NCBI GenBank assembly: GCA_015099395.1
Contig: AP024096.1
Span: 7,853,485-7,917,484, forward strand
Direction: 5' to 3'
DNA length: 64,000 bases
DNA from: Ktedonobacteria bacterium brp13
GTDB taxonomy: Bacteria; Chloroflexota; Ktedonobacteria; Ktedonobacterales; Ktedonobacteraceae
Shown: positions 1 through 64,000 of the stretch, one piece after another
How the letters are laid out: each line of letters begins with the position of its first letter
How positions within the stretch are numbered: the stretch's first letter is position 1
Program-made: the position numbers and the translations under genes
The notes under the pieces: model-generated
What the model saw: only the letters and a program-made list of their open reading frames with translations
Databases searched by the model: none
What the model was told of the DNA's origin: nothing

Positions 1-2
1 CC

Positions 3-296
3 CAACAATGTTACGCAGGCAATCCTGGTAAGGTTATCCCTGCTGCCGCTAAGACTGGTACCTCCAATTCCTTCATCGATAACTGGACGATGGGTTATAC
101 GACTCATTATACAGTTGGCGTCTGGGCTGGTAATAATAATAACTCGCCGATGATTAATGTTACTGGTGTTGATGGCGCAGGTCCTATCTGGAATGATGTG
201 CAACTGTACCTCAACAAAAACCTGCCAGTGGTTAACTTTCCAGGTCCCCCGTCGACTGTCGTGAAACAGAACGGAGACTGGGTACTGAAACACTAA
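3..296 (+). CDS. Penicillin-binding protein, C-terminal fragment (5' truncated by window)
   Basis: This is the 3' end of a bifunctional or class A penicillin-binding protein that cross-links peptidoglycan on the outer face of the membrane. The frame is open from base 3 and shows the transpeptidase KTGTS box at about bases 54-68. It is followed by the usual family end: a D-N-W-T-M-G-Y segment, V-G-V-W-A-G-N-N, and [11 protein letters not shown]. An ATG at base 90 lies inside this conserved domain, so it is not the real start. The catalytic serine and the glycosyltransferase domain lie upstream of the window. A strong hairpin follows the stop. The family call is secure; class A versus class B cannot be settled from about 97 residues. 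Confidence 0.88.
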
Positions 297-330
297 GTTG
301 CAGGTTTAGCTCTCTTTCTATATATGAGTA

Positions 331-378
331 GGCGGAGGGGCAGAACAAGAATATTACTTGTTCTACCCCTCCGCCTTT
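331..378. terminator. Bidirectional intrinsic terminator between convergent genes
   Basis: The arms GGCGGAGGGGCAGAACAAG (331-349) and CTTGTTCTACCCCTCCGCC (357-375) are complementary with one G-U pair, and TTTT follows on the plus strand. The element sits between the penicillin-binding protein and the oppositely oriented adaptor gene and can serve both. Confidence 0.85.
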
Positions 379-417
379 TATGCTGTTGTGTGCTTTATTT
401 CTTCAGAAACCCCTGGT

Positions 418-2412
418 TTAATGAGTGTGAGAATGCAGTGCAGGTGCTATTTTCACGTTATGGAGTCGTGAAGGCGCACTAATGACGACATTGTCTCCTT
501 CTTGTAGTCCTGCAAGAACTTCGTAGGTTCCATTCGTGCCGCGTTCCAGGATAACGGGGACTACTTTAAGCGAGTGTCCGTCGTTTGAGCTTTCGAGCAC
601 ATAGGTGGCTTGTAGCCCGAGTGCCGCCATGTTGGGTGACCGATTCTCCATCTGTGTGAGCATGCTTTGTGCTCTAATCTTTGCTACGTTTACTTGTTGT
701 TGGTTAATAATAGCGGCTTGTCCTGTACTGGCGCTTTGGGCGAAGGTTACGGCGCTTGCAGGGACGAGTAGTGCCTGCGTATTATTTTCAAGCATGATAG
801 TAGCATTCGCAGTCATATTTGGGAGTAGATGCATGCCTTTGCTGCTCTGCGGATCGATATTGATTATTACCGGGAAGGTGATGTCATTGGGTGTTGTGAG
901 ACCGTTGGGTGACTCAGTACTGGCCAGGCCATTAGATAAGAGTTCGCTGACGATGCCGCTAAAGATATGCGTGCCATATGCTCGAACGGTAAACTGCACT
1001 TTCTGTCCGATCTGTACCTTCTCGATATCTGACTCTTTGACATAGGCCTCGATCTGCTGCACGTCGTTAAGGTCGACCAGTTGGATAAAGATACCACCAG
1101 CACCTGCGCCGGTGCCTGGTGCAACGTTGATCGGGTCGCCGGGAGGTCCACCAATGGTGCCATTGATTGTGCTGACGACACCATCATGTGGTGCAATCAG
1201 GATAGTATGATCCAGATTATGGTTAGCTGCATCGAGCAGCGCATAGGCACACTCTAGTTGTCCTTCGGCTGCTACCTCCTCGATCACTGCTTCAGATGGG
1301 GCTGTCTCCTCTGCTTCGACTCTAGCCAGACTCAGCGCCAGTTGAATACTTCCTTCGGCCTGGGTAATATTCACATTGGTGTTGGTATGTGTCTGCGCAA
1401 TGGCGGTGGTGTCTTTGCGTACTTGTGCTGTGGAGGCATCTACATCGGCTTGTGCCTGTTCAACGTCATGTTGATAATTTTGCTGGGCCAGGTTTACGCA
1501 GTTTTTATATGTATTGCTTGAGGACGTCGCTTGCGGTGTAGGTGTGGGTGTCGGTGTTTTGGCAGTTGTTGTTGCGATAGTTATGATCGTTGGTGTAGAT
1601 GGAAAGATGCCTGTTGTTACAGGATTAGTAAGAGTGCCAGGAATGTTTCCTCCATTGTTTGTAGGGGGTGGCGTGTTGTTTGTAGTACTCGTAGTCGTAT
1701 TGGAACTTACGCACGTTGCTAGATCCTTCTGACGTTGAAGCTGTGCGACGTGGACACGTGTGGCTGCTGCCTTTTTGATCTGATTCAGCGTGGTCTGGTC
1801 GACAGTGAGGGCTATTTCGGCGGCTGTCAGGTTAGCGTTAGCCTGCCCATTGATGGTGTGCAGGTTATCTTCGGCTCTATGGACAGCTACAGATGCAGAG
1901 GCGATGCGGGCGTTAATTGATGCTAGTGTCTGTCCCCTATGTGCGAGTGTCGTAGCAAGGTTATTCTCTGCGGTGTATACTGCGACATGTGCCGCGTTTA
2001 CCAGATCTTGTAGTGAGACACTGTCTATTTGTGCTAGCACCTGTCCCTGGGTGACGTATTGACCTTGATGCACATAGATCTTGGTGAGCCTGCCACTCTC
2101 GTCGTGGAAATTCAAGTTATAGATGCCACTTTGTAGCAGACCGATGGCCGTTGTGGTCAGCAGAAAATCTCCCCTGTTTACTGGCAACTGCTGATAGTCA
2201 GTAGTCTGATTAAGGGCCAGGTTGGCATAGGTGAAGATAATGCTGCCAAAGAGCAGTATTATGAATGCAATGGTCGCCCAGGTGGCCATAGTGCGGTGTT
2301 TCCAACCTCGTAACGATTGATAGGCTGGATGCAGCGAGCGCCTCTGTCGTGCTTGATTGAGCATATAGAGTACGGCTGTTCTGCGCGACCGCTCAGGTGC
2401 GTGTTGAGACAT
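418..2412 (-). CDS. HlyD/RND-type membrane-fusion (periplasmic adaptor) protein
   Basis: A 664-residue adaptor of the membrane-fusion protein family, which couples an inner-membrane transporter to export across the envelope. One transmembrane segment lies at about 42-66. A biotinyl/lipoyl-like half follows at about 95-130 (V-H-Q-G-Q-Y-V-T-Q-G-Q) and its second half at about 400-450 (I-L-I-A-P-H-D-G-V-V). Between them are alpha-hairpin helices, then beta-barrel and membrane-proximal domains. The hairpin is interrupted by a Thr/Pro/Asn-rich stretch at about 235-304 with a cysteine at each end (C234, C305). No transporter or ABC partner is adjacent: the next gene is a divergent P450. Family assignment is good; the exported substrate is unknown. 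Confidence 0.85.
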   Translation of the reverse strand: MSQHAPERSRRTAVLYMLNQARQRRSLHPAYQSLRGWKHRTMATWATIAFIILLFGSIIFTYANLALNQTTDYQQLPVNRGDFLLTTTAIGLLQSGIYNLNFHDESGRLTKIYVHQGQYVTQGQVLAQIDSVSLQDLVNAAHVAVYTAENNLATTLAHRGQTLASINARIASASVAVHRAEDNLHTINGQANANLTAAEIALTVDQTTLNQIKKAAATRVHVAQLQRQKDLATCVSSNTTTSTTNNTPPPTNNGGNIPGTLTNPVTTGIFPSTPTIITIATTTAKTPTPTPTPQATSSSNTYKNCVNLAQQNYQHDVEQAQADVDASTAQVRKDTTAIAQTHTNTNVNITQAEGSIQLALSLARVEAEETAPSEAVIEEVAAEGQLECAYALLDAANHNLDHTILIAPHDGVVSTINGTIGGPPGDPINVAPGTGAGAGGIFIQLVDLNDVQQIEAYVKESDIEKVQIGQKVQFTVRAYGTHIFSGIVSELLSNGLASTESPNGLTTPNDITFPVIINIDPQSSKGMHLLPNMTANATIMLENNTQALLVPASAVTFAQSASTGQAAIINQQQVNVAKIRAQSMLTQMENRSPNMAALGLQATYVLESSNDGHSLKVVPVILERGTNGTYEVLAGLQEGDNVVISAPSRLHNVKIAPALHSHTH

Positions 2413-2618
2413 ACAACGATCTTTCTCTGCGTAAAAATCTGTAAAGCCAGCAAATATGGTATCACCTGATGTCGTCTTCTTGTGAAATAGGAAGCGTAGA
2501 CATACTATTTTTGATCTTCAAGGTCAATATATAGGAGTCTTGAAGAGAAAGGTATTGATATATCTAGTCGATGGGAATAGCCAGTAGCTCGGTTTCTGCC
2601 TCTTTCGTCAGCTATCTA

Positions 2619-2627
2619 TGATATAAT
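2619..2627 (+). promoter_or_regulatory. Extended -10 promoter for the P450/cob gene group
   Basis: TATAAT at 2622-2627 is preceded by TGA, giving a TGnTATAAT extended -10. No good -35 is visible. The predicted start is near 2634, about 67 bases before the P450 ATG. The remaining divergent spacer (2413-2618) is A+T-rich and shows no other clear element. Confidence 0.55.
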
Positions 2628-2700
2628 TTGTTGGGTTCAGCTAGCCTTAATCTCTCTTGTGCTCTCTTGAATATCTTTGTGATAGGTCGGTTTTTATTTT

Positions 2701-3897
2701 ATGAAGCATGCACAGCCTGTTCCATCTCTGACTGCTCCACTTCTGACGCAGCCACTCGATCCATTTCCTTATTACAAGGTATTACGCGAGCACTATCCAA
2801 TCTACTACTCGACTGAGTTTCGTAGCTGGTTTGTGACGCGTTATCGGGATGTACAGCAGGTGATCGCTGATCCTGTGCTCTTCTCATCAGAGCAGGCGCT
2901 CCGTGCACGGACGAAGAAAGCTGGACGATCGCATCCGCAAAGCGCTCCGACCTTATTATGGGTCGATCCACCGCGTCATCGACAGTTGCGTTCGCTGATC
3001 AATCTGGTCTTTACACCACGGACGGTTGCGAACCTGGAGCCGCGTATTACTGCGATTGTACATGCACATATCGATGCGATCGTTGCGCGTGGCTCGATGG
3101 ACATGATCACTGATCTGGCATATCCATTGCCCATTATCATTATTGCGGAACTACTCGGTATTCCTATTGCAGATCAACAGCAATTTAAGCACTGGTCGGA
3201 TGTCATCGTGAGCCCGGCGCGCGAGGCGAAGCGGCAGGCGGTGCGTGAGATGAACGACTACTTTCAGATGGTGGTGACGGCGCGTCGCCAGGAGCCGCGA
3301 GATGATCTGATCAGTCAGTTACTCGCAGCTAAGATTGATGATGAGAGTGCTATGGGTTTGAGTGATGCTGAGGTTCTGAGCTTCTGTCGTCTCATACTGG
3401 TGGCCGGTCATGAGACCTCGACGAACCTTATTGGCAATGCGCTCCTGACATTGGATGAGCACCCTGATGCGCTTGACTCGCTCCGTAAGGACCAGACGCT
3501 TTTACCACAGGCAATCGAAGAAGTATTGCGTTATCGCTCACCACTTCAGCGTCTACGGAGAGCGGCCACCAGGGATATTCAGTTCGGAGATGCTCTGATT
3601 AAAGCCGGTGATATCGTCTCACCGGTTGTGGGTGCTGCCAATCGGGATGCAGAGCAGTTTGACGCTGCGGAGACCTTTGATATCTACCGTAATCCGAACC
3701 GCCATCTTGCCTTTGGTCACGGTATTCATTTCTGCATCGGTTCATCGCTAGGTCGTCTGGAGGCGCGCATCGCACTAGCTGCCATTCTAGAGCGCTTTAC
3801 ATCCTTCCAGCGTCTGCCAGATGTGCCATTGCAACCGGTCGCCAGCTCTTTTGTCTATGGTATCAAGCATTTGCCAATGACTTTTCGTGTGAGATGA
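2701..3897 (+). CDS. Cytochrome P450
   Basis: A soluble 398-residue P450 monooxygenase of the bacterial CYP107/CYP105-like type. The I-helix oxygen-binding motif A-G-H-E-T-S is at 235-240, the ExxR motif at 274-277 (E-V-L-R), A-N-R-D at 313-316, and the heme loop A-F-G-H-G-I-H-F-C-I-G with thiolate ligand C345. Length and motif spacing are complete, so the enzyme should be functional. Redox partners are not encoded nearby. It starts 33 bases before the cobC-like gene and points the same way, so cotranscription with the corrinoid genes is possible. The Shine-Dalgarno for this ATG is weak. The substrate cannot be deduced. Confidence 0.93.
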   Translation: MKHAQPVPSLTAPLLTQPLDPFPYYKVLREHYPIYYSTEFRSWFVTRYRDVQQVIADPVLFSSEQALRARTKKAGRSHPQSAPTLLWVDPPRHRQLRSLINLVFTPRTVANLEPRITAIVHAHIDAIVARGSMDMITDLAYPLPIIIIAELLGIPIADQQQFKHWSDVIVSPAREAKRQAVREMNDYFQMVVTARRQEPRDDLISQLLAAKIDDESAMGLSDAEVLSFCRLILVAGHETSTNLIGNALLTLDEHPDALDSLRKDQTLLPQAIEEVLRYRSPLQRLRRAATRDIQFGDALIKAGDIVSPVVGAANRDAEQFDAAETFDIYRNPNRHLAFGHGIHFCIGSSLGRLEARIALAAILERFTSFQRLPDVPLQPVASSFVYGIKHLPMTFRVR

Positions 3898-3930
3898 TGG
3901 TGTGTGACAGATCTCTAGAAAGAACTCTAC

Positions 3931-4629
3931 ATGACCGAAAACACGAACTTTTCAGCTACTGACAGTACGTTTATATGTGCGCAGCATTCAACTGTACGGC
4001 GTCTCTGGCTGGTGCGTCATGGAAGCACACTCTGGAACGAGCAGCACCGCATGCTTGGACATAGTGATATTGAGCTGTCCGCGCAAGGTGAGCACCAGGC
4101 ACGGCAGGTTGGCGAACTGTTGTCTCGCTATCGGATTACAGCCATTTATGCGAGTGATCTGCTGCGTGCTAGCCGTACTGCGGAGATTATTGCGGATCAG
4201 CTAACTGAAAGGTTACCTGTACAACTGTCCGCTGCCTGGCGTGAATACTTCTTTGGTGCCTGGGAAGGCCTGACCTATGCTGAGATCGCTGAGCGCTATC
4301 CGCATGACCTGGAGTTCTTTACTGATCCTGAAAGGCATGCTCCAACGCATGGTGAGGCGTATGATGCTCTCCTTCAGCGTGTGCTGTTTGCTTATCAGGA
4401 GCTTGCTTATGCTGTACGGGATCTGCCAGAGGGTGATATTATACTGGTCAGTCATGGTGGTGCAATGCGTGTGTTACTCTGTGCGATTTTGCAGATGCCA
4501 TTCAGTCATCAATGGCAGTTGCGTATAGATCATGGATCACTGAGTGCACTGGATTTTGTACCGTATGCTGAGAACGTGCTGGCTACAGCCTCGCTAGCAC
4601 TGCTAAATTATCGGCCGCTGGAGGCTTAG
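3931..4629 (+). CDS. cobC: Histidine phosphatase, probable alpha-ribazole phosphatase
   Basis: A 232-residue member of the histidine phosphatase (phosphoglycerate mutase-like) superfamily. The phosphohistidine motif L-V-R-H-G is at 27-31 (H30). The second catalytic histidine is H175 in L-V-S-H-G-G, with E105 in the R-E-Y-F-F-G-A-W-E-G segment typical of the CobC/GpmB branch. Followed by cobS and cobU, it most plausibly dephosphorylates alpha-ribazole phosphate in nucleotide-loop assembly of cobalamin. The superfamily call is certain. The cobC role rests on context; a general sugar-phosphate phosphatase is the alternative. Confidence 0.8.
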   Translation: MTENTNFSATDSTFICAQHSTVRRLWLVRHGSTLWNEQHRMLGHSDIELSAQGEHQARQVGELLSRYRITAIYASDLLRASRTAEIIADQLTERLPVQLSAAWREYFFGAWEGLTYAEIAERYPHDLEFFTDPERHAPTHGEAYDALLQRVLFAYQELAYAVRDLPEGDIILVSHGGAMRVLLCAILQMPFSHQWQLRIDHGSLSALDFVPYAENVLATASLALLNYRPLEA

Positions 4630-4692
4630 GTGACAATTTTCGCTATTTCAGAAAAGTAATCATACTGCCGGATAATGAAGGAATCATGTTAT

Positions 4693-5643
4693 ATGTCTGA
4701 GCAACCTCGGCGTTCGCCCGTCTATCGTGCAGGGAGCGCGCGACAATCTGATCCGCGTTTTGACTCTTCTTCTGTATCGCGTGCATCAAGAAGACCACGC
4801 AATCCAAATGCGCCATCGGTACCACCGATGCCACCGAGATCGTACCAATTGCCGGAGCCACGCTCTTCGTGGCTGGCTGAGCAGTACAAAGAGCTAGCGG
4901 CAGCGATGCGCTTTCTTTCAATTATTCCATTGCCTGGTAGTGCACAGCTTTTTCAGGCTGATGAGGACGATGATCGTCTGGTATTAGGCTCTGCCTATTT
5001 TTCTTTTGTCGGTTTCCTGCTCGGTGTAGTCCTCTGGGTGGTGGCATTCCTGCTTGGTCCTTATCTTCCTGCGTTTGGACTGGCTGCCCTGCTTGTCATA
5101 GGTTTAATTGTGCTGACAGGAGGTCTGCACTTTGATGGTTTAATGGATACCTTTGATGGTCTGCTAGGTGGTACGACACGCGAACGTAAGTTAGAGATCA
5201 TGAAGGATAGCCGCGTTGGCAGTTTCGGCGTACTGGCCGGTGCCAGTGTGATTCTACTCAAGTTTAGTTTTCTCGCCAGCCTGCCTTTGCATCTGTTTGC
5301 TACGACCTTTCTTATCGTTATACCGATATCGCGTTGGGCGATGATTCTGGCGGTCTATATCTATCCAAGTGCGCGTCCCAGTGGTCTGGGTGCAGCCTTT
5401 AAGCAGACTGTGACGGTTCAACGGCTGGTGATCGTCGGTGTGTTTGCCTTAGTGATAGCTTTTCTGTTTGGACATTTAGCTGGTGTTGTCATCTGGCTAT
5501 GTGGCGGCGTCTTTGCGATGCTGCTTGGCCTGTGGATCACCAACGTAGTAGGAGGACTGACAGGCGATTCTTATGGAGCACTGGCAGAGCTCTGTGATGT
5601 CTTGTTACTCCTGGTGGTTCTGCTTATGCGCGCCTGGCTCTAG
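4693..5643 (+). CDS. cobS: Adenosylcobinamide-GDP ribazoletransferase (cobalamin synthase)
   Basis: An integral membrane enzyme joining adenosylcobinamide-GDP with alpha-ribazole (phosphate) to form adenosylcobalamin (phosphate). The family signature is clear: F-L-S-I-I-P-L-P, then G-G-L-H-F-D-G-L-M-D-T-F-D-G-L and I-M-K-D-S-R-V-G-S-F-G, with acidic residues for metal binding and several hydrophobic helices. The start is placed at 4693 because AAGGAA lies 8 bases before it. An in-frame ATG at 4675 would add six residues. The first 55-60 residues are Ser/Arg/Pro-rich and probably disordered, an extension not typical of the family. It sits between the cobC-like gene and cobU with short gaps. 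Confidence 0.93.
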   Translation: MSEQPRRSPVYRAGSARQSDPRFDSSSVSRASRRPRNPNAPSVPPMPPRSYQLPEPRSSWLAEQYKELAAAMRFLSIIPLPGSAQLFQADEDDDRLVLGSAYFSFVGFLLGVVLWVVAFLLGPYLPAFGLAALLVIGLIVLTGGLHFDGLMDTFDGLLGGTTRERKLEIMKDSRVGSFGVLAGASVILLKFSFLASLPLHLFATTFLIVIPISRWAMILAVYIYPSARPSGLGAAFKQTVTVQRLVIVGVFALVIAFLFGHLAGVVIWLCGGVFAMLLGLWITNVVGGLTGDSYGALAELCDVLLLLVVLLMRAWL

Positions 5644-5699
5644 TTGAGTCGCGACGTAGCTGGTTCTATCAGATCTTATGAAGAAGGGAAGAGCGTCAT

Positions 5700-6299
5700 A
5701 TGCCGATTGAACAGCAGGAGGGTGCGCGCCTGATCCTGGTACTGGGTGGCGCGCGGAGTGGGAAGAGCACGTTTGCTGAACGGCTGGCTGCCCGTAGTGG
5801 TCGCTCGGTGGCTTATATTGCAACGGCTATTGCAAGTGATGCTGATATGCATGATCGTATCGCTCGCCATCGTGCGGCACGGTCCACTGACTGGATAACG
5901 ATTGAGGAACCACTCCATCTTCCAACTGCCGTACAACAGGCTGCTGAGCGTGCCGATGTGATCCTGCTGGACTGTGCTACTATCTGGCTCTCGAACTGGC
6001 TCTTCATGGGTGGGACGCTAGATGATGAGGCAATTAGCGCGCTGCATTACGATAGTGCGCTTGCAGAGATTGCTGCTCTGACGCGTACCCTGGCAACACT
6101 GGACGCTGGTAAGACGCTGATTGTTGTCTCTAACGAAGTTGGCATGGGCATCGTACCGGCCTATGCGCTTGGCCGCGTCTATCGAGATGTGCTGGGTCTT
6201 GTCAATCAGCGCCTTGCCAGTGCCGCCGAGCGTGTCTACTGGATGGTAGCAGGACTCGGTGTTGATATCAAGCGGCTGGATGAGCAGGCGACGCTTTAG
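5700..6299 (+). CDS. cobU: Bifunctional adenosylcobinamide kinase / adenosylcobinamide-phosphate guanylyltransferase
   Basis: A 199-residue CobU/CobP enzyme that phosphorylates adenosylcobinamide and then transfers GMP to give adenosylcobinamide-GDP, the substrate of CobS. Visible motifs are the N-terminal P-loop G-G-A-R-S-G-K-S (about 16-23), the H-R-A-A-R-S-T-D-W segment carrying the guanylylated histidine region, and the C-terminal V-S-N-E-V-G-M-G-I-V-P run with R-x-Y-R-D-V-L-G-x-x-N-Q. A Shine-Dalgarno (GAAGGGA) precedes the ATG. It closes the cobC-cobS-cobU series. The next gene group is separated by the cobalamin riboswitch and so is regulated separately. Confidence 0.95.
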   Translation: MPIEQQEGARLILVLGGARSGKSTFAERLAARSGRSVAYIATAIASDADMHDRIARHRAARSTDWITIEEPLHLPTAVQQAAERADVILLDCATIWLSNWLFMGGTLDDEAISALHYDSALAEIAALTRTLATLDAGKTLIVVSNEVGMGIVPAYALGRVYRDVLGLVNQRLASAAERVYWMVAGLGVDIKRLDEQATL

Positions 6300-6412
6300 G
6301 GCAGCTCGGTTGATATCTGTCTTATTGTTGACATCTCTGGTAAGTGCTGTGTATACTTCCCTTTGGAAATAGTACGGCATAGTGTGTATTTCTACTATTT
6401 TTATTTTTTCGT

Positions 6413-6591
6413 GTCAGGTGGTCAAAACAGATCGTTTTGACAGAATAGGGAAGCCGGTGTAAATCCGGCGCAGTCGCGCTACTGTAACTGGTGTAATTGT
6501 TTATCCTTGTGATGGTCACTGTTTTTATAAGGAATGGGAAGACCAGGATAAGCGCTCTTATAGCCGCCAGAAGCCAGGAGACCTGCCTGAC
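6413..6591 (+). promoter_or_regulatory. Cobalamin (AdoCbl) riboswitch aptamer
   Basis: The closing stem pairs GTCAGG (6413-6418) with CCTGAC (6586-6591). The core carries the conserved GGGAAGCCGGTG...AAATCCGG...ACTGTAA series (6448-6486). The B12 box AGCCAGGAGACCTGCC is at 6572-6587. It precedes btuF by about 155 bases, so it should turn down btuF-cobO when cobalamin is plentiful. It lies downstream of cobU and does not control the first three cob genes. Confidence 0.96.
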
Positions 6592-6675
6592 ATATTCCAT
6601 GCTCATGCTTCCTTCGCGTTAAAGGAATGAGAGATTCCCGAGGCTAACTAGCGTATCGTTGCGCATTCTCCGGTT

Positions 6676-6739
6676 GATCTCCACTTCACGCGAGGTGACT
6701 GCGGGCGTGAAGTCTGCGCCTACTTATATATTGGAGGTC
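6676..6739 (+). promoter_or_regulatory. Putative Shine-Dalgarno-sequestering expression platform of the riboswitch
   Basis: GATCTCCA (6676-6683) can pair over 8 bp, with one G-U, with TGGAGGTC (6732-6739), which contains the btuF Shine-Dalgarno GGAGG (6733-6737). An 8-bp hairpin CTTCACGC/GCGTGAAG (6684-6691 with 6705-6712) stacks directly inside it. No U-tract terminator is present in the leader, which favours translational control. This is inferred from base pairing only. Confidence 0.55.
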
Positions 6740-6746
6740 ATCTATT

Positions 6747-7742
6747 ATGCGCACCCATATCATCTCCCTACGTTTATTGAGTGCCTTTTCTCTGTTTGTC
6801 TTACTCGCCCTTGCGGCTTGTGGCAGCCAGACGTCAACATCGAGCGTAACATCCAGTTCAACACTGGCACCCAAGGTAGTTGCTCCAATCACCGATGTTT
6901 ATGGTACTGCGGTTGCCGTTCCTAAAACGGCACCACAGCGTATCGTCTCACTTTCTGCTAGTACCAGTGAGATCCTGGCTGCATTAAATCTCCAGGATAA
7001 AATTGTTGGCGTCGACTCTTTTACCAACTATCCCGCCTCTCTGACCAGTGTGAAGAAGATCTCAGATGCGATGGGTAACTATAATGTAGAGCAAATTGTC
7101 GCATTGAAACCAGATCTGGTAGTAAGCGATAATGGGTTGACGAAATCTGTTGATAGCCAACTTAGTAAGCTGGGGATTATTGTTGCTGATCTGCCAGGTG
7201 CGAATCTGGATCAGGCAGAAGTACAGATTCTCTCTTTAGGTGAGCTTACACATACGCAGGCCACCGCTCAGAAGGTTGTCGGCCAGATGAAGGAGCAGAT
7301 CAGTAGTATTGAGAAGCAGGTTCAAGGTACCGCTGCACCGAAAGTTCTGTTAGAGGTTGACGACAGTACTCCTGGTAAGCCCTATGTGTTCGGTGGTGGT
7401 TCTTTTGGTGATGACCTGTTGCAAGATGCAGCAGCGAATAATATCTTTCACAGTAACACGGAGAATGGCGGTTTCCCGCAGGTCGCTGATGAAGCGGTTA
7501 TTGCTGCCAATCCACAATATATTATTTTGACCGAAGATCCGAAATATGGTGGCGACCCTAATCTTGTCTACAAGCGCAACGCCTGGAAGGGCATTGCCGC
7601 CGTTGTAGCGCATCATGTGTATCATGTCAACACCGATCTCTTACAACGTCCAACACCGCGTCTAGCAGAGGGTCTACGCTGTATCGCTCAGATTGTCCAT
7701 CCTGACAAGTTTAGCGGTCCGTTGCCCTCCTACTGTTCCTAA
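6747..7742 (+). CDS. btuF: Vitamin B12 / Fe-siderophore-type ABC transporter substrate-binding lipoprotein
   Basis: A 331-residue extracytoplasmic solute-binding lipoprotein. The signal peptide ends in a lipobox L-A-A-C with lipidated C25, followed by a Ser/Thr-rich tether. The BtuF/TroA-like fold signature is R-I-V-S-L-S-A-S-T-S-E-I-L-A-A-L, then V-G-V-D-S-F, and a second lobe starting near residue 195. Its position under a cobalamin riboswitch and before cobO makes corrinoid the likely ligand. No btuC or btuD gene is present nearby, so the permease and ATPase must be elsewhere. GGAGG lies 9 bases before the ATG. Confidence 0.88.
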   Translation: MRTHIISLRLLSAFSLFVLLALAACGSQTSTSSVTSSSTLAPKVVAPITDVYGTAVAVPKTAPQRIVSLSASTSEILAALNLQDKIVGVDSFTNYPASLTSVKKISDAMGNYNVEQIVALKPDLVVSDNGLTKSVDSQLSKLGIIVADLPGANLDQAEVQILSLGELTHTQATAQKVVGQMKEQISSIEKQVQGTAAPKVLLEVDDSTPGKPYVFGGGSFGDDLLQDAAANNIFHSNTENGGFPQVADEAVIAANPQYIILTEDPKYGGDPNLVYKRNAWKGIAAVVAHHVYHVNTDLLQRPTPRLAEGLRCIAQIVHPDKFSGPLPSYCS

Positions 7743-7789
7743 CAGGAATTGTTCGTAATAGCAAGTGTTCATTGCATGTGGAGTTTTTT

Positions 7790-8437
7790 ATGTCGCAAGA
7801 ACAAGATCAATCAGACGTGCATAGTGATAAAGATGTGCCAGCGGTTCCAGAACTGAGTGAAGAACATCGTACTCAGGTTCGTGAAGAGTTGGCGGAGCAG
7901 CGTGCACATCGTAGTCCGGCCAAAGGTCTGGTTATCGTCAATACAGGCAATGGAAAGGGTAAGACCAGTGCTGCTCTAGGTGTTCTGACACGAGCCTGGG
8001 GCCAGAATATGCGTGTTGTCATGCTGCAATTTCTCAAGTCTCAGACCGGAAATTGGGGTGAGATCAAGGCAGCTCAGCGTATGGGCGTAGAGATCATCCC
8101 TCTAGGAGACGGTTTTACCTGGACGAGCGACGATCTTGCCCATGACCGGGCCTTAGCGCAGCAGTGCTGGCAACTTTGTCGCGAAAAGATCGAGAGCGAT
8201 CAATATGATGTCGTTATTATGGACGAGATCACCTATGCGCTCAAGTATCAATGGCTGGACATCAACGAGCTGCTCACCACATTGCGCGCACGCAATCCTA
8301 AATTGCATGTAATACTGACTGGTCGCGATGCTCCTGATGAACTTATCGAGTTCGCTGATCTGGTCACAGAGATGCGTGAGATTAAGCATCCCTTTAAAAC
8401 GCAGGGTATTATGGCCCAGCGAGGCATCGAGTTTTAA
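7790..8437 (+). CDS. cobO: Corrinoid (cob(I)yrinate/cob(I)alamin) adenosyltransferase, CobO/BtuR type
   Basis: A 215-residue ATP:corrinoid adenosyltransferase that attaches the 5'-deoxyadenosyl group to Co(I) corrinoids. It has the BtuR/CobO P-loop G-N-G-K-G-K-T-S-A-A, the M-L-Q-F-L-K segment and V-I-M-D-E-I-T-Y-A-L in the Walker-B position. The C-terminus with E-M-R-E-I-K-H-P-F matches the family end. The first 40 residues are charged, as in other CobO proteins. The ATG at 7790 has a GTGGAG ribosome site; an upstream in-frame TTG (7772) is less likely. It probably shares the riboswitch-controlled transcript with btuF, 47 bases upstream. Confidence 0.95.
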   Translation: MSQEQDQSDVHSDKDVPAVPELSEEHRTQVREELAEQRAHRSPAKGLVIVNTGNGKGKTSAALGVLTRAWGQNMRVVMLQFLKSQTGNWGEIKAAQRMGVEIIPLGDGFTWTSDDLAHDRALAQQCWQLCREKIESDQYDVVIMDEITYALKYQWLDINELLTTLRARNPKLHVILTGRDAPDELIEFADLVTEMREIKHPFKTQGIMAQRGIEF

Positions 8438-8471
8438 ACGCGTGCCTCGCTTATCTTTTACTTTTACTATC

Positions 8472-8500
8472 CGCACTGCCATCGATAATGTGGCAGTGCG
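8472..8500 (+). terminator. Hairpin downstream of cobO
   Basis: CGCACTGCCA (8472-8481) pairs perfectly with TGGCAGTGCG (8491-8500). There is no clear T-run after it, so it is a weak or Rho-assisted end signal at best. Confidence 0.45.
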
Positions 8501-8536
8501 CTTATGCTTACTTGTGAGCGACAAAGAGTAACAGCA

Positions 8537-8580
8537 CTTGACATTTTTTGTCAGGTACACTAACATGAAAATGTCAGGTA
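8537..8580 (+). promoter_or_regulatory. hspR promoter with HAIR-like operator
   Basis: TTGACA (8538-8543), 17-base spacer, TAACAT (8561-8566). An inverted repeat CTTGACA-N5-TGTCAGG (8537-8555) starts at the -35 and runs into the spacer. A second TGTCAGGTA lies at 8572-8580, 23 bases after the first. The same inverted repeat with the same spacing occurs before dnaK, which points to autoregulation by the HspR-like protein. Confidence 0.68.
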
Positions 8581-8694
8581 ATATCACTCTACCAGACGGT
8601 AGCGGTTCACGTCGAATGTCATGATTCCGCACGATGGCCATAGAGGTAGGAAGAAGGCTGCAAAAGGAGTCATAGGGAGGCAAAAGGAGGCAAC

Positions 8695-9060
8695 ATGAAG
8701 CGGCGTGGTCGAGAGCCGATGAGTGAAGATGAGCATCGGCGTATCCCGAAGTACTCGATTGGAGTGGTTTCGAAACTGGTAGGTGTACCACCGCAGACAT
8801 TGCGCCGGTATGAAGAGGCGGGTCTGTTAGATCCTGCGCGTCAGGATGGCAAGAACCGCCTGTATTCCGATGAGAATCTAGCCATGCTTGAAGAGATAGC
8901 TGAACTGGCCGAACAGGGCATCAATTTTGTTGGCATTCGCTATATTCTACATATGCGACAGGAGGTCGTGCACCTCCAAAACGAAGTGCGTGAGGTACGT
9001 ACGCTCCTCATCTCCTCACAGACCGTTCACGGTTCGCAAGATACTGTAGAGGAAGCATAA
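8695..9060 (+). CDS. hspR: MerR-family transcriptional repressor, HspR-like
   Basis: A 121-residue MerR-type regulator. The winged helix-turn-helix at about 20-75 reads Y-S-I-G-V-V-S-K-L-V-G-V, P-P-Q-T-L-R-R-Y-E-E-A-G-L-L, N-R-L-Y-S-D-E-N-L, which is characteristic of HspR heat-shock repressors. The E-Q-G-I-N-F-V-G-I-R segment and a C-terminal coiled coil follow. HspR binds HAIR inverted repeats and uses DnaK as co-repressor in actinobacteria. Here dnaK is the next gene and both promoters carry the same inverted repeat. An AGGAGG ribosome site precedes the ATG. In streptomycetes hspR ends the dnaK operon, whereas here it is a separate unit upstream. Confidence 0.85.
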   Translation: MKRRGREPMSEDEHRRIPKYSIGVVSKLVGVPPQTLRRYEEAGLLDPARQDGKNRLYSDENLAMLEEIAELAEQGINFVGIRYILHMRQEVVHLQNEVREVRTLLISSQTVHGSQDTVEEA

Positions 9061-9122
9061 ATGTAACGCAGAGAAGAGCGTTGCTGCGCTAAATAATAGC
9101 GGTCTTACTCAATGCTATTTAT

Positions 9123-9167
9123 AGCACAAAAGGCTGCCTGGACTGGCTCCAGGCAGCCTTTTGTGCT
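9123..9167. terminator. Strong terminator after hspR
   Basis: A 20-bp perfect stem (9123-9142 with 9148-9167) and a 5-base loop, with AAAA and TTTT near its ends. This is the typical shape of a bidirectional intrinsic terminator. It isolates hspR from dnaK transcription. Confidence 0.85.
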
Positions 9168-9241
9168 GAATGTATACTCTTAATTTGCCCGGGCTATGTG
9201 TTAGAGAAGTGTTAGAAATATGAATATTTATATATATATGA

Positions 9242-9271
9242 CTTGACAAAATTTGTTAGGTAATACATAAT
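9242..9271 (+). promoter_or_regulatory. dnaK promoter with HAIR-like operator
   Basis: TTGACA (9243-9248), 17-base spacer, CATAAT (9266-9271). CTTGACA-N5-TGTTAGG (9242-9260) matches the hspR upstream element in sequence and spacing. The predicted start near 9278 leaves a leader of about 470 bases. That leader (9278-9751) holds a 53-codon ORF at 9283-9444 and a small CCTCA/TGAGG hairpin near 9719-9732, but no recognised riboswitch. Confidence 0.7.
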
Positions 9272-9736
9272 GACATTGAGAGATGAACGAGATAATGAAG
9301 TCTAAGTGGGATTCGCAAATGCAGTTTATCTCGCTCTCTACGTATGAGTCAGCCGTGGCAATGACGACGTATAGAGATAGTACAGGTAGCGCAACTGAAC
9401 GGTACAAAGCCTGTTATAAATTTCAGCGTATGCTGTTTCTATAGATACTCTTTGGTGTAACTGTGTTTATAGTGTGTATCTGAATTGCATCCGTATAGTA
9501 TATGTTTTTTGTCTCTATCTTATGTTGTACATGTGAATAATGGAGCTGGTGGTATTTATTGAAAAGCGTAGTAGAGTCGATCCAAATTACATCGTTTTTT
9601 GTGCGACAAGAGAAGGTTGTTGGTGCTCAGCCAGCGACCGCTCGCTCTTGCCCGAGACAACACAAAGATGAAATTTTGTTCATTAAAGTGCTGTTATGGC
9701 GACGTTGAAAAAATATTCCCTCAGTATTGAGGTTAG

Positions 9737-11644
<1,908 letters not shown>

Positions 11645-11702
11645 CCTCCTGAACAGGTATTCAGCGAGGTTGTGAGCACAGTTGTGTCTATTGGCAAAGC
11701 CG

Positions 11703-11741
11703 AGAGCCTTGCATTTTGCAATAAGCAAAGTGCAAGGCTCT
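11703..11741. terminator. Terminator after dnaK
   Basis: AGAGCCTTGCA (11703-11713) pairs with TGCAAGGCTCT (11731-11741). It lies between dnaK and the convergent accA, just before the 81-bp palindromic repeat. Confidence 0.65.
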
Positions 11742-11750
11742 TCGTTATGT

Positions 11751-11831
11751 GCTTGCTTACTACGTATCCGAAAACTTGCGTGTGCGAGCACTAGCGACGC
11801 CAGTCGCGTTGGTGTTCGGAATAAGATCTTA
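11751..11831 (-). repeat. 81-bp palindromic intergenic repeat, copy 1 (after accA)
   Basis: This copy is about 76/81 identical to the reverse complement of 60932-61012. Read from accA it begins with the gene's own stop codon: TAAGATCTTATTCCGAA. The ends are near-inverted repeats (CTTATTCCGAA against TTCGGATAAG-like), with an inner GCGAC/GTCGC stem. It has the size and shape of a MITE/REP-like mobile palindromic unit. No transposase is nearby. Confidence 0.85.
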
Positions 11832-12815
11832 GCTATTTGAAGGCATGGGTATTCGGGACTTTACTGTCCCAAATGGACCTATCTTCCGGAATTTTTGATA
11901 GCGAAGCTCCAGCATCTCCTCGACCGGCAACCGTTTAAGCTCGGTGAGATTGTGCTGTAAAGCATCTTTGAGTGTATTCGCCGCCTCTGAATAGTTCCGG
12001 TGTGCGCCGCCCAATGGTTCGGGTAATATTTCGTCTACCAGTCCCATCGGCAACAGATCTCTGGCGCGAATGCGCATAGCTTCCGCTGCCAGAGATGCAA
12101 AGGCTGCATCGTGCCACAGAATAGATGCTGCCGCCTCCGGCGCTGCCACCGTATAAATACTATGTTCGAGCATGACAATACGGTCGGCGACACCAATGGC
12201 TAGCGCGCCGCCACTACCGCCTTCGCCAATAATAGCAGCGACGATGGGAACACGTAAACGAGACATTAAATGAAGAAGGGACGCGATCGCTTCTGACTGT
12301 CCACGCTCCTCATCCACGAGGGCAGGGGATGCACCTGCGGCATCTATCAGACTGACGACAGGAATACCAAACTTCTCTGCTTGTAGCATCGCACGAGAGG
12401 CTTTGCGATATCCTTCGGGATGTGGCATGCCCAGATTTCGAAACTGCCTCTCTTTACTATCACGGCCCTTCTGATGACAGATGAGCATCACTGTCTGCCC
12501 GTTTATCTGCGCCATGCCAGCTACAATTGCATGATCATCGCCAAAGGTACGATCCCCATGGAGCTCAAAGAAATCATCGCACATCAGGCGAATGTAGTCC
12601 TCTGAATATGGACGGTCTTTATGGCGCGCGACTTGAGTCGTCTCCCAACGAGAGAGATTATGATAGATAGCCTCTGTCTGCTGGCGTAGTTCCTGTTCAG
12701 CCTCTTGCAGCTGAAGCAGCTCGTCATCCTTCAGGCGCTCACCTTTACGTTGTAACGCAGTGATTTTTTTGTCTAAATCAGCCAGTGATTTCTCAAACTC
12801 CAGATCGTAGGCCAT
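11829..12815 (-). CDS. accA: Acetyl-CoA carboxylase carboxyltransferase, alpha subunit
   Basis: A 328-residue alpha subunit of the bacterial carboxyltransferase, which with AccD transfers CO2 from carboxybiotin to acetyl-CoA to make malonyl-CoA. It has the N-terminal helical region (L-D-K-K-I-T-A-L-Q), R-P-Y-S-E-D-Y-I and F-x-E-L-H-G-D-R. The crotonase-like core carries G-E-G-G-S-G-G-A-L-A-I and A-A-P-E-A-A-A-S-I-L-W-H-D-A. The usual I-D-T-P-G-A-Y-P-G loop is changed to I-D-A-A-G-A-S-P-A before D-E-E-R-G-Q-S-E-A-I-A. It lies 108 bases downstream of accD on the same strand. Its stop codon lies inside the palindromic repeat. Confidence 0.95.
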   Translation of the reverse strand: MAYDLEFEKSLADLDKKITALQRKGERLKDDELLQLQEAEQELRQQTEAIYHNLSRWETTQVARHKDRPYSEDYIRLMCDDFFELHGDRTFGDDHAIVAGMAQINGQTVMLICHQKGRDSKERQFRNLGMPHPEGYRKASRAMLQAEKFGIPVVSLIDAAGASPALVDEERGQSEAIASLLHLMSRLRVPIVAAIIGEGGSGGALAIGVADRIVMLEHSIYTVAAPEAAASILWHDAAFASLAAEAMRIRARDLLPMGLVDEILPEPLGGAHRNYSEAANTLKDALQHNLTELKRLPVEEMLELRYQKFRKIGPFGTVKSRIPMPSNS

Positions 12816-12923
12816 CGCGCTCCCTTCTCAATTGATTTCTTACTGCGTCGAGCCTCTTCTTACTTTTATAGCACACACCAGGCACCAGGCAAGAAATAGA
12901 AAGCGAACCCCTCCTACTCTTAT

Positions 12924-13796
12924 TCACGCGTAGAGGCGCAACAGTCGTCCAAGTGTCGCGCGAAGATCACGGCGATGGACAACTGCATCAATCATACCAT
13001 GTTGTAGACCGAACTCCGAGTTAACGGTCCCTTCAGGGAGTTTAATATGCATAAACTGTTCGATAACACGTGGCCCCGTAAAACAGATAAGTGCACCGGG
13101 TTCAGCAAGAATAATATCACCCAGCATTGCGAAACTGGCCGAGACGCCACCGGTAGTAGGATCAGTAAGCAGGCTGATATAGGGAAGATGAGCCTCACCC
13201 AGCTTTGCTAGCGCTGCCGAGGTTTTAGCCATCTGCATCAGTGAATAAAGACCTTCTTGCATACGTGCACCGCCTGAGGTTGAAGCGATGAGCAGCGGTA
13301 TCCGGCGTTCGATAGCCAGTTCAACCGCACGTGTGATCTTCTCGCCGACTGCTGAGCTCATGCTACCGCCCATAAAATGGAAGTCCATTACCGCCATCGA
13401 CAACGGTTGCGTCTCAATGGTCGCGTAGCCAGTGACCACAGCCTCATTGAGGCCGGTCTTCTCACGCTCAGAGGTCAGCTTATCACTATAGCTAAGCTGA
13501 TCTGGATTAGAAGCTGGCTGAATCGAAAATTGTAGCGGATCGACAGAGATAATATCGGCATCGATCTCCTGGAAACTGTCTGTATCAACCAATAAGTCAA
13601 TGCGTTTATGAGCGGTGAGCCGGAAGTGGTAATCACAGCGTGAACAAACTTTCAGATTTTTGTCGAGGTCTCGATTATACAAAATCTCTTTGCATTTTGG
13701 ACATCCAACCGCGATATTCCCGACCGGAGACAAGTCTGGCTTGGACTCATGCGAAAAAAACTTCCTGGTAAGTGGAATAGCCGCTTCTTTTGCCAT
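12924..13796 (-). CDS. accD: Acetyl-CoA carboxylase carboxyltransferase, beta subunit
   Basis: A 290-residue beta subunit of the carboxyltransferase. An N-terminal zinc ribbon C-P-K-C...C-S-R-C is followed by the crotonase-type domain. That domain carries M-G-G-S-M-S-S-A-V-G-E-K, S-T-S-G-G-A-R-M-Q-E-G, L-T-D-P-T-T-G-G-V-S-A-S and G-P-R-V-I-E-Q. The start at 13796 has GGAGG 7 bases upstream; a longer in-frame start (13853) lies before that site and would add 19 atypical residues. It is transcribed between ftsY and accA. The biotin carboxylase and BCCP partners for fatty-acid synthesis are not in this window; the MCC alpha subunit at 39.9-41.9 kb is a different enzyme. Confidence 0.96.
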   Translation of the reverse strand: MAKEAAIPLTRKFFSHESKPDLSPVGNIAVGCPKCKEILYNRDLDKNLKVCSRCDYHFRLTAHKRIDLLVDTDSFQEIDADIISVDPLQFSIQPASNPDQLSYSDKLTSEREKTGLNEAVVTGYATIETQPLSMAVMDFHFMGGSMSSAVGEKITRAVELAIERRIPLLIASTSGGARMQEGLYSLMQMAKTSAALAKLGEAHLPYISLLTDPTTGGVSASFAMLGDIILAEPGALICFTGPRVIEQFMHIKLPEGTVNSEFGLQHGMIDAVVHRRDLRATLGRLLRLYA

Positions 13797-13866
13797 AGGG
13801 AACCTCCAATTACGAATACTAAGCCGCTCAGGTATCTGAGCGGCGAGCGCCATTGCTGCTTAGCGA

Positions 13867-14868
13867 CTAAGAGCCTGCGAAGAGTTCTGCCACGAAATTC
13901 TGCGGTTCAAATGGGAGTAAATGCTCCACTTTTTCACCTATACCAATAAACTTGATCGGCACCCCTAGATCGTCGGCCACAGCGAAGGCAAATCCCCCTT
14001 TGGCTGTACTGTCCAATTTGGTGATAATGACACCAGTCAAGCCGATATCCTCAGCGAACTTGCGTGCCTGCAATAAAGCGTTTTGACCTGTAGTTGCGTC
14101 AATAACCATCAGCAGTTCGTGGGGACCGTCAGGAATGAATTTCTGAATAACTTTATTAATCTTCTTTAATTCTTCCATCAGATTAAACTTAGTATGCAAG
14201 CGACCGGCAGTATCAACGATAAGAACATCGCTACCACGACTGGTAGCGGCCTGAATAGCATCATAGACCACCGCACCAGGGTCAGAGTTCGGGTTTTGCG
14301 CAATCACTGGAACATCGATCCGGCGTCCCCATTCTTGTAATTGGTCGATGGCGGCTGCACGGAATGTATCACCAGCAGCTAGCATAACCTTGTGACCTTC
14401 ATGTGTGAGACGGTACGCCATCTTAGCGATACTGGTTGTCTTGCCAGAGCCGTTGACACCAATCACGAGGATCACAGTAAGAGGGGATTGTTTCGAGAAA
14501 CGAAGAGAGGATGGAGCGCCAAGGAGGGTAGAGAGTTCCTCACGCAGGGCTTTTTGTACCTGCCCACCTGTACGAAAGTTTTCCTCAGTCGTACGTTGGC
14601 GTAAGCGTTCAATGAGCCAAAGCGTCGTACTTGGACCGATATCAGCCCCCAACAATGACTCTTCCATCTCATCCCATAGATCATCGGTTATAACGTCGGT
14701 TTCCTGAACAGTATTGCCCAGCCGACTAAATAGTTGACGGGTGCGACCCAGGAAGCCAAAACGCTGTTCAGGCTCATTCTCAGCGTGCCTGCTGGCTCGC
14801 TCTTGAGCATCACCTGTCTCTTGTTTTGGGTCTTCTTGCGGTTTCTGCCCAAAGAATCGATTGAGCAC
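13867..14868 (-). CDS. ftsY: Signal recognition particle receptor FtsY
   Basis: A 333-residue SRP-family GTPase that receives ribosome-SRP complexes at the membrane. The N-terminal 40 residues are charged and probably disordered, a short A-domain. They are followed by the helical N domain and the G domain. Visible motifs are G1 [21 protein letters not shown]3 D-T-A-G-R-L, G4 T-K-L-D and the closing [12 protein letters not shown]. The start codon is GTG at 14868 with AAGGAG about 11 bases upstream. It heads the ftsY-accD-accA series. The SRP RNA is encoded far away at 57.3 kb. Confidence 0.97.
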
Positions 14869-15194
14869 GTCTGCACTGACTCCTTTTATCTAATAAAGCA
14901 GATTAATTGTTTTGATTAAAGATGAAAAATTGCACTGAGTGAATGTTCGTAAGGGCGTACAGAACGAAGCGTTTACTCTCTGTCTTTATAACGCATTTCC
15001 GCTTGAAATAGCAAATAGAGGGCCCATAATCACTACGTATAACACTCCCGTGCAACGGCAGCGCTCTGTGATTACCCCTCTTTTTGAGAGAGGCAAAAGG
15101 ACGCATGCTTCTCTCGCCTTTTGCCTCCTGACGTCGCAGCGGTCAACCAATGGTGGCCGCTGAACGCATACGGTGATGCTTGTGCCTTCACCCT
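14869..15194. other. Intergenic region with two hairpins
   Basis: No gene is seen. AGGCAAAAGG (15091-15100) pairs perfectly with CCTTTTGCCT (15117-15126). AGCGGTCA (15138-15145) pairs with TGGCCGCT (15154-15161) with one G-U. Both lie downstream of the minus-strand zinc-ribbon gene and may end its transcript, although neither is followed by a U-tract. The rest is the A+T-rich upstream region of ftsY. Confidence 0.5.
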
Positions 15195-15410
15195 TTATTG
15201 ACGACCACTACGGTACGTATGGAGTGAGCCATCGCTAATAGGTTCGTTAATAATGATATCACCGTTACGGATTTTGATGTTGTACAAGCAAGAGGGGTTG
15301 GTGCAAACCCAAGCTTTGTACTCGATGGAAGCTCCCTGGCTACCGAAATCCGACAGCGGAACCAGATCACCTTCACTACATTTGCGACACCGGGGAAAAG
15401 CGTTTTCCAC
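15195..15410 (-). CDS. Small zinc-ribbon protein of unknown function
   Basis: A 71-residue protein. The first pair of cysteines is in C-R-K-C near residue 8 and the second in C-T-N-P-S-C at about 36-41. The spacing fits a small rubredoxin-like or zinc-ribbon knuckle. The C-terminal part (I-K-I-R-N-G-D-I-I-I-N-E-P-I) is hydrophilic. The GTG start has GGAGG 8 bases upstream on the minus strand, which supports this frame over the overlapping frame at 15188-15466. It has its own promoter and a structured leader of about 136 bases. The role is unknown; DNA, RNA or protein binding are all possible. Confidence 0.72.
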   Translation of the reverse strand: MENAFPRCRKCSEGDLVPLSDFGSQGASIEYKAWVCTNPSCLYNIKIRNGDIIINEPISDGSLHTYRSGRQ

Positions 15411-15552
15411 GAGATCGCCTCCTTCCTTCTCTCTGGAGGTAATATCCGCCTGTCCTGGCAGAACAAGCGTGGCTTAGCGAGATTGTAAGCCCAGGGGGAG
15501 CCTCCGCCGCTGCATCCGCGTCCCCACAGCAGGTGTAATCCATGCCCTAACT

Positions 15553-15581
15553 ATCATACCATAACTCCTCTTCTCTGTCAG
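15553..15581 (-). promoter_or_regulatory. Promoter of the zinc-ribbon gene
   Basis: On the minus strand CTGACA (15581-15576), 17-base spacer, TATGAT (15558-15553), preceded by TGG as an extended -10. The predicted start is near 15546. The leader to the GTG at 15410 contains a GGCTTA/TAAGCC hairpin and a G+C-rich stretch but no known riboswitch. Confidence 0.6.
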
Positions 15582-15600
15582 CAATTCAATGAAGATTCGT

Positions 15601-15681
15601 TCATTTTTCTAGCAAAAAACGAAGTGCCTCCATCATTTCTCCGACTTTCGAGGCGGTATAAAGCACTTTATCCTGCTTCAT
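15601..15681 (-). CDS. Putative 26-residue leaderless small ORF / leader peptide
   Basis: A minus-strand ATG at 15681 opens a 26-codon frame: M-K-Q-D-K-V-L-Y-T-A-S-K-V-G-E-M-M-E-A-L-R-F-L-L-E-K. A TTGACT-N17-TATGCT promoter ends 6 bases before the ATG, so the transcript would begin at or next to it. The 3' half can form AAGTGC/GCACTT plus a short inner CTC/GAG pairing, followed at once by six U residues, which resembles an intrinsic terminator. This could be a leader-peptide attenuator or a short regulatory RNA ahead of the zinc-ribbon gene. The peptide resembles a charged amphipathic helix. No homology is claimed. Confidence 0.4.
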   Translation of the reverse strand: MKQDKVLYTASKVGEMMEALRFLLEK

Positions 15682-15687
15682 ACCTTC

Positions 15688-15716
15688 AGCATAACAGGTG
15701 TTACAACTCTAGTCAA
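15688..15716 (-). promoter_or_regulatory. Promoter of the small leader ORF
   Basis: On the minus strand TTGACT (15716-15711), 17-base spacer, TATGCT (15693-15688). The expected start is 15681-15682, coinciding with the ATG of the 26-codon ORF. Confidence 0.5.
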
Positions 15717-15917
15717 GCATTGATATGTGTTAACTTACATGTCATTTGTTGCAATTTGGGTATTTGGTGAGATTAAGTATTCTACAAGGTTATCTTTCTT
15801 TTGTGTGACTTCATATGTTATTTTTAGATCGATTTTATAAGCATAGAACGATCATGAGTAAAAACATCGCATATAAGTTCAATTTTTATTCGCCTGGATT
15901 CTCTTCATTGTAGATCA

Positions 15918-15976
15918 AGTACGCAACAGAGCAAGTGATGGCGGATATACCGACTTCTCTTGCTCTGTTGCGTACT
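15918..15976 (-). terminator. Terminator hairpin after prfB
   Basis: An 18-bp perfect stem: 15918-15935 (AGTACGCAACAGAGCAAG) pairs with 15959-15976. It starts 24 bases past the prfB stop and has a 23-base loop. The rest of the gap up to 15717 is A+T-rich with nothing recognisable. Confidence 0.65.
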
Positions 15977-15999
15977 GATTCCAGTTTGTGTCCGTTCGC

Positions 16000-17113
16000 T
16001 TACTCGCTGATTTCGACACCACCGGCCTGCTCTTGCAAGTAGGCATAGATGAAGGGGTCGACATCGCCGGACAGATAACCATCAGTATTGCCTGTCTCGT
16101 GATTGGTGCGATGGTCTTTGACAATACTATATGGGTGCACTGTGACGGTGCGAATCTGAGCTCCGAAGTCGGGTGAGATGTGCTCGCCTTTCAGACGTGC
16201 GGTCTCGGCCTCTTGCTTTTTTATCTCTTGCTCATAGAGTCGAGCTTTGAGTAGTTTGAGTGCGACTTCGCGGTTCTGTATCTGCGAGCGTTCATTCTGA
16301 CAGGTCACGACGATACCACTGGGGATATGGCGCATGCGTACCGCTGAGTCAGTTTTATTGACGTGCTGACCACCAGCACCAGTAGCGCGATAGGTATCAA
16401 CCTCAATATCTTCGGGTCGAATGACGATATCGATGGAGCTTTCAACGTCAGGGATAACTTCGACTTTCGCGAACGAGGTCTGACGGCGGTGTGCTGCGTC
16501 AAAAGGCGAGAGCCGAATCAGGCGGTGTGTTCCCGCTTCGGAGCGTAGATAGCCGTAAGCGTAACGTCCGGTTATCTCGACGGTGACGCTTTTGATACCC
16601 GCCTCTTCACCTTCGCTATAGTCAAAGATCTCTGTCTTGAAGCGGTGTTGCTCTGCCCAGCGCAAATACATGCGTAGCAGCATCTCTGCCCAGTCTTGCG
16701 CGTCGACACCGCCGCTACCCGCGTGGATGCTAACGATGGCGTCTCGCTCATCGTGTTCACCACTGAGCATGAGCGCGAACTGAAGCTTCTCAATCTGTGC
16801 TTCGATCGGTTGCAGTGATTGCGCAACCTCGGCCTGCATCTCTTCGTCTGGCTCCTCTTCCAGCAATTGGGCTAATCCTTGCAGGTCAGTGAGTTGTGCC
16901 GCAATCCCTTCCCAGGTCGTGACCTCTTCGCGTAAGGAATTGAGCTGTTGCATGAGTGCTTGAGCCTTACGGTTATCTGACCAGAAGTCAGAGGCCACAC
17001 TTTCTTCTTCTAATTTTTGTATCTGTTGGGCTTTATTAGCCACGTCAAAGACGCACCATAGTTTTCTCGACGCGTCTCTGGAGGCGTTCGATGCGATTTG
17101 TCAATTCATTCAT
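16000..17113 (-). CDS. prfB: Peptide chain release factor 2, with programmed +1 frameshift
   Basis: RF2 recognises UGA and UAA stop codons and triggers peptide release. The downstream frame shows the RF2-specific S-P-F motif (R-L-S-P-F-D-A-A-H-R-R-Q-T) and the catalytic G-G-Q loop (A-T-G-A-G-G-Q-H-V-N-K-T-D). A short upstream frame begins ATG at 17113 (M-N-E-L-T-N-R-I-E-R-L) and after 22 codons reaches CTT TGA C (17050-17044). A +1 shift there joins it to D-V-A-N-K-A-Q-Q to give 370 residues, the normal RF2 length. This is the classical autoregulatory frameshift: low RF2 favours shifting at UGA. Only a weak GGTG lies 3 bases upstream in place of the usual strong stimulatory Shine-Dalgarno. 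Confidence 0.95.
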
Positions 17114-17212
17114 GTCTTCTATTTTAGCATGTTTCTAGTTCTGTGGATATGGTTGAATCGCAAAGCTGCGTGAAACGTATGTGCGCTGAATTGGAGTACT
17201 CTGACCCGTTTT

Positions 17213-18469
17213 TTAATGGAGAAACAGATTGGTAAGGTAAAGATATCCGACGTCTTTGCTGTCTGCTGCTGGGGTCGTCTGGAGTAGCAGCAGACAGGTC
17301 TGATTGGGAAAGAGACTGCCATTGTCGTAGATGACGTTCCCTTTGAATGTCCCGTCGTTGTTGGCGTGGATCTGATCGCCCTCACGTATGTGTAGCGGGC
17401 TCAACGTATGATCGAAGAGGGTGATGGAGATGGGATCATTGGTGGAAGTAATGGAGCCCTGGAGCTTGAGTGGAGAGGTAAGTACAGATGAGAACTGTGT
17501 CTGATCCAGCGAAATACCGGGTGTTTGTGCGCCTGTCACAAACCAGAGTCCATGACTGTCATGCTGGATAAGGCGTGAGAGGGAGACCTGGACCTGGAGA
17601 CGTGTGTCTTTTCTTTCTATCAGTACGTGAGCGTCGACTCCATTGTTGTCCTGTACTGTACCATTTATCTTGCTATTCTGCCAATGAAAAAGATCTTGTG
17701 CCATCTGTTCGGCGGTCGCCAATGGATCGTTCCAGGGAACCATCTGTCCATCGTTGGCTTCGTCTTGCATCGCAGTAGCCTCGCTCCGACTTACAACCGG
17801 ATAGATGCCAGGAAATATGACCTGCTGAAAAGTTGCATTCTGCCACGCGTACTCACGGTAGATGTTTTGCTGCTGTGGAACTAACAGCATCGCGCCAGCA
17901 TCAGGTTTGAGTGTCGTATCCAGTTGTCCGATACTCAACGTATGCGCTGTTGTCACTTCTACCGAACCCTGGATCAGGCCCTGCTGCTTAAATAAAAGGC
18001 TGAGCTCTGGTATCCCATGTTGCATAGTACAGCGGTAGATGTAAGCATCCACCTTTTGCTGTGTGTCATTTTCGTCGACCTGGATCAATGTCGCAGGTTG
18101 CCCACCAACGACATTGTTGATAAGCTGGACCGCCGCCAGCTGCTGTCCAGCCTGAAGTGTGACGATTTTTGTATAGTCTAGGCGCAGAAGGTAGTTGGCG
18201 CAAGAGGGTGTATTCAGTTGATCCTGTACAGGTGTCGTACGCATCACGGCGATAAGATGGGCCACGGCCAGTAAGGCAAGGATACAGAGGATGATTGAGA
18301 GTGGTTGAGAAGGAAGCTGTAACCGTCTCCTGGGAGAATGCGTGAGCGGCTTTATCGCAGGTTCGTTCGTAAACCTATTTGTGAGTCTATCGGGAAAGCT
18401 ATTGGCAAGTCTGTCGAGTGGTTTCTGCTTCTCCGCATGTGGTCGTTTTCTTTGTGGTATCAGTCCCAT
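17213..18469 (-). CDS. Single-pass membrane protein of unknown function
   Basis: A 418-residue protein not recognised as a named family. A basic cytoplasmic N-terminus of about 50 residues (several R and K, P-rich) precedes one transmembrane segment at about 57-76. A large extracytoplasmic part follows, with predicted beta-rich stretches and two or three cysteines. The last 90 residues (S-P-L-K-L-Q-G-S-I...F-K-G-N-V-I-Y-D) resemble an immunoglobulin-like beta domain of the kind found in germination/surface proteins, but this is only an impression. It lies 99 bases upstream of prfB on the same strand and downstream of the zinc-ribbon membrane protein. A surface sensor or adhesion role cannot be shown. 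Confidence 0.7.
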   Translation of the reverse strand: MGLIPQRKRPHAEKQKPLDRLANSFPDRLTNRFTNEPAIKPLTHSPRRRLQLPSQPLSIILCILALLAVAHLIAVMRTTPVQDQLNTPSCANYLLRLDYTKIVTLQAGQQLAAVQLINNVVGGQPATLIQVDENDTQQKVDAYIYRCTMQHGIPELSLLFKQQGLIQGSVEVTTAHTLSIGQLDTTLKPDAGAMLLVPQQQNIYREYAWQNATFQQVIFPGIYPVVSRSEATAMQDEANDGQMVPWNDPLATAEQMAQDLFHWQNSKINGTVQDNNGVDAHVLIERKDTRLQVQVSLSRLIQHDSHGLWFVTGAQTPGISLDQTQFSSVLTSPLKLQGSITSTNDPISITLFDHTLSPLHIREGDQIHANNDGTFKGNVIYDNGSLFPNQTCLLLLQTTPAADSKDVGYLYLTNLFLH

Positions 18470-18526
18470 ACAACGTATCCCCCTTCTGTTGATAAATTCA
18501 CCCTCCTCTCTTATAGTACCAGAAGC

Positions 18527-18578
18527 AGAAAAAAGAGAGCCAAGAGCAGGTTTTCAATGTTCAAATGAAACCTGCTCT
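18527..18578 (-). terminator. Terminator of the zinc-ribbon membrane protein gene
   Basis: AGAGCAGGTTT (18543-18553) pairs with AAACCTGCTCT (18568-18578). On the minus strand it is followed by a T-rich run (positions about 18536-18527). Confidence 0.75.
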
Positions 18579-18622
18579 CGACTCTCTTTAATAATTGCGG
18601 ATATGCTATTGTATAGATAAGG

Positions 18623-19246
18623 TCAGATGATATGATTCTGCACTGCGAACAAGATAACTGCGCCAAAGATAAAGATCAGGCCGAATAATATGAGTACCAG
18701 GCCGGTAGTGCGTCCACGTGCATTTGCAGCAGCACGTTCTTGCTCTACCTGCTCTTGCTGCTGATAGCCGGTCTGTTGCTGCATCGCGTTAGGATACGAC
18801 ATCCCTGTTGCATAGTTGCCACCCGCGCCCATCGTACCATAAGGAGCCTGGGATGGTGGATACGCTCCAGTTGTCAGGGATGGATACCCATTGGCCTGAT
18901 TGCTTTGTGATGGATAGTTCCCATATGAGCTCCCCATCTGTTGCTGTTGCGTATAGCCTGCCGGATCGACCATACTGGTCGCATCGTAGGGTACTTGCGA
19001 GCCATTGTTATATCCATTCGTATAACTACTGGGATGGCCTCCCTGACCGAGTATCAGTGGTTGCGGTCCATTGATAGACTGCCCTTGCTGCGTGTTCGGT
19101 ACCTGAATTGCCGGCGAGGCAATTGTAGGATCATCGCTATGTAGTTCTTCCGCAGCCATGCCTGGTTCTTCGACTACTGCGCCACAGCGAGGACAGCGCG
19201 TGCTCCCTTGTGCCAGTTGCATGCCACATTGACCACAAAAAACCAT
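18623..19246 (-). CDS. Zinc-ribbon protein with Gln/Pro/Tyr-rich linker and C-terminal membrane anchor
   Basis: A 207-residue protein. Residues 1-25 form a zinc ribbon (F-C-G-Q-C-G...C-P-R-C-G). About 140 residues of low-complexity Q/P/G/Y/S-rich sequence follow. A C-terminal hydrophobic helix at about 182-203 (T-T-G-L-V-L-I-L-F-G-L-I-F-I-F-G) leaves the N-terminus in the cytoplasm, a tail-anchored layout. The architecture is common among uncharacterised proteins of Ktedonobacteria and other filamentous soil bacteria. AAGGAG lies 6 bases before the ATG. Function unknown; the repeats of Q-Q and Y-P suggest a flexible or phase-separating linker, which is inference. Confidence 0.75.
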   Translation of the reverse strand: MVFCGQCGMQLAQGSTRCPRCGAVVEEPGMAAEELHSDDPTIASPAIQVPNTQQGQSINGPQPLILGQGGHPSSYTNGYNNGSQVPYDATSMVDPAGYTQQQQMGSSYGNYPSQSNQANGYPSLTTGAYPPSQAPYGTMGAGGNYATGMSYPNAMQQQTGYQQQEQVEQERAAANARGRTTGLVLILFGLIFIFGAVILFAVQNHII

Positions 19247-19528
19247 AACTGCTCCTTACCAGAGTGGTATTCGTATATGCATTCTGTGCGCTGCTATTGC
19301 GCACTGCCGACGATACCTGAGACTGTCCCCCTTGCGGTGTTTCCCACACCAAAGGAATAACATCGTTTTTTGTTTCTCAATTATATCCTAAGCAGCCTTC
19401 TCAAGCAATGAAAAGCGCTTTTCCGTGCTTTTTTTAGTTTTTACAATGCTCTGCTAGTTCTGTAACGCAGGTAATAATGCTGCTCGGTAGTGTTCTAGCC
19501 TGAGCAAGCTCATTACGAGTATCTGCGT

Positions 19529-20557
19529 TCATTCAAATGATTGTAACGTTAACGTGGTCGGTAAAATAGCCTCTGTCGTTTTAAAGTGGAGCTTCCCAAC
19601 CTTACGTAATGCTGCTTGACCATGCAGTGTGACGAGTTCGCGGCCAACCTCTACGATACGTGGATTCGATGCACCCTTAGGAAGTTCGATCCCATAGAGA
19701 GCCGAGAGTTCGTTTATCGCTTTGACGAAAGCAGCACGGGCTACAATCGATGCTGCGGCAACGGCAGTATCTTCTTCAGCTCGATGACGTTGTTCCAGAC
19801 GTACATGGCAACCGGTTTTGGCGAGCGCCTGGCGAACCAGAGACTCAGCACCAAACTGGTCGACGATAGCTAACTGACTCTGTGTCTTGTTGGCGAGCTC
19901 TGTAATCACCTGAGCATGAGCCTCAGCCAGCAGTAGGTTCAGGTTGCGTATTGCCTGGTAGCGATCATTGTATTGTTCTGGAGCATAGACAAGCAGGCTG
20001 TATGGACAGTGCTGCATGATGCTGGCAGCCAGTGGTAGCATCATACGATCGGTCAACTTTTTGCTATCGCGTACACCCAGACTATTAAGGTAGTGTTCTG
20101 TGGTCGCGTCAACGTAGACGGCTGCGATCGCGAGCGGACCATAGAAGTCGCCCTTTCCCGACTCGTCTGAACCGATTCTTGCCAGTCCTACCATCTGTGA
20201 TAGCGCTGGCTTTACAGTCGCTGTCGTGGATGCTGTCTCTAGCAGGCTGTGTTGTATGGTTGCTGATGTTTCTGTTTTGTCTTTGTTGCCCCATTGCTTG
20301 AGTGCTATCTGTAGTGGACTGACCTTACCCTGTACAAGGACGCTCCCGGTTGCGTAGAGCGCAACCGGTACGTTTGTGGTGCCATCGCTGATGAGTAGCC
20401 GATAGCCGTGTGCAATCTCTTTTTCATCAGTAATGGACCAGCCATGACTGTTCACAAACTGTCGTAGATTGTTGATGCTCGCTACGAGCCGATCCGTGGC
20501 CACGATTGCGTCCCCTTTATCTTTCTTGCCTGTTGAATAGAACAACGTTCCCGGCAC
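19529..20557 (-). CDS. rnhC: Ribonuclease HIII
   Basis: A 342-residue type 2 RNase H of the HIII class, which cleaves the RNA strand of RNA-DNA hybrids. The N-terminal part (to about 80) fits the TBP-like substrate-binding domain typical of RNase HIII. The catalytic domain begins I-G-S-D-E-S-G-K-G-D (D131, E132) and continues with G-P-L-A-I-A-A-V-Y-V, R-D-S-K-K-L-T and A-A-A-S-I-V-A-R-A. The start codon is GTG at 20557, directly after the TGA of the upstream hydrolase gene (TGAGTG), which implies translational coupling. The HIII class is common in Firmicutes and fewer other phyla. Confidence 0.93.
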   Translation of the reverse strand: MPGTLFYSTGKKDKGDAIVATDRLVASINNLRQFVNSHGWSITDEKEIAHGYRLLISDGTTNVPVALYATGSVLVQGKVSPLQIALKQWGNKDKTETSATIQHSLLETASTTATVKPALSQMVGLARIGSDESGKGDFYGPLAIAAVYVDATTEHYLNSLGVRDSKKLTDRMMLPLAASIMQHCPYSLLVYAPEQYNDRYQAIRNLNLLLAEAHAQVITELANKTQSQLAIVDQFGAESLVRQALAKTGCHVRLEQRHRAEEDTAVAAASIVARAAFVKAINELSALYGIELPKGASNPRIVEVGRELVTLHGQAALRKVGKLHFKTTEAILPTTLTLQSFE

Positions 20558-21457
20558 TCATTGTAGCAAATGCGTCTGCAAAAAATCTAGTGTAGCTGCG
20601 ATGATCTCTTCTGAACGTACATCTCTATCCTCGACGTCGAAGCCATGCTGCCCAGATGGGTGGTTCATGACCGTGAGCATTGTATTCTGTTTAATTGCTT
20701 CTGCGATAAAGCGATCCAAGGCCTCATTGAGCTCGGGATAATCGAGACCGGCACGTGCGATAAAGATCGGTGCTGGCTCGCTGGTGCGGTGGAGTAACAT
20801 TTCTGTCGCCGAAAACTCATCGAAGTCGTCGTCTGAAAAGGTAGGACCACTAATGCATTCATCAGGGAGGAGTTCTGTGATCTCTTCCTCTTCCTCTGCT
20901 GATTCAGGCGTATTGTAGAGACCGGCGTAGTATGCCTTGAGTTCGGTAAAGCCATAGTAGCAGGCGATCGCGCGCACAAAGGGTGCTGCTTCATAAAGTG
21001 CGGCGCGTAAGGCGATATAGGCACCCGCAGAGCAGGTCCAGATCCCGAGTGCGTCCGGATTAATGTTCAGTGTATGGCTCTGCTCACGGACATAGGATAT
21101 GAGATCATCGACATCGTTAGCAGCACCGACAACGTTGGTCAGTCCTTCAGTCGAGCGGTGGTTCGCGATAATCGCAATCAGGCCTGATGCGGCGACGAGC
21201 TTGCCCCATGAGGTATATTGTCCATCTTCTTTGGCGTCTTGCAGACGAGATGTGGGGCCGTCACCATGAATAAAGATGACCGCTGGCAAGGGGGTATGCC
21301 GCTGATAACGAGCCGGATAATAGACGTCCATGTGAAGATCTATCGCGTCGATCGTTTTATAGGTGATATCTTTGCGTACCTGTGTATGCTCCATGCCGGG
21401 AATCGAGTAAACAACCTGTCGTAGCGTCTCTTCCTCGGTTCGATGGTGTTTGTTCAT
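20558..21457 (-). CDS. Alpha/beta hydrolase (BD-FAE/dienelactone hydrolase-like)
   Basis: A 299-residue cytoplasmic alpha/beta hydrolase with no signal peptide. The oxyanion-hole strand is P-A-V-I-F-I-H-G-D-G, and the nucleophile elbow is G-I-W-T-C-S-A-G-A, where the usual first glycine of GxSxG is threonine. An acid (R-A-G-L-D-Y-P-E) and a histidine (P-S-G-Q-H-G-F-D-V) complete the triad in the expected order. An acidic insert (E-E-E-E-E-I-T-E and S-D-D-D-F-D-E-F) lies in the cap region. GGGAGGG precedes the ATG. It is cotranscribed with rnhC and divergent from a second hydrolase. Likely an esterase or lipase-like enzyme; substrate unknown. Confidence 0.85.
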   Translation of the reverse strand: MNKHHRTEEETLRQVVYSIPGMEHTQVRKDITYKTIDAIDLHMDVYYPARYQRHTPLPAVIFIHGDGPTSRLQDAKEDGQYTSWGKLVAASGLIAIIANHRSTEGLTNVVGAANDVDDLISYVREQSHTLNINPDALGIWTCSAGAYIALRAALYEAAPFVRAIACYYGFTELKAYYAGLYNTPESAEEEEEITELLPDECISGPTFSDDDFDEFSATEMLLHRTSEPAPIFIARAGLDYPELNEALDRFIAEAIKQNTMLTVMNHPSGQHGFDVEDRDVRSEEIIAATLDFLQTHLLQ

Positions 21458-21516
21458 CGTATAGCCCTCCCTTTGGAACTTTTGTACTACAAATTAAATT
21501 GTACCATATTCTGACC

Positions 21517-21537
21517 AACATCGGTTGCTGCGATGTT
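21517..21537. promoter_or_regulatory. Inverted repeat between divergent hydrolases
   Basis: AACATCG (21517-21523) and CGATGTT (21531-21537) form a perfect 7-bp inverted repeat with a 7-base spacer in an A+T-rich divergent region. It is a possible operator; no regulator gene is nearby. Confidence 0.35.
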
Positions 21538-21725
21538 AAATTTTATTAAATGTTGCTGCAATGATAATTTTTATTGAATAATATATATGGATAAAGATGC
21601 TATGTCGCATTGTGCAATGCAAGCGCTGGATTTGAATGTCAGCAAATATGTAGTAAATGTGGTAATTGCGCTTTGCGTCTGCTGCATATTCGCTATCCCT
21701 CGCTGTTTGGAAAGGGAAGAAGACA

Positions 21726-22724
21726 ATGGCAATGATAGAGAATGGCTTCTATTCCCAGTCTCGTCGCCAGGAATTTGTGGCACTGCTCGGTACGTTACCG
21801 GAGCAGTGCCCGCTGGATGTCGAGGTTGAGGAGCACTTCATAGAAGAAGGCTATGTGCGAGAGAAGATAAGTTATCAAGCGAGTCCTGGCGTGCGGGTTC
21901 CTGCGTATGTGTTGACCCCGCGTTTTGTGAAGGGGCGGTGCCCATCGCTGGTCTGTATTCATCAGCATAATGGAGAGTTCCATCTCGGGAAGAGCGAACT
22001 AGTGGGTTTAGTTGGTGATCCCGATATGGCGTTTGCCGTAGAGTTATGTCGCAGGGGGTATGTTACGATTGTACCTGACCTGGAGGGCTTTGAGGAGCGC
22101 CAGGCGACGATGAATGAGCTGGAGCGTTGGAAGATGACGACCCCGTATTTGTTGGGGGAAGGGGCATATGAAAAGTTTCTCGCAATGAAGTACTTGCTTC
22201 AGGGAAGTACATTGCAGGCGCGGTATGTCTGGGATCTCTCGCGAGCGGTTGATTACCTTTGTAGCCGTTCTGATATCGATCCTGAACGGATTGGCGCGAT
22301 CGGTCATTCTCTTGGTGGCCTGGAGGCATGCTGGCTATTGATGTTTGATACGCGGATCAGCGCAGGTGTCTGTGCATGTGGTATCAGTACCTTTGAGACT
22401 ATTTTTCGTGATGGAGTCAATCACAATTTAGCTGCCTATATTCCTGGTCTCCTACAGGTCGGAGATACTGATCAGTTTATCGCGGCGCTTGCCCCAACGC
22501 CACTGTATATCTACACAGGTTCGCGGGATTGGACGCTCCCTGTCGATGGGGTGCGTCAGATTGCACGCGTCGCAGGTGAGTCCTATGCTTTGCTCGGAGC
22601 GGATAGCGCTTTCCGTTATGAAGAACTGCCACATGGACATAATCTTCCTCTAGACGCACGTATGCTCGCCTACGAATGGCTAGATGTTTGGTTGAAGCGC
22701 TCATCTGTTCAAGGCATACAGTAA
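21726..22724 (+). CDS. Alpha/beta hydrolase (acetyl-xylan esterase/dienelactone hydrolase-like)
   Basis: A 332-residue alpha/beta hydrolase. The conserved parts are G-V-R-V-P-A-Y-V-L-T-P, C-I-H-Q-H-N-G-E, and the nucleophile elbow I-G-H-S-L-G-G-L-E-A. The catalytic acid region is Y-T-G-S-R-D-W-T-L-P and the histidine P-H-G-H-N-L. The layout matches the DLH/Abhydrolase-7 class that includes acetyl-xylan esterases and related carboxylesterases. The ATG at 21726 has a GGGAAGAAG site; an upstream in-frame ATG (21666) has none. No secretion signal. It is divergent from the hydrolase at 20.6-21.5 kb but is not its close paralogue by sequence. Confidence 0.85.
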   Translation: MAMIENGFYSQSRRQEFVALLGTLPEQCPLDVEVEEHFIEEGYVREKISYQASPGVRVPAYVLTPRFVKGRCPSLVCIHQHNGEFHLGKSELVGLVGDPDMAFAVELCRRGYVTIVPDLEGFEERQATMNELERWKMTTPYLLGEGAYEKFLAMKYLLQGSTLQARYVWDLSRAVDYLCSRSDIDPERIGAIGHSLGGLEACWLLMFDTRISAGVCACGISTFETIFRDGVNHNLAAYIPGLLQVGDTDQFIAALAPTPLYIYTGSRDWTLPVDGVRQIARVAGESYALLGADSAFRYEELPHGHNLPLDARMLAYEWLDVWLKRSSVQGIQ

Positions 22725-22726
22725 AA

Positions 22727-22787
22727 AACAGAGCCCTCAGTGATCGTAAGTACTTCTTGTAAAATGACTGGGGCTCTGTTTTTTTAT
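22727..22787 (+). terminator. Intrinsic terminator after hydrolase
   Basis: AACAGAGCCC with CAGT downstream pairs with ACTG-GGGCTCTGTT, followed by TTTTTT, between 22727 and 22787. Confidence 0.85.
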
Positions 22788-22928
22788 TGCATAGTATCTG
22801 CTACGATCGTGTTTGGTGACAGGCTTGTGGCGCTAGCACTCTGCTTGCCAAAGGATACTCAGCGTGCTATTCTCGTAGGACGTATGATCTAATTGTATTT
22901 TGTGCTATTGGCTAAGAGGAGAACGCTG

Positions 22929-25103
22929 ATGGAGCAGGGGAAGATTGGGGATCTGGAAAGCCTGGGATCGACGAGTGCAAAGGATGAGTTGCCGCAACGT
23001 GGTACTTTATTACGACGAGCCTATGAACTCTTAGAGACGTTAGGACAACCTGCAGCCGAAGATATTTTAATCCAGCATCTCTTTGGAGCGAACGGCAATA
23101 AAAATCTATGGACGGTGTTGTTACGACAGACATTGCGTAGCTCTTCTCTCTTTGTGGAGACTGGCGAGTCGGGCTTCACGAGAGAGGTCCGCTGGTCGCT
23201 CTCTTCGTGGCAGAGTACCCAACGCCTGTTGCACGAGGTCGATTTTGTGGTGATTGATACCGAGACGACTGGTATTCGTCCCGGACCCGATCGTGTCATC
23301 GAAGTTGGTGCCGTCCGTATCCATAATGGAGTGATTGCTGACTCCTATCAAAGCTTGATTAATCCCCAACGTCGCCTCCCTCCCTTTATTGTGAGCTTCA
23401 CGCATATCATGCAAGCTATGGTCGATGCTGCTCCAGTGGCGGCTACTGTCATCCCCGAGTTACTTGACTTCTGTGAAGGGGCAACGCTGGTCGGTCATAA
23501 CCTTGGCTTTGATGTGCGCTTCTTGAGCCATGAGGCGCAGTTGCTCGGACTTGCCTTCCCTATCGAAGGGGTCGACACGATTCCGCTGGCACGGCGTTTT
23601 CTGCCGGGTCTGAAGCGTTTCAAATTGGATACGCTGGCTGCGCACTTACAGATCCAGACCGTTAATCGTCACCGGGCGCTTGGTGATGCTGAGGTGACGG
23701 CCGAGGCGTTTATCAAGATGCTCGCGCTGGCGCAAAAGCAGAATATCGTGACCTTAGGGCATCTACAACGTCGCTTGCAATTGCCAGTAGCCTGGAGTGG
23801 CGATATCACGCAGGTGCATACGTCTAAAGAGGGGCACCAGTGGTCCGCTGATAGTAAGCTTTCGCCTTCGGCAGTTGCCACAGGACGTCCGAATGGTGGT
23901 CTTTTTCTGAATCCGGCCTGGAAACGCAATTTTCCTCTGCTGCCAGGCGTCTATCTGATGAAAAACGAAGATGGTGAGGTAATCTATGTCGGCAAGGCAA
24001 AATGTCTAAAAGATCGCCTCTCATCGTATTATAGCCAGCCACTGGGCTATACGCGCAAGATGGATGGGCTGCTTCAGAATGTGAAAGAGATTGAGACGCG
24101 AGTGCTGGGTTCGGAATTAGAGGCGTTGCTGGTTGAGTCGCGGCTGATCAAAGAGTTGCAGCCGGTCTACAATGTGCAGTTGCGCAATTATGAGCTGTAT
24201 CCGTTTATTAAGATTGATGTGCAGCATCCCTTTCCGCGCGTCTATGCGACTCGTGAGGTTGCTGCTGATGGAGCACGCTATTTTGGTCCGTTTCGTAGTC
24301 GGCGTATTGTTGATCTAACCATCGAACTCATTCAAAAGGTCTTTCCGATTCGTACCTGTACACGCGGTATGCCACCGGCTGCAAAGCCCTCTGATCCTTG
24401 CCTGCGTCTGCACCTTGGGCGTTGTTCTGGTCCATGTCGCGGGAATGACGACGCCGAAGCATACCGTAAAGTAATTGATGAGGTCTGTGCCTTTCTGGGT
24501 GGTGCGCGTGAGGACCTGCTGGATCGGTTGCGTCGTCAGATGCTAGAAGCCGCCCAGCAATTAAACTTTGAGCGTGCCGCCTGGCTGCGTGATGCTATTC
24601 ATAGTGCGGATGAGATCTTAATTGGGCAAAAGTTGATTACGGGCGCTGTCGAGTCCAATAATCTCTACATTATCTATCCATCGGCGCTAGATGGACACAA
24701 TGAGATCTTCGTTGTGCGTCATGGACGGTTGGTTGCACAGCGCTGCGTCGTTCATGAAAGAGAGACAATGCAGGCTGCATTACATGAACTATTGACGTAT
24801 GCTAGAGAGTGGGGTGCGGCCCCTTCGATCGTAGGCAAGGCAGAAGTAGACCAGATCAATATCATCAGTCGCTGGATTCATCATCATAGCGAAGATCGTG
24901 CCTTCTTCCCATTCCAGCATGCGTTAGAAGAGAGCGCAGCACATAAGCAATTTATCTCGTATGTCTGGGGTACCCTGGAAGAGGCCCGGATTACACGTGA
25001 GGCAGGTGTACTGGCAGCGGACGCATCCAGGGCATCTGTGGCGTTTATGGAGTCTGCCAGCATGGTGAATGTCGCTAGCGATGATGGTATTGATGCGCTA
25101 TAA
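22929..25103 (+). CDS. DEDDh 3'-5' exonuclease / GIY-YIG (UvrC N-terminal-like) endonuclease fusion
   Basis: A 724-residue fusion protein. Residues 1-100 have a winged-helix-like region. Residues about 106-265 form a DnaQ-type DEDDh exonuclease: D-T-E-T-T-G (D110, E112), H-N-L-G-F-D, and H-R-A-L-G-D with H248 and D253. Residues about 338-420 form a GIY-YIG nuclease: G-V-Y-L-M (340) and Y-V-G-K-A-K (353-358). UvrC-like sequence with a cysteine cluster and an F-E-R-A-A-W-L-R-D UVR motif follows. This resembles the exonuclease/Cho-type fusions of actinobacteria, suggesting nucleotide excision or repair-patch processing. ATG at 22929 with AGAGGAG is preferred over TTG 22893. It is followed closely by dcd and tmk. 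Confidence 0.9.
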   Translation: MEQGKIGDLESLGSTSAKDELPQRGTLLRRAYELLETLGQPAAEDILIQHLFGANGNKNLWTVLLRQTLRSSSLFVETGESGFTREVRWSLSSWQSTQRLLHEVDFVVIDTETTGIRPGPDRVIEVGAVRIHNGVIADSYQSLINPQRRLPPFIVSFTHIMQAMVDAAPVAATVIPELLDFCEGATLVGHNLGFDVRFLSHEAQLLGLAFPIEGVDTIPLARRFLPGLKRFKLDTLAAHLQIQTVNRHRALGDAEVTAEAFIKMLALAQKQNIVTLGHLQRRLQLPVAWSGDITQVHTSKEGHQWSADSKLSPSAVATGRPNGGLFLNPAWKRNFPLLPGVYLMKNEDGEVIYVGKAKCLKDRLSSYYSQPLGYTRKMDGLLQNVKEIETRVLGSELEALLVESRLIKELQPVYNVQLRNYELYPFIKIDVQHPFPRVYATREVAADGARYFGPFRSRRIVDLTIELIQKVFPIRTCTRGMPPAAKPSDPCLRLHLGRCSGPCRGNDDAEAYRKVIDEVCAFLGGAREDLLDRLRRQMLEAAQQLNFERAAWLRDAIHSADEILIGQKLITGAVESNNLYIIYPSALDGHNEIFVVRHGRLVAQRCVVHERETMQAALHELLTYAREWGAAPSIVGKAEVDQINIISRWIHHHSEDRAFFPFQHALEESAAHKQFISYVWGTLEEARITREAGVLAADASRASVAFMESASMVNVASDDGIDAL

Positions 25104-25142
25104 TGACCGGTAATTCTATTCAGTGTGAGGAGTTGTTATTAC

Positions 25143-25748
25143 ATGCTTTTGTCTGATAAGCGTATTATAGAAGAGATGAAGAGTGGCAATATCGTTATCG
25201 AGCCTTTTAATGAGCGTCATCTCGGGCCAAACTCGTACGATTGCCGCCTGGGTGATTGGTATTTTCAGGGTGATGCGAATGTTGCAGTGATGCACCTGGA
25301 TAATCCTGAGGAGATTCGTGGTTATTGGGGTGAGCCGAGGCAGGCGAAGGGTGGCAAGATCGCGATCCGTCCGGGCACCACTATTTTAGCGCATACGCAG
25401 GAGGTCATCGGTGGTCATAATGGCTACCTGGCGAAGATGTATTCGCGGAGTACTGTTGCCCGCTCTGGCCTCTCGGTCTGCCGTTGTGCCGGTGTTGGTG
25501 ATGTCGGTTATATCAGTCGTTGGACGATGGAGATTAGCAATCATACTCAGACGGCGATCTGGGTTCCAGTCGGTTTTCGTATCTGCCAGTTAACCTTTGA
25601 GTTTGTTGGCGAGACATTAAAAGAGTACCATGGCAAGTATGGGACAAAGGATCAGGGATGGACGCCGACTGATATGTTGCCTAAGCCCCATTTTGACTGG
25701 GATTATGATGTCTATCGCACCGATCGCCAGCATGATATTGAGCTATAG
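25143..25748 (+). CDS. dcd: dCTP deaminase (dUTPase/DCD superfamily)
   Basis: A 201-residue protein of the DCD/dUTPase fold that deaminates dCTP to dUTP on the route to dTMP. It starts L-L-S-D-K-R-I and carries the R-P-G-T-T-I-L-A-H-T-Q-E-V core and Y-S-R-S-T-V-A-R-S-G-L, which holds the conserved Ser and Arg. W-T-M-E-I-S-N includes the expected catalytic glutamate. The usual T-A-x-x-I-D-x-G-x-x-G loop reads C-A-G-V-G-D-V-G-Y-I-S, so the active-site loop is divergent. GAGGAG precedes the ATG by about 11 bases. tmk follows, consistent with dTTP synthesis. A bifunctional deaminase/dUTPase is possible. Confidence 0.85.
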   Translation: MLLSDKRIIEEMKSGNIVIEPFNERHLGPNSYDCRLGDWYFQGDANVAVMHLDNPEEIRGYWGEPRQAKGGKIAIRPGTTILAHTQEVIGGHNGYLAKMYSRSTVARSGLSVCRCAGVGDVGYISRWTMEISNHTQTAIWVPVGFRICQLTFEFVGETLKEYHGKYGTKDQGWTPTDMLPKPHFDWDYDVYRTDRQHDIEL

Positions 25749-25838
25749 CCGCTCTATTCTCGTTGTAGCAGTGTTACCAGTTAGCTCATCACGTGATGAT
25801 AGCGTGGTAGGAAGTGTGAATAGAAGAGGAATGCTAGC

Positions 25839-26486
25839 ATGACTCGTGGCTATTTTATTTCGTTTGAAGGGTTGGATGGCGCGGGAAAGACGACCCAGAT
25901 ATCGCTCCTTGAGCGTTGGCTACAAGAGCATGGTATCGATTATATTCGGACGCGAGAGCCAGGTGGTACAGCGCTGGGCGTTGAGATCCGGCGGTTACTC
26001 TTTCAACAGCCGGAACTAGCGATTACGCCGCTGGCTGAAACGTTCTTGTTTCAGGCTGATCGTGCGCAACATTTTGAGACCGTCGTTTTACCTGCCCTTG
26101 CGGCAGGCAAGGTCGTCGTCTCTGATCGTTGTTTTGATTCCAGCATCGCGTATCAAGGGATTGCACAGGGAGTTGGACGTGATCTGGTCGAGCGCTTGTC
26201 ACATCTGGCCGCGCAGGGACATGCGCCTGACCTGACATTCTTTCTTGATCTGGATCCTGCGCTGGTCTCTGCGCGTACCGATGTCACGCAAGATAGCAGT
26301 GGACAGCGCGAGCAACAGAGCCGTTTCGATAGTGCGTCTGAAGACTTCCAGCGTCGATTGCGTGACGCATTTCTTTTTCTAGCCGCGTCCTATCCTCTGC
26401 GTATTCAAGTGATTGATGCTGCACAGACACCTGAAGCGGTTCACCAGGCTATCCTCGCACATGTTATTTCGTTAATACATTCCTAG
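25839..26486 (+). CDS. tmk: Thymidylate kinase
   Basis: A 215-residue dTMP kinase. Visible motifs are the P-loop F-E-G-L-D-G-A-G-K-T-T near residue 8, T-R-E-P-G-G-T, the D-R motif V-V-S-D-R-C-F-D-S-S-I-A-Y-Q-G, and a LID region with F-F-L-D-L-D-P. Length is normal. It acts in the cytoplasm to make dTDP for DNA synthesis. It lies 90 bases downstream of dcd on the same strand and is followed by a terminator-like hairpin. Confidence 0.97.
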   Translation: MTRGYFISFEGLDGAGKTTQISLLERWLQEHGIDYIRTREPGGTALGVEIRRLLFQQPELAITPLAETFLFQADRAQHFETVVLPALAAGKVVVSDRCFDSSIAYQGIAQGVGRDLVERLSHLAAQGHAPDLTFFLDLDPALVSARTDVTQDSSGQREQQSRFDSASEDFQRRLRDAFLFLAASYPLRIQVIDAAQTPEAVHQAILAHVISLIHS

Positions 26487-26492
26487 AAACCT

Positions 26493-26516
26493 GAGGAGGA
26501 TCGCTCGATCCTCCTC
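26493..26516 (+). terminator. Hairpin after tmk; remainder of 26517-26825 unassigned
   Basis: GAGGAGGATC (26493-26502), loop GCTC, GATCCTCCTC (26507-26516), then a pyrimidine-rich run. The rest of the 339-base gap to the next gene shows no gene, RNA or clear promoter. Confidence 0.65.
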
Positions 26517-26825
26517 CTACTCTTCATCATCAGGTCTGTCACGATGTCTTATCCGGCGTGGCATCGTGTTGTGCCGAGCCAGTAGTCACTGGTACCTCTC
26601 GTCACCAATAGATCTTCTTCCAACCAAAAGTGCTATGATACGTAAAGTAGTATGCAATACCTATTTTATATGTTTAGGGATATGCACACAAAAAGGGGCG
26701 CATCTTCCAGGCTTTCAAGCATGATCGCGCCGCTCCTGAGATCGTTGGTGGTGATGCCAGGCAATGCTGTCGTATTGAAAAATATTGTATTTATATACAC
26801 GTAAAATTGATAGGAATAGCGAAAC

Positions 26826-27734
26826 ATGCAAAAGATTATTGCGTTACGGCAGACGCCCGCTTTTGGCTGGTTGGTTGCTTCTGGGATAGTAGGATTGTTG
26901 TTTATTCTCTATACCATTGTATTTATGACTGGTGCTCTGGATACTTCTACACTACAGGTCGAGCACTGGTTGCTAGGACGACCGGTAAGTGGTCTGGATT
27001 GTACATTCTATGAGTGGCGGCATGTAGGAGAGGCTCAGACTTGTTTGGTGCTTATGCTGGTCTTAAGTGGCATCTACTTGCTGGCGGGTTTTCGGCGGCG
27101 TGTGGTCCTCTACCTGTTCATATTATTGGGGCTAAGCGTCATTATTGAGATTGTAGGGAAGACGCTCCTGCATGCTCCATTGCCGGATACGCTACGTTCT
27201 GGGATGACAGTATTATCGTGTCCGCAACTTCAGAATGCCCCCTCTTCTCAGCGTGCTGCTGCCTTTGTTGGCTTACTGGGCCGAGTTCCTGCTGCTCCTG
27301 TGAATCAGGTAAGTTGGTTACGGACGGTTGCTCAGATGCCGCTCTCTACAATGACACTCTCTGAGTATTCCAAAAGTTATCCAGCCGGGCATGCGGCACG
27401 CTGGTGCTTGCTCTGTCTCCCTGTGGCATGGCTTTGTTGGCAGCGTGTACGTCCACGTCCACTTGCTCTGCGTACTCTGCTCACGTTATTCTTTGGTGTG
27501 CTGGCATTTATGGGTGGCTTTATGCAATTTTACATTGCAGCGCACCTCTTAACAGATACCATTGCCGGGTATTTACTAGGCATCTGCCTGGCCTGCTGCG
27601 CTATCGCTGTGCTATCGCTTAACGATAAACGTGGTATCGCACGCGATGCAGTGTCACTACCTTCCATGGAGCAGGGGCGTTCACATGCGGACTATAGGGC
27701 GGAAAAGGACGTTCCAGGTCACCTGCGAAGCTGA
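26826..27734 (+). CDS. PAP2-superfamily-like membrane protein
   Basis: A 302-residue polytopic membrane protein with about six hydrophobic helices. The central motif S-Y-P-A-G-H-A-A-R (about 181-189) and the later H-L-L-T-D-T-I-A-G match the PAP2 phosphatase motifs P-S-G-H and S-R-x5-H-x3-D. The first motif is weak (K-T-L-L-H-A-P instead of K-x6-R-P), and the arginine expected before the last histidine appears as glutamine (M-Q-F-Y-I-A-A-H). Phosphatase activity, for example on undecaprenyl pyrophosphate or phosphatidate, is therefore uncertain. Neighbours give no further hint. Confidence 0.72.
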   Translation: MQKIIALRQTPAFGWLVASGIVGLLFILYTIVFMTGALDTSTLQVEHWLLGRPVSGLDCTFYEWRHVGEAQTCLVLMLVLSGIYLLAGFRRRVVLYLFILLGLSVIIEIVGKTLLHAPLPDTLRSGMTVLSCPQLQNAPSSQRAAAFVGLLGRVPAAPVNQVSWLRTVAQMPLSTMTLSEYSKSYPAGHAARWCLLCLPVAWLCWQRVRPRPLALRTLLTLFFGVLAFMGGFMQFYIAAHLLTDTIAGYLLGICLACCAIAVLSLNDKRGIARDAVSLPSMEQGRSHADYRAEKDVPGHLRS

Positions 27735-27785
27735 TGGATGGAGTGTATAAACGATTCTCAGGTGTCTCTGAGCGTTCCTTGCTTG

Positions 27786-28172
27786 TTATTCGTTTTGGAA
27801 CGCCTGCAGTCGTTTCTTTCTGTGTTTGGCCTCTCGATAATCAGGGTCCAGTTGGAGTGCATAATCGACTGCCTTGACTGCTTCGTCGTGTCGACCAAGA
27901 ATGCCCAGTACCCAGGCCTTGCCGTCCCAGGCTTGAACGTTGGTCTTATCAAGTTGCAGTGCATGCTCAAAGTTAGTCAGCGCTTCCTCATAGTTTGCCA
28001 GCATCGCATAACAGGTGCCCTGTGCGTACCATGCCTCTGCATTCAGTTCGTCAAGAGCTATCGCACGTTGTACGGCTCTAAGTGCCTCAACGTAGCGGAT
28101 AGAGTTTGAGAGTTGTTGGCTATATTCAAGCCAGAATAAGGCCTGTTTTTTCTGTTGTTCCGGCGTTGTCAT
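27786..28172 (-). CDS. Tetratricopeptide-repeat protein
   Basis: A 128-residue protein made almost entirely of about three TPR units: A-I-A-L-D-E-L-N-A-E-A-W-Y-A-Q-G, A-L-Q-L-D-K-T-N-V-Q-A-W-D-G-K-A and A-L-Q-L-D-P-D-Y-R-E-A. No signal peptide or membrane segment. A small cytoplasmic scaffold for protein-protein contacts is likely; no partner can be named. It is convergent with the PAP2-like gene (51-base gap). Confidence 0.83.
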   Translation of the reverse strand: MTTPEQQKKQALFWLEYSQQLSNSIRYVEALRAVQRAIALDELNAEAWYAQGTCYAMLANYEEALTNFEHALQLDKTNVQAWDGKAWVLGILGRHDEAVKAVDYALQLDPDYREAKHRKKRLQAFQNE

Positions 28173-28243
28173 CTATTTGGTTTTCTCTCTCATTTTTGTG
28201 TCTCTGAGCCTCTTTGTGGCATATCTATACTATGCTATTCGCA

Positions 28244-28927
28244 TTACTCTACATGTGTATTCTGTTGCCATTGAGTGAGTGCTTGTTGGTATGCTTCCCA
28301 GGTATCGACGTCATGTTGTGTCAGGTTTTCGCTGACTTCAAGGTGTTCTATCTCAGTAAGATGGCGTGCAATGACGCTTTTCCCGCCTTCATCGCCTTGC
28401 ACTTGCGCTAATTCAGGGAAAAGACTGGCTGCGAAGAGGACTGGTGTGCCACGTTTCCCGTTATACTGTGGAGCGATGATACGACGCTGCGTCTCATAGT
28501 GACGCGAGATCAGGGCATCCAACAGAGTCGGATTGATAAACGGTTGATCTCCAAGCAAGATTATCGCGCTATCGATAGTCAGGCTCGGCTGCTCAACAGA
28601 TCTTGTGGTGATATCCTTATCAATGGATTGCAGGGCCGCTAGCCCGCTACGTAAGGATGTACTCATCCCCAAAGCAAAATCTGGATTTTTGATATAGTGT
28701 AAGGATGGGTTCGTGTTATAACTTGCGAGTGCTGCATGTACCTGGTCGGCCTGGTGTCCCAATACTACCATGCATGGTCGCGCCTGTGAGTTTAACACTG
28801 CCTCTACTACATGCGCAATAACCGGTTTGTTGCCTAGCGGGAGCAAAAGTTTGTGATAGCCCTGCTCCATTCGACTAGAACGCCCAGCAGCCAGAATAAT
28901 GGCTGCGACCGATGGTTGTGTTCGCAT
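28244..28927 (-). CDS. MobA-like NTP transferase
   Basis: A 227-residue nucleotidyltransferase of the MobA/MocA branch of the GT-A fold. The N-terminal nucleotide-binding motif is I-I-L-A-A-G-R-S-S-R-M followed by K-L-L-L-P-L-G-N-K-P-V. L-L-G-D-Q-P-F-I provides the metal-binding aspartate and N-G-K-R-G-T-P-V-L-F the substrate loop. This set matches CTP:molybdopterin cytidylyltransferases and related proteins of xanthine-dehydrogenase maturation. The ATG at 28927 has GGGGAG upstream; a longer frame begins 37 codons earlier without one. Divergent from larE. No molybdoenzyme gene is in the window, so the exact substrate is open. Confidence 0.83.
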   Translation of the reverse strand: MRTQPSVAAIILAAGRSSRMEQGYHKLLLPLGNKPVIAHVVEAVLNSQARPCMVVLGHQADQVHAALASYNTNPSLHYIKNPDFALGMSTSLRSGLAALQSIDKDITTRSVEQPSLTIDSAIILLGDQPFINPTLLDALISRHYETQRRIIAPQYNGKRGTPVLFAASLFPELAQVQGDEGGKSVIARHLTEIEHLEVSENLTQHDVDTWEAYQQALTQWQQNTHVE

Positions 28928-29105
28928 AGCATCGTTGTCTCCCCTATCCTTCTCTCTCGTAGTAATTATACCTCTTTTAGCGATCTCTTGATGATATAAT
29001 GTTTGCTGGCGTGTGTGTTGTGTATCTCCTGAGAGCATTCAGGCGTATATGTGCTCACGAGACAAGATTGATGCACTCTCACATGTATAATCAGGAGTAT
29101 TATAA

Positions 29106-30002
29106 ATGCTAGATACCAATATCTCTCAAGAACGTAGCGTGGAGGCGTTGGATGCTGAAACACTGGCGAAGTATGAACATCTACAAGCAATCCTACGCGA
29201 TATGGGTTCCGTGCTGGTTGCCTATTCTGGTGGAGTCGATAGTGCACTGCTCTTAAAGGTGGCGCATAATGTCCTCGGTGAGCGGGCTCTGGGTGCTATC
29301 GCAGCCTCTCCGGCCTACGCTGATGAGGAGACGCGTGAGGCTATTGCGGTTGCTCAACAGATGCATGTGCCGCTGGTTACCCTGGTGACGCATGAGCTTG
29401 AAGATGAGCGTTATGTCAAAAATGACACGAATCGTTGCTATTTTTGCAAGACCGAACTGTTTACCGAGTTAGAGCCTCTAGCCCGGAAACATGGTATGCA
29501 ACACATTGCTTATGGCATCAACAAGGATGATGAGGGCGATTTCCGTCCTGGTCAGCGTGCGGCTCGTGAGTTTAAGGTGCGTGGACCTTTACAAGAAGCC
29601 CTGATGGGTAAACGTGAGATTCGTGCTATCGCGCAGTTGCTGAATGTTCCTGTCTGGGATAAGCCTGCTATGGCCTGTTTCTCGTCGCGTATCCCCTATG
29701 GAAGCCGAGTAGATGTTGCTTCATTGCAGATGGTCTATAAAGCCGAGAAGTTGTTGCACGACCTGGGTTTCCACCAGTTGCGCGTACGCCATCATGATAA
29801 GGTTGCGCGTATCGAGGTTGAACGGGCTGAGATCTCGCGCCTGGTAGAGGAAGAGACGAGCCGTATTGTTACCGAAGGCCTGAAAGCGATCGGTTATACC
29901 TATGTAGCCGTTGACCTGATGGGATATCGTACGGGCAGTATGAACGAGAGCTTTTTCAAGAAGAAAAGCACCGTCAGCAAAGCACCTTCAACTGAGCAAT
30001 AG
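29106..30002 (+). CDS. larE: ATP-dependent sacrificial sulfur transferase LarE
   Basis: A 298-residue PP-loop enzyme. The AMP-forming motif Y-S-G-G-V-D-S is at 40-46, N-R-C-Y-F-C-K with a C-x2-C pair at 111-114, and P-A-M-A-C-F-S-S-R-I-P-Y-G with C191 at the position of the sacrificial cysteine of LarE. LarE sulfurates pyridinium dicarboxylate mononucleotide in making the nickel-pincer cofactor of lactate racemase. larB, larC and larA are not in the window. A cysteine desulfurase follows 187 bases downstream. The three cysteines raise the possibility of a cluster-dependent, recyclable LarE rather than a single-use one; this is inference. Confidence 0.92.
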   Translation: MLDTNISQERSVEALDAETLAKYEHLQAILRDMGSVLVAYSGGVDSALLLKVAHNVLGERALGAIAASPAYADEETREAIAVAQQMHVPLVTLVTHELEDERYVKNDTNRCYFCKTELFTELEPLARKHGMQHIAYGINKDDEGDFRPGQRAAREFKVRGPLQEALMGKREIRAIAQLLNVPVWDKPAMACFSSRIPYGSRVDVASLQMVYKAEKLLHDLGFHQLRVRHHDKVARIEVERAEISRLVEEETSRIVTEGLKAIGYTYVAVDLMGYRTGSMNESFFKKKSTVSKAPSTEQ

Positions 30003-30080
30003 TAGTACATACGACTTGAGCCTTGTTGCTCTCCTGGCGGTGAGCAGCAGGGTGTTGTATGTGTGAGATGGGTAGCGTGT

Positions 30081-30088
30081 GCTATAAT
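30081..30088 (+). promoter_or_regulatory. Extended -10 promoter for the cysteine desulfurase
   Basis: TGCTATAAT, with TATAAT at 30083-30088, lies about 100 bases before the ATG. No good -35 is visible. Confidence 0.45.
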
Positions 30089-30189
30089 CTAAGTACTATA
30101 TAGTGTTCAAGATACACTCATAGACGTGCTCACTGTTAGCACAGTTATCAGCCTTCACGGAACAAGCAAAACAACAGGACAGGGAACAT

Positions 30190-31341
30190 ATGCCAGAGCG
30201 CACTATCTATCTCGATCATGCCGCCACAACGCCATTGGATGCACGCGTCCTCGATCGTATGATGCCATATCTAACCAGTGAGTATGGCAATGCCAGCAGT
30301 ATATATACCATTGGTCGCCATGCGATGCAGGCGATTGATCGCTCACGCGAACAGGTCGCAGAGACGTTGCATTGTCGCCCCTCGGAGATTGCTTTTGTAG
30401 GATGTGGTTCCGAGAGCGATAACCTTGCGATTAAAGGGATGGCCTTTGCTTCACAGAAGAAAGGCAATCACATCATTACGTCCTCGATCGAACATCATGC
30501 AGTGCTGCATACCTGTCAGTATCTGGATCGCTTTGGCTTTCAAACGACGTATTTGCCGGTTGACGAGTATGGGATGGTAGACCCTGATGCGGTGGCGCGA
30601 GCGATTACCGATCAAACGATCCTTGTTTCGGTTATGTATGCAAATAACGAGGTAGGGACGATTGAGCCGATCGCTGAGATAGGGCGTATCTGTCGTGCGC
30701 GCAAGATCCCGTTTCATGTAGACGCAGTACAGGCTGGAGGGGCCTTACCGCTTGATGTCGCGGAACTGAAGGTCGACCTGCTCTCGCTCTCTGCGCATAA
30801 GTTTAATGGGCCGAAAGGAATGGGTATTCTCTACACTCGTCAGGGGATGCGCATCCTGCCTCAGTTACAGGGAGGATCACAGGAGCGTGGTCGCCGCGCT
30901 GGGACTGAGGATGTTGCAAGTATCGTCGGAGCCGCCGAGGCCTTACGTCTGGCGTATGAAGAGTTGCCAACTGCGGCACCACGAATTGCTTTGTTGCGTG
31001 ATCGTTTGATTGAAGGGATCCTGGAGATTCCACGTACACGCCTGACAGGCCATCCTACACAGCGACTGGTTAATAATGCGAGCTTTGCTTTTGAAGGTGT
31101 CGAAGGTGAGTCGATTCTGCTTAACCTGGACATGCTAGGGATTGCAGCCTCGACTGGTTCGGCCTGCACCTCTGGTTCTGTGGAACCGTCGCATGTCCTG
31201 ATAGCGCTGGGCCTCTCCTCCGATTGGTCGCATGGGAGCTTACGTTTGACGCTGGGTAAGAAGAATACGCAGGAAGATATCGATTACGTACTCTCTGTAC
31301 TCCCTGGTATTGTTGAGAAGCTACGTGGTCTGGGCATATAA
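30190..31341 (+). CDS. Cysteine desulfurase (IscS/NifS family)
   Basis: A 383-residue PLP enzyme that releases sulfur from cysteine as a protein persulfide for Fe-S clusters and thio-cofactors. Key features are Y-L-D-H-A-A-T-T-P at the N-terminus, H103 in S-I-E-H-H-A-V, the PLP lysine K204 in [10 protein letters not shown], and the persulfide cysteine C326 in S-T-G-S-A-C-T-S-G. This is the class I (NifS/IscS) arrangement. No iscU, mnmA or nifU gene follows. Its position after larE suggests it may supply sulfur locally, but a general housekeeping role is equally likely. Confidence 0.95.
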
Positions 31342-31382
31342 GTCAGTCTTCAATAGCGCTTGGCGAGTCGATGGCAAAAAGT

Positions 31383-31422
31383 GACGAGTTGTACATAGTG
31401 TTGTGCATCTCGTCTTTTTTTT
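31383..31422 (+). terminator. Intrinsic terminator after the cysteine desulfurase
   Basis: GACGAG (31383-31388) pairs with CTCGTC (31409-31414), with additional inner pairing, followed by eight T residues (31415-31422). Confidence 0.85.
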
Positions 31423-31572
31423 AATTATGCACTCGTTTTTACTCATTGCCGAGTATGTTACTATTGAAAGAAGAGTTTATGAGACAGGGTCGTTATTTTG
31501 CTGCGAAGTAATATTATAACACCGGAGAGCAGGTACAGTAGGGCTTTTCATAACATACAAAGGGGCTAAAGG

Positions 31573-32748
31573 ATGGATATGTTGAAGCGCGACGTGCTAT
31601 CCCAACGAGTACGTCAGGTCAAACCTTCTGGAATTCGTAAGTTTTTTGACATTATCAATACCATGCCAAACGTTATCTCACTTGGTGTTGGTGAACCTGA
31701 TTTTGTGACGCCAGAACATATACGGCAGGCTGGTGTGGCATCGATTCAGGCTGGACGAACACGCTATACATCGAATGCCGGCACGCTGGAATTGCGCGAA
31801 GAGATTGCCACGTTGTTACAGCGGCGTTACGGGTTAACCTATGATCCAGTCTCACAGATACTGGTAACTGTAGGTGTGAGCGAAGGCGTGGATGTAGCAA
31901 TGCGTGCGGTGATCGATCCAGGCGACGAGGTGATCTCACCGGACCCGGGTTATGTGGCCTACGAGGCGGATATTATCTTTGCCGGTGGTGTCCCTGTGCC
32001 TGTGAAGACCTACGCTGAATACAATTTTGCTGTTCGTGCGGCTGAGATTGCTGCTGCGATCACCCCGCGCACCAAAGTTATCCTGTTAGGAAACCCCAAC
32101 AATCCGACTGGTGCCGTGATCCCCAGAGAGGAACTGGAGGCGATTGCAAAGTTAGCTGTAGAGCATAACTTGATCGTCATCTCCGACGAAGTCTATAGCC
32201 GTCTTGTCTACAATACGGAGCATGTCTGTATCGCCACCTTCCCTGGTATGCAAGAGCGTACAATCTTACTGGATGGCTTCTCGAAGGCGTATGCGATGAC
32301 AGGCTGGCGTGTTGGCTATGTAGCGGCATCGGCTGAGATCCTGGGTGCGATGATGAAGATCCATCAGTATACGATTATGTGCGCCGGTACTGCTCCTCAG
32401 GAAGCGGCATTGCAAGCTCTGCGCCATGGTGATGAGGACGTACAGCGTATGCATGATGAGTACCAGCATCGTGGTCACATGTTTGTTGAAGGCCTGAACC
32501 GTATCGGATTGGCGACCTGCGAGCCGCGTGGTGCATTCTATGCTTTCCCCAATATTACGAGTACCGGACTGTCTGATGAAGAATTTGCCGAACGGTTGCT
32601 TTTTGATGAAGAAGTTGCCGTTGTACCCGGTAGCGCTTTTGGCGAGGCTGGTACTGGTTATGTACGGGCCGCCTACTGTACAGCCTATGATCAATTAGAA
32701 GAGGCCCTGGTACGTATTGAGCGCTTTGTGCGTAAGCATACAAAATAG
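31573..32748 (+). CDS. Class I/II pyridoxal-phosphate aminotransferase
   Basis: A 391-residue fold-type I aminotransferase of the aspartate/aromatic group. Visible are I-S-L-G-V-G-E-P-D-F near the N-terminus, R-Y-T-S-N-A-G, N-P-N-N-P-T-G, S-D-E-V-Y-S-R-L, the PLP lysine in D-G-F-S-K-A-Y-A-M-T-G-W-R-V-G-Y, and the carboxylate-binding R in Y-V-R-A-A-Y. The exact amino-acid pair cannot be deduced. A second in-frame ATG at 31579 is possible. It is a single gene flanked by terminators. Confidence 0.94.
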   Translation: MDMLKRDVLSQRVRQVKPSGIRKFFDIINTMPNVISLGVGEPDFVTPEHIRQAGVASIQAGRTRYTSNAGTLELREEIATLLQRRYGLTYDPVSQILVTVGVSEGVDVAMRAVIDPGDEVISPDPGYVAYEADIIFAGGVPVPVKTYAEYNFAVRAAEIAAAITPRTKVILLGNPNNPTGAVIPREELEAIAKLAVEHNLIVISDEVYSRLVYNTEHVCIATFPGMQERTILLDGFSKAYAMTGWRVGYVAASAEILGAMMKIHQYTIMCAGTAPQEAALQALRHGDEDVQRMHDEYQHRGHMFVEGLNRIGLATCEPRGAFYAFPNITSTGLSDEEFAERLLFDEEVAVVPGSAFGEAGTGYVRAAYCTAYDQLEEALVRIERFVRKHTK

Positions 32749-32765
32749 TAGTATGAGCGTAAACG

Positions 32766-32814
32766 CAGAGAGACGACTAATCCATACAGGATATTGACCG
32801 TCTCTCTGTGTTTT
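32766..32814 (+). terminator. Terminator after the aminotransferase
   Basis: CAGAGAGACG (32766-32775) pairs with CGTCTCTCTG (32799-32808), then GTGTTTT. It lies between convergent genes. Confidence 0.8.
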
Positions 32815-32829
32815 AGTTGAATGACCCTT

Positions 32830-33465
32830 TTATTCGGCGGAGACGGGTTCGAGGGATGTTCCAGCTCGATCACGTTTGAGCTCGAACAGATTGGGGGTCT
32901 GGAGTGCCCAGTGGAAATGATCCCACATCTCGCCGGCCTCTTCTCCTTGAGGAACGTCAATGATAACGGGACCATAGACACCGATATCTGAGCCATCCAG
33001 CGCGACTGTTGGTACTCCAAAGGCATGATAGCGCTGTACGGCCTCTTCATGGTCGCGCAGGACATCCTGTGCTGTGCTCTCGTCGGCCAGTGCTTCAGCG
33101 ACGATCTCAGGACCGTAGCCAGCCTTTTGCGCAGCTGCTTCGACCCCAGCCCGATCTCTGATGCTCTCTTTCCGTCCATGCTGTGCGTTGCCCAGTTGAA
33201 TGTAGAGTTTCTCAACAGCTTCGTTACCGTACTTGCGGCGGACGAGTGCTAGGGTACGTAATCCAGCCCAACCCATACCATTGACGTAATCTGCGTCTTT
33301 CCCTTCTGGACGATTTGCAATCTCAAGACTAAAGAAGCGCCAGGTAATGTCGATTGGACGTACCTTGCGAGCTTCACGTGCCCAGAGCGCTGTACGCCAG
33401 GCAAACGGGCAGAGCGGATCGAAGTGGAACTGAATGTGAGCAGGTTGTGTCTGTGTTGTACTCAT
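32830..33465 (-). CDS. DsbA-family protein resembling mycothiol-dependent nitroreductase Rv2466c
   Basis: A 211-residue thioredoxin-fold protein with the helical DsbA insertion. The N-terminal motif F-H-F-D-P-L-C-P-F-A-W places a cysteine at residue 19, but the second cysteine expected at 22 is alanine (CPFA rather than CPxC). V-P-T-V-A-L-D-G marks the cis-proline loop (Y-H-A-F-G-V-P-T-V). The F-D-P-L-C-P-W-like start and the K-V-R-P-I-D-I-T-W-R stretch match the Rv2466c group. Start at 33465 with AAGG upstream; a longer frame begins at 33492. A single-cysteine version would act by glutathione- or bacillithiol-type mixed disulfides, if at all. Physiological role unknown. Confidence 0.8.
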   Translation of the reverse strand: MSTTQTQPAHIQFHFDPLCPFAWRTALWAREARKVRPIDITWRFFSLEIANRPEGKDADYVNGMGWAGLRTLALVRRKYGNEAVEKLYIQLGNAQHGRKESIRDRAGVEAAAQKAGYGPEIVAEALADESTAQDVLRDHEEAVQRYHAFGVPTVALDGSDIGVYGPVIIDVPQGEEAGEMWDHFHWALQTPNLFELKRDRAGTSLEPVSAE

Positions 33466-33584
33466 TGTGAAAAATCCTTTGCCAGATAACATTCTGAATA
33501 TTGTGATATTTTATTTTTTCACGCAAACAAGTACAGCATATGTTTTTGCCTGGAGCAATGTCAAGAATATTTGTCAGGAATGCA

Positions 33585-33629
33585 GAAAAAAGCAGGCAGA
33601 TCAATGTTATAAATATTAACCTGCCTGCT
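33585..33629 (-). terminator. Intrinsic terminator of nrdJ
   Basis: On the minus strand AGCAGGCAG (33629-33621) pairs with CTGCCTGCT (33599-33591) and is followed by TTTTTT (33590-33585). Confidence 0.85.
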
Positions 33630-33654
33630 ATTTGTCTACTTACTGTTTACTACC

Positions 33655-36036
33655 TTAGCATTCGCTATGGCCGCAGCTATAGCACTTGCGGCAGCCTTCC
33701 TCGTAGACCATCGTATTACAACCACATTCTGGACACAGGTTACCGGTGACCCGTAACTGACTCAGGTTGACCGCCTCGTGATGATTATTGCTCACATCCT
33801 CGCTCTGCTTGTCTTCTGTGAAGTCGAGAGCGATACCTGGTGTCTCTGCCTCTTCTTCTTTAGCGGTCAGCGTCTCCAGATGGAGTTCGAGAGCCCGTGC
33901 TACTGCGTCAGGCAGCGAACGGACCTGCTGCGCACCGAAACCGACCGAGCGGCTACCACCGATACCACGTAACTGGTTCGTGATCTCCTGTGCACGATCC
34001 GTCGGCGAGAGAGGGCTGAGTAGTTGCAGATTAAGTGAGATCAAGCGACCCAGAGCCTCTGATAGCGCTGCGATATCGCTACCAGCCTTACCAACGTTGA
34101 CGAAAAGCTCAAATGGACCCTCGCCATCGCTGTTGATGGTTACATTGATCTTCCCTTCAGGTGCATTGACCTGACGGGTATAGCCCTGGACGACCGGAGG
34201 ACGCTGTTTGATACCCTGGTGGATCGAAGTGACAGGTGCGAACATTGGCACCACGGCCTCTTCTGCCACCTCTTCAATCTTGGACTCTACCTTCTTTTCA
34301 TCCTCAACACGAGTGAGGACAGCATCCCGAGAGCCATCGCGATAATAGGTAACACCCTTACAGCCCATCTCATAAGCCAACCGATAAAGTGTTTGAACCT
34401 GCTCGACGGTATGATTGTTCGGAGCGTTGACCGTCTTACTGATACTTGAGTCGGTGTAACGCTGGATCATCCCCTGTACCCGTACATGCTCTTCTGGTGC
34501 GAGATCCTTCGAAGATACGAAGTAGGCTGGCGTCTGCTCGTTTGGATGCTGTTCGCGCCACTCTTGCAACAGTGGATGGTACATAATGTGCTCGCCTGTA
34601 CGATCCCTACGGATCATCGCGAAGTCGTAGACTGGCTCGATACCAGAACTGACGCCCGCCAGCAGGCTTGTTGTACCGGTTGGAGCCTGCGTGAGCAAGA
34701 CAGCATTACGTGTGCCATGCTTCTTGATCTTCTCCTGGATCGCTTTGGGTAGGCGTTTGATAAACTTACCCTGCATATATTTGTCGCGATCAAATTTGGG
34801 GAATGGACCCTTCTCTTCCGCATAATCCGTGGAAGCCTCATAGGCAGAGTTCCGGATCGTTGAGTAGATACGCTCGATAACTGGCAGTGACTCTTCACTT
34901 CCATAGGCGATCCCCATCTTGATCAATGCATCAGCCAGACCCATAGTACCCAGACCTGTACGGCGGGTTCCGAGCTGTGCCTCCTCGTTCTCCTTGATGA
35001 AGTATTCGGTTGAATCAACCACATTATCGAGGAAGCGCATTGCGACCTTACTGATCTGTGCCAGCCGCTCGTAGTCTAACTTTCCGTTGCTCACAAAGGC
35101 CGACAGATTAATCGCACCCAGGTTACAGACCCCCCATTCAGGAAGTCCCTGCTCACCACAAGGGTTCACGCAGCGGATATTCTCATAGTACCAGGTGTTT
35201 GACTCTTTATTGTAGCGATCCATAAAGACAAGACCGGGTTCGGCAGACTCCCAGGCTGAGGTACAGATCAGATCCCACAGTCCGCGTGCTCGAATCGTCT
35301 TCTTCACTTCACCTTGCCAGGTCAGGTTCCACTCAGCATCTTCTTTGACGGCTTGCATAAAGTCATCGGAGATACAGACTGAGAGGTTAGCATGCTCGAT
35401 CTTACCTGATTGACGCTTCACCGTAATAAACTCTTCAATATCGGGATGCGTGTCATCGAGCATAAGCATTAATGCTCCTCTTCTGGAGCCACCTTGCTGA
35501 ATAACGTCGCCGGTTGCAACGGAGTACAACTGAGCCCAGGAGCAAGGGCCAGAGGCTGTGCCATTGACAGTTTTAATGTATGAACCGCGTGGACGCAGCG
35601 TTGATAAATTGATGCCGACCCCACCACCACGAGCCATGATCTCAGTCATGACTTTTAGATTATCGAGGATACCCTGACGGCTATCTTCTGGGCTAGGAAT
35701 AACAAAGCAGTTGTAGTAGGTTACCTGATGTCCGGTGCCAGCACCGGCCAGGATACGACCACCGGGCACAAACTGAAAATCGCTGAGAGCCTCGTAAAAG
35801 AGTGCCTCCCATTGCGCACGCTTCTCTTCAGTTTTCTCGACTGCTGCAATACCGCGAGCGACACGTTCCCAGACCTGCTCTGGATAGAACTCCAGGGCAT
35901 TCCCATTAGGATCTTTAAGGGAATACCGATCCATAAATACTTTTTGGCGGATCCCTTCTAGCTGGGTCTGAGACTTTGGTGCAGTCTCTATGCTATCAGT
36001 AGTCGATGTGGTTGAGCTATTGGCTTGCTCTAACAT
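33655..36036 (-). CDS. nrdJ: Adenosylcobalamin-dependent (class II) ribonucleoside-diphosphate reductase
   Basis: A 793-residue class II ribonucleotide reductase that makes deoxyribonucleotides using an adenosylcobalamin radical. Visible are F-V-P-G-G-R-I-L-A-G-A-G, N-C-F-V, G-G-G-V-G-I-N-L-S, and the active-site N-P-C-G-E-Q with downstream C-N-L-G-A-I-N-L. P-T-G-T-T-S-L-L-A and S-S-I-S-K-T-V-N follow, then a TSCPD domain at about 640-700. The tail has six cysteines (C-P-E-C-G-C...C-R-K-C-Y-S-C-G), the redox-active/zinc end of NrdJ. No ATP cone or intein. GAGGAG precedes the ATG. Tandem NrdR-like boxes lie upstream. It depends on the corrinoid genes at 3-8 kb. Confidence 0.96.
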   Translation of the reverse strand: MLEQANSSTTSTTDSIETAPKSQTQLEGIRQKVFMDRYSLKDPNGNALEFYPEQVWERVARGIAAVEKTEEKRAQWEALFYEALSDFQFVPGGRILAGAGTGHQVTYYNCFVIPSPEDSRQGILDNLKVMTEIMARGGGVGINLSTLRPRGSYIKTVNGTASGPCSWAQLYSVATGDVIQQGGSRRGALMLMLDDTHPDIEEFITVKRQSGKIEHANLSVCISDDFMQAVKEDAEWNLTWQGEVKKTIRARGLWDLICTSAWESAEPGLVFMDRYNKESNTWYYENIRCVNPCGEQGLPEWGVCNLGAINLSAFVSNGKLDYERLAQISKVAMRFLDNVVDSTEYFIKENEEAQLGTRRTGLGTMGLADALIKMGIAYGSEESLPVIERIYSTIRNSAYEASTDYAEEKGPFPKFDRDKYMQGKFIKRLPKAIQEKIKKHGTRNAVLLTQAPTGTTSLLAGVSSGIEPVYDFAMIRRDRTGEHIMYHPLLQEWREQHPNEQTPAYFVSSKDLAPEEHVRVQGMIQRYTDSSISKTVNAPNNHTVEQVQTLYRLAYEMGCKGVTYYRDGSRDAVLTRVEDEKKVESKIEEVAEEAVVPMFAPVTSIHQGIKQRPPVVQGYTRQVNAPEGKINVTINSDGEGPFELFVNVGKAGSDIAALSEALGRLISLNLQLLSPLSPTDRAQEITNQLRGIGGSRSVGFGAQQVRSLPDAVARALELHLETLTAKEEEAETPGIALDFTEDKQSEDVSNNHHEAVNLSQLRVTGNLCPECGCNTMVYEEGCRKCYSCGHSEC

Positions 36037-36153
36037 CCTGGATTGCTCCTCTTTCTACAAAACTGTAAATAAAATCATTTTTGTTCAGTTAATTCTGCAT
36101 TCAGGTATGAATGTATATTTTGTCTGGTTACTTCGTTAATTGCTTCCGTCACT

Positions 36154-36182
36154 AGTATACTCGCTACTGCCGCCAAAAACAA
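36154..36182 (-). promoter_or_regulatory. nrdJ promoter
   Basis: On the minus strand TTGTTT (36182-36177), 17-base spacer, TATACT (36159-36154). The leader is about 110 bases. The first NrdR-like box begins 8 bases upstream of the -35. Confidence 0.6.
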
Positions 36183-36189
36183 TCCCCTG

Positions 36190-36237
36190 GACACAACATG
36201 TTGATTGAAACCTCATCCCTGACACAACATGTTGATA
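36190..36237. promoter_or_regulatory. Tandem NrdR-box-like repeats between nrdJ and cinA
   Basis: GACACAACATGTTGAT occurs at 36190-36205 and again, identical over 16 bases, at 36221-36236. The spacing is exactly 31 bp, the three-helical-turn distance known for paired NrdR boxes. The core CAACATGTTG is palindromic. NrdR represses ribonucleotide reductase genes, so this is the expected operator for nrdJ. The second copy overlaps the -35 (TTGATA, 36232-36237) of a TTGATA-N18-TATAAG promoter facing cinA. No nrdR gene is in the window. Confidence 0.75.
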
Positions 36238-36349
36238 TTGCGTACCGTATGTTATTATAAGACTACTAATAACGGTTAGCAAGGGGGCCTATGCGAGGGT
36301 ACTGCCCCTTATCAGGTAGATCAACTCTACGTTAAAGAAAGATGGATCT

Positions 36350-37591
36350 ATGCGTGCTGAGATTTTGTCTTGCGGTACTGAATTGCTATTAGGTCATATC
36401 ACCGATACGAACGCCACTTATTTAGCACAGAACCTGTCTGTGCTCGGTATTGATCTCTACCATGTCTCGCAGGTAGGAGACAACCTTGAACGAATTGTTG
36501 AGTCACTACGACAAGGGTGGGAACGCTCACAATTGATCATTATGACAGGTGGCCTGGGTCCTACCGAGGATGACCTCTCGCGTGAGGCGATCAGTACTTT
36601 GCTTGGAGAGACAATGACCCTGGTGCCTGAGCTAGAGGCAAACCTGCGTGCTCGCTTTGCCCGTCAGGGGGCAACGATGCCAGAGCGCAACTTAAAGCAA
36701 GCCACATTGATCCCTTCGGCCCAGGCCCTGCCGAATCCTGAAGGAAGTGCTCCTGGTTGGTTTGTCGAGAAAGATGGTCGCATTATTGTTGCGATGCCCG
36801 GTGTGCCACGTGAGATGTACGTCATGTGGGAGCAGCAGGTGATACCGCGCCTGCAAAAGTATATTCAGGGTATTATTTTCACTCGTATCTTACGTGTCTA
36901 TGGCCTGGGGGAATCGTCGGTCGAAGAACGACTGCAATCCTTGCTGAGCAGCACAAACCCAACCATTGCTACCTATGTCAAAAACGATGGCATCAACGTA
37001 CGTATCACCGCTAAAGCTACCACAAAAGATGCTGCGGCGCAGCAGGTAGCTGAGATGGAGCAACGGGCACGTGCGTTGTTGGGTACGTATATCTTTGGTG
37101 TAGAAGACGATACCCTTGCTAGCGTCACTGGAAAAGCACTCCAGGCACGAGGGCAGACGCTGAGTGTCATGGAATCGCTGACTGGCGGCCTGCTTGCCAG
37201 CGCAATTACTGACTTCCAGAGTAGCTCCAAACATTTTATCGGTGGTATCGTGAGTTATAGTACTGAGCTCAAGATCCAGATGGGGGTGCCACGAGAAACA
37301 GTTGAGCGCTATGGTGTGATTAGTGCAGAGACTGCTGTCGCAATGGCCAGAGCTGTACGTGAACAATTGAAGACCGACTTTGGGATAGGTATTACTGGCG
37401 TTGCAGGTCCTGATAGACAAGAAGATAAGCCTGTTGGAACCGTGCATATAGCTGTTTGTGGTCCTGAGGGGGTTGTTACGGTGCTAGGTCCTGGTTGGCG
37501 TGGCAGACGAGCCGATAATAAGCGACATGCCGTACTGGCGGCACTGAACCTATTGCGGTATTATCTGGAGGGTACAGTAAAGCCTGAGTAG
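36350..37591 (+). CDS. cinA: CinA-family competence/damage-inducible protein (nicotinamide-nucleotide amidase)
   Basis: A 413-residue two-domain protein. The N-terminal MoCF/COG1058 domain begins R-A-E-I-L-S-C-G-T-E-L-L-L-G and has M-T-G-G-L-G-P-T-E-D-D and A-M-P-G-V-P-R-E-M. The C-terminal domain from about residue 255 (S-V-M-E-S-L-T-G-G-L-L-A-S, G-G-I-V-S-Y-S, G-I-T-G-V-A-G-P) is the PncC-type nicotinamide-nucleotide amidase. Such proteins recycle NMN and act as ADP-ribose pyrophosphatases; the competence link applies to some species only. In many genomes cinA precedes recA, but here recA is 24 kb away. Divergent from nrdJ. Confidence 0.95.
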   Translation: MRAEILSCGTELLLGHITDTNATYLAQNLSVLGIDLYHVSQVGDNLERIVESLRQGWERSQLIIMTGGLGPTEDDLSREAISTLLGETMTLVPELEANLRARFARQGATMPERNLKQATLIPSAQALPNPEGSAPGWFVEKDGRIIVAMPGVPREMYVMWEQQVIPRLQKYIQGIIFTRILRVYGLGESSVEERLQSLLSSTNPTIATYVKNDGINVRITAKATTKDAAAQQVAEMEQRARALLGTYIFGVEDDTLASVTGKALQARGQTLSVMESLTGGLLASAITDFQSSSKHFIGGIVSYSTELKIQMGVPRETVERYGVISAETAVAMARAVREQLKTDFGIGITGVAGPDRQEDKPVGTVHIAVCGPEGVVTVLGPGWRGRRADNKRHAVLAALNLLRYYLEGTVKPE

Positions 37592-37690
37592 CAACGCTAT
37601 GCTCAGGCTCATACGTAAAAGTATGATACAATTACAAGCACGATAATCATGAATAGATGCATCCTTTAACCTCCAGAATTGAGGCGCGAC

Positions 37691-38731
37691 GTGTATAGCG
37701 ATCCTAATGAGCCATCTCAGCGCGATGAGCAGAACCCCGTTGGATCTGAAGTTCGAAACTCTGAGTATACAGGGTATGCAGAATATGCACATCCTGATTA
37801 CTACAAAGCCGAAGGGCCGACTCCTGAGTATGGTCAGAGCGAATCCTCTAGCGCTTTTCAGCGTGATCGCTATTATTCCGAGCATACCTGGCAGGAAGAA
37901 TCGAATCCGAGTAAGGAGTCGACAGAACAGCAGGCAGCACATGAGGCGCAACAATCAGGTGGTATCCGTAAGAAGTTGGCGGGCATTGGTAGTGGCATTG
38001 TGGCGCTAGGAGTGTGGTTATTACAGTTTAAGAGCCTGGTCTTTTTCTTAAAGTTTGGTGTTGCCGGTTTTAGTGCGATCGTGTCGATATTCCTCTATTC
38101 GTTAATTTTTGGCTGGCCGTTTGCTATCGGGCTGGTCGCGATTCTCTTCTTACATGAGATGGGGCATGCTTTGGTAATGAGATTGAAAGGGATTCCGCTC
38201 GGTGGACTCATCTTTGTGCCAATGTTAGGTGCTGCCGTCACTATGCGTCAGATGCCACAGAGTGCTAAAGACGAGGCGGAGATTGGGATTGCAGGACCGA
38301 TCGCAGGAGCTGTTGTGGCCTCCATTTGTCTCTGGTTGGCCTACCAGCACGCAGGATCGCTATGGGGACCGCTGGCCTACTTCGGCTTCTTTATTAATCT
38401 GTTCAACTTGATCCCAGTGGTACCCTTTGATGGTGGTCGTGTGCTGGCAGCAATCGACCGCAGGGCCTGGATTGTCGGCTTTGTTGCTTTATTGAGCTAT
38501 CAAATATGGGAGTGGATACACGGGAACTTCAATTCGTTCCTGCTTATCTTTGTACTTATTGCCGCGACGCAACTGTGGACGCGCTCAAAGCCGAATGATA
38601 TGAACGGGAAAGCATACTATGATGTGCCAATCTCGACGCGTATCTCGCTCACCGTTGCGTACTTCGGGCTTGCGGGGATCCTATTCCTGGGGATGACAGT
38701 GTCGCAGCATATCATGCCCGGCTTGCAGTAA
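37691..38731 (+). CDS. M50-family (site-2 protease) membrane metalloprotease
   Basis: A 346-residue membrane protein with a long hydrophilic N-terminus (about 90 residues rich in E, S, Y, Q) followed by about six hydrophobic helices. The zinc motif is F-L-H-E-M-G-H-A-L, and the third ligand motif is N-L-I-P-V-V-P-F-D-G-G-R-V, a variant of the S2P N-x-x-P-x-x-x-x-D-G. M-L-G-A-A-V-T-M and G-I-A-G-P-I-A-G-A are also typical of M50. Such enzymes cut substrates within the membrane, often anti-sigma factors; none is encoded nearby. The start is placed at GTG 37691 with GAGG upstream; an in-frame TTG at 37679 is the alternative. Confidence 0.87.
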   Translation: MYSDPNEPSQRDEQNPVGSEVRNSEYTGYAEYAHPDYYKAEGPTPEYGQSESSSAFQRDRYYSEHTWQEESNPSKESTEQQAAHEAQQSGGIRKKLAGIGSGIVALGVWLLQFKSLVFFLKFGVAGFSAIVSIFLYSLIFGWPFAIGLVAILFLHEMGHALVMRLKGIPLGGLIFVPMLGAAVTMRQMPQSAKDEAEIGIAGPIAGAVVASICLWLAYQHAGSLWGPLAYFGFFINLFNLIPVVPFDGGRVLAAIDRRAWIVGFVALLSYQIWEWIHGNFNSFLLIFVLIAATQLWTRSKPNDMNGKAYYDVPISTRISLTVAYFGLAGILFLGMTVSQHIMPGLQ

Positions 38732-38771
38732 AGACTATCGCTGTAGCGCGAGATGGCTGAAATGACAGAAC

Positions 38772-38810
38772 AGAGGAGAGCCTTACTTTGAGGAAGCTCT
38801 CCTCTTTCTT
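38772..38810. terminator. Bidirectional terminator
   Basis: AGAGGAGAGC (38772-38781) pairs with GCTCTCCTCT (38796-38805), then TTCTT, between the convergent M50 and dehydrogenase genes. Confidence 0.75.
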
Positions 38811-38821
38811 GTGCCGATAAC

Positions 38822-39733
38822 TTATTTGTCCTGCTCTATACGAACTTCGACGCCTGCGATCTCTTCTAATACCTTGAGGAGAGAGGTATAGTCGTCGCGT
38901 CCATAACCGGCTGCGCGTGCCATATCGTAGAGTTGGCGAGAGAGGGCCGTCATGGTAACGGGCATCTGATTCTCCGCTGCCATATCGAGGGCGAGCCCCA
39001 GGTCTTTGTGTAGCAGGTCGGTCATAAAACCGGGTTGGAAGCTGCCATTGAATGCGCGCATGGGGAACTGGTTGGCGAGCTGCCAGCTTGCGCCTGTACT
39101 GATACCGATGATCCTGGCCATCGTTTCGACATCCGCACCTGCCTTGACGCCAAGGACAAGCGCCTCGGCGGTTGCCGCAGTAATGGTGCCGACAAGCATA
39201 TTATTGATCAGCTTGACAACCTCGCCAGAGCCGCTGGGGCCCACATAGATAACGCTTTCTTTCTTACCCATCGCCTCCAATACCGGGCGTACGCGCTCGA
39301 AGATCTCTTTTTCGCCACCGACCATGATGGTTAGTGTGCCATTGACTGCGCCCTGTGAACCACCACTGACGGGAGCATCGAGGAAGTGCGTATTGCGTTG
39401 GGCGGCACTCTCTGCGAGCTTGCGGCTAACAGATGGTGCAATGGTGCTCATATCGATAATAACAAGGTCTCTGCGTGCTCCTTCAAGGATGCCCTGTGAG
39501 CCGGTAACGACCTCTTCAACCTGGGGTGAGTTAGGGACCATTGTAATAACGACCTCAACGGCCATCGCCAGCGCGCGTGGTGAGGGAGCCAGTTTAGCAC
39601 CCGCTTGCAAAACCTCCTGCACCTCTGGCTTCTCAGGATGGCGAGCAAAGATCGTTACATTATGGCCTGCCTTCAGCAAGTTTAGAGTCATTGGGCGACC
39701 CATGACGCCAATACCAATAAAACCTACCTTCAT
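38822..39733 (-). CDS. NAD(P)-dependent beta-hydroxyacid dehydrogenase (3-hydroxyisobutyrate / tartronate-semialdehyde type)
   Basis: A 303-residue dehydrogenase with Rossmann motif G-F-I-G-I-G-V-M-G-R-P-M near the N-terminus. The substrate-binding D-A-P-V-S-G-G-S-Q-G-A is at about 122-132, and G-S-G-E-V-V-K-L-I-N-N carries the catalytic lysine. The family includes 3-hydroxyisobutyrate dehydrogenase (valine breakdown) and 2-hydroxy-3-oxopropionate reductase. It lies 129 bases downstream of the MCC alpha subunit on the same strand, so a branched-chain amino acid role is the best guess. AGGAGA precedes the ATG. Confidence 0.88.
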   Translation of the reverse strand: MKVGFIGIGVMGRPMTLNLLKAGHNVTIFARHPEKPEVQEVLQAGAKLAPSPRALAMAVEVVITMVPNSPQVEEVVTGSQGILEGARRDLVIIDMSTIAPSVSRKLAESAAQRNTHFLDAPVSGGSQGAVNGTLTIMVGGEKEIFERVRPVLEAMGKKESVIYVGPSGSGEVVKLINNMLVGTITAATAEALVLGVKAGADVETMARIIGISTGASWQLANQFPMRAFNGSFQPGFMTDLLHKDLGLALDMAAENQMPVTMTALSRQLYDMARAAGYGRDDYTSLLKVLEEIAGVEVRIEQDK

Positions 39734-39862
39734 TGAGAGCTCTCCTGTCTTTTTGGCTATTCATTTATTGTAAAATCAATAGCTATTTGATATCTTTCTA
39801 TAGCAAAACGTGTGTACTGCGCCACTGTGGCATTGGGTGCTCGATCGTGGGCGCTCCTTTGC

Positions 39863-41893
39863 TTACAGTTCGTCTGGTCCAGGGAGGCTAAGGATTTCAG
39901 CGACTACAGCACCGCCTTGTACAATAGATCCCTCCTCGTAGTGAATATGTTGGATGGTACCCGCGTAGGGTGCTGTTATTGTATGCTCCATCTTCATCGC
40001 TGCGAGAACCAGCAATACCTGGTGCGCTTCTACTATATCACCATCGTGGACATACACTTTGACGACGGTACCGGTCATCGGTGCTGAGAGCGTATTGCGC
40101 ATGTCGCGCTGCGAATGTCCATACGCTGCGCTGTTGATATCGGGAGCCTGACGCGGCAGCAAGTGGTAATGTTGTCCATTGTATGCAATATCAATACCGT
40201 TTGCATCTGCCTGTACATGTGCACTACTATGGATGCCTGCCCTCTCTATAATCAGTAGACCATGCTGATAGCTCAGGCAGGTGATTGTCTGTATTGGCTC
40301 TCCATCGATGTGGATCTGCCAACGTGCTTGTTGTACGCGATCTTGTTGAATTGTAATAGTGTATGCTTGCTCATGATAGTAATAGGTCTGGTGATACGCC
40401 TCACCAATCGTGCGCCAGGGTCCAAGGCTCTGCCAGGGTGACTGTCTTTTGGTCTTGGATAGGGTTTGTGTATCCGCTTGACCTGGTTGCATGGTTGCCA
40501 GTGCTGCGAAGATCAGTACTTCGTCAGGGAGAATTGTCGTCTGTAGAGTTGTTGTAAGCTTGTGCTGCTCAAGAAAGTTCGTGTAGGTCTCACCTTCCTG
40601 AAAGGCGGGATGCTGGCTGATGGCGCTGAGCAATGGCAAGTTCGTTGTGACGCCGAAGATGGCGCTATGTGAGAGGGTCTGGCGCAGACGAGCGATGCTG
40701 GCTGTGCGATCTTCTCCGTAGACGATTAACTTGGCAAGCATTGGATCATAGTATTGAGTGACCTCGTCACCTGCTACGACTCCACTATCCAGACGTACGC
40801 CTGGCGTAGATGGGATAGCGAACGTCGTAATAGTGCCGGTTGATGGCAGATACTGGTGGGCAGGATCTTCAGCATAGATACGAACCTCAATCGCATGCCC
40901 GCGTGGCTGTAGCTCTGCTTGTTGTAAGGTAAGTGGCTCGCCTGCTGCGATCAAGAGTTGTTGGCGAACGAGATCAAGACCGGTAATAAGTTCGGTTACG
41001 GGATGCTCAACCTGGAGGCGGGTATTCATTTCGAGGAAATAGAAGTTTCGCTCCTGGTCGACGATAAACTCTATCGTTCCCGCGTTGACGTATTCTGCTG
41101 CTTTGGCAATAGCGATGGCTGCCTGTCCCATCTGTGCGCGCAGATCAGGTGTGAGCGTGGTTGATGGGCTCTCCTCCAGGATTTTCTGGTGGCGGCGTTG
41201 GATTGAGCATTCACGTTCATTGAGATGGACAATGTTGCCGTGCTGGTCGGCGAGGACCTGGATCTCGATGTGGCGAGGCTGTTGTAGATAGCGTTCAAGG
41301 AAGACTTCATCATTGCCAAAGGCAGCCCTGGCCTCACGTTGTGCTCCGGCAAGTTGTTCGTAGAAGGTATCTTCCGTTGTAACGATGCGCATCCCCTTGC
41401 CGCCGCCACCTGCGGAGGCTTTGATCAGTAATGGGAAGCCAATCGAGTGAGCTTTCTGATAGAGGATCTCCTTGTCCTGCTGTTCACCGTCATAGCCAGG
41501 AACGATAGGTGCACCGACCTTGCGTGCCAGTTGTTTGGCCGCAATCTTTGAACCCATCAGGCGGATCGCCGTTGCTGATGGGCCGATAAAGACCAGTCCT
41601 GCCTGTTCACATGCTTCTGCGAAGGCTGCATTCTCGGAGAGAAAACCATAACCAGGGTGAACCGCTTCGGCTCCGCTCTGCTGGGCAACTGCTATGATGG
41701 CTGGGATATGAAGATAGCTCTCCTGAGCAGGTGCTGGCCCGATCTTATACGCCTCGTCTGCTGTATAGACATGGAGCGCATGGGTATCTGCCGCCGAGTA
41801 GACCGCAACGCTGCGAATACCCATCTCACGGCAGGTTGTTATAATACGTACCGCGATCTCGCCGCGGTTAGCGATTAAGATTTTTTTGAACAT
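39863..41893 (-). CDS. liuD: Methylcrotonyl-CoA carboxylase, biotin-containing alpha subunit
   Basis: A 676-residue acyl-CoA carboxylase alpha chain. Residues 1-450 form the biotin carboxylase: I-A-N-R-G-E-I-A-V-R-I, G-G-G-G-K-G-M-R-I, E-R-E-C-S-I-Q-R-R-H-Q-K, E-M-N-T-R-L-Q-V-E-H. The C-terminal biotinyl domain has A-A-M-K-M-E-H with the biotinylated lysine at about 634. The domain order and length match MCC alpha, and gene order beta-hydratase-alpha matches liuB-liuC-liuD. An acetyl- or propionyl-CoA carboxylase chain is possible from sequence alone, but the neighbours favour methylcrotonyl-CoA. Confidence 0.9.
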   Translation of the reverse strand: MFKKILIANRGEIAVRIITTCREMGIRSVAVYSAADTHALHVYTADEAYKIGPAPAQESYLHIPAIIAVAQQSGAEAVHPGYGFLSENAAFAEACEQAGLVFIGPSATAIRLMGSKIAAKQLARKVGAPIVPGYDGEQQDKEILYQKAHSIGFPLLIKASAGGGGKGMRIVTTEDTFYEQLAGAQREARAAFGNDEVFLERYLQQPRHIEIQVLADQHGNIVHLNERECSIQRRHQKILEESPSTTLTPDLRAQMGQAAIAIAKAAEYVNAGTIEFIVDQERNFYFLEMNTRLQVEHPVTELITGLDLVRQQLLIAAGEPLTLQQAELQPRGHAIEVRIYAEDPAHQYLPSTGTITTFAIPSTPGVRLDSGVVAGDEVTQYYDPMLAKLIVYGEDRTASIARLRQTLSHSAIFGVTTNLPLLSAISQHPAFQEGETYTNFLEQHKLTTTLQTTILPDEVLIFAALATMQPGQADTQTLSKTKRQSPWQSLGPWRTIGEAYHQTYYYHEQAYTITIQQDRVQQARWQIHIDGEPIQTITCLSYQHGLLIIERAGIHSSAHVQADANGIDIAYNGQHYHLLPRQAPDINSAAYGHSQRDMRNTLSAPMTGTVVKVYVHDGDIVEAHQVLLVLAAMKMEHTITAPYAGTIQHIHYEEGSIVQGGAVVAEILSLPGPDEL

Positions 41894-41929
41894 AGTGCCT
41901 CTTTGCGCATGAAGAAGAGCGTGATGCTA

Positions 41930-42751
41930 TTATGAGCGTTGCCAGCGTGGTGGGCGTTTCTCCAGAAAGGCCCCCAGACCCTCCTGACCTTCCGCACTGA
42001 CACGTGTTTGAGCATTGACGATGGCGGTATGATGACGCGCCTGCTCATCGGGCATCGCTCCGACCTGTAATGCCAGAGCCTTACTGGTCCGAATCGCCCG
42101 TGGACCTGCGCCCAGTAACTCGTGAATGGCTTTCTGGACAGCATCGTCGAGATAGTCATCGGAGACGGTAGAGTGGACAAGCCCGATCGCCTGTGCGCGT
42201 GACGCACTAAAACGTTCGCCTGTGACGAAGAGCATACGGGCATTCGTTTCGCCAATTTTACGTAATGCATAAGGTGAGATAACAGCAGGGACGATGCCGA
42301 GCTTGACTTCGCTAAACGCAAAGCGTGCGCTCTCTGCTGCGATCACGATGTCGCAGACCGAGACCAGTCCGACTCCACCCCCCAGTGCATGACCCTGGAC
42401 GCGTCCAATGACTGGACAGGGAAAGTGATTGATTGTACGTAACATATCTGCCAGGCGTAGCGCGTCGTTATAGTTCTCCTCTTCAGTATATTGAGTGGCC
42501 TCGCGCATCATCGCGATATCTGCCCCTGCACAGAATATCTGGCCCTCGCTGGTCAATACCACTGCGTGTAGCCGTTCATCGATGGCAAGCTCAGTAAAGG
42601 CTGCTGTAAGTTCATCGATCAGGACTGTATTTAATGCATTGCGTACGGCTGGTCGCCTGATAGTAACAGTAGCGATCCGGTCCTGGTGGCTGCTTTGCAC
42701 CGTAAGATGGATATATTGTGAATGCGATGAAAGTGTCATCTTTTTGCTCAT
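41930..42751 (-). CDS. liuC: Enoyl-CoA hydratase/isomerase, probable methylglutaconyl-CoA hydratase
   Basis: A 273-residue crotonase-fold protein. Motifs are R-P-A-V-R-N-A-L-N, F-C-A-G-A-D-I (oxyanion hole), and G-H-A-L-G-G-G-V-G-L-V-S-V-C-D with A-F-S-E-V-K-L-G-I-V-P-A, including a glutamate in the catalytic region. It lies between the two MCC subunit genes (36 and 102 base gaps), so hydration of 3-methylglutaconyl-CoA to HMG-CoA is the expected reaction. Two possible starts (42751 and M5) differ by four codons. Confidence 0.9.
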   Translation of the reverse strand: MSKKMTLSSHSQYIHLTVQSSHQDRIATVTIRRPAVRNALNTVLIDELTAAFTELAIDERLHAVVLTSEGQIFCAGADIAMMREATQYTEEENYNDALRLADMLRTINHFPCPVIGRVQGHALGGGVGLVSVCDIVIAAESARFAFSEVKLGIVPAVISPYALRKIGETNARMLFVTGERFSASRAQAIGLVHSTVSDDYLDDAVQKAIHELLGAGPRAIRTSKALALQVGAMPDEQARHHTAIVNAQTRVSAEGQEGLGAFLEKRPPRWQRS

Positions 42752-42853
42752 CTTCTTTCGCGGAACGGCGCAAGGCCTTTCCCACTGATTCCCTATACTG
42801 GTAACGCCTATCTAGCTATAGTGGCATAGAGGGATACAGAATCGATAACTCTG

Positions 42854-44461
42854 TTACATGCGAAAGACACCAAAAGGCGTCTCTGGCATCGGTGCATTGA
42901 GGGCGGCGGCGATGCCCAGACCCAGGATGGTACGCGTGTCGCGTGGATCTATAATGCCATCGTCCCATAGGCGAGCCGTACTATAATAAGGATTGCCTTC
43001 TGCCTCGTATTTGTCGAGGATAGGCTGCATAAAGACAGTCTCTTCCTCGGGGCTGAGTGACCGACCCTTTGCCGCTAATCCATCTTTACGAATGGTGGTC
43101 AGGACCGTCGCGGCCTGCTGTCCACCCATAACCGAGATGCGCGCATTCGGCCACATCCAGAGTTGACGTGGTGAATAGGCACGACCACACATACCGTAGT
43201 TGCCCGCGCCAAACGAGCCACCAATGATAACCGTAAAGCGTGGCACCGGAGCGTTCGCGACCGCCATTACCATCTTCGCCCCATCCTTCGCAATCCCTCC
43301 GTTCTCATACTGTCGACCAACCATAAAGCCTGCGATATTTTGGAGAAAGATCAGTGGCGTTTGGCGTTGCGCACAGAGCTCGATAAAATGCGTAGCCTTG
43401 AGTGCGCTCTCAGAGAAGAGGATACCGTTGTTCGCGATGATACCCACAGGAAAGCCCATCAGGCGAGCAAAGCCACACACCAGCGTTGTGCCATAAAGTG
43501 CTTTGAACTCATGGAAATCGCTACCATCAACCAGTCGTGCAATGATCTCGCGTACATCATAACTCTTCTTACCATCTTGCGGAACAATACCGAGCAGGTC
43601 GTTGGAATCGTAGAGTGGTGGCTCAGGTGAGTGAATATCCCAGGGGATATATTTTCTTCTATGAAGATGTGTGACGATACTACGACAGATAGCGAGTGCA
43701 TGCTCATCGTTGACCGCCAGGTGATCGGTTACACCTGAGATCCGGCTATGAACATCAGCGCCACCAAGCTCCTCAGCCGTTACCTCTTCGCCGGTCGCTG
43801 CTTTGACCAGTGGAGGACCACCCAGAAAGATGGTACCATTGCCCTGCACGATAATCGTCTCATCGCTCATCGCAGGCACATACGCACCGCCTGCTGTACA
43901 GGAACCCATCACAACCGCGATCTGCGGGATACGCTGGCTCGACATACGCGCTTGATTGTAGAAGATGCGTCCGAAGTGCTCGCGGTCTGGGAAGACCTCA
44001 GCCTGTAGTGGAAGGAATGCGCCACCGGAATCGACCAGATAGATGCAGGGGAGATGGTTCTCTTCTGCAACCTCCTGCGCACGCAGATGTTTTTTAACGG
44101 TGAGTGGATAGTATGAGCCACCTTTAACAGTAGCGTCATTCGCAATGATGACACATTCCTGTCCTTCTACTACACCTATGCCCGTAACAATACCGGCTGC
44201 CGGGGCCTCTCCATCGTACATATCCCAGGCGGCGAGGGGACTAAACTCAAGAAAAGGGGTAGCGGGATCACAGAGCATCTGAATACGCTCTCGTGCTAGC
44301 AATTTGTCGCGCTTACGATGACGCGCGATAGCCTCCTCACCCCCGCCTTGCTGTACCTGTTGTACACGGCTTTGCAATTCAGTGATAAGCTGCTGAAAAT
44401 ACGTCGTATTGGTTGTAAACTCGGGTGAATGTCGATCTATGTGTGACTCAATGCGGGCCAT
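42854..44461 (-). CDS. liuB: Methylcrotonyl-CoA carboxylase, beta (carboxyltransferase) subunit
   Basis: A 535-residue carboxyltransferase of exactly MCC-beta length. It has the N-terminal helical region ([14 protein letters not shown]) and two crotonase-like halves. Typical motifs are [51 protein letters not shown] and [10 protein letters not shown]. It is the first gene of the minus-strand leucine-degradation operon. A gene for isovaleryl-CoA dehydrogenase (liuA) does not precede it here. Confidence 0.94.
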
Positions 44462-44607
44462 ATCTAAACATATCCTCTCAACGATGATGGACGCGATCTG
44501 GTCGTGTTGCTACCAAACAATCGCACAACTTTGTGTGATTAGATAATACTGTGCTCGAACGGCTTGCGAGGCTCCTTACCGGGGATTACAAGTGGTGTTC
44601 TCTTATG

Positions 44608-44661
44608 TTGACAGAAAGGACCCCTTTCGTGTATTATACACGAGTAAAAATAGAGAAACAA
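44608..44661. promoter_or_regulatory. Overlapping divergent promoters of liu operon and glmU with a shared palindrome
   Basis: Plus strand: TTGACA (44608-44613), 18-base spacer, TATTAT (44632-44637). Minus strand: TTGTTT (44661-44656), 17-base spacer, TATAAT (44638-44633). Both -10 boxes lie within the perfect palindrome TCGTGTA-TTA-TACACGA (44627-44643). A repressor bound there would block both directions. The rest of 44462-44822 is untranslated leader for the two genes, with a TGCTGAA/TTCAGCA-type hairpin near 44690-44738 and no other gene. Confidence 0.65.
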
Positions 44662-44822
44662 GCTTTTCTCACTGGCGTGTAAAGGCATAGAGTGCTGAAA
44701 AGCAGGTTGTTTTATTCTACTTTTGTTCTCTTCAGCATATGTATTCCTGAATATGTGTAGCACTCGCTGCCATAGGATACGTAGAATTCAAAATATTACA
44801 AAAAGGGTTTGTCATACAAACT

Positions 44823-46325
44823 ATGAAAACATATGCGACCGTTGTCCTTGCCGCAGGTAAAGGTACACGGATGCGTTCAACATTGTCGAAGCTCCTCCAT
44901 CCATTGGCCGGCCAGCCACTACTGGCGCATGTACTGAAATCTGTTGCTGAGATCCCCTCGACTACGGCTTTTGCTCCTTATCGTGAGCAAATTTCAACAC
45001 AGCGTCCTATTGTGGTCCTTGGTCATGAGTCCGAACAGATCCTCTCTGCCTTTGGCGATCGCTGCCAGTATGCCATGCAGCACGAGCAGTTGGGCACGGG
45101 CCACGCGGTCCTGGCTGCGCAGACAGTTGTTGATGCACTCGATCCTTTGCCAGAGACTGTACTGGTCTGTTATGGTGATACGCCGCTGGTTCGCAGCGAG
45201 ATGCTGGGTCGGGTCCTGGCTGAGCATCTGCAGCAACGAGCCACCGTGACGTTTCTTACTGCCGATGCTGAGCCTACGACCGATTATGGGCGTGTGGTAC
45301 GCGATGGGCAGGGGCGTGTGCGTGAGATTGTCGAGGTCAAGCGTGCGACATCGGAGCAGTTGCAGATTCGCGAAGTGAACTCGGGTGTGTATTGCTTTGA
45401 GCGCAGTTGGCTCTGGTCTACGTTGCAGGCGTTGCCACGCAATGCAGCGGGCGAGTATTATTTGACTGATCTAATCGCGATCGCTTGCACACAAGAGTTG
45501 ACAATAGCGACGGTGAAGGGTTCGCTCGACGAATCATTGGGTGTTAACAACCGTGTGCAGTTGGCAGATGCGGAGCAGATCCTGCGTCGTCGTATTCTGG
45601 AACGGCATATGTATGCTGGCGTCACGATCATCGATCCGGCAACGACCTACATCGATGAAGAGGTACAGATTGGTACAGATACCGTGATCCTGCCCGGTAC
45701 AATGTTATCTGGTAAGACCACAATCGGTTCCTGGTGTCGCATCGGTCCAGGGACAACCATCGAGCAATCTACCCTCGGTGATCGTTGTATCATCAAGAAC
45801 TCTGCACTTGAGGGAGCCTTGCTGGAAGATGATGTTCGTATGGGACCTTTCTCACATTGTCGACCGGGTGCGCATCTGGCGCGTGGTGTACGTATGGGTA
45901 ACTTTGGTGAGGTCAAAAACTCGTATGTTGGTGAGGATGCGGATGTGCATCACTTCAGTTATCTGGGTGATGCTACAGTCGGTGCTCGCACCAATATCGC
46001 TGCTGGCACAATTACCTCCAATTACGATGGTGTGACGAAACAAAAATACCGTACAACCATTGGCGCTGATGCTTTTATCGGTTGTGATACCATCCTGGTG
46101 GCTCCAGTAACCGTTGGAGATAAAGCGATGACCGGTGCTGGCGCTGTCGTCACGAAAGATGTTTCTGCGAGTACGCTTGTCGTTGGTGTGCCTGCGCGGT
46201 TTCAGCGCTCGTTAGCATCGGCAGAGACTGTGGATGGTGCTGAAGAGGCTGCTCGTGAAAAGAGTGCTGAGCAGAAGAGTGTACAACCTGTAATCACTGA
46301 TAGTGTGCCTGACGAAGGCCAATAA
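44823..46325 (+). CDS. glmU: Bifunctional N-acetylglucosamine-1-phosphate uridyltransferase / glucosamine-1-phosphate acetyltransferase
   Basis: A 500-residue GlmU making UDP-GlcNAc for peptidoglycan. The N-terminal pyrophosphorylase shows L-A-A-G-K-G-T-R-M, H-E-Q-L-G-T-G-H-A, Y-G-D-T-P-L and E-V-N-S-G-V-Y. The C-terminal left-handed beta-helix from about residue 265 shows hexapeptide repeats, C-R-P-G-A, G-N-F-G-E-V-K-N and N-Y-D-G-V-T-K. The last 40 residues are an acidic/Glu-Lys extension beyond the normal end. The Shine-Dalgarno is weak. The CNNM-type gene follows after 15 bases. Confidence 0.96.
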   Translation: MKTYATVVLAAGKGTRMRSTLSKLLHPLAGQPLLAHVLKSVAEIPSTTAFAPYREQISTQRPIVVLGHESEQILSAFGDRCQYAMQHEQLGTGHAVLAAQTVVDALDPLPETVLVCYGDTPLVRSEMLGRVLAEHLQQRATVTFLTADAEPTTDYGRVVRDGQGRVREIVEVKRATSEQLQIREVNSGVYCFERSWLWSTLQALPRNAAGEYYLTDLIAIACTQELTIATVKGSLDESLGVNNRVQLADAEQILRRRILERHMYAGVTIIDPATTYIDEEVQIGTDTVILPGTMLSGKTTIGSWCRIGPGTTIEQSTLGDRCIIKNSALEGALLEDDVRMGPFSHCRPGAHLARGVRMGNFGEVKNSYVGEDADVHHFSYLGDATVGARTNIAAGTITSNYDGVTKQKYRTTIGADAFIGCDTILVAPVTVGDKAMTGAGAVVTKDVSASTLVVGVPARFQRSLASAETVDGAEEAAREKSAEQKSVQPVITDSVPDEGQ

Positions 46326-46340
46326 GGAATAGGTGTAAAT

Positions 46341-47804
46341 ATGGACGGCCCTGGCTTATCGAGCTTAGCCGCCACTATTGATTTTCATGTTTCGCAATTT
46401 GATGCGCAGGCGTGGCTACAACTTATAATAATGGTTGTAGCCTTCGTCCTTTGTGCATTGGCCTCTGCTGCCGAAACATCGTTTACGTCCGTAAATCGTA
46501 TCAAGTTAAAAAACCTGGTCGAGGAGGGCGATCAGCAGGCGTTCAAGATTGAGAACTTGCTGGTTGAAGCTAATGTTTTTTTATCGACGATTTTGATCGT
46601 CAACAGTGTTGCGGTGGTGGTTGCCTCTAGCATGGCCACGGTATTGACGCTACGCTTTTTCTCCGCATCCTTTGGTGAATTTATCTCTTCTATCCTTACC
46701 TCTATCTTTGTCCTGATCTTTTGTGAGATCTCGCCCAAAACGGCTGCGCTACAGAATCCGCTGCGTTGGGCGCGTTTTTTCATTGGACCAGTACGAGGGG
46801 CTGCCTGGTTATTACGACCAGTCGTCTGGGTATTGAATAATATAACCTCAATCCTCGTGCGTGTGTTTGGTGGTCATATGAAGCATCTTGGCCCCTTCAT
46901 TACTGAAGATGAGCTACGTCTACTGGTAACGGTCAGTGAAGAAGAGGGCGTGCTGGAAGAGGAAGAGACGGAGATGATCCGTAGCATCTTCGAGTTTGCT
47001 GATACAACGGTGCGTGAGGTGATGGTCCCACGTATCGATATGGTAACCTTATCGAGTGTCACCACGGTCAATCAAGCTGTCGATCTGGCAATACAGGGTG
47101 GATTTTCGCGTATCCCGGTCTATGAGGATGCAGTCGGCATTGATGAGATTTTAGGTATTCTCTACACCAAGGATATGCTCCGGCAGTTGCGTGAGCAACA
47201 CGGCGACCGACCAGTGCGCGAACTGGTACGACCGGCTTACTGTGTACCAGAGACGAAGAAATTGGATGACCTGTTGCGTGAGATTCGTCAGACGCGAACG
47301 CATATGGCGATGGTGATCGACGAGTACGGTTCGGTAGCTGGTCTTGTGACGATCGAAGATCTTATGGAAGAGATCGTTGGTGATATTCAAGACGAATATG
47401 ACCATGAAGAGCTGCTTTATGAGCGTGTCAACGAAGATGAGTATATTTTCGATGCCAAGGTAAGTATCTATGAATTCAATGAGTTGATGCATATGAACCT
47501 GGACGACAGGGATTATGAGACGCTGGGTGGTTTTGTCTATGCGCAATTAGATAAAATTCCAGGCGTAGGAGATACCATCTCGTTTGAGGATCTTATGTTT
47601 ACGGTACTGGCAACGCGCGGGCGTCGTATCCTCAAGATCCGTGTCGAGCGCAAGCATGAAGAGAAGGGCCTTGTCGAAGGGGCGGTTGAACTGCTCTTGC
47701 TCCCTTCGCCAGAGGAGCGAGAACATGCAGCAGATGAAAAGCACAGGCAGGATACCGATGATCGCGCGGACAAATCTCCGCGTGTACGATCTAAGGGCGC
47801 GTGA
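46341..47804 (+). CDS. CNNM/CorC-HlyC-type membrane protein (DUF21, CBS pair, CorC domain)
   Basis: A 487-residue protein. Residues about 20-200 form the DUF21 transmembrane domain (C-A-L-A-S-A-A-E-T-S-F-T-S-V-N). Residues about 215-340 hold two CBS domains (V-M-V-P-R-I-D-M-V...T-H-M-A-M-V-I-D-E-Y-G-S-V-A-G-L-V-T-I-E-D). A CorC/HlyC C-terminal domain (D-A-K-V-S-I-Y-E-F-N-E) and a charged tail follow. Family members are linked to Mg2+ or Co2+ efflux; the older name hemolysin C is historical. It forms an operon with glmU. Confidence 0.93.
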   Translation: MDGPGLSSLAATIDFHVSQFDAQAWLQLIIMVVAFVLCALASAAETSFTSVNRIKLKNLVEEGDQQAFKIENLLVEANVFLSTILIVNSVAVVVASSMATVLTLRFFSASFGEFISSILTSIFVLIFCEISPKTAALQNPLRWARFFIGPVRGAAWLLRPVVWVLNNITSILVRVFGGHMKHLGPFITEDELRLLVTVSEEEGVLEEEETEMIRSIFEFADTTVREVMVPRIDMVTLSSVTTVNQAVDLAIQGGFSRIPVYEDAVGIDEILGILYTKDMLRQLREQHGDRPVRELVRPAYCVPETKKLDDLLREIRQTRTHMAMVIDEYGSVAGLVTIEDLMEEIVGDIQDEYDHEELLYERVNEDEYIFDAKVSIYEFNELMHMNLDDRDYETLGGFVYAQLDKIPGVGDTISFEDLMFTVLATRGRRILKIRVERKHEEKGLVEGAVELLLLPSPEEREHAADEKHRQDTDDRADKSPRVRSKGA

Positions 47805-47829
47805 GGACGTGGAGGACGTGGAGGACGTG
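47803..47829 (+). repeat. Three tandem 9-bp repeats at the end of the CNNM gene
   Basis: GAGGACGTG is repeated three times without change, beginning inside the stop codon TGA at 47802-47804. Confidence 0.8.
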
Positions 47830-47889
47830 AGGATAGAGATCTGTAGCGTACCGCGTATATCCGTATAATGACGCTTTCTGGTAGTATCA

Positions 47890-47923
47890 AAAGGCGGGTA
47901 ACAAACCCGCCTTTGTGTTTTCT
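47890..47923 (+). terminator. Intrinsic terminator of the glmU-CNNM unit
   Basis: AAAGGCGGGT (47890-47899) pairs with ACCCGCCTTT (47905-47914), followed by GTGTTTT. It lies between the CNNM stop and the HMG-CoA lyase start, and argues against the longer lyase start at 47868. Confidence 0.85.
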
Positions 47924-47939
47924 GAAAGGAATATCGACG

Positions 47940-48863
47940 ATGAGTTCCTCTTTTGATAACGTACCGGCCGCAGTACGGATCGTTGAGGTTGGTCCTCGCG
48001 ATGGTTTGCAAAACGAGAAGGTTGCTATCCCGACTCCTCAAAAGATTCAATTTGTTCAGATGTTAGCGTCGGCCGGCCTGCCAGTGGTTGAGGTCACTTC
48101 GTTTGTAAGTCCACGCGCAATCCCCCAATTGAGCGATGCTGATACCGTCATGTCTAACATCACTCGTCTTCCCGGGACTGCTTACCCTGTACTGATCCCC
48201 AATATCAAAGGAATGCAACGTGCGCTGGCTACTGGTGTACGCTCGATCGCTGTCTTTACTGCCGCCAGTGAAAGCTTTGCGCGTCACAACATTAATGCTT
48301 CAATCGCGGAGAGCCTGGCAAACTTTCGACCTGTAGTAGCCCTGGCGCAACAAGAAGATATCCCTGTACGTGGCTACATCTCGACCGTCTTTGGCTGTCC
48401 CTATGAGGGAGCCGTAGATCCGCAACGCGTGGTTGCGGTGGCGCAGGAGTTGCTTGCTATGGGCGTGCAAGAGCTATCGCTGGGTGATACGATTGGAGTG
48501 GCGACGCCCAGGCAGGTAGAGAACGTATTAGATATCGTGCTCGCAGCGAACGACATTACCCGTGAGATCGTAGGTGTTCACTTTCATGATACACGAGGCA
48601 CGGCGCTAGCAAATGTCCTGATCTCTTTGCAGATGGGAATTACTACTATTGACGCCGCCGCCGGTGGCCTCGGCGGTTGTCCATATGCACCTGGCGCATC
48701 TGGTAACCTGGCGACCGAAGATCTGCTCTACATGCTGCACGGTATGGGGATTCAGACTGGCGTAGATCTGGAAAAGGTAGTAGCCGCAACACGCTATATC
48801 GCTGCCTATCTTGGTCACACTCCTACTGGCAAATATTATCAAGCGGCTGTTAGTTCGCGTTAG
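47940..48863 (+). CDS. liuE: Hydroxymethylglutaryl-CoA lyase
   Basis: A 307-residue TIM-barrel lyase splitting HMG-CoA into acetyl-CoA and acetoacetate, the last step of leucine breakdown. Motifs are V-E-V-G-P-R-D-G-L-Q-N-E (metal and substrate), V-T-S-F-V-S-P, V-H-F-H-D-T-R-G (metal histidines), and the catalytic-cysteine loop G-G-L-G-G-C-P-Y-A-P-G-A-S-G-N. The start at 47940 has AAAGGA upstream and follows the terminator. It lies on the strand opposite to liuBCD, 3.4 kb away, and so is transcribed separately from them. Confidence 0.94.
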   Translation: MSSSFDNVPAAVRIVEVGPRDGLQNEKVAIPTPQKIQFVQMLASAGLPVVEVTSFVSPRAIPQLSDADTVMSNITRLPGTAYPVLIPNIKGMQRALATGVRSIAVFTAASESFARHNINASIAESLANFRPVVALAQQEDIPVRGYISTVFGCPYEGAVDPQRVVAVAQELLAMGVQELSLGDTIGVATPRQVENVLDIVLAANDITREIVGVHFHDTRGTALANVLISLQMGITTIDAAAGGLGGCPYAPGASGNLATEDLLYMLHGMGIQTGVDLEKVVAATRYIAAYLGHTPTGKYYQAAVSSR

Positions 48864-48893
48864 GAGCCTGAAAGCCTGCTCTATGGAAGAACA

Positions 48894-48925
48894 AGTCCAA
48901 TAGTGTTGCAAAACACTATTGGACT
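48894..48925. terminator. Terminator-like hairpin between convergent genes
   Basis: A 14-bp perfect stem AGTCCAATAGTGTT / AACACTATTGGACT (48894-48907, 48912-48925) with loop GCAA. There is no U-tract. Confidence 0.65.
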
Positions 48926-48947
48926 CAGGTTGTGAATTGATGTAGCG

Positions 48948-50417
48948 CTATTTGGACAGGTATTCAAGACCGGCTTTTAATTGCAGGTCACCACTGTTGA
49001 GAATCTGTTGCAGCGTCATTTTGCGCTGAGCTTCGTCGTTAGGTGAGAGGATTGGAGCGGTTGGCGATTGTTTGACCTCGATATTGGGATGGACGCCGCC
49101 GTTAGGATTTGTCGCATCTTTACGGATAAAGTGTCCGTCGGGTGTGAGCCATTCCTGGGTTCCGATAAGCAGTGCTGAGCCATCGGCGAGGTTGAATTGT
49201 TGAAGGACGGTACCGGTGCCAAAGGTTGTCTCACCGATCAGGGTTGCCCGGTTATTCTCCTTGAGTGCACCTGCTACGATCTCTGCTGCACTGGCTGAGT
49301 TACCATCGACCAGGACAACCATCTTAGAGGTGGTATCAATTGCGTTGCCTGTGACCGGTTGCGGTGTGCGATTGCCACTACTATCCTGCTGGAGCAGGAC
49401 ATTGCCTTTTTTGACGAAGAGGCTTGTAAGATTAATCGCTTCGTTGAGATAGCCACCAGAGTTACCACGTAGATCGAGCACAATCTTTGTGGCCCCTTCA
49501 CGCTTAGCTTGTAGTAGTTGTGTTTTGACCTGGTCGGTAATACCATTTGCGAACTGGATTACCTGAATGTGTACGGTATGATCCTCAGGAATATAGTAGG
49601 AATAGACGTTAGGTACGTCGATCTGTGCGCGTACTAGTTTGAAGACACGTGTCTGTGACTCTCCAGGTCGTTGGATGGTGATATCAACGCTCGTCCCCTC
49701 TTTGCCCTGGATCAGAGTACTGACAGCTGTTACATCTTTGCCAACAACGTTGGTTCCGTTGACCGCAACAATCACATCATTGGGTTTAAGACCGGCTTTA
49801 GCAGCGGGAGAATTAGGGATAGGCGCGGTTACGATAAGCTTTTTCGTGGTCGTATCCTGGTGAAGATAGATGCCGACGCCGGTAAATGTTCCACTCAGTT
49901 GCTGATTCTCATTCTGTACGGTCTGAGCATCCATAAAGCGGGTATGACCGGTATCGCCTAGCGACTGTACCATAGCATTGATTGCGGCGTACGACATTTT
50001 TTGATAATTAACGTCTTTACGATCGACATAGTTTTGATCAATCTGGTTCCAGGCCTGTTGAAAGAGCTGTGAATACTCGCGCGATTGACTGCTCTGTGTA
50101 ATAAAGGAGCCACCGAAATATTCATGCCCAAACCAGCCTCCCAGAAATGCTGCGATGACAAGAGCGATGATCCCAAAGGTCTTCACCATCGAACGGCGCA
50201 GCGAGGTGGCTGTCCCTCTGGTAGATGTTTGCATATCCTGGCTAAAATGTTGTTGTTGCTTCTCGTCAGGTGACGGAAGAAATGGATACTGATCAAAATC
50301 ATGCTGTGGAGCTTGCCCTGCATTTGATTGATCATGTGGTGGCTGGTTTTCATACCAGCGAGGATCATCGTATCTACTCACCTGGTTATACTCTCCCTGT
50401 CTTAATTGCTTTTGCAC
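48948..50417 (-). CDS. S41-family (C-terminal processing peptidase-like) protein lacking the catalytic lysine
   Basis: A 489-residue membrane-anchored protein. A Q/P-rich cytoplasmic N-terminus precedes one transmembrane helix at about 79-97. A PDZ domain at about 165-265 (S-P-A-A-K-A-G-L-K-P-N-D-V-I) and the S41 core (V-L-D-L-R-G-N-S-G-G-Y-L) follow. The nucleophile serine is S376 in N-S-A-S-A-A-E. Exactly 25 residues later, where the catalytic lysine of CtpA/Prc stands in F-G-K-G, the sequence reads F-G-T-G (T401). It may be a pseudo-protease or use another base. Possibly acts on envelope proteins; role unknown. Confidence 0.88.
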   Translation of the reverse strand: MQKQLRQGEYNQVSRYDDPRWYENQPPHDQSNAGQAPQHDFDQYPFLPSPDEKQQQHFSQDMQTSTRGTATSLRRSMVKTFGIIALVIAAFLGGWFGHEYFGGSFITQSSQSREYSQLFQQAWNQIDQNYVDRKDVNYQKMSYAAINAMVQSLGDTGHTRFMDAQTVQNENQQLSGTFTGVGIYLHQDTTTKKLIVTAPIPNSPAAKAGLKPNDVIVAVNGTNVVGKDVTAVSTLIQGKEGTSVDITIQRPGESQTRVFKLVRAQIDVPNVYSYYIPEDHTVHIQVIQFANGITDQVKTQLLQAKREGATKIVLDLRGNSGGYLNEAINLTSLFVKKGNVLLQQDSSGNRTPQPVTGNAIDTTSKMVVLVDGNSASAAEIVAGALKENNRATLIGETTFGTGTVLQQFNLADGSALLIGTQEWLTPDGHFIRKDATNPNGGVHPNIEVKQSPTAPILSPNDEAQRKMTLQQILNSGDLQLKAGLEYLSK

Positions 50418-50593
50418 TTATCTTAGTTAGCCATCTCTGAAAAGTCAAATACTGTGCATTTTCTTGAAATGGGTGGGCACTGGTCTGGTAATAGCAATGT
50501 TCGCACTCAATGCGTACGTAGTTAGTACTCAACCAATACATATTCTATACGTATGTATTGGCAAGTGTGTGATAAATACGCGACATTGGGCAC
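50418..50593. promoter_or_regulatory. S41 gene upstream region with a 10-bp perfect inverted repeat
   Basis: CCAATACATA (50533-50542), 9-base spacer, TATGTATTGG (50552-50561). On the minus strand a TTGCCA (50564-50559) overlaps one arm and TATGTA (50542-50537) lies 16 bases on, suggesting an operator over a weak promoter for the S41 gene. Nothing else is evident in this gap. Confidence 0.45.
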
Positions 50594-50635
50594 AAAAAAG
50601 GGGATAGAGTTCACGTGAACTCTATCCCCTTTTTT
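50594..50635. terminator. Terminator of infC (42-bp perfect palindrome)
   Basis: Two 21-base arms with no spacer, centred between 50614 and 50615, beginning with A6-G4 and ending with C4-T6. Functional as an intrinsic terminator in both directions; infC on the minus strand is the natural client. Confidence 0.9.
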
Positions 50636-50720
50636 GTTTGTAACTGCAGAGCATTCTACTATAAACGAACACCCTATGGGATCTGTTCATTGTAGCATTT
50701 AGCATAGTGATCCGTAGTGA

Positions 50721-51455
50721 CTACGACTTCTGTGTGGGTTGTGTGGGTGCCTCTACTGGAGCAACAACCGGAGTATCGACTGATGACTCTACCGGCTCTG
50801 CCTCTGCTGTCGCAACCGAATTCGCCGAAGCTACCGACTCTTCAGCATCTGCAACCTGTTCTGTCTGAGAACTCTTGTTTTTGCCGATAGGAACTTGTTT
50901 CTTCGGTGGTTCCCAGCCTGGAGCGCGGGAGACAATCATCGACATCATGCGACCTTCCATAACAGGTGAGCGCTCGATAGTTGCCATGCCTTTAAGCTCG
51001 TCTGCGATACCATCCAGTAGTTTGCGACCAATATCAGGATGGCGCATGTCTGGTCCACGGAACTGCACACTGACACGCACTTTGTCACCATCAGCCAGAA
51101 ATTCCTGAATCTTACGCGTCTTCACTTCTACATCATGGTCATCAGTACGCGGACGCATGCGAATCTCTTTGAGAGTGATGGTCTTCTGGTTTTTGCGTGC
51201 CTCATTCTCTTTTTTAGCCTGCTCATATTTAAAGCGACCGTAGTCCATCAGCTTGCAGACTGGTGGATTGGCGTTAGGCGATACCTCTACCAGATCTAAA
51301 TTCTTGTCACGAGCAATATCCAATGCTCGCATGGGAGGCATCACTCCCATCATTTCGCCATTTTCGTCGATTAAGCGAACTTCACGTGCCCGAATGCGTT
51401 CGTTGACACGCGTCTCTCGTGCGCGGTCGTTGTTCCCCCGAAAATCCCTATTAAT
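50721..51455 (-). CDS. infC: Translation initiation factor IF-3, probable AUU start
   Basis: IF-3 binds the 30S subunit and checks start codon and initiator tRNA pairing. The N domain shows N-E-R-I-R-A-R-E-V-R-L-I, L-D-L-V-E-V-S-P-N-A-N-P-P-V-C-K and M-D-Y-G-R-F-K-Y-E. The C domain shows E-I-R-M-R-P-R-T-D-D-H-D. A Ser/Glu/Ala-rich tail of about 40 residues is extra. The start is placed at ATT (51455-51453): GAGGAG lies 9 bases before it, it begins just ahead of the conserved region, and AUU is the known autoregulatory infC start in other bacteria. An in-frame ATG at 51521 adds 22 residues but has only a weak ribosome site. Confidence 0.93.
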   Translation of the reverse strand: MNRDFRGNNDRARETRVNERIRAREVRLIDENGEMMGVMPPMRALDIARDKNLDLVEVSPNANPPVCKLMDYGRFKYEQAKKENEARKNQKTITLKEIRMRPRTDDHDVEVKTRKIQEFLADGDKVRVSVQFRGPDMRHPDIGRKLLDGIADELKGMATIERSPVMEGRMMSMIVSRAPGWEPPKKQVPIGKNKSSQTEQVADAEESVASANSVATAEAEPVESSVDTPVVAPVEAPTQPTQKS

Positions 51456-51586
51456 AGAACTTTTCTCCTCTTCTGAACTAGGTAAGACACTGGCTTTACC
51501 ACTGATACGAATAATCTGCATCTACAGTTTCGCCCAACCATGGACAATACCGTGTATGCGGTTCGTAGCTATAAACGGACGCTACA

Positions 51587-51615
51587 AGTATACTACGTAC
51601 CGAGCTTGTTTGCAA
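51587..51615 (-). promoter_or_regulatory. infC promoter
   Basis: On the minus strand TTGCAA (51615-51610), 17-base spacer, TATACT (51592-51587). The predicted start is near 51580, giving a leader of about 125 bases to the AUU codon. For the facing gene, an extended -10 TGGTATACT lies at 51848-51856. The rest of 51522-51962 shows no gene. Confidence 0.62.
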
Positions 51616-51962
51616 GTGGACGCTCAGACTGCTTGAGCCATGCTGTCAGGCGCTTTTAAGGCATTTTAAAGTAGAGCTTTGACAGTCTTTCATGCTAATA
51701 CAAAAACATTTTACTTTTTCATTTTATTTCTGATCGACAGCGTTAGCGCAAACAAAGTCAGCCACTATGTAGAGACTGCCATTGGTGGCTATTGCTTTTT
51801 AAGGAGAAAAAAAGGTGAGCCGAAGAGTAGTAGAAGGCAATAATTTATGGTATACTTGCACTACAAAAGAAATAGAGCATATACTGACATCTTTCTACGT
51901 AGTGGAATAGCTTGGCATAACAGATCCTCTCACTGACAGGCTTAATACAAGGAGGCTCCGCT

Positions 51963-53558
51963 ATGAGCGGCAGTGTGGTCACTGATCATACCTGGTCTTT
52001 TGCTTCTGTGCCTGCGTTATTTCGTTTCTCTCCTCGTCCCAATCAAGCGCACCAGATTCATTGGCGGGCCTGGGGTAGTGCTGCGTTTGCTGAGGCTATG
52101 CAGCAAGATAAACCTATCTTTCTTGTTATCTCTACAGCCTGGTCAGAGGCGTCACATCTGTTAGATGAGAAGACGCTTTCTGAGCCCAGTGTCATCGCTA
52201 TTGTGAATGCTGATTTCCTACCTGTGCGTGTAGATGCGGATCTGCGACCGGATGTTAATCAACGCTACAACCAGAATGGTTGGCCCAGCATTGTACTACT
52301 CTCGGCGGAAGGTGAAGTGCTGTGGGGTGGTATCTATACGTCTCCGCAAAAGTTGCTTTATTGTCTTGGACATATGCGCCGCTATTATAGTGAGCATCGG
52401 CAGGATATTGCTGAGCAGGCACATCACTTGCTGGCTCAACGGCTGGAGAGTGCGTCTCCTGCAGCTACAAAACATCCCCTTACCACTACTGAACGATTAA
52501 CGCTGCTGGATATTCCTCGTTCAACTGAGCAGGTGCTACGGGATCTTTATGATTCTGAGCATGGTGGTTTTACGCTACATCCTACCCTCAAGTTTCCGCA
52601 TCCAGAGGCGCTTGAAGTATTATTGCATGCACATACACCAGAGGCGTTGCAGATGGTCTGCTATTCGTTGGCGCAGATGCGTGATGGTGGGCTCTGGGAT
52701 GTTGAGGGTGGTGGCTTCTTCCATTATGCAACCTCTGAAGATTGGAGTTTGCCGCATACCGCGAAGATGCTGGATGAGAACGCTGCTCTCTTACGTGTGA
52801 TAGCCATGCTAGCTGCACAGACACAGGATCAACAGTGGTTCGCTCTGGCACGCCAACTTATCCAATCGATCCAACAGATCTTCTGGCAATCGAAGACTGG
52901 TGCTTTTAGTGGCAGCCAATGTGCTGATGAGGGCTATTATGAACCCGGTCAATACTCGCGTGCTTCGCGGGTTGCTCCACCGGTGGATGAAGCGATCTAT
53001 ACAGCGTGGAATGCACGTGCGATCTCTGCCTATCTGCTCTCAGCTACTGTACTGGATGATGCACAGGTTGGCATGGTTGCTTTAGAGGCTCTGGATTATC
53101 TGTGTACAAACCTGACACATCCTCAGGGTGGAATGTTCCATGTTGCGCAAGGTGAACACGTTGCGCTACCGGGACAGTTAGCGGATCAGGTCTGGATGAC
53201 ACAGGCGCTGCTGGATGGCTATGCGTTTTCTAGTCGGGAACGCTACCTGAACGCAGCAATTGCTGTAATGCACTATACTCTGCATGTACTCTTCGATACA
53301 CAGTCAGGACTCTTTTATGATGCCCCGGATGATCCAATGGCTCTCGGACGGTTGGTGATCCGTGAGCAACCGTTGATCGAGAATGCCCTTGCAGCCAGTT
53401 GCTTGCTGCGTATGGCGGCATATAGTAAACGGCAAAGCCTGCGCGATACCGGTCTGCATATACTTGTTCATTGCCGAGAAATGTATCGTCGTACAGGTAT
53501 TCAAGGAGCTACCTATGCCAGTATTGTTGTACAAGCTATTGCACAACAATGGGTGTAG
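51963..53558 (+). CDS. DUF255 (thioredoxin-like) / six-hairpin glycosidase-fold protein with CxxC replaced
   Basis: A 531-residue member of the YyaL/SSP411 family: an N-terminal thioredoxin-like DUF255 domain and a C-terminal alpha/alpha toroid. The family start K-P-I-F-L-x-I is kept (50-56), as are N-x-D-F-L-P-V-R-V-D and N-G-W-P-S. However, the normal C-H-W-C-H is S-E-A-S-H (61-65), so both cysteines are serine. The toroid part keeps G-G-G-F-F-H-Y-A-T and L-P-H-T-A-K-M-L-D-E-N-A. Redox activity is therefore unlikely. It is about 130-150 residues shorter than typical full-length members. Followed by the DinB-like gene. Confidence 0.87.
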   Translation: MSGSVVTDHTWSFASVPALFRFSPRPNQAHQIHWRAWGSAAFAEAMQQDKPIFLVISTAWSEASHLLDEKTLSEPSVIAIVNADFLPVRVDADLRPDVNQRYNQNGWPSIVLLSAEGEVLWGGIYTSPQKLLYCLGHMRRYYSEHRQDIAEQAHHLLAQRLESASPAATKHPLTTTERLTLLDIPRSTEQVLRDLYDSEHGGFTLHPTLKFPHPEALEVLLHAHTPEALQMVCYSLAQMRDGGLWDVEGGGFFHYATSEDWSLPHTAKMLDENAALLRVIAMLAAQTQDQQWFALARQLIQSIQQIFWQSKTGAFSGSQCADEGYYEPGQYSRASRVAPPVDEAIYTAWNARAISAYLLSATVLDDAQVGMVALEALDYLCTNLTHPQGGMFHVAQGEHVALPGQLADQVWMTQALLDGYAFSSRERYLNAAIAVMHYTLHVLFDTQSGLFYDAPDDPMALGRLVIREQPLIENALAASCLLRMAAYSKRQSLRDTGLHILVHCREMYRRTGIQGATYASIVVQAIAQQWV

Positions 53559-53625
53559 TCTGACTCTAATAGTATGTATAATTATACTGGTCTATATTTC
53601 CTGCTTATTATTTGAAAGGATTCTT

Positions 53626-54129
53626 ATGGATAATTCTCAACGTATTGATCCACCTCTTGTTGGTTCCGAGCGAGAGCTACTTACCGCTTTCCTTGATTAT
53701 CATCGTCAGACACTCTTATGGAAGATCGAAGGCTTAAACGATACAGATCTGCGACGTAGCATGACGCCCACTGGACTGTCATTGCTGGGTCTCATCAAGC
53801 ATCTGGCATATGTTGAGCGTGGCTGGTTTCAAAATGAGTTCGCGGGCGAGGATGTTTCTTTTCCCTGGACCGATGATGATCCCGATGCCGATTTTCGTAT
53901 CGAGCCAGATGAGACTACTGAGCAGATCCTTACTCTCTATAAGGCAGAAGTAGAACGCTCGCGCGAGATTACCGCTGCGGCCTCCTTTGACGATATCGCC
54001 CGTGGACCAAGACCAAGGCGTAAGCCTTCGCTACGCTGGATCATCATTCATATGATCGAGGAGACTGCTCGACATAATGGACACGTTGATCTGATGCGCG
54101 AAGCGATCGATGGACAGACTGGCGAGTAG
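53626..54129 (+). CDS. DinB-superfamily protein (DUF664)
   Basis: A 167-residue four-helix protein of the DinB/YfiT-like superfamily. It has the first-helix segment L-L-W-K-I-E-G-L-N, L-L-G-L-I-K-H-L-A-Y-V-E-R-G-W-F (first metal-binding histidine) and H-M-I-E-E-T-A-R-H-N-G-H-V-D-L-M-R-E (second histidine pair). This is the DUF664 pattern seen in many actinobacteria and Chloroflexota. Such proteins bind a metal and include thiol-dependent transferases, but most are uncharacterised. The ATG at 53626 has AAAGGA upstream; a longer open frame overlaps the DUF255 gene and is not used. Confidence 0.85.
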   Translation: MDNSQRIDPPLVGSERELLTAFLDYHRQTLLWKIEGLNDTDLRRSMTPTGLSLLGLIKHLAYVERGWFQNEFAGEDVSFPWTDDDPDADFRIEPDETTEQILTLYKAEVERSREITAAASFDDIARGPRPRRKPSLRWIIIHMIEETARHNGHVDLMREAIDGQTGE

Positions 54130-54144
54130 TTCTTATTCTCATAA

Positions 54145-54185
54145 AAAAAGCGTTGTGGACCATCAATAGGCCCACAACGCTTTTT
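54145..54185. terminator. Bidirectional terminator
   Basis: A 14-bp perfect stem AAAAAGCGTTGTGG (54145-54158) / CCACAACGCTTTTT (54172-54185) between convergent genes. Confidence 0.9.
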
Positions 54186-54191
54186 GTCCGT

Positions 54192-54632
54192 TTAGAGGCT
54201 ATTTACTTTGATCGTGCGTGCTTTCGCATGCTCTGCCTTTGGCAGTTGGAGCGTCAGGATACCATTACTGTAGTGCGCCTCGACGCGCTCGGCGTTGATA
54301 GGAGCGGGTAAGGTGAAGGACTGCTGATATTTACTGGGCTGGAAGCCGTGCCAGTGCATAGTTGCGCCTTCTGGTATCTGAACTTTGACCTCCCATTTCA
54401 GGTAGACAACCTCTTGCTGTACCGTGATCTCGACATCTTCTGGTTGTGTGCCTGGCATTGGGAGCTGTAGCGTATAGCCGTCGCTGGTCTCAAACAGATT
54501 CGCAGCATAGCCCCGGTTGTTCAGGACGTTTGAGTGACGAGGATTGATGATGCTTTCCTCAAACAGATGATCCATTGCCTCACGCAGTGATACCATCTCG
54601 TTCAACGGGTTGTAGCGGTTAATATTCGCCAT
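54192..54632 (-). CDS. Small heat-shock protein, Hsp20/alpha-crystallin family
   Basis: A 146-residue small heat-shock protein. The alpha-crystallin domain covers about 40-140: Y-T-L-Q-L-P-M-P-G-T-Q-P-E-D-V-E-I, F-T-L-P-A-P-I-N-A-E-R-V-E-A-H-Y-S-N-G-I-L-T-L-Q-L-P-K is the family end motif (G-I-L-T-L). The N-terminus N-P-L-N-E-M-V-S-L-R-E-A-M-D-H-L-F is typical of the class. ATG at 54632 has AAGGAG 8 bases upstream; a longer frame begins at 54653. It acts as an ATP-independent holdase. Upstream lie an inverted repeat and a motif also present before dnaK. Confidence 0.94.
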   Translation of the reverse strand: MANINRYNPLNEMVSLREAMDHLFEESIINPRHSNVLNNRGYAANLFETSDGYTLQLPMPGTQPEDVEITVQQEVVYLKWEVKVQIPEGATMHWHGFQPSKYQQSFTLPAPINAERVEAHYSNGILTLQLPKAEHAKARTIKVNSL

Positions 54633-54653
54633 GATGATGACTCCTTTTTTCAA

Positions 54654-54980
54654 TCTTTTTTCCTGCTTTATCGTAAAGTGACTGTATTTAGGTTGTAGTG
54701 TGAGAGGGTAGGTCGTACTCTCTCACTTGCTTTATCCGATCCTGTTAGATCGTTTTTGTCTCTGGCATTACTATAGCGCAGTTTGTATTAGAGGCGCGTA
54801 AGAGAAGTGCTAGAGGAATGATAGTAAAGCATAAGAGAAGTGTTAGAAACCTTGATAGCACCTCTATCAGGTCTTCTGATCTCGACGGCTCTCTTATCTT
54901 CTGCTACAATGCCCATAAACGGGGGGCGTGGAATAGCACAAGCCCTCCCTGAACGCATGTACATTTGGGAGGATTCGCGA
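54654..54980. promoter_or_regulatory. Divergent hsp20-tyrS region with inverted and direct repeats
   Basis: AGTGTGAGAG and CTCTCTCACT form an inverted repeat (54698-54727, one mismatch). TAAGAGAAGTGCTAG (54799-54813) recurs as TAAGAGAAGTGTTAG at 54832-54846. AGAGAAGTGTTAGAAA is shared exactly with 9203-9218, upstream of dnaK. No T-box signature is visible before tyrS. Confidence 0.4.
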
Positions 54981-56213
54981 GTGGCGCTCAAACAGCAACC
55001 GACAAAAAAAGAGATTGACTATTTACTAAAGCGCGGTGTTGCGCAGGTTGAAAAGGAGCCTGAGCTGCGGCGACTGCTGCTTGAAGGCAATAAAGGCGAG
55101 CCATTACGTATCAAACTGGGCGTTGATCCAACGCATTTTGATCTGACCATCGGACACGCCGTGGTCTTTCGTAAGCTACGCGAGTTCCAGCGTATGGGTC
55201 ATAAGGCTGTCGTGGTTATTGGTGACTGGACAGCACGTCTGGGTGATCCTAGCGGTCGACAGGAGGCGCGTAAGGCGTTGACTGCGGAGCAAGTGAAAAC
55301 GAACGCAGCGACCTATCTGGATCAGTTCTTCAGGATTGTTGATCCTACGCAGACCGAGGTTCGCTATCAGACCGAGTGGTTCGATCAGTTTAACCTTGGC
55401 GACGCTATCAAGTTGCTGAGTTATAAGACGGTAGCTCAAATGCTTGAGCGGGACGATTTCTCGAAACGTTATCGCAGCGGTGTTGAGATCTCGCTGGCAG
55501 AGTTTATGTATCCCTTACTCCAGGGCTATGACTCGGTCGCGTTACACTCTGATGTTGAGCTTGGTGGGACTGACCAGACCTTTAACCTGCTGGTGGGTCG
55601 CGAGTTGCAGCCAATCTTTGGTCAGGCACCCCAACAGATCCTGACAATGAATCTTATCGTCGGCCTGGATGGTGTGAAGAAGATGGGTAAGTCGCTGGAT
55701 AACTATATTGCGATAACTGCTCCGGCTAACGATATGTTTGGGAAACTGATGTCGCTGCCTGATCCAACGATGCGTACGTACTTTGAAGCTCTGACTGGTG
55801 TTGAGGATGAAGAGTTAGATGAGTTTGAGCGCAAGATGGCCGACGGGACACTGAATCCTCGTGACGTCAAACTGCGTATGGCGCGTGAGATCGTAACCGA
55901 GTTTCATAACGCTGCAGCCGCTCAGGAGGGTGAAGAGGCTTTTATTCGCCAGTTCTCTGAGCGCAAATTGCCAACCGATATTCCGGACTACCAGCTAAGC
56001 GCACCGACCAATATCGTTGAGCTACTGGTCGCAGCAAAACTACGGAACAGCAACAATGAGGCCCGTACCCTCATTAAGCAGGGTGGCGTAACACTCTTTG
56101 GGCCTGACGATAGCGAAGGCGAGCGCATTACCGACCCGAACTATACAGTGGCCGTTACTGCTAATGCGGTTCTGAAAGCTGGTAAACGCCAGTATATACG
56201 CATCAAGGCGTAG
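54981..56213 (+). CDS. tyrS: Tyrosyl-tRNA synthetase
   Basis: A 410-residue class I synthetase charging tRNA-Tyr. Features are R-I-K-L-G-V-D-P-T with H-F-D-L-T-I-G-H-A (HIGH-type motif), G-D-W-T-A-R-L-G-D-P-S-G, Q-G-Y-D-S-V-A and D-V-E-L-G-G-T-D-Q-T-F-N. The KMSKS-type K-K-M-G-K-S-L-D-N and a C-terminal S4 domain (L-I-K-Q-G-G-V-T-L) follow, matching the TyrS type 2 (TyrZ-like) length. The start is GTG 54981 with GGGAGG 8 bases upstream; the open frame extends back to 54840 but this part is not conserved. Confidence 0.95.
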   Translation: MALKQQPTKKEIDYLLKRGVAQVEKEPELRRLLLEGNKGEPLRIKLGVDPTHFDLTIGHAVVFRKLREFQRMGHKAVVVIGDWTARLGDPSGRQEARKALTAEQVKTNAATYLDQFFRIVDPTQTEVRYQTEWFDQFNLGDAIKLLSYKTVAQMLERDDFSKRYRSGVEISLAEFMYPLLQGYDSVALHSDVELGGTDQTFNLLVGRELQPIFGQAPQQILTMNLIVGLDGVKKMGKSLDNYIAITAPANDMFGKLMSLPDPTMRTYFEALTGVEDEELDEFERKMADGTLNPRDVKLRMAREIVTEFHNAAAAQEGEEAFIRQFSERKLPTDIPDYQLSAPTNIVELLVAAKLRNSNNEARTLIKQGGVTLFGPDDSEGERITDPNYTVAVTANAVLKAGKRQYIRIKA

Positions 56214-56374
56214 CCTGGCAACAGCAGGTTTTATTCTTACAAAGCAAGGACGGATAGAAGAGCTGAAAACTCATATTCTATTCGTCTAGCTTTGGTCCAT
56301 TTGTTATGATCTTATTGCAAAAACCAATGCTACTGACTTGGATACGCAGTATGAGCTTCATGGAGGATACAGTA

Positions 56375-57244
56375 ATGGTACAGGCAAAGATTGGTGTGAT
56401 CGGTGGTAGTGGTCTTTATAATATGGAGGGAATGACGGATACCGTTGAGGTTGCCATTGAGACCCCCTTTGGTCGTCCTAGCGATGTGATTACCGTCGGC
56501 AATGTTGACGGGGTGCCGATGGCTTTCTTGCCGCGTCATGGTCGCGGTCATCGTTATAGTCCTTCTGAGGTGCCTGCTCGTGCCAATATCTGGGCGCTGA
56601 AGAGCCTGGGAGTCGAATGGATTATCAGTGTGAGTGCGGTCGGTAGCTTGCGTGAGGATGTTGCTCCTCGCGACTTGCTGATCCCTGATCAGATCTTCGA
56701 TCGTACCAAAAGCCGTGTCAATAGCTTCTATGAGGGCGGCCTTGTAGTACACTGCTCATTTGCTGATCCCTATTGTTCAACGTTACGTGGATTGATCTTA
56801 GCCGCGGGTCAGGACTTGACCGATGTCAAAGTCCATGATGGTGGTACCTATGCTTGTATGGAGGGGCCGCTCTTCTCAACGAAGGCCGAATCAAATGTCA
56901 ATCGCAAACTGGGTATGGACGTTATCGGAATGACGGCGTTACCCGAGGCGAAGCTGGCGCGTGAGGCTGAGATCTGCTATGCAACGATTGCCTGTATCAC
57001 CGATTATGACTGCTGGCGTGAAGAGGCTGTCACCGTCGATATGGTGATTGCGAATTTGAGTGCCAATGTTGCGAATGCACAACGTATTCTACGTAGTCTG
57101 GCGCACTCCTTGCCAGCTGACCGAACGCATCAGCATTGTGGATGTGCCAGCGCATTGGACCATGCGATCATGACCGATCCCGCGCTGATTACCGATGAAC
57201 TGAAAGAGCGCTATCAATTACTAATTGGTCGCTATATCTCTTGA
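56375..57244 (+). CDS. mtnP: S-methyl-5'-thioadenosine phosphorylase
   Basis: A 289-residue purine nucleoside phosphorylase-type enzyme that splits methylthioadenosine into adenine and methylthioribose 1-phosphate in methionine salvage. Motifs are I-G-V-I-G-G-S-G-L-Y, F-L-P-R-H-G-R-G-H (phosphate site), S-A-V-G-S-L-R-E-D, and C-M-E-G-P-L-F-S-T-K-A-E-S with G-M-T-A-L-P-E-A-K-L-A-R-E. ATG 56375 has GGAGG 8 bases upstream. Its stop codon overlaps the -35 of the SRP RNA promoter. Confidence 0.95.
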   Translation: MVQAKIGVIGGSGLYNMEGMTDTVEVAIETPFGRPSDVITVGNVDGVPMAFLPRHGRGHRYSPSEVPARANIWALKSLGVEWIISVSAVGSLREDVAPRDLLIPDQIFDRTKSRVNSFYEGGLVVHCSFADPYCSTLRGLILAAGQDLTDVKVHDGGTYACMEGPLFSTKAESNVNRKLGMDVIGMTALPEAKLAREAEICYATIACITDYDCWREEAVTVDMVIANLSANVANAQRILRSLAHSLPADRTHQHCGCASALDHAIMTDPALITDELKERYQLLIGRYIS

Positions 57245-57270
57245 CACAATGTGCCCTTCAGGTGTAGAAT
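57241..57270 (+). promoter_or_regulatory. Promoter of the SRP RNA
   Basis: TTGACA (57241-57246), 18-base spacer, TAGAAT (57265-57270). The predicted start near 57277 lies in a hairpin upstream of the SRP RNA proper. That hairpin pairs CCATCC (57274-) and CGAGG with CCTCG and GGATGG (to about 57330). Confidence 0.62.
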
Positions 57271-57330
57271 AAGGCCATCCCACGAGGAACGGCGAAGCAC
57301 AGATTTCAGGCACAAAACCTCGTAGGATGG

Positions 57331-57495
57331 ACCGATTTTTATTCGGTCCTGTCGATTGGCGTAACCGGGTCTTGAGCGGCAGATGTTTGTGAACCCCGCC
57401 AGGACCGTGAGGAAGCAACGGTAAATGGACCTCTCTGGGTGACTCAGGGTCGCCTGGTTACGCTAATCGGCAGGACCGAGCGAAAATCGGTTTTT
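57331..57495 (+). ncRNA. ffs: Signal recognition particle RNA (small bacterial type) with terminator
   Basis: The apical S-domain motif is present: CCAGGACC-GTGA-GGAAGCAACGG near 57399-57422, matching the conserved Ffh-binding loop and tetraloop of SRP RNA. A long rod is closed by ACCGATTTT/AAAATCGGT (57331-57339 with 57483-57491), then CGGTCCTG/CAGGACCG and GGCGTAACC/GGTTACGC. The end GGTTTTT acts as an intrinsic terminator. The RNA joins Ffh and meets the FtsY receptor encoded at 14 kb. The 5' hairpin at 57274-57330 may be a transcribed leader removed by processing. Confidence 0.92.
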
Positions 57496-57652
57496 CATGT
57501 CATCTATCCTTTGTATCTCTTTTTATGCAGGCTATTTTATTCTGTGGGAGGGCGCAAGGATCTCCCAGTTGCAACGATACCATCATCATCTCTCCTGGTC
57601 GCGGGTGGGCACATGGCCCGTCATGAGGAATACATAGGCGGGAGTTTTTAAT

Positions 57653-60007
57653 ATGGCCTCAGAATCACTCTACCGTAAGTGGCGCTCTCAAACTTTCTCC
57701 GACATGGTTGGTCAGGAGCCGGTCATACGTACCCTCAAGAATGGTCTTATCAGCGGGAAACTCGCGCATGCCTATCTCTTCACCGGTCCCCGAGGCACAG
57801 GCAAGACCAGTACCGCTCGTCTTTTAGCAAAAACCATTAATTGTCAGAATCCTCAGAACGGTGAGCCTTGTAATGTCTGTGATCAGTGTCGCGAGATCAC
57901 GAACGGAAGCTCATTCAATGTAAGCGAGATCGATGCGGCCTCCAATCGTGGTATCGATAGTATTCGTGAATTGCGCGATAAGGTCATGATGCCACCGACC
58001 ACCGGAAAGTATAAAGTATACATTCTGGACGAGGCGCATATGTTGACAACCGAGGCATTCAACGCGCTCCTGAAGACTCTTGAAGAGCCACCACCATATG
58101 CTATCTTTGTTCTGGCGACAACCGATGTACATAAGATGTTGCCGACAGTCCTCTCACGTTGTCAGCGCTTCGAGTTCAAACGTTTTACCCTGCGTCAACT
58201 GGTAGATCGCTTATATTTTGTCGCCCAACAAGAGCATGTTGAGCTGCGACCCGGATCTGCTGAATTGATTGCGCGTGCAGCCTCTGGTGGTATGCGTGAT
58301 GCCCTGAGTTTGCTTGATCAGGCGATTGCGTATGCGGGCAACATTATCGATCTTTCACAGATTCAGGCCATGCTTGGTGTTGCCGATCCGCGTGCGATCC
58401 AGAAGTTTATTTTGCATATCGCTGATCTAGAGAGCCCGCCTGGCCTGCATTTGATCAACGATCTCACTGAGGCGGGTGCTGACCTACGTCAGATCAATAC
58501 GCAGGTTGCAGAATACTGGCGGGCAATGATGCTGGGTAAGGCAGGTGCTAACATTGGAGCGATCCTTGAGAATACAGATGATGAGATCAAAGAGATCCTT
58601 GAGCTTGCCAGACGTTTTACCCTGCCAGAACTGACCGAGTGTGCACGTATCTTTGCGCAAAATGAGCTCTTACTGAGGAGCCAGGCGACGCCACAACTTG
58701 GATTGGAACTGGCATTTCTTAACTGCATTGAGATCCACCGGCGTGCCCAGGAAGGGCCGCAGCAGCAGGTTACGACCTATCCAACATTGCAGAGTCCTGT
58801 GGCTGGTTCTCACCAGGTGAACACGCCGCCTGCGCGTACACCACAATCGATGCCGCATGTACCATCAACACCATCAATACCGCTGACACCACCGCCTGCT
58901 ATGCAGGCACCAGAGGATGACAGCATCGATCTCCAGGATAGTGTATCGCAGAGCTACCAGGCACCACAGCCAGCAGCGCCTCCGGCTCAGCGCGAATATA
59001 CACAGCAGCACACGAATAATAACATCAACCATGCTGTTCGTCCTGGTAATGGTGTGCCGCAGATCAACCTGAATGGGAATGGTACTGGACCAGTAGCAAA
59101 TATGGGAACTGGCGCATCTGTGCCACCGCCCATTGTACCAGCGATGCAACCAGCCGCTGTATCTAACGCGATCTCACTGACGGTTGAGGATGTAAAAGAA
59201 CGTTGGGAGCTTGTGCGTCGTCGTGTACGTACCCGTAAAGATGGTGCGAAGATATCTGCCCTGCTCTCCGGCTATGCGATTGTGGGTGTTGAGGGAACCT
59301 ACGAACTACCGATTGTCGTCTGCTTAGCGAATGCAGATTTCCATTTTAAGACCTTACAGAACGAAGAGTATCAAGAGACGATTCACTGGGCACTGAAGAT
59401 AACACTGGAGCGGGAATGCAAAGTTCGTTTATTGCCACCCAATACGCCGTATAATCCTCCCCCTGCATCTTCTGCTCCTGTGCCTCGTCCTGGTGGACCA
59501 TTGCCTGGAGGATCAGCGCCGTCAGCTTTAAGTAGCTCGGCCTTTCCGTCTGCGCACGTGTCACCGCCATATGACGTTTCACCTCAACAGAGTAGTAGCC
59601 ATACATCGGTTGGACCACTGGCACCCGGATTCGCAGCAGCCTCTGTGGTATCGGCACCAGCAGCACCTCCGTATCGTGTTCCACCGCAGTCTTCTGATGT
59701 GCTTGAGGTGACAGAAGTGACGGAGATCGTGCCGCCCAGACGTCTGACAGAGAGCGCGGTAACCAGGAGTGTGCAGCCGGATCCAGTATTGGAACCGCGC
59801 ATTGAGCTTCCGTCACAGTCAGGGGTACTTGCCAGAAATGCACCTGTGAGCGAGAATACTACTAGTAGAAATGATCGGGTCAATGCCGCGTCTTTTAATA
59901 CAGGGACGCGTCGTGAAACCATTGAAAAGCAGGTGCGTAACAATCCTGTTATAGCGGAAGCGTTACGTTTGTTTAAAGCTGAAATTAAAGATATTCAACC
60001 AAAGTAA
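57653..60007 (+). CDS. dnaX: DNA polymerase III subunit gamma/tau
   Basis: A 784-residue clamp-loader ATPase. Residues 1-370 form the AAA+ part: L-Y-R-K-W-R-S-Q-T-F-S-D, P-loop G-P-R-G-T-G-K-T-S, the C-x8-C-x2-C-x2-C-type zinc site (C-N-V-C-D-Q-C), Walker B D-E-A-H-M-L, and sensor T-T-D-V-H-K-M-L-P-T. Residues about 370-500 and 600-760 are Pro/Gln/Ser-rich linkers. A folded tau-like segment lies at about 505-600 and a short conserved end at about 760-784. GGGAG lies before the ATG. It heads the standard dnaX-ybaB-recR operon. Confidence 0.97.
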   Translation: MASESLYRKWRSQTFSDMVGQEPVIRTLKNGLISGKLAHAYLFTGPRGTGKTSTARLLAKTINCQNPQNGEPCNVCDQCREITNGSSFNVSEIDAASNRGIDSIRELRDKVMMPPTTGKYKVYILDEAHMLTTEAFNALLKTLEEPPPYAIFVLATTDVHKMLPTVLSRCQRFEFKRFTLRQLVDRLYFVAQQEHVELRPGSAELIARAASGGMRDALSLLDQAIAYAGNIIDLSQIQAMLGVADPRAIQKFILHIADLESPPGLHLINDLTEAGADLRQINTQVAEYWRAMMLGKAGANIGAILENTDDEIKEILELARRFTLPELTECARIFAQNELLLRSQATPQLGLELAFLNCIEIHRRAQEGPQQQVTTYPTLQSPVAGSHQVNTPPARTPQSMPHVPSTPSIPLTPPPAMQAPEDDSIDLQDSVSQSYQAPQPAAPPAQREYTQQHTNNNINHAVRPGNGVPQINLNGNGTGPVANMGTGASVPPPIVPAMQPAAVSNAISLTVEDVKERWELVRRRVRTRKDGAKISALLSGYAIVGVEGTYELPIVVCLANADFHFKTLQNEEYQETIHWALKITLERECKVRLLPPNTPYNPPPASSAPVPRPGGPLPGGSAPSALSSSAFPSAHVSPPYDVSPQQSSSHTSVGPLAPGFAAASVVSAPAAPPYRVPPQSSDVLEVTEVTEIVPPRRLTESAVTRSVQPDPVLEPRIELPSQSGVLARNAPVSENTTSRNDRVNAASFNTGTRRETIEKQVRNNPVIAEALRLFKAEIKDIQPK

Positions 60008-60022
60008 GGAGTTGACGTCCCC

Positions 60023-60319
60023 ATGAACATGCGTGAAATTCAAAAGATGCAGCAAAAATTGATGAAGATGCAGGAGGACCTGGAGTCAAAGCTGTTTACT
60101 GGAACTGCTGGTGGTGGTGCTGTGACGATCACCATGAGTGGGAAATTTGAGCTCACTGACGTCAAGATTGATCCAGAAGCATTTAGTGCGGAAGATATCG
60201 AAGAGCTAGAAGTGATGGTAAAGGCCGCTGCAAAGGACGCGTTTGATCGTGCGACCGAAGCGCAGCAGAAGCTGGTCTCCAACGCAACTGGCGGTATGCG
60301 CATCCCTGGAATGTTCTAA
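60023..60319 (+). CDS. YbaB/EbfC-family nucleoid-associated protein
   Basis: A 98-residue DNA-binding protein of the YbaB/EbfC family, dimeric with a tweezer shape. It starts with a Met/Gln/Lys-rich helix (M-Q-Q-K-L-M-K-M-Q-E-D), followed by V-T-I-T-M-S-G-K-F-E-L-T-D-V-K-I-D-P and the C-terminal helix. It lies 15 bases after dnaX and 3 bases before recR, the conserved order in many bacteria. It affects nucleoid structure and gene expression and may help RecR-linked repair. Confidence 0.95.
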   Translation: MNMREIQKMQQKLMKMQEDLESKLFTGTAGGGAVTITMSGKFELTDVKIDPEAFSAEDIEELEVMVKAAAKDAFDRATEAQQKLVSNATGGMRIPGMF

Positions 60320-60322
60320 AGT

Positions 60323-60934
60323 ATGAGTGATATTGCAGCTCCGGTGGCAGCGCTGGTGGAAGAGCTTTCCAAGCTGCCAGGTGTCGGTGTGAAGACCGCA
60401 CAGCGCCTGACTTTCTATATTTTGCGTAGTCCCAATGACCAGGCTCGTCGTCTGGCTGAGGCGATTCTGCGTCTCAAAGAGAGCATCATCTACTGCTCAC
60501 GTTGCTACAATATTACAGAGACCGATCCTTGTTCTATCTGTAGCAATCCAGGTCGCGACCAGGAGACTATCTGCGTCGTTGAGGAGCCACTCGATGTGCT
60601 GGCTCTGGAGAAGACCGGAGCGTACAAAGGGCTGTATCACGTGCTCCACGGCGCGCTCTCGCCGCTTAACGGCATTGGGCGTAAAGATATTCGTATCGAC
60701 GAACTCTTCAAGCGTCTGGCCGATGGAAAGGTACATGAGGTCATTCTCGCCACGAATCCCGGCTTTGAAGGCGATTATACCGCTGGTGTCATCAAGGATG
60801 GCATTAAAAGCGAGCTCGCAGTTCCACAGTTGCGTGTGACTACGTTAGCGCGTGGCCTTCCGTTAGGTGGCGACCTCGAATACGCCGATGAAGGTACACT
60901 GAGTCGTGCCATCGAGGGACGACGCGACCTCTAA
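60323..60934 (+). CDS. recR: Recombination mediator protein RecR
   Basis: A 203-residue RecR acting with RecF/RecO in loading RecA at gaps. It has the helix-hairpin-helix L-P-G-V-G-V-K-T-A-Q-R-L, a zinc finger C-S-R-C...C-S-I-C, and a TOPRIM domain (I-C-V-V-E-E-P-L-D-V-L-A-L-E). The segment Y-H-V-L-H-G-A-L-S-P-L-N-G-I-G follows. The end E-G-R-R-D-L is the normal RecR C-terminus, immediately followed by the TAA that belongs to the 81-bp repeat. No insertion damage is seen in the protein. Confidence 0.97.
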   Translation: MSDIAAPVAALVEELSKLPGVGVKTAQRLTFYILRSPNDQARRLAEAILRLKESIIYCSRCYNITETDPCSICSNPGRDQETICVVEEPLDVLALEKTGAYKGLYHVLHGALSPLNGIGRKDIRIDELFKRLADGKVHEVILATNPGFEGDYTAGVIKDGIKSELAVPQLRVTTLARGLPLGGDLEYADEGTLSRAIEGRRDL

Positions 60935-61012
60935 GATCTTATTCCGAAACCCAACGCGACTGGCGTCGCTAGTGCTCGCACACGCAGGTTTTCGGATAAG
61001 TAGTAAGCCAGC
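60932..61012 (+). repeat. 81-bp palindromic intergenic repeat, copy 2 (after recR)
   Basis: The same unit as 11751-11831 in reverse orientation, with about five differences. It begins with the recR stop codon (TAAGATCTTATTCCGAA) and ends TTTTCGGATAAGTAGTAAGC. Relative to the host gene the orientation is the same as at accA. A terminator-like GGGAATG/CATTCCC hairpin (61023-61047) follows. Confidence 0.85.
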
Positions 61013-61090
61013 AAAATTGACAGGGAATGTCCGCTCTGGGCATTCCCTTCCTGCTTTCAACCACCTTAAAGAGTGCCTGTAATGCGTTGC

Positions 61091-61125
61091 TTGACAGCAT
61101 CACAACGGCCATGGTACACTTGTTC
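61091..61125 (+). promoter_or_regulatory. recA promoter with LexA-like half-palindrome
   Basis: TTGACA (61091-61096), 18-base spacer, TACACT (61115-61120). GTAC-ACTT-GTTC (61114-61125) differs by one base from the GAAC-N4-GTTC SOS box of Gram-positive-type LexA and covers the -10. A second -10-like TATACT is at 61261-61266 without a good -35. The leader up to 61384 shows no gene. Confidence 0.5.
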
Positions 61126-61384
61126 TACCTCATGAAAGAATAGTACCAGGAGAGAATAATTTCCGGTTTTTCGCCTCTATTTGAGAATAATATAGTGTAA
61201 CGATGTAAAACCCTGGGTACATAGGGAGCGAGAGCACGTTTTACCTCTGTACTGAGTTTGTATACTGTAGTAGATAGAGTTACGTAGCAGCCCTTTAAGA
61301 GGATTGAAAAAAGGAGGAAGACAGGGTCAGGTGACGAGCAATCTTATACGGGTTGTTTGTTATATGCTCTGTTAGAGAGAAGTA

Positions 61385-62524
61385 ATGGCATTAAGTAAGA
61401 AGGAAAAGAACGCAGCGAGTGCGAGTGCGTCGACAAATAACAACGTAGCCATGACCGATCGTGAAAAAGCAATTGACCTGGCTTTATCTCAGATTGAGCG
61501 TCGGTTCGGTAAAGGTTCGATTATGAAACTTGGTGATTCGGCTAAATTGCAGGTAGAAGCTATCCCCTCCGGCTCAATCTCTCTAGACCTGGCACTGGGT
61601 ATTGGCGGTATACCTCGTGGTCGTGTTACTGAGATTTATGGTCCGGAGTCGTCTGGTAAGACGACGCTCTGCTTTCATGTTATCGCGAATGCGCAACGTG
61701 CTGGCGGTTATGCGGCATTTATAGATGCCGAGCATGCCCTGGATCCCTCCTACGCAGCCAAGTGTGGTGTCGATATCGGCAACCTGTATATTTCGCAGCC
61801 GGATACAGGTGAGCAAGCGCTAGAGATCGTAGACTCGCTGGTCCGCAGTAATGCGATCGATGTTGTAGTTATCGACTCGGTAGCTGCCTTGACGCCGCGT
61901 GCAGAGATTGAAGGCGAGATGGGCGACTCACACGTTGGCTTGCAGGCTCGTCTGATGAGTCATGCGTTACGTAAACTGACCGGTGCTATCAATAATTCAC
62001 ATACCACTGTTATCTTCACCAACCAGTTACGTGAGAAGATTGGTGTTATGTTTGGCAATCCAGAGACCACTGCCGGTGGTAAGGCTCTGAAGTTCTACGC
62101 CTCGGTGCGTCTCGACATTCGCCGTACCGACTCGATCAAGCAAGGTAGCGACGTTGTTGGTAACCGTACGCGCGTACGTGTCATCAAGAATAAAGTTGCA
62201 CCACCTTTCAAGACAGCCGAATTTGATATCATGTACAACGAAGGTATCTCACGTGAAGGTGGCTTGCTCGATCTGGGTCTGGAGATGGGCCTTGTGAAAA
62301 AGAGCGGTGCCTGGTTTACTGTCGGTGATATCCGTCTTGGACAGGGCCGTGAGAACGCCAAAGAGTTTTTGCGCCAGAATACCGATGTCGCAACCGCTAT
62401 TGAAGAGCAGATTCGTGGTAACATGCTGGCCTTCAAAGTCGCAGAGGGCGAGAAGGTCGAAGATACGGAAGAGGTTGATGAGAGAGAGTTGCTGGGAGAA
62501 GATGGGGATAGTGTTGACGAGTAA
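61385..62524 (+). CDS. recA: Recombinase RecA
   Basis: A 379-residue RecA that forms filaments on single-stranded DNA for strand exchange and SOS induction. Motifs are [10 protein letters not shown] (Walker A), [19 protein letters not shown] (Walker B), the L1/L2 DNA loops ([18 protein letters not shown]) and an acidic C-terminal tail. A Ser/Ala/Asn-rich N-terminus of about 20 residues precedes the core. No intein. Flanked by its own promoter and terminator. Confidence 0.98.
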
Positions 62525-62584
62525 TCTTTAATAGACTCAGACGCTCTGGTTTCTCCTTGCTTATCGCATAGGTAGACAAAATAC

Positions 62585-62623
62585 AAAAAACATGGCCGCA
62601 ATCTATGCAGCCATGTTTTTTTG
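62585..62623 (+). terminator. Intrinsic terminator of recA
   Basis: AAAAAACATGGC (62585-62596) pairs with GCCATGTTTTTT (62610-62621), between recA and the convergent kinase-like gene. Confidence 0.88.
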
Positions 62624-62647
62624 TGTCATGAAGTCTATTATTCTTCA

Positions 62648-64000
62648 TTATTTATCGTTCTGGTCCCTTTGCAAAATATCAGGTAACTTTTCCTCAAGTT
62701 GTGGTCGGTTCAGATGTACCAGAGGGCGTTCGGCTGTCGAGAGCAATGGATCGAGTTCATCGCCTTCAATCAAATCCTGTTCAGGAGGTAGGAGAGGCTC
62801 AACTACTTGTTGCTGGTCTTGCGGGATGGTGTGACCGCTGTGGCTGATAGGATTGTGTCGTATACTTTTTCTACGTGTATGCTTTGCTGCCCAGGCATTC
62901 ATTGCCTCTTCGAGCGGGATCTCATAACCAGCCTTCATGCTCATATCCCATTTATACTGCATAATCTCAAAATAGGCCTGCATCGGGTTCTGGTGGTTGG
63001 TAAGGCGCTGGCGTAGGCGCAGGATCGTTGGAAGATGGTAGCGTTCGTACCAGTCATGTGCGGCTTCCTCGATACTGACAGGGCGTTCCTCGTTCTTTGA
63101 CATGATATCTCGATGCCCGAGGATGAGATTATAGAAGCGGCGTGCGTAGGGGCCTGGAATGGTAACATGCAGCATCTCATAGATACGTTGCTGATACCAG
63201 CCAGGTCTGGTAGGAAAGAGGCGACGTACTATCTCGCCAGCTCGTTCCACCAGCGGACTGCCAAGATCATTGAATGCCTGGAGAAAGCCTTCTGGCGTAT
63301 AGATCTCATTGAGGTTGATGGTATGCTGGTTCTTTGCCATAGCGTGATCTTTGCGTATGACACGATAGCGACCACAAAAATAGTTGTAATCTGCATCATC
63401 CAGCACCATCGTATCCTCGGGCAAGCCCTTTGCGATACGTAGATCCTCTGCCTGCCAGGCCAACGATTCGCCAAATTGTGCGAGATCCTGTTCGCGCAAT
63501 CCTTCACTGAGTTCGCCTGGGAAGAGCTCTGCCGTCTCCGCATCCGCCATGATTGCCGTAATGGTCTTGCCATCGATACGTATCAATGCGTTAGCTAATG
63601 AAGGGTCTCCCCAGTAGATGCCATGCTCGTGCATCGACACCATCAGTTTCGCTACCGCATCCAGCAGACGTTGCTTGATACGCCTGGTCAGGGGTAGACG
63701 GTAGAGTAGTACATGTGGAACGACGCGTGGAGCCAGGCGCGTTACAGTATAGCCGCGGTCGCCACTGATATAATCCCGCAGCCCTGGCATTCCAGGTATC
63801 TCCACAATGATTGGCGGTGCCTTCACAAGCACCGTTCCAACAGGGATGAGCGTAGGGATGCCACGTAGCGCGACCTCTTGAAGATTGCGTATCTCGCGCT
63901 CGGCCATACGTGGTGTTGTCTCTTTGATAGCGTAGCGCGATCCTGAGCGCTCGACGAAGATCACAGGATGGCGTGAGTCGCCTCGGCGTACAACCAGTAA
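62648..64000 (-). CDS. Kinase-like DUF4032 protein (5' truncated by window)
   Basis: The frame stays open to the right edge (about 450 residues visible), so the N-terminus is missing; a GTG at 63964 lies inside the conserved kinase strand and is not the start. The N-terminal part resembles a lipopolysaccharide-kinase/RIO-like fold: Y-A-I-K-E-T (ATP lysine), M-H-E-H-G-I-Y-W-G-D-P-S-L-A-N-A (catalytic loop) and M-A-D-A-E-T-A (metal loop, DxE type). The C-terminal part (H-D-W-Y-E-R-Y-H-L-P, Q-Y-K-W-D-M-S) fits DUF4032. A Pro/Glu-rich tail ends it. The substrate is unknown. Confidence 0.8.
   Translation of the reverse strand, partial: LLVVRRGDSRHPVIFVERSGSRYAIKETTPRMAEREIRNLQEVALRGIPTLIPVGTVLVKAPPIIVEIPGMPGLRDYISGDRGYTVTRLAPRVVPHVLLYRLPLTRRIKQRLLDAVAKLMVSMHEHGIYWGDPSLANALIRIDGKTITAIMADAETAELFPGELSEGLREQDLAQFGESLAWQAEDLRIAKGLPEDTMVLDDADYNYFCGRYRVIRKDHAMAKNQHTINLNEIYTPEGFLQAFNDLGSPLVERAGEIVRRLFPTRPGWYQQRIYEMLHVTIPGPYARRFYNLILGHRDIMSKNEERPVSIEEAAHDWYERYHLPTILRLRQRLTNHQNPMQAYFEIMQYKWDMSMKAGYEIPLEEAMNAWAAKHTRRKSIRHNPISHSGHTIPQDQQQVVEPLLPPEQDLIEGDELDPLLSTAERPLVHLNRPQLEEKLPDILQRDQNDK

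Follow-up and report, generated by a model that had tools for sequence, protein, structure and literature searches.

The window analysed here is a 64,000-nt stretch of the genome of Ktedonobacteria bacterium brp13 (hereafter brp13; contig AP024096.1), in which the accA and recR genes are each followed by a copy of the same short repeat (Table 1). A first-pass annotation had reported that 11751–11831 (minus strand) and 60932–61012 (plus strand) agree at 76 of 81 positions and that both copies start at the TAA of the upstream ORF in the same orientation relative to the gene. Both statements are confirmed, and an independent repeat search of the window returns the pair as 83 nt at 94%. While the repeat is real, the proposed 81-bp unit has to be shortened to 75 bp (i.e. 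a TAA, a 69-bp body and a second TAA), and the last 6 bp belong to the host flank. Similarly, the TAA does coincide with the host stop codon, as had been claimed, but it is the duplicated target and is not brought by the element. A segmental duplication of the two genes is rejected because the flanks of the two window copies differ. The ORF called at 56306–57244 takes its ATG from the TATG of a probable third copy, and this start may therefore be mis-called. Ordinary RNAs identified in the window by Rfam are a cobalamin riboswitch and a small SRP RNA (6399–6604 and 57363–57462).

Table 1. Copies of the repeat and their host genes in the window
Feature	Position	Strand	Basis
Element copy 1 with both TAA duplications, 75 bp	11757–11831	-	Covariance-model match 82.1 bits, E 4.7e-22; ends from 106 copies
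69-bp body, copy 1	11760–11828	-	
TAA, accA stop and left target duplication	11829–11831	-	ORF 11829–12815, minus
TAA, right target duplication, copy 1	11757–11759	-	Ends from copy alignment
accA, acetyl-CoA carboxylase carboxyltransferase, host of copy 1	11829–12815	-	AccA PF03255, E 2.9e-127
Element copy 2 with both TAA duplications, 75 bp	60932–61006	+	Covariance-model match 90.8 bits, E 9.8e-25
69-bp body, copy 2	60935–61003	+	
TAA, recR stop and left target duplication	60932–60934	+	ORF 60323–60934, plus
TAA, right target duplication, copy 2	61004–61006	+	Ends from copy alignment
recR, host of copy 2	60323–60934	+	PF21175 RecR_C, 24/24 profile positions; three congener orthologues stop at the same codon
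Probable degenerate, shortened third copy, TATGATCTTATT...GGATACGCAGTAT, apparent TAT/TAT duplication	56305–56352	+	Covariance-model match 19.9 bits, E 0.0048

The brp13 genome is a single contig of 8.88 Mb. The genome-wide search that the first-pass annotation had proposed finds at least 163 copies by a 22-base core (up to 3 mismatches), and thus more than the two in the window, against none for a reversed-pattern control; a chance pair is rejected on the same counts. The stretches that we examined contain 112 copies, of which 106 are usable and six were dropped with one end missing. This sample is biased toward exact cores and top scores; of 100 places listed by position, 94 are included, and 28 of these 94 lie at a stop codon. 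In aligned copies, the body is mostly 68–70 bp long (69 bp in both window copies), reads GATCTTATTCCGAA...TTCGGATAAGTAG and has a TAA on either side. Pairwise identity among the 106 copies averages 93%. They represent 65 distinct bodies, the most frequent of which is found 13 times, and are mixed in strand along the genome (49 plus, 57 minus).

We also inspected the distribution of the element in other genomes. Of 47 genomes searched across the class, 16 (brp13 included), all in the Ktedonobacteraceae, have matches to the covariance model and 31 have none, 18 of the latter lying outside this family; up to 103 candidates per genome were scored under stricter filters, which makes large counts lower bounds and may lose weak matches. 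Four congeners in the genus of the window yield 0, 1, 3 and 1 matches by the same model. The brp13 copies share a mean identity of 80% with 98 Ktedonobacter copies, compared to 93% and 91% within the two lineages, so that the element family seems to have been amplified separately in each lineage. Phages, plasmids and viral contigs gave no match to one copy by blastn or to one exact pattern.

Two empty sites in Ktedonobacter reveal how the element arrives. At one of them, Ktedonobacter sp. SOSP1-85 (L386) carries TCA, the 69 bp and TCA again, where Ktedonobacter robiniae (L208) has a single TCA, and the flanks are 98.6% identical across 1.5 kb on each side. At the other, K. robiniae (L033) carries the 69 bp between two TAA triplets, where K. 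racemifer (L203) has a single TAA; the same site is also filled in SOSP1-85 (L340), with one extra T next to the left TAA. Flank pieces at this second site are 96.9–98.6% identical (97.0–98.2% between L033 and L203), and the two sides further show a length difference ∼600 bp away. Comparison of filled and empty forms by script over all loci examined returned seven rows, three of which represent these two sites; the other four are one poor alignment (75%), one filled form compared with another and two cases of a tandem pair matching itself. The gain of exactly 69 bp together with a 3-bp duplication at two empty-site junctions indicates that the repeat is a mobile element, which inserts precisely and duplicates a 3-bp target.

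The flanking triplets of many more copies agree with this. In Ktedonobacter, the 3-bp flanks are identical at 70 of 123 distinct sites, where shuffles give a mean of 33.5; duplications other than TAA (i.e. TAT, TTA, TTC, TAG, TAC, ACA, TTT and TCA) occur at 22, where the shuffled mean is 3.0, and none of 20,000 shuffles is as high. These 123 sites derive from 181 left ends after omission of 47 repeat sightings, eight ends near the start of a stretch, two without a right end and one near the end of a stretch. The 53 sites of the 123 without identical triplets count against the interpretation that we favour below, and imply that erosion, a shift or wrongly placed boundaries affect some copies. 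In brp13, identical triplets flank 92 of 106 copies (86.2 in shuffles) and TAT/TAT occurs three times (0.16 in shuffles), with P = 0.00015 for each. The preferred target in brp13 is C-TAA-G, with C before the left triplet in 80 and G after the right triplet in 63 of the 106 copies, whereas TAA or TAT predominates in Ktedonobacter. Tandem brp13 copies (∼6,233,830–6,234,050) have one TAA in common between them, which is what insertion of the element into its own flank would produce. Diverged family members likewise occur head to tail in two other genomes (G014, loci L268/L279; G005, locus L277).

The 69-bp body folds into a three-way junction, with support from covariation. We compiled an alignment of 55 rows (19 brp13 and 36 Ktedonobacter copies, from 65 and 53 distinct bodies), in which the named structure pairs 93.1% of cells. 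Double-sided cells number 55 against 20.2 and the covariation score is 0.160 against 0.071, values that none of 500 shuffles reached. Two of the five covariation measures are unremarkable: double-change pairs number 5 against 3.5, a value matched or exceeded in 33 of 500 shuffles, and for additional pair types the figures are 10 against 9.4 and 244 of 500. RNAalifold alone recovers the outer and the second helix but uses a different register for the first hairpin; its covariation term is small (−0.64), and 2 of 13 pairs have double changes. A second alignment combines copies of the same type with diverged copies of other genomes (32 matches, 30 distinct); being fitted to the structure model, it has double-sided changes in 13 of 16 pairs, 100 such cells against 29.0 in shuffles and 94.7% of cells paired, compared to 27–41% for slid versions of the structure. 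Several genomes have a re-sequenced outer stem (e.g. CCGATCACC/GGTGATCGG in G009), and the junction bases CAACG, CTA and TCAGG are mostly unchanged across genomes. Compensatory changes have thus kept the three-way fold. Such covariation means that selection kept the fold while the sequence was replaced, and the kept fold points to a putative fold-reading transposition enzyme in Ktedonobacteria. Folded singly, six sequences give z-scores between −3.3 and −0.3; the weakest is that of window copy 1 (z = −0.32, no better than shuffles), and copy 2 is only moderate (z = −2.06). Since copies occur in every orientation relative to genes, we infer a role of the fold in mobility more than in a host RNA function. 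Some Ktedonobacter copies contain a small extra hairpin (CCCCCATTCGGGG type) in the loop of the second hairpin. Between species, it is present or absent at matching insertion sites (L209 and L232; L197 and L218; L181 and L203), which could represent either a smaller nested insert or a loss.

We then analysed the position of the element relative to genes, which the first-pass annotation had described as targeting of gene 3′ ends. A strong and orientation-specific association with stop codons does exist: the left TAA closes an ORF of at least 100 aa in 36 of the 106 brp13 copies, against three and one in the other two frames and 2, 3 and 2 on the right side, and the contrast between frames is similar for ORF cut-offs from 60 to 200 aa. 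The description is too broad in that 59 of the 95 copies with a left TAA lie off the stop codons of ORFs of at least 100 aa; 15 of these 59 are inside predicted ORFs. The other 36 of the 95 sit on an in-frame TAA stop, compared to 9.2 expected from stop and intergenic TAA sites whose neighbouring bases are identical (558 kb of brp13, elements masked), a ∼4-fold excess (P = 2e-13) in which genes are ORFs of at least 100 aa rather than annotated genes and part of the reference stretches overlap one another. With broader target matrices derived from the non-stop copies, the expected number falls to 5.9–7.9 of 95, and an artefact of target context is therefore rejected as the sole cause of the excess (36 seen, 5.9–9.2 expected). 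In Ktedonobacter, the raw counts for the three left frames are 15, 2 and 3 of 123, and the copies at stops comprise 12 of 67 at TAA, two of three at TAG and one of 53 at other triplets. The stop preference is thus weaker there than in brp13, which counts against our favoured interpretation.

Ten brp13 stop sites were compared in detail, i.e. those of AccA, RecR, RNase III, superoxide dismutase, FtsH (M41), nuoJ (NADH dehydrogenase chain 6), nuoE (2Fe-2S thioredoxin-like subunit), an Mrp-type ATPase, BacA and an ABC ATPase. Several of the Pfam matches run to the last profile position, and names beyond the Pfam names are our own assignments. A search in the four congeners gave 41 matches, of which 30 loci were compared, with aligned orthologues for nine of the ten sites; accA, with a weak match alone, was left out. 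The gene stops at the same codon in 21 of the 30 loci, one codon later in four and two codons later in one; two NuoE relatives end ∼9 codons earlier than in brp13, and two loci (L295 and L313) have unrelated or paralogous tails that are uninformative for the native stop. The element is absent from all 30 loci, where the model finds 0 matches in 94 kb at E up to 1. The idea that insertions create new stops and truncate genes is rejected by these two counts, 21 of 30 and 0 of 30. Where the duplicated target is the gene's own TAA, the stop is restored exactly and the protein is unchanged. At one brp13 locus (L121, ∼5,581,700), a copy separates the nuoJ stop from the start of the gene that follows; the corresponding interval in three congeners is ∼230–330 bp without the element.

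A full-length element that contains a transposase and has the same ends, for which the first-pass annotation had suggested a search, was not found with exact-end patterns in up to six genomes; these patterns combine the ends with a non-element base further in, and would miss a parent whose ends differ or diverge only beyond the core. Pfam matches in brp13 comprise 50 for DDE_Tnp_1, three for Y1_Tnp and none for DDE_Tnp_4. No element ends are present near 49 of the 50 DDE_Tnp_1 places (30 + 19, with ∼1.5 kb of flank; 6,949,503 was omitted), no element occurs in the loci of the three Y1_Tnp matches of brp13, and DDE_Tnp_4 revealed no autonomous partner in 12 genomes. End motifs and the covariance model likewise gave no autonomous partner in transposase loci: among 51 such loci, the element is present in L156 alone, at the edge of the locus and as a short copy of the ordinary kind. 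Neither an alignment of 33 transposase loci with one another and with other brp13 loci nor the recurrent neighbour ORFs of 184 element sites (106 in brp13, 78 in Ktedonobacter) yielded a partner; by eye, the two largest neighbour clusters resemble ABC ATPases and response regulators, and the others are ORFs that run through the element. Three left ends have no right end nearby (L240, L243 and L253). L240 and L243 have none in the locus, and L253 is rejected as a longer element since the motifs there that resemble ends fall within an unrelated 170-aa ORF. Candidates for the enzyme are plentiful, with 601 transposase genes reported for K. racemifer (PMC3236041).

Taken together, it is highly probable that the repeat is a 69-bp non-autonomous mobile element which is spread in trans by a putative enzyme, duplicates a 3-bp target and restores the stop codon where that target is a stop TAA. 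On balance, we regard it as a new, non-autonomous repeat of MITE/REP-like character that is mobilized in trans, with a folded strand as the probable substrate. Against this interpretation stand the failure of the above searches to yield an autonomous relative or linked transposase, the two unremarkable covariation measures, the other register in RNAalifold and the weak or moderate folding of the window copies. The putative enzyme would act in trans on the 69-bp element and insert it into a 3-bp target, which would be duplicated (mostly C-TAA-G in brp13, mostly TAA or TAT in Ktedonobacter). At a gene's own TAA, such an insertion would restore the stop, leave the protein the same and place the element between the stop and the following sequence. 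The folded strand, either DNA or RNA, would be the substrate, so that the fold would be needed for mobility; the enrichment at stops would reflect an insertion preference, and not the harmlessness of such insertions alone. This suggests a simple route to high copy number without harm to the host, with the stop codon both used as the target and duplicated. A more specific version, in which an enzyme reads the element by the shape of its folded strand, duplicates 3 bp and is directed to stops (e.g. via translation termination or transcript 3′ ends), is rather unlikely in all its parts; if it were true, each such insertion would be silent for the host.

Two alternatives compete with single steps of this interpretation. 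The excess at stops could be a matter of survival only, the element inserting at any C-TAA-G, with coding insertions lost and those at stops harmless. This is compatible with mobility, competes with the targeting step only and has, in our view, somewhat less than an even chance. An insertion at a native TAA indeed leaves the protein unchanged, and BOX repeats offer a parallel, with the stop codon inside the repeat in 36 of 58 overlapping CDSs (PMC3049150). Against it, the excess at stops remains ∼4-fold over intergenic TAA in a matched base context, and the copies do not avoid promoter-side intergenic sites: divergent sites make up 16 of the 59 non-stop copies, or 16 of the 43 that have two known neighbours and no spanning ORF, compared to 17% of all intergenic reference sites, or ∼26% with both neighbours known. 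Among the non-stop copies, moreover, the left gene points toward the element in 22 cases and away from it in 34, and this absence of both a sense preference and an avoidance of divergent sites makes it hard to account for the excess at exact stops by tolerance alone. Some intergenic sites may nevertheless be under selection that is invisible to the present analysis. The other alternative is an ordinary MITE, i.e. an internal-deletion derivative of a DDE insertion sequence that is read by its subterminal inverted repeats (CTTATTCCGAA / TTCGGATAAG), with the fold as a by-product and the parent lost or too diverged. It overlaps with our preferred interpretation, from which it differs in the folded-strand step, and we regard it as plausible but doubtful. 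The 3-bp duplications, the TAA/TTA/TAT targets and the imperfect inverted ends would all fit. Some IS5-group insertion sequences make 3-bp TNA duplications, which would also fit. PIF/Harbinger elements are likewise described as making 3-bp duplications (PMC2213677). Recognition of the ends alone would not predict, however, that the outer stem is almost wholly re-sequenced yet still paired and that both inner hairpins co-vary in other genera; the searches for an insertion sequence with the same ends, reported above, also speak against it.

Two further explanations are considerably less probable. That the element is of the REP/RAYT type, moved as a single-stranded hairpin by a Y1 tyrosine (HUH) transposase, is very unlikely. 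High copy number, folding and the 3′ tetranucleotides GTAG, GAAG and GGAG recall REP and its GTAG (PMC2817692, Table 1), but known IS200/IS605 elements are described in the same source as making no larger target duplications, and the clear 3-bp duplications and empty sites largely refute this explanation. In addition, the tetranucleotide lies 3′ rather than 5′ of the fold, the strands are mixed, and the three Y1_Tnp matches of brp13 are the only ones there. Slightly less probable again is a host-selected 3′-UTR RNA element, i.e. an mRNA stabilizer or terminator kept at gene ends for its usefulness. Its position directly after stop codons and its covarying fold would suit such a role, but non-stop copies are not in excess behind genes in the sense direction, divergent intergenic sites are not avoided and congeners lack the element at the same genes. 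The terminator function proposed in the first-pass annotation is not borne out either: in the two window copies, there are weak hits only, on the strand opposite the gene, and no T-run on the gene strand. A separate hairpin comes after the element at both window sites, and three recR orthologues without the element have a similar hairpin soon after the stop.

We finally compared the element with known repeat systems. Integron attC sites are recognized by their fold more than by their sequence and often lie behind the stop codon of a gene. The element resembles them in both respects, if it is read by its fold, and differs in its dispersed copies, its 3-bp duplication and, by eye, the absence of consistent RYYYAAC/GTTRRRY boxes. 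The label of a MITE or REP-type element in the first-pass annotation holds in that this is a high-copy, MITE- or REP-like mobile repeat, but the definitions of both MITEs and REP/RAYT fail at tested features, and we therefore assign it to neither. With MITEs (e.g. Correia and RUP; PMC2817692), it shares its short length, lack of autonomy, target duplication and empty sites. Its inverted-repeat ends are comparable in part, in that CTTATTCCGAA / TTCGGATAAG pair subterminally while the outer triplets GAT and TAG do not match. It differs in that it is not AT-rich, a trait that PMC3049150 gives for MITEs (GC of 0.47–0.51 in the typical copies scored), exact-end searches in up to six genomes found no autonomous insertion sequence with the same ends, and its interior fold covaries. 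With REP and RAYT, it shares high copy number, folding, the absence of a gene inside and a recurring GTAG-like tetranucleotide (PMC2817692); it differs in its target duplications, its three-way fold in place of a single hairpin or palindrome, the 3′ side of its tetranucleotide, and the absence of a linked transposase gene flanked by the repeat at the three Y1_Tnp loci of brp13. BOX of Streptococcus pneumoniae also comprises small, structured, dispersed repeats that carry host stop codons, and the stop association itself therefore has a precedent; the source describes the truncation of those CDSs as without strong evidence (PMC3049150). According to that description, BOX is built of modules (boxA/B/C) and may reach lengths above 500 bp, unlike the fixed 69-bp body that lies exactly on the stop via a 3-bp duplication. 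The earlier statement that no described family matches the element agrees with our searches: Rfam has no match on it at the gathering threshold and nothing relevant at the E-value threshold, and no description was found in the titles and abstract openings of the open-access literature, a body of sources that does not include ISfinder.

Two other repeats were observed in the course of these comparisons. A 55-bp variant (L138/L239; brp13, ∼1,115,309) has the same ends as the element and another interior that resembles a single hairpin. Another dispersed repeat is ∼270 bp long, begins CCCTCTTTGAGGGGGGATGT and is ∼80% identical among its copies (L152, 2698–2963; L093; L100).
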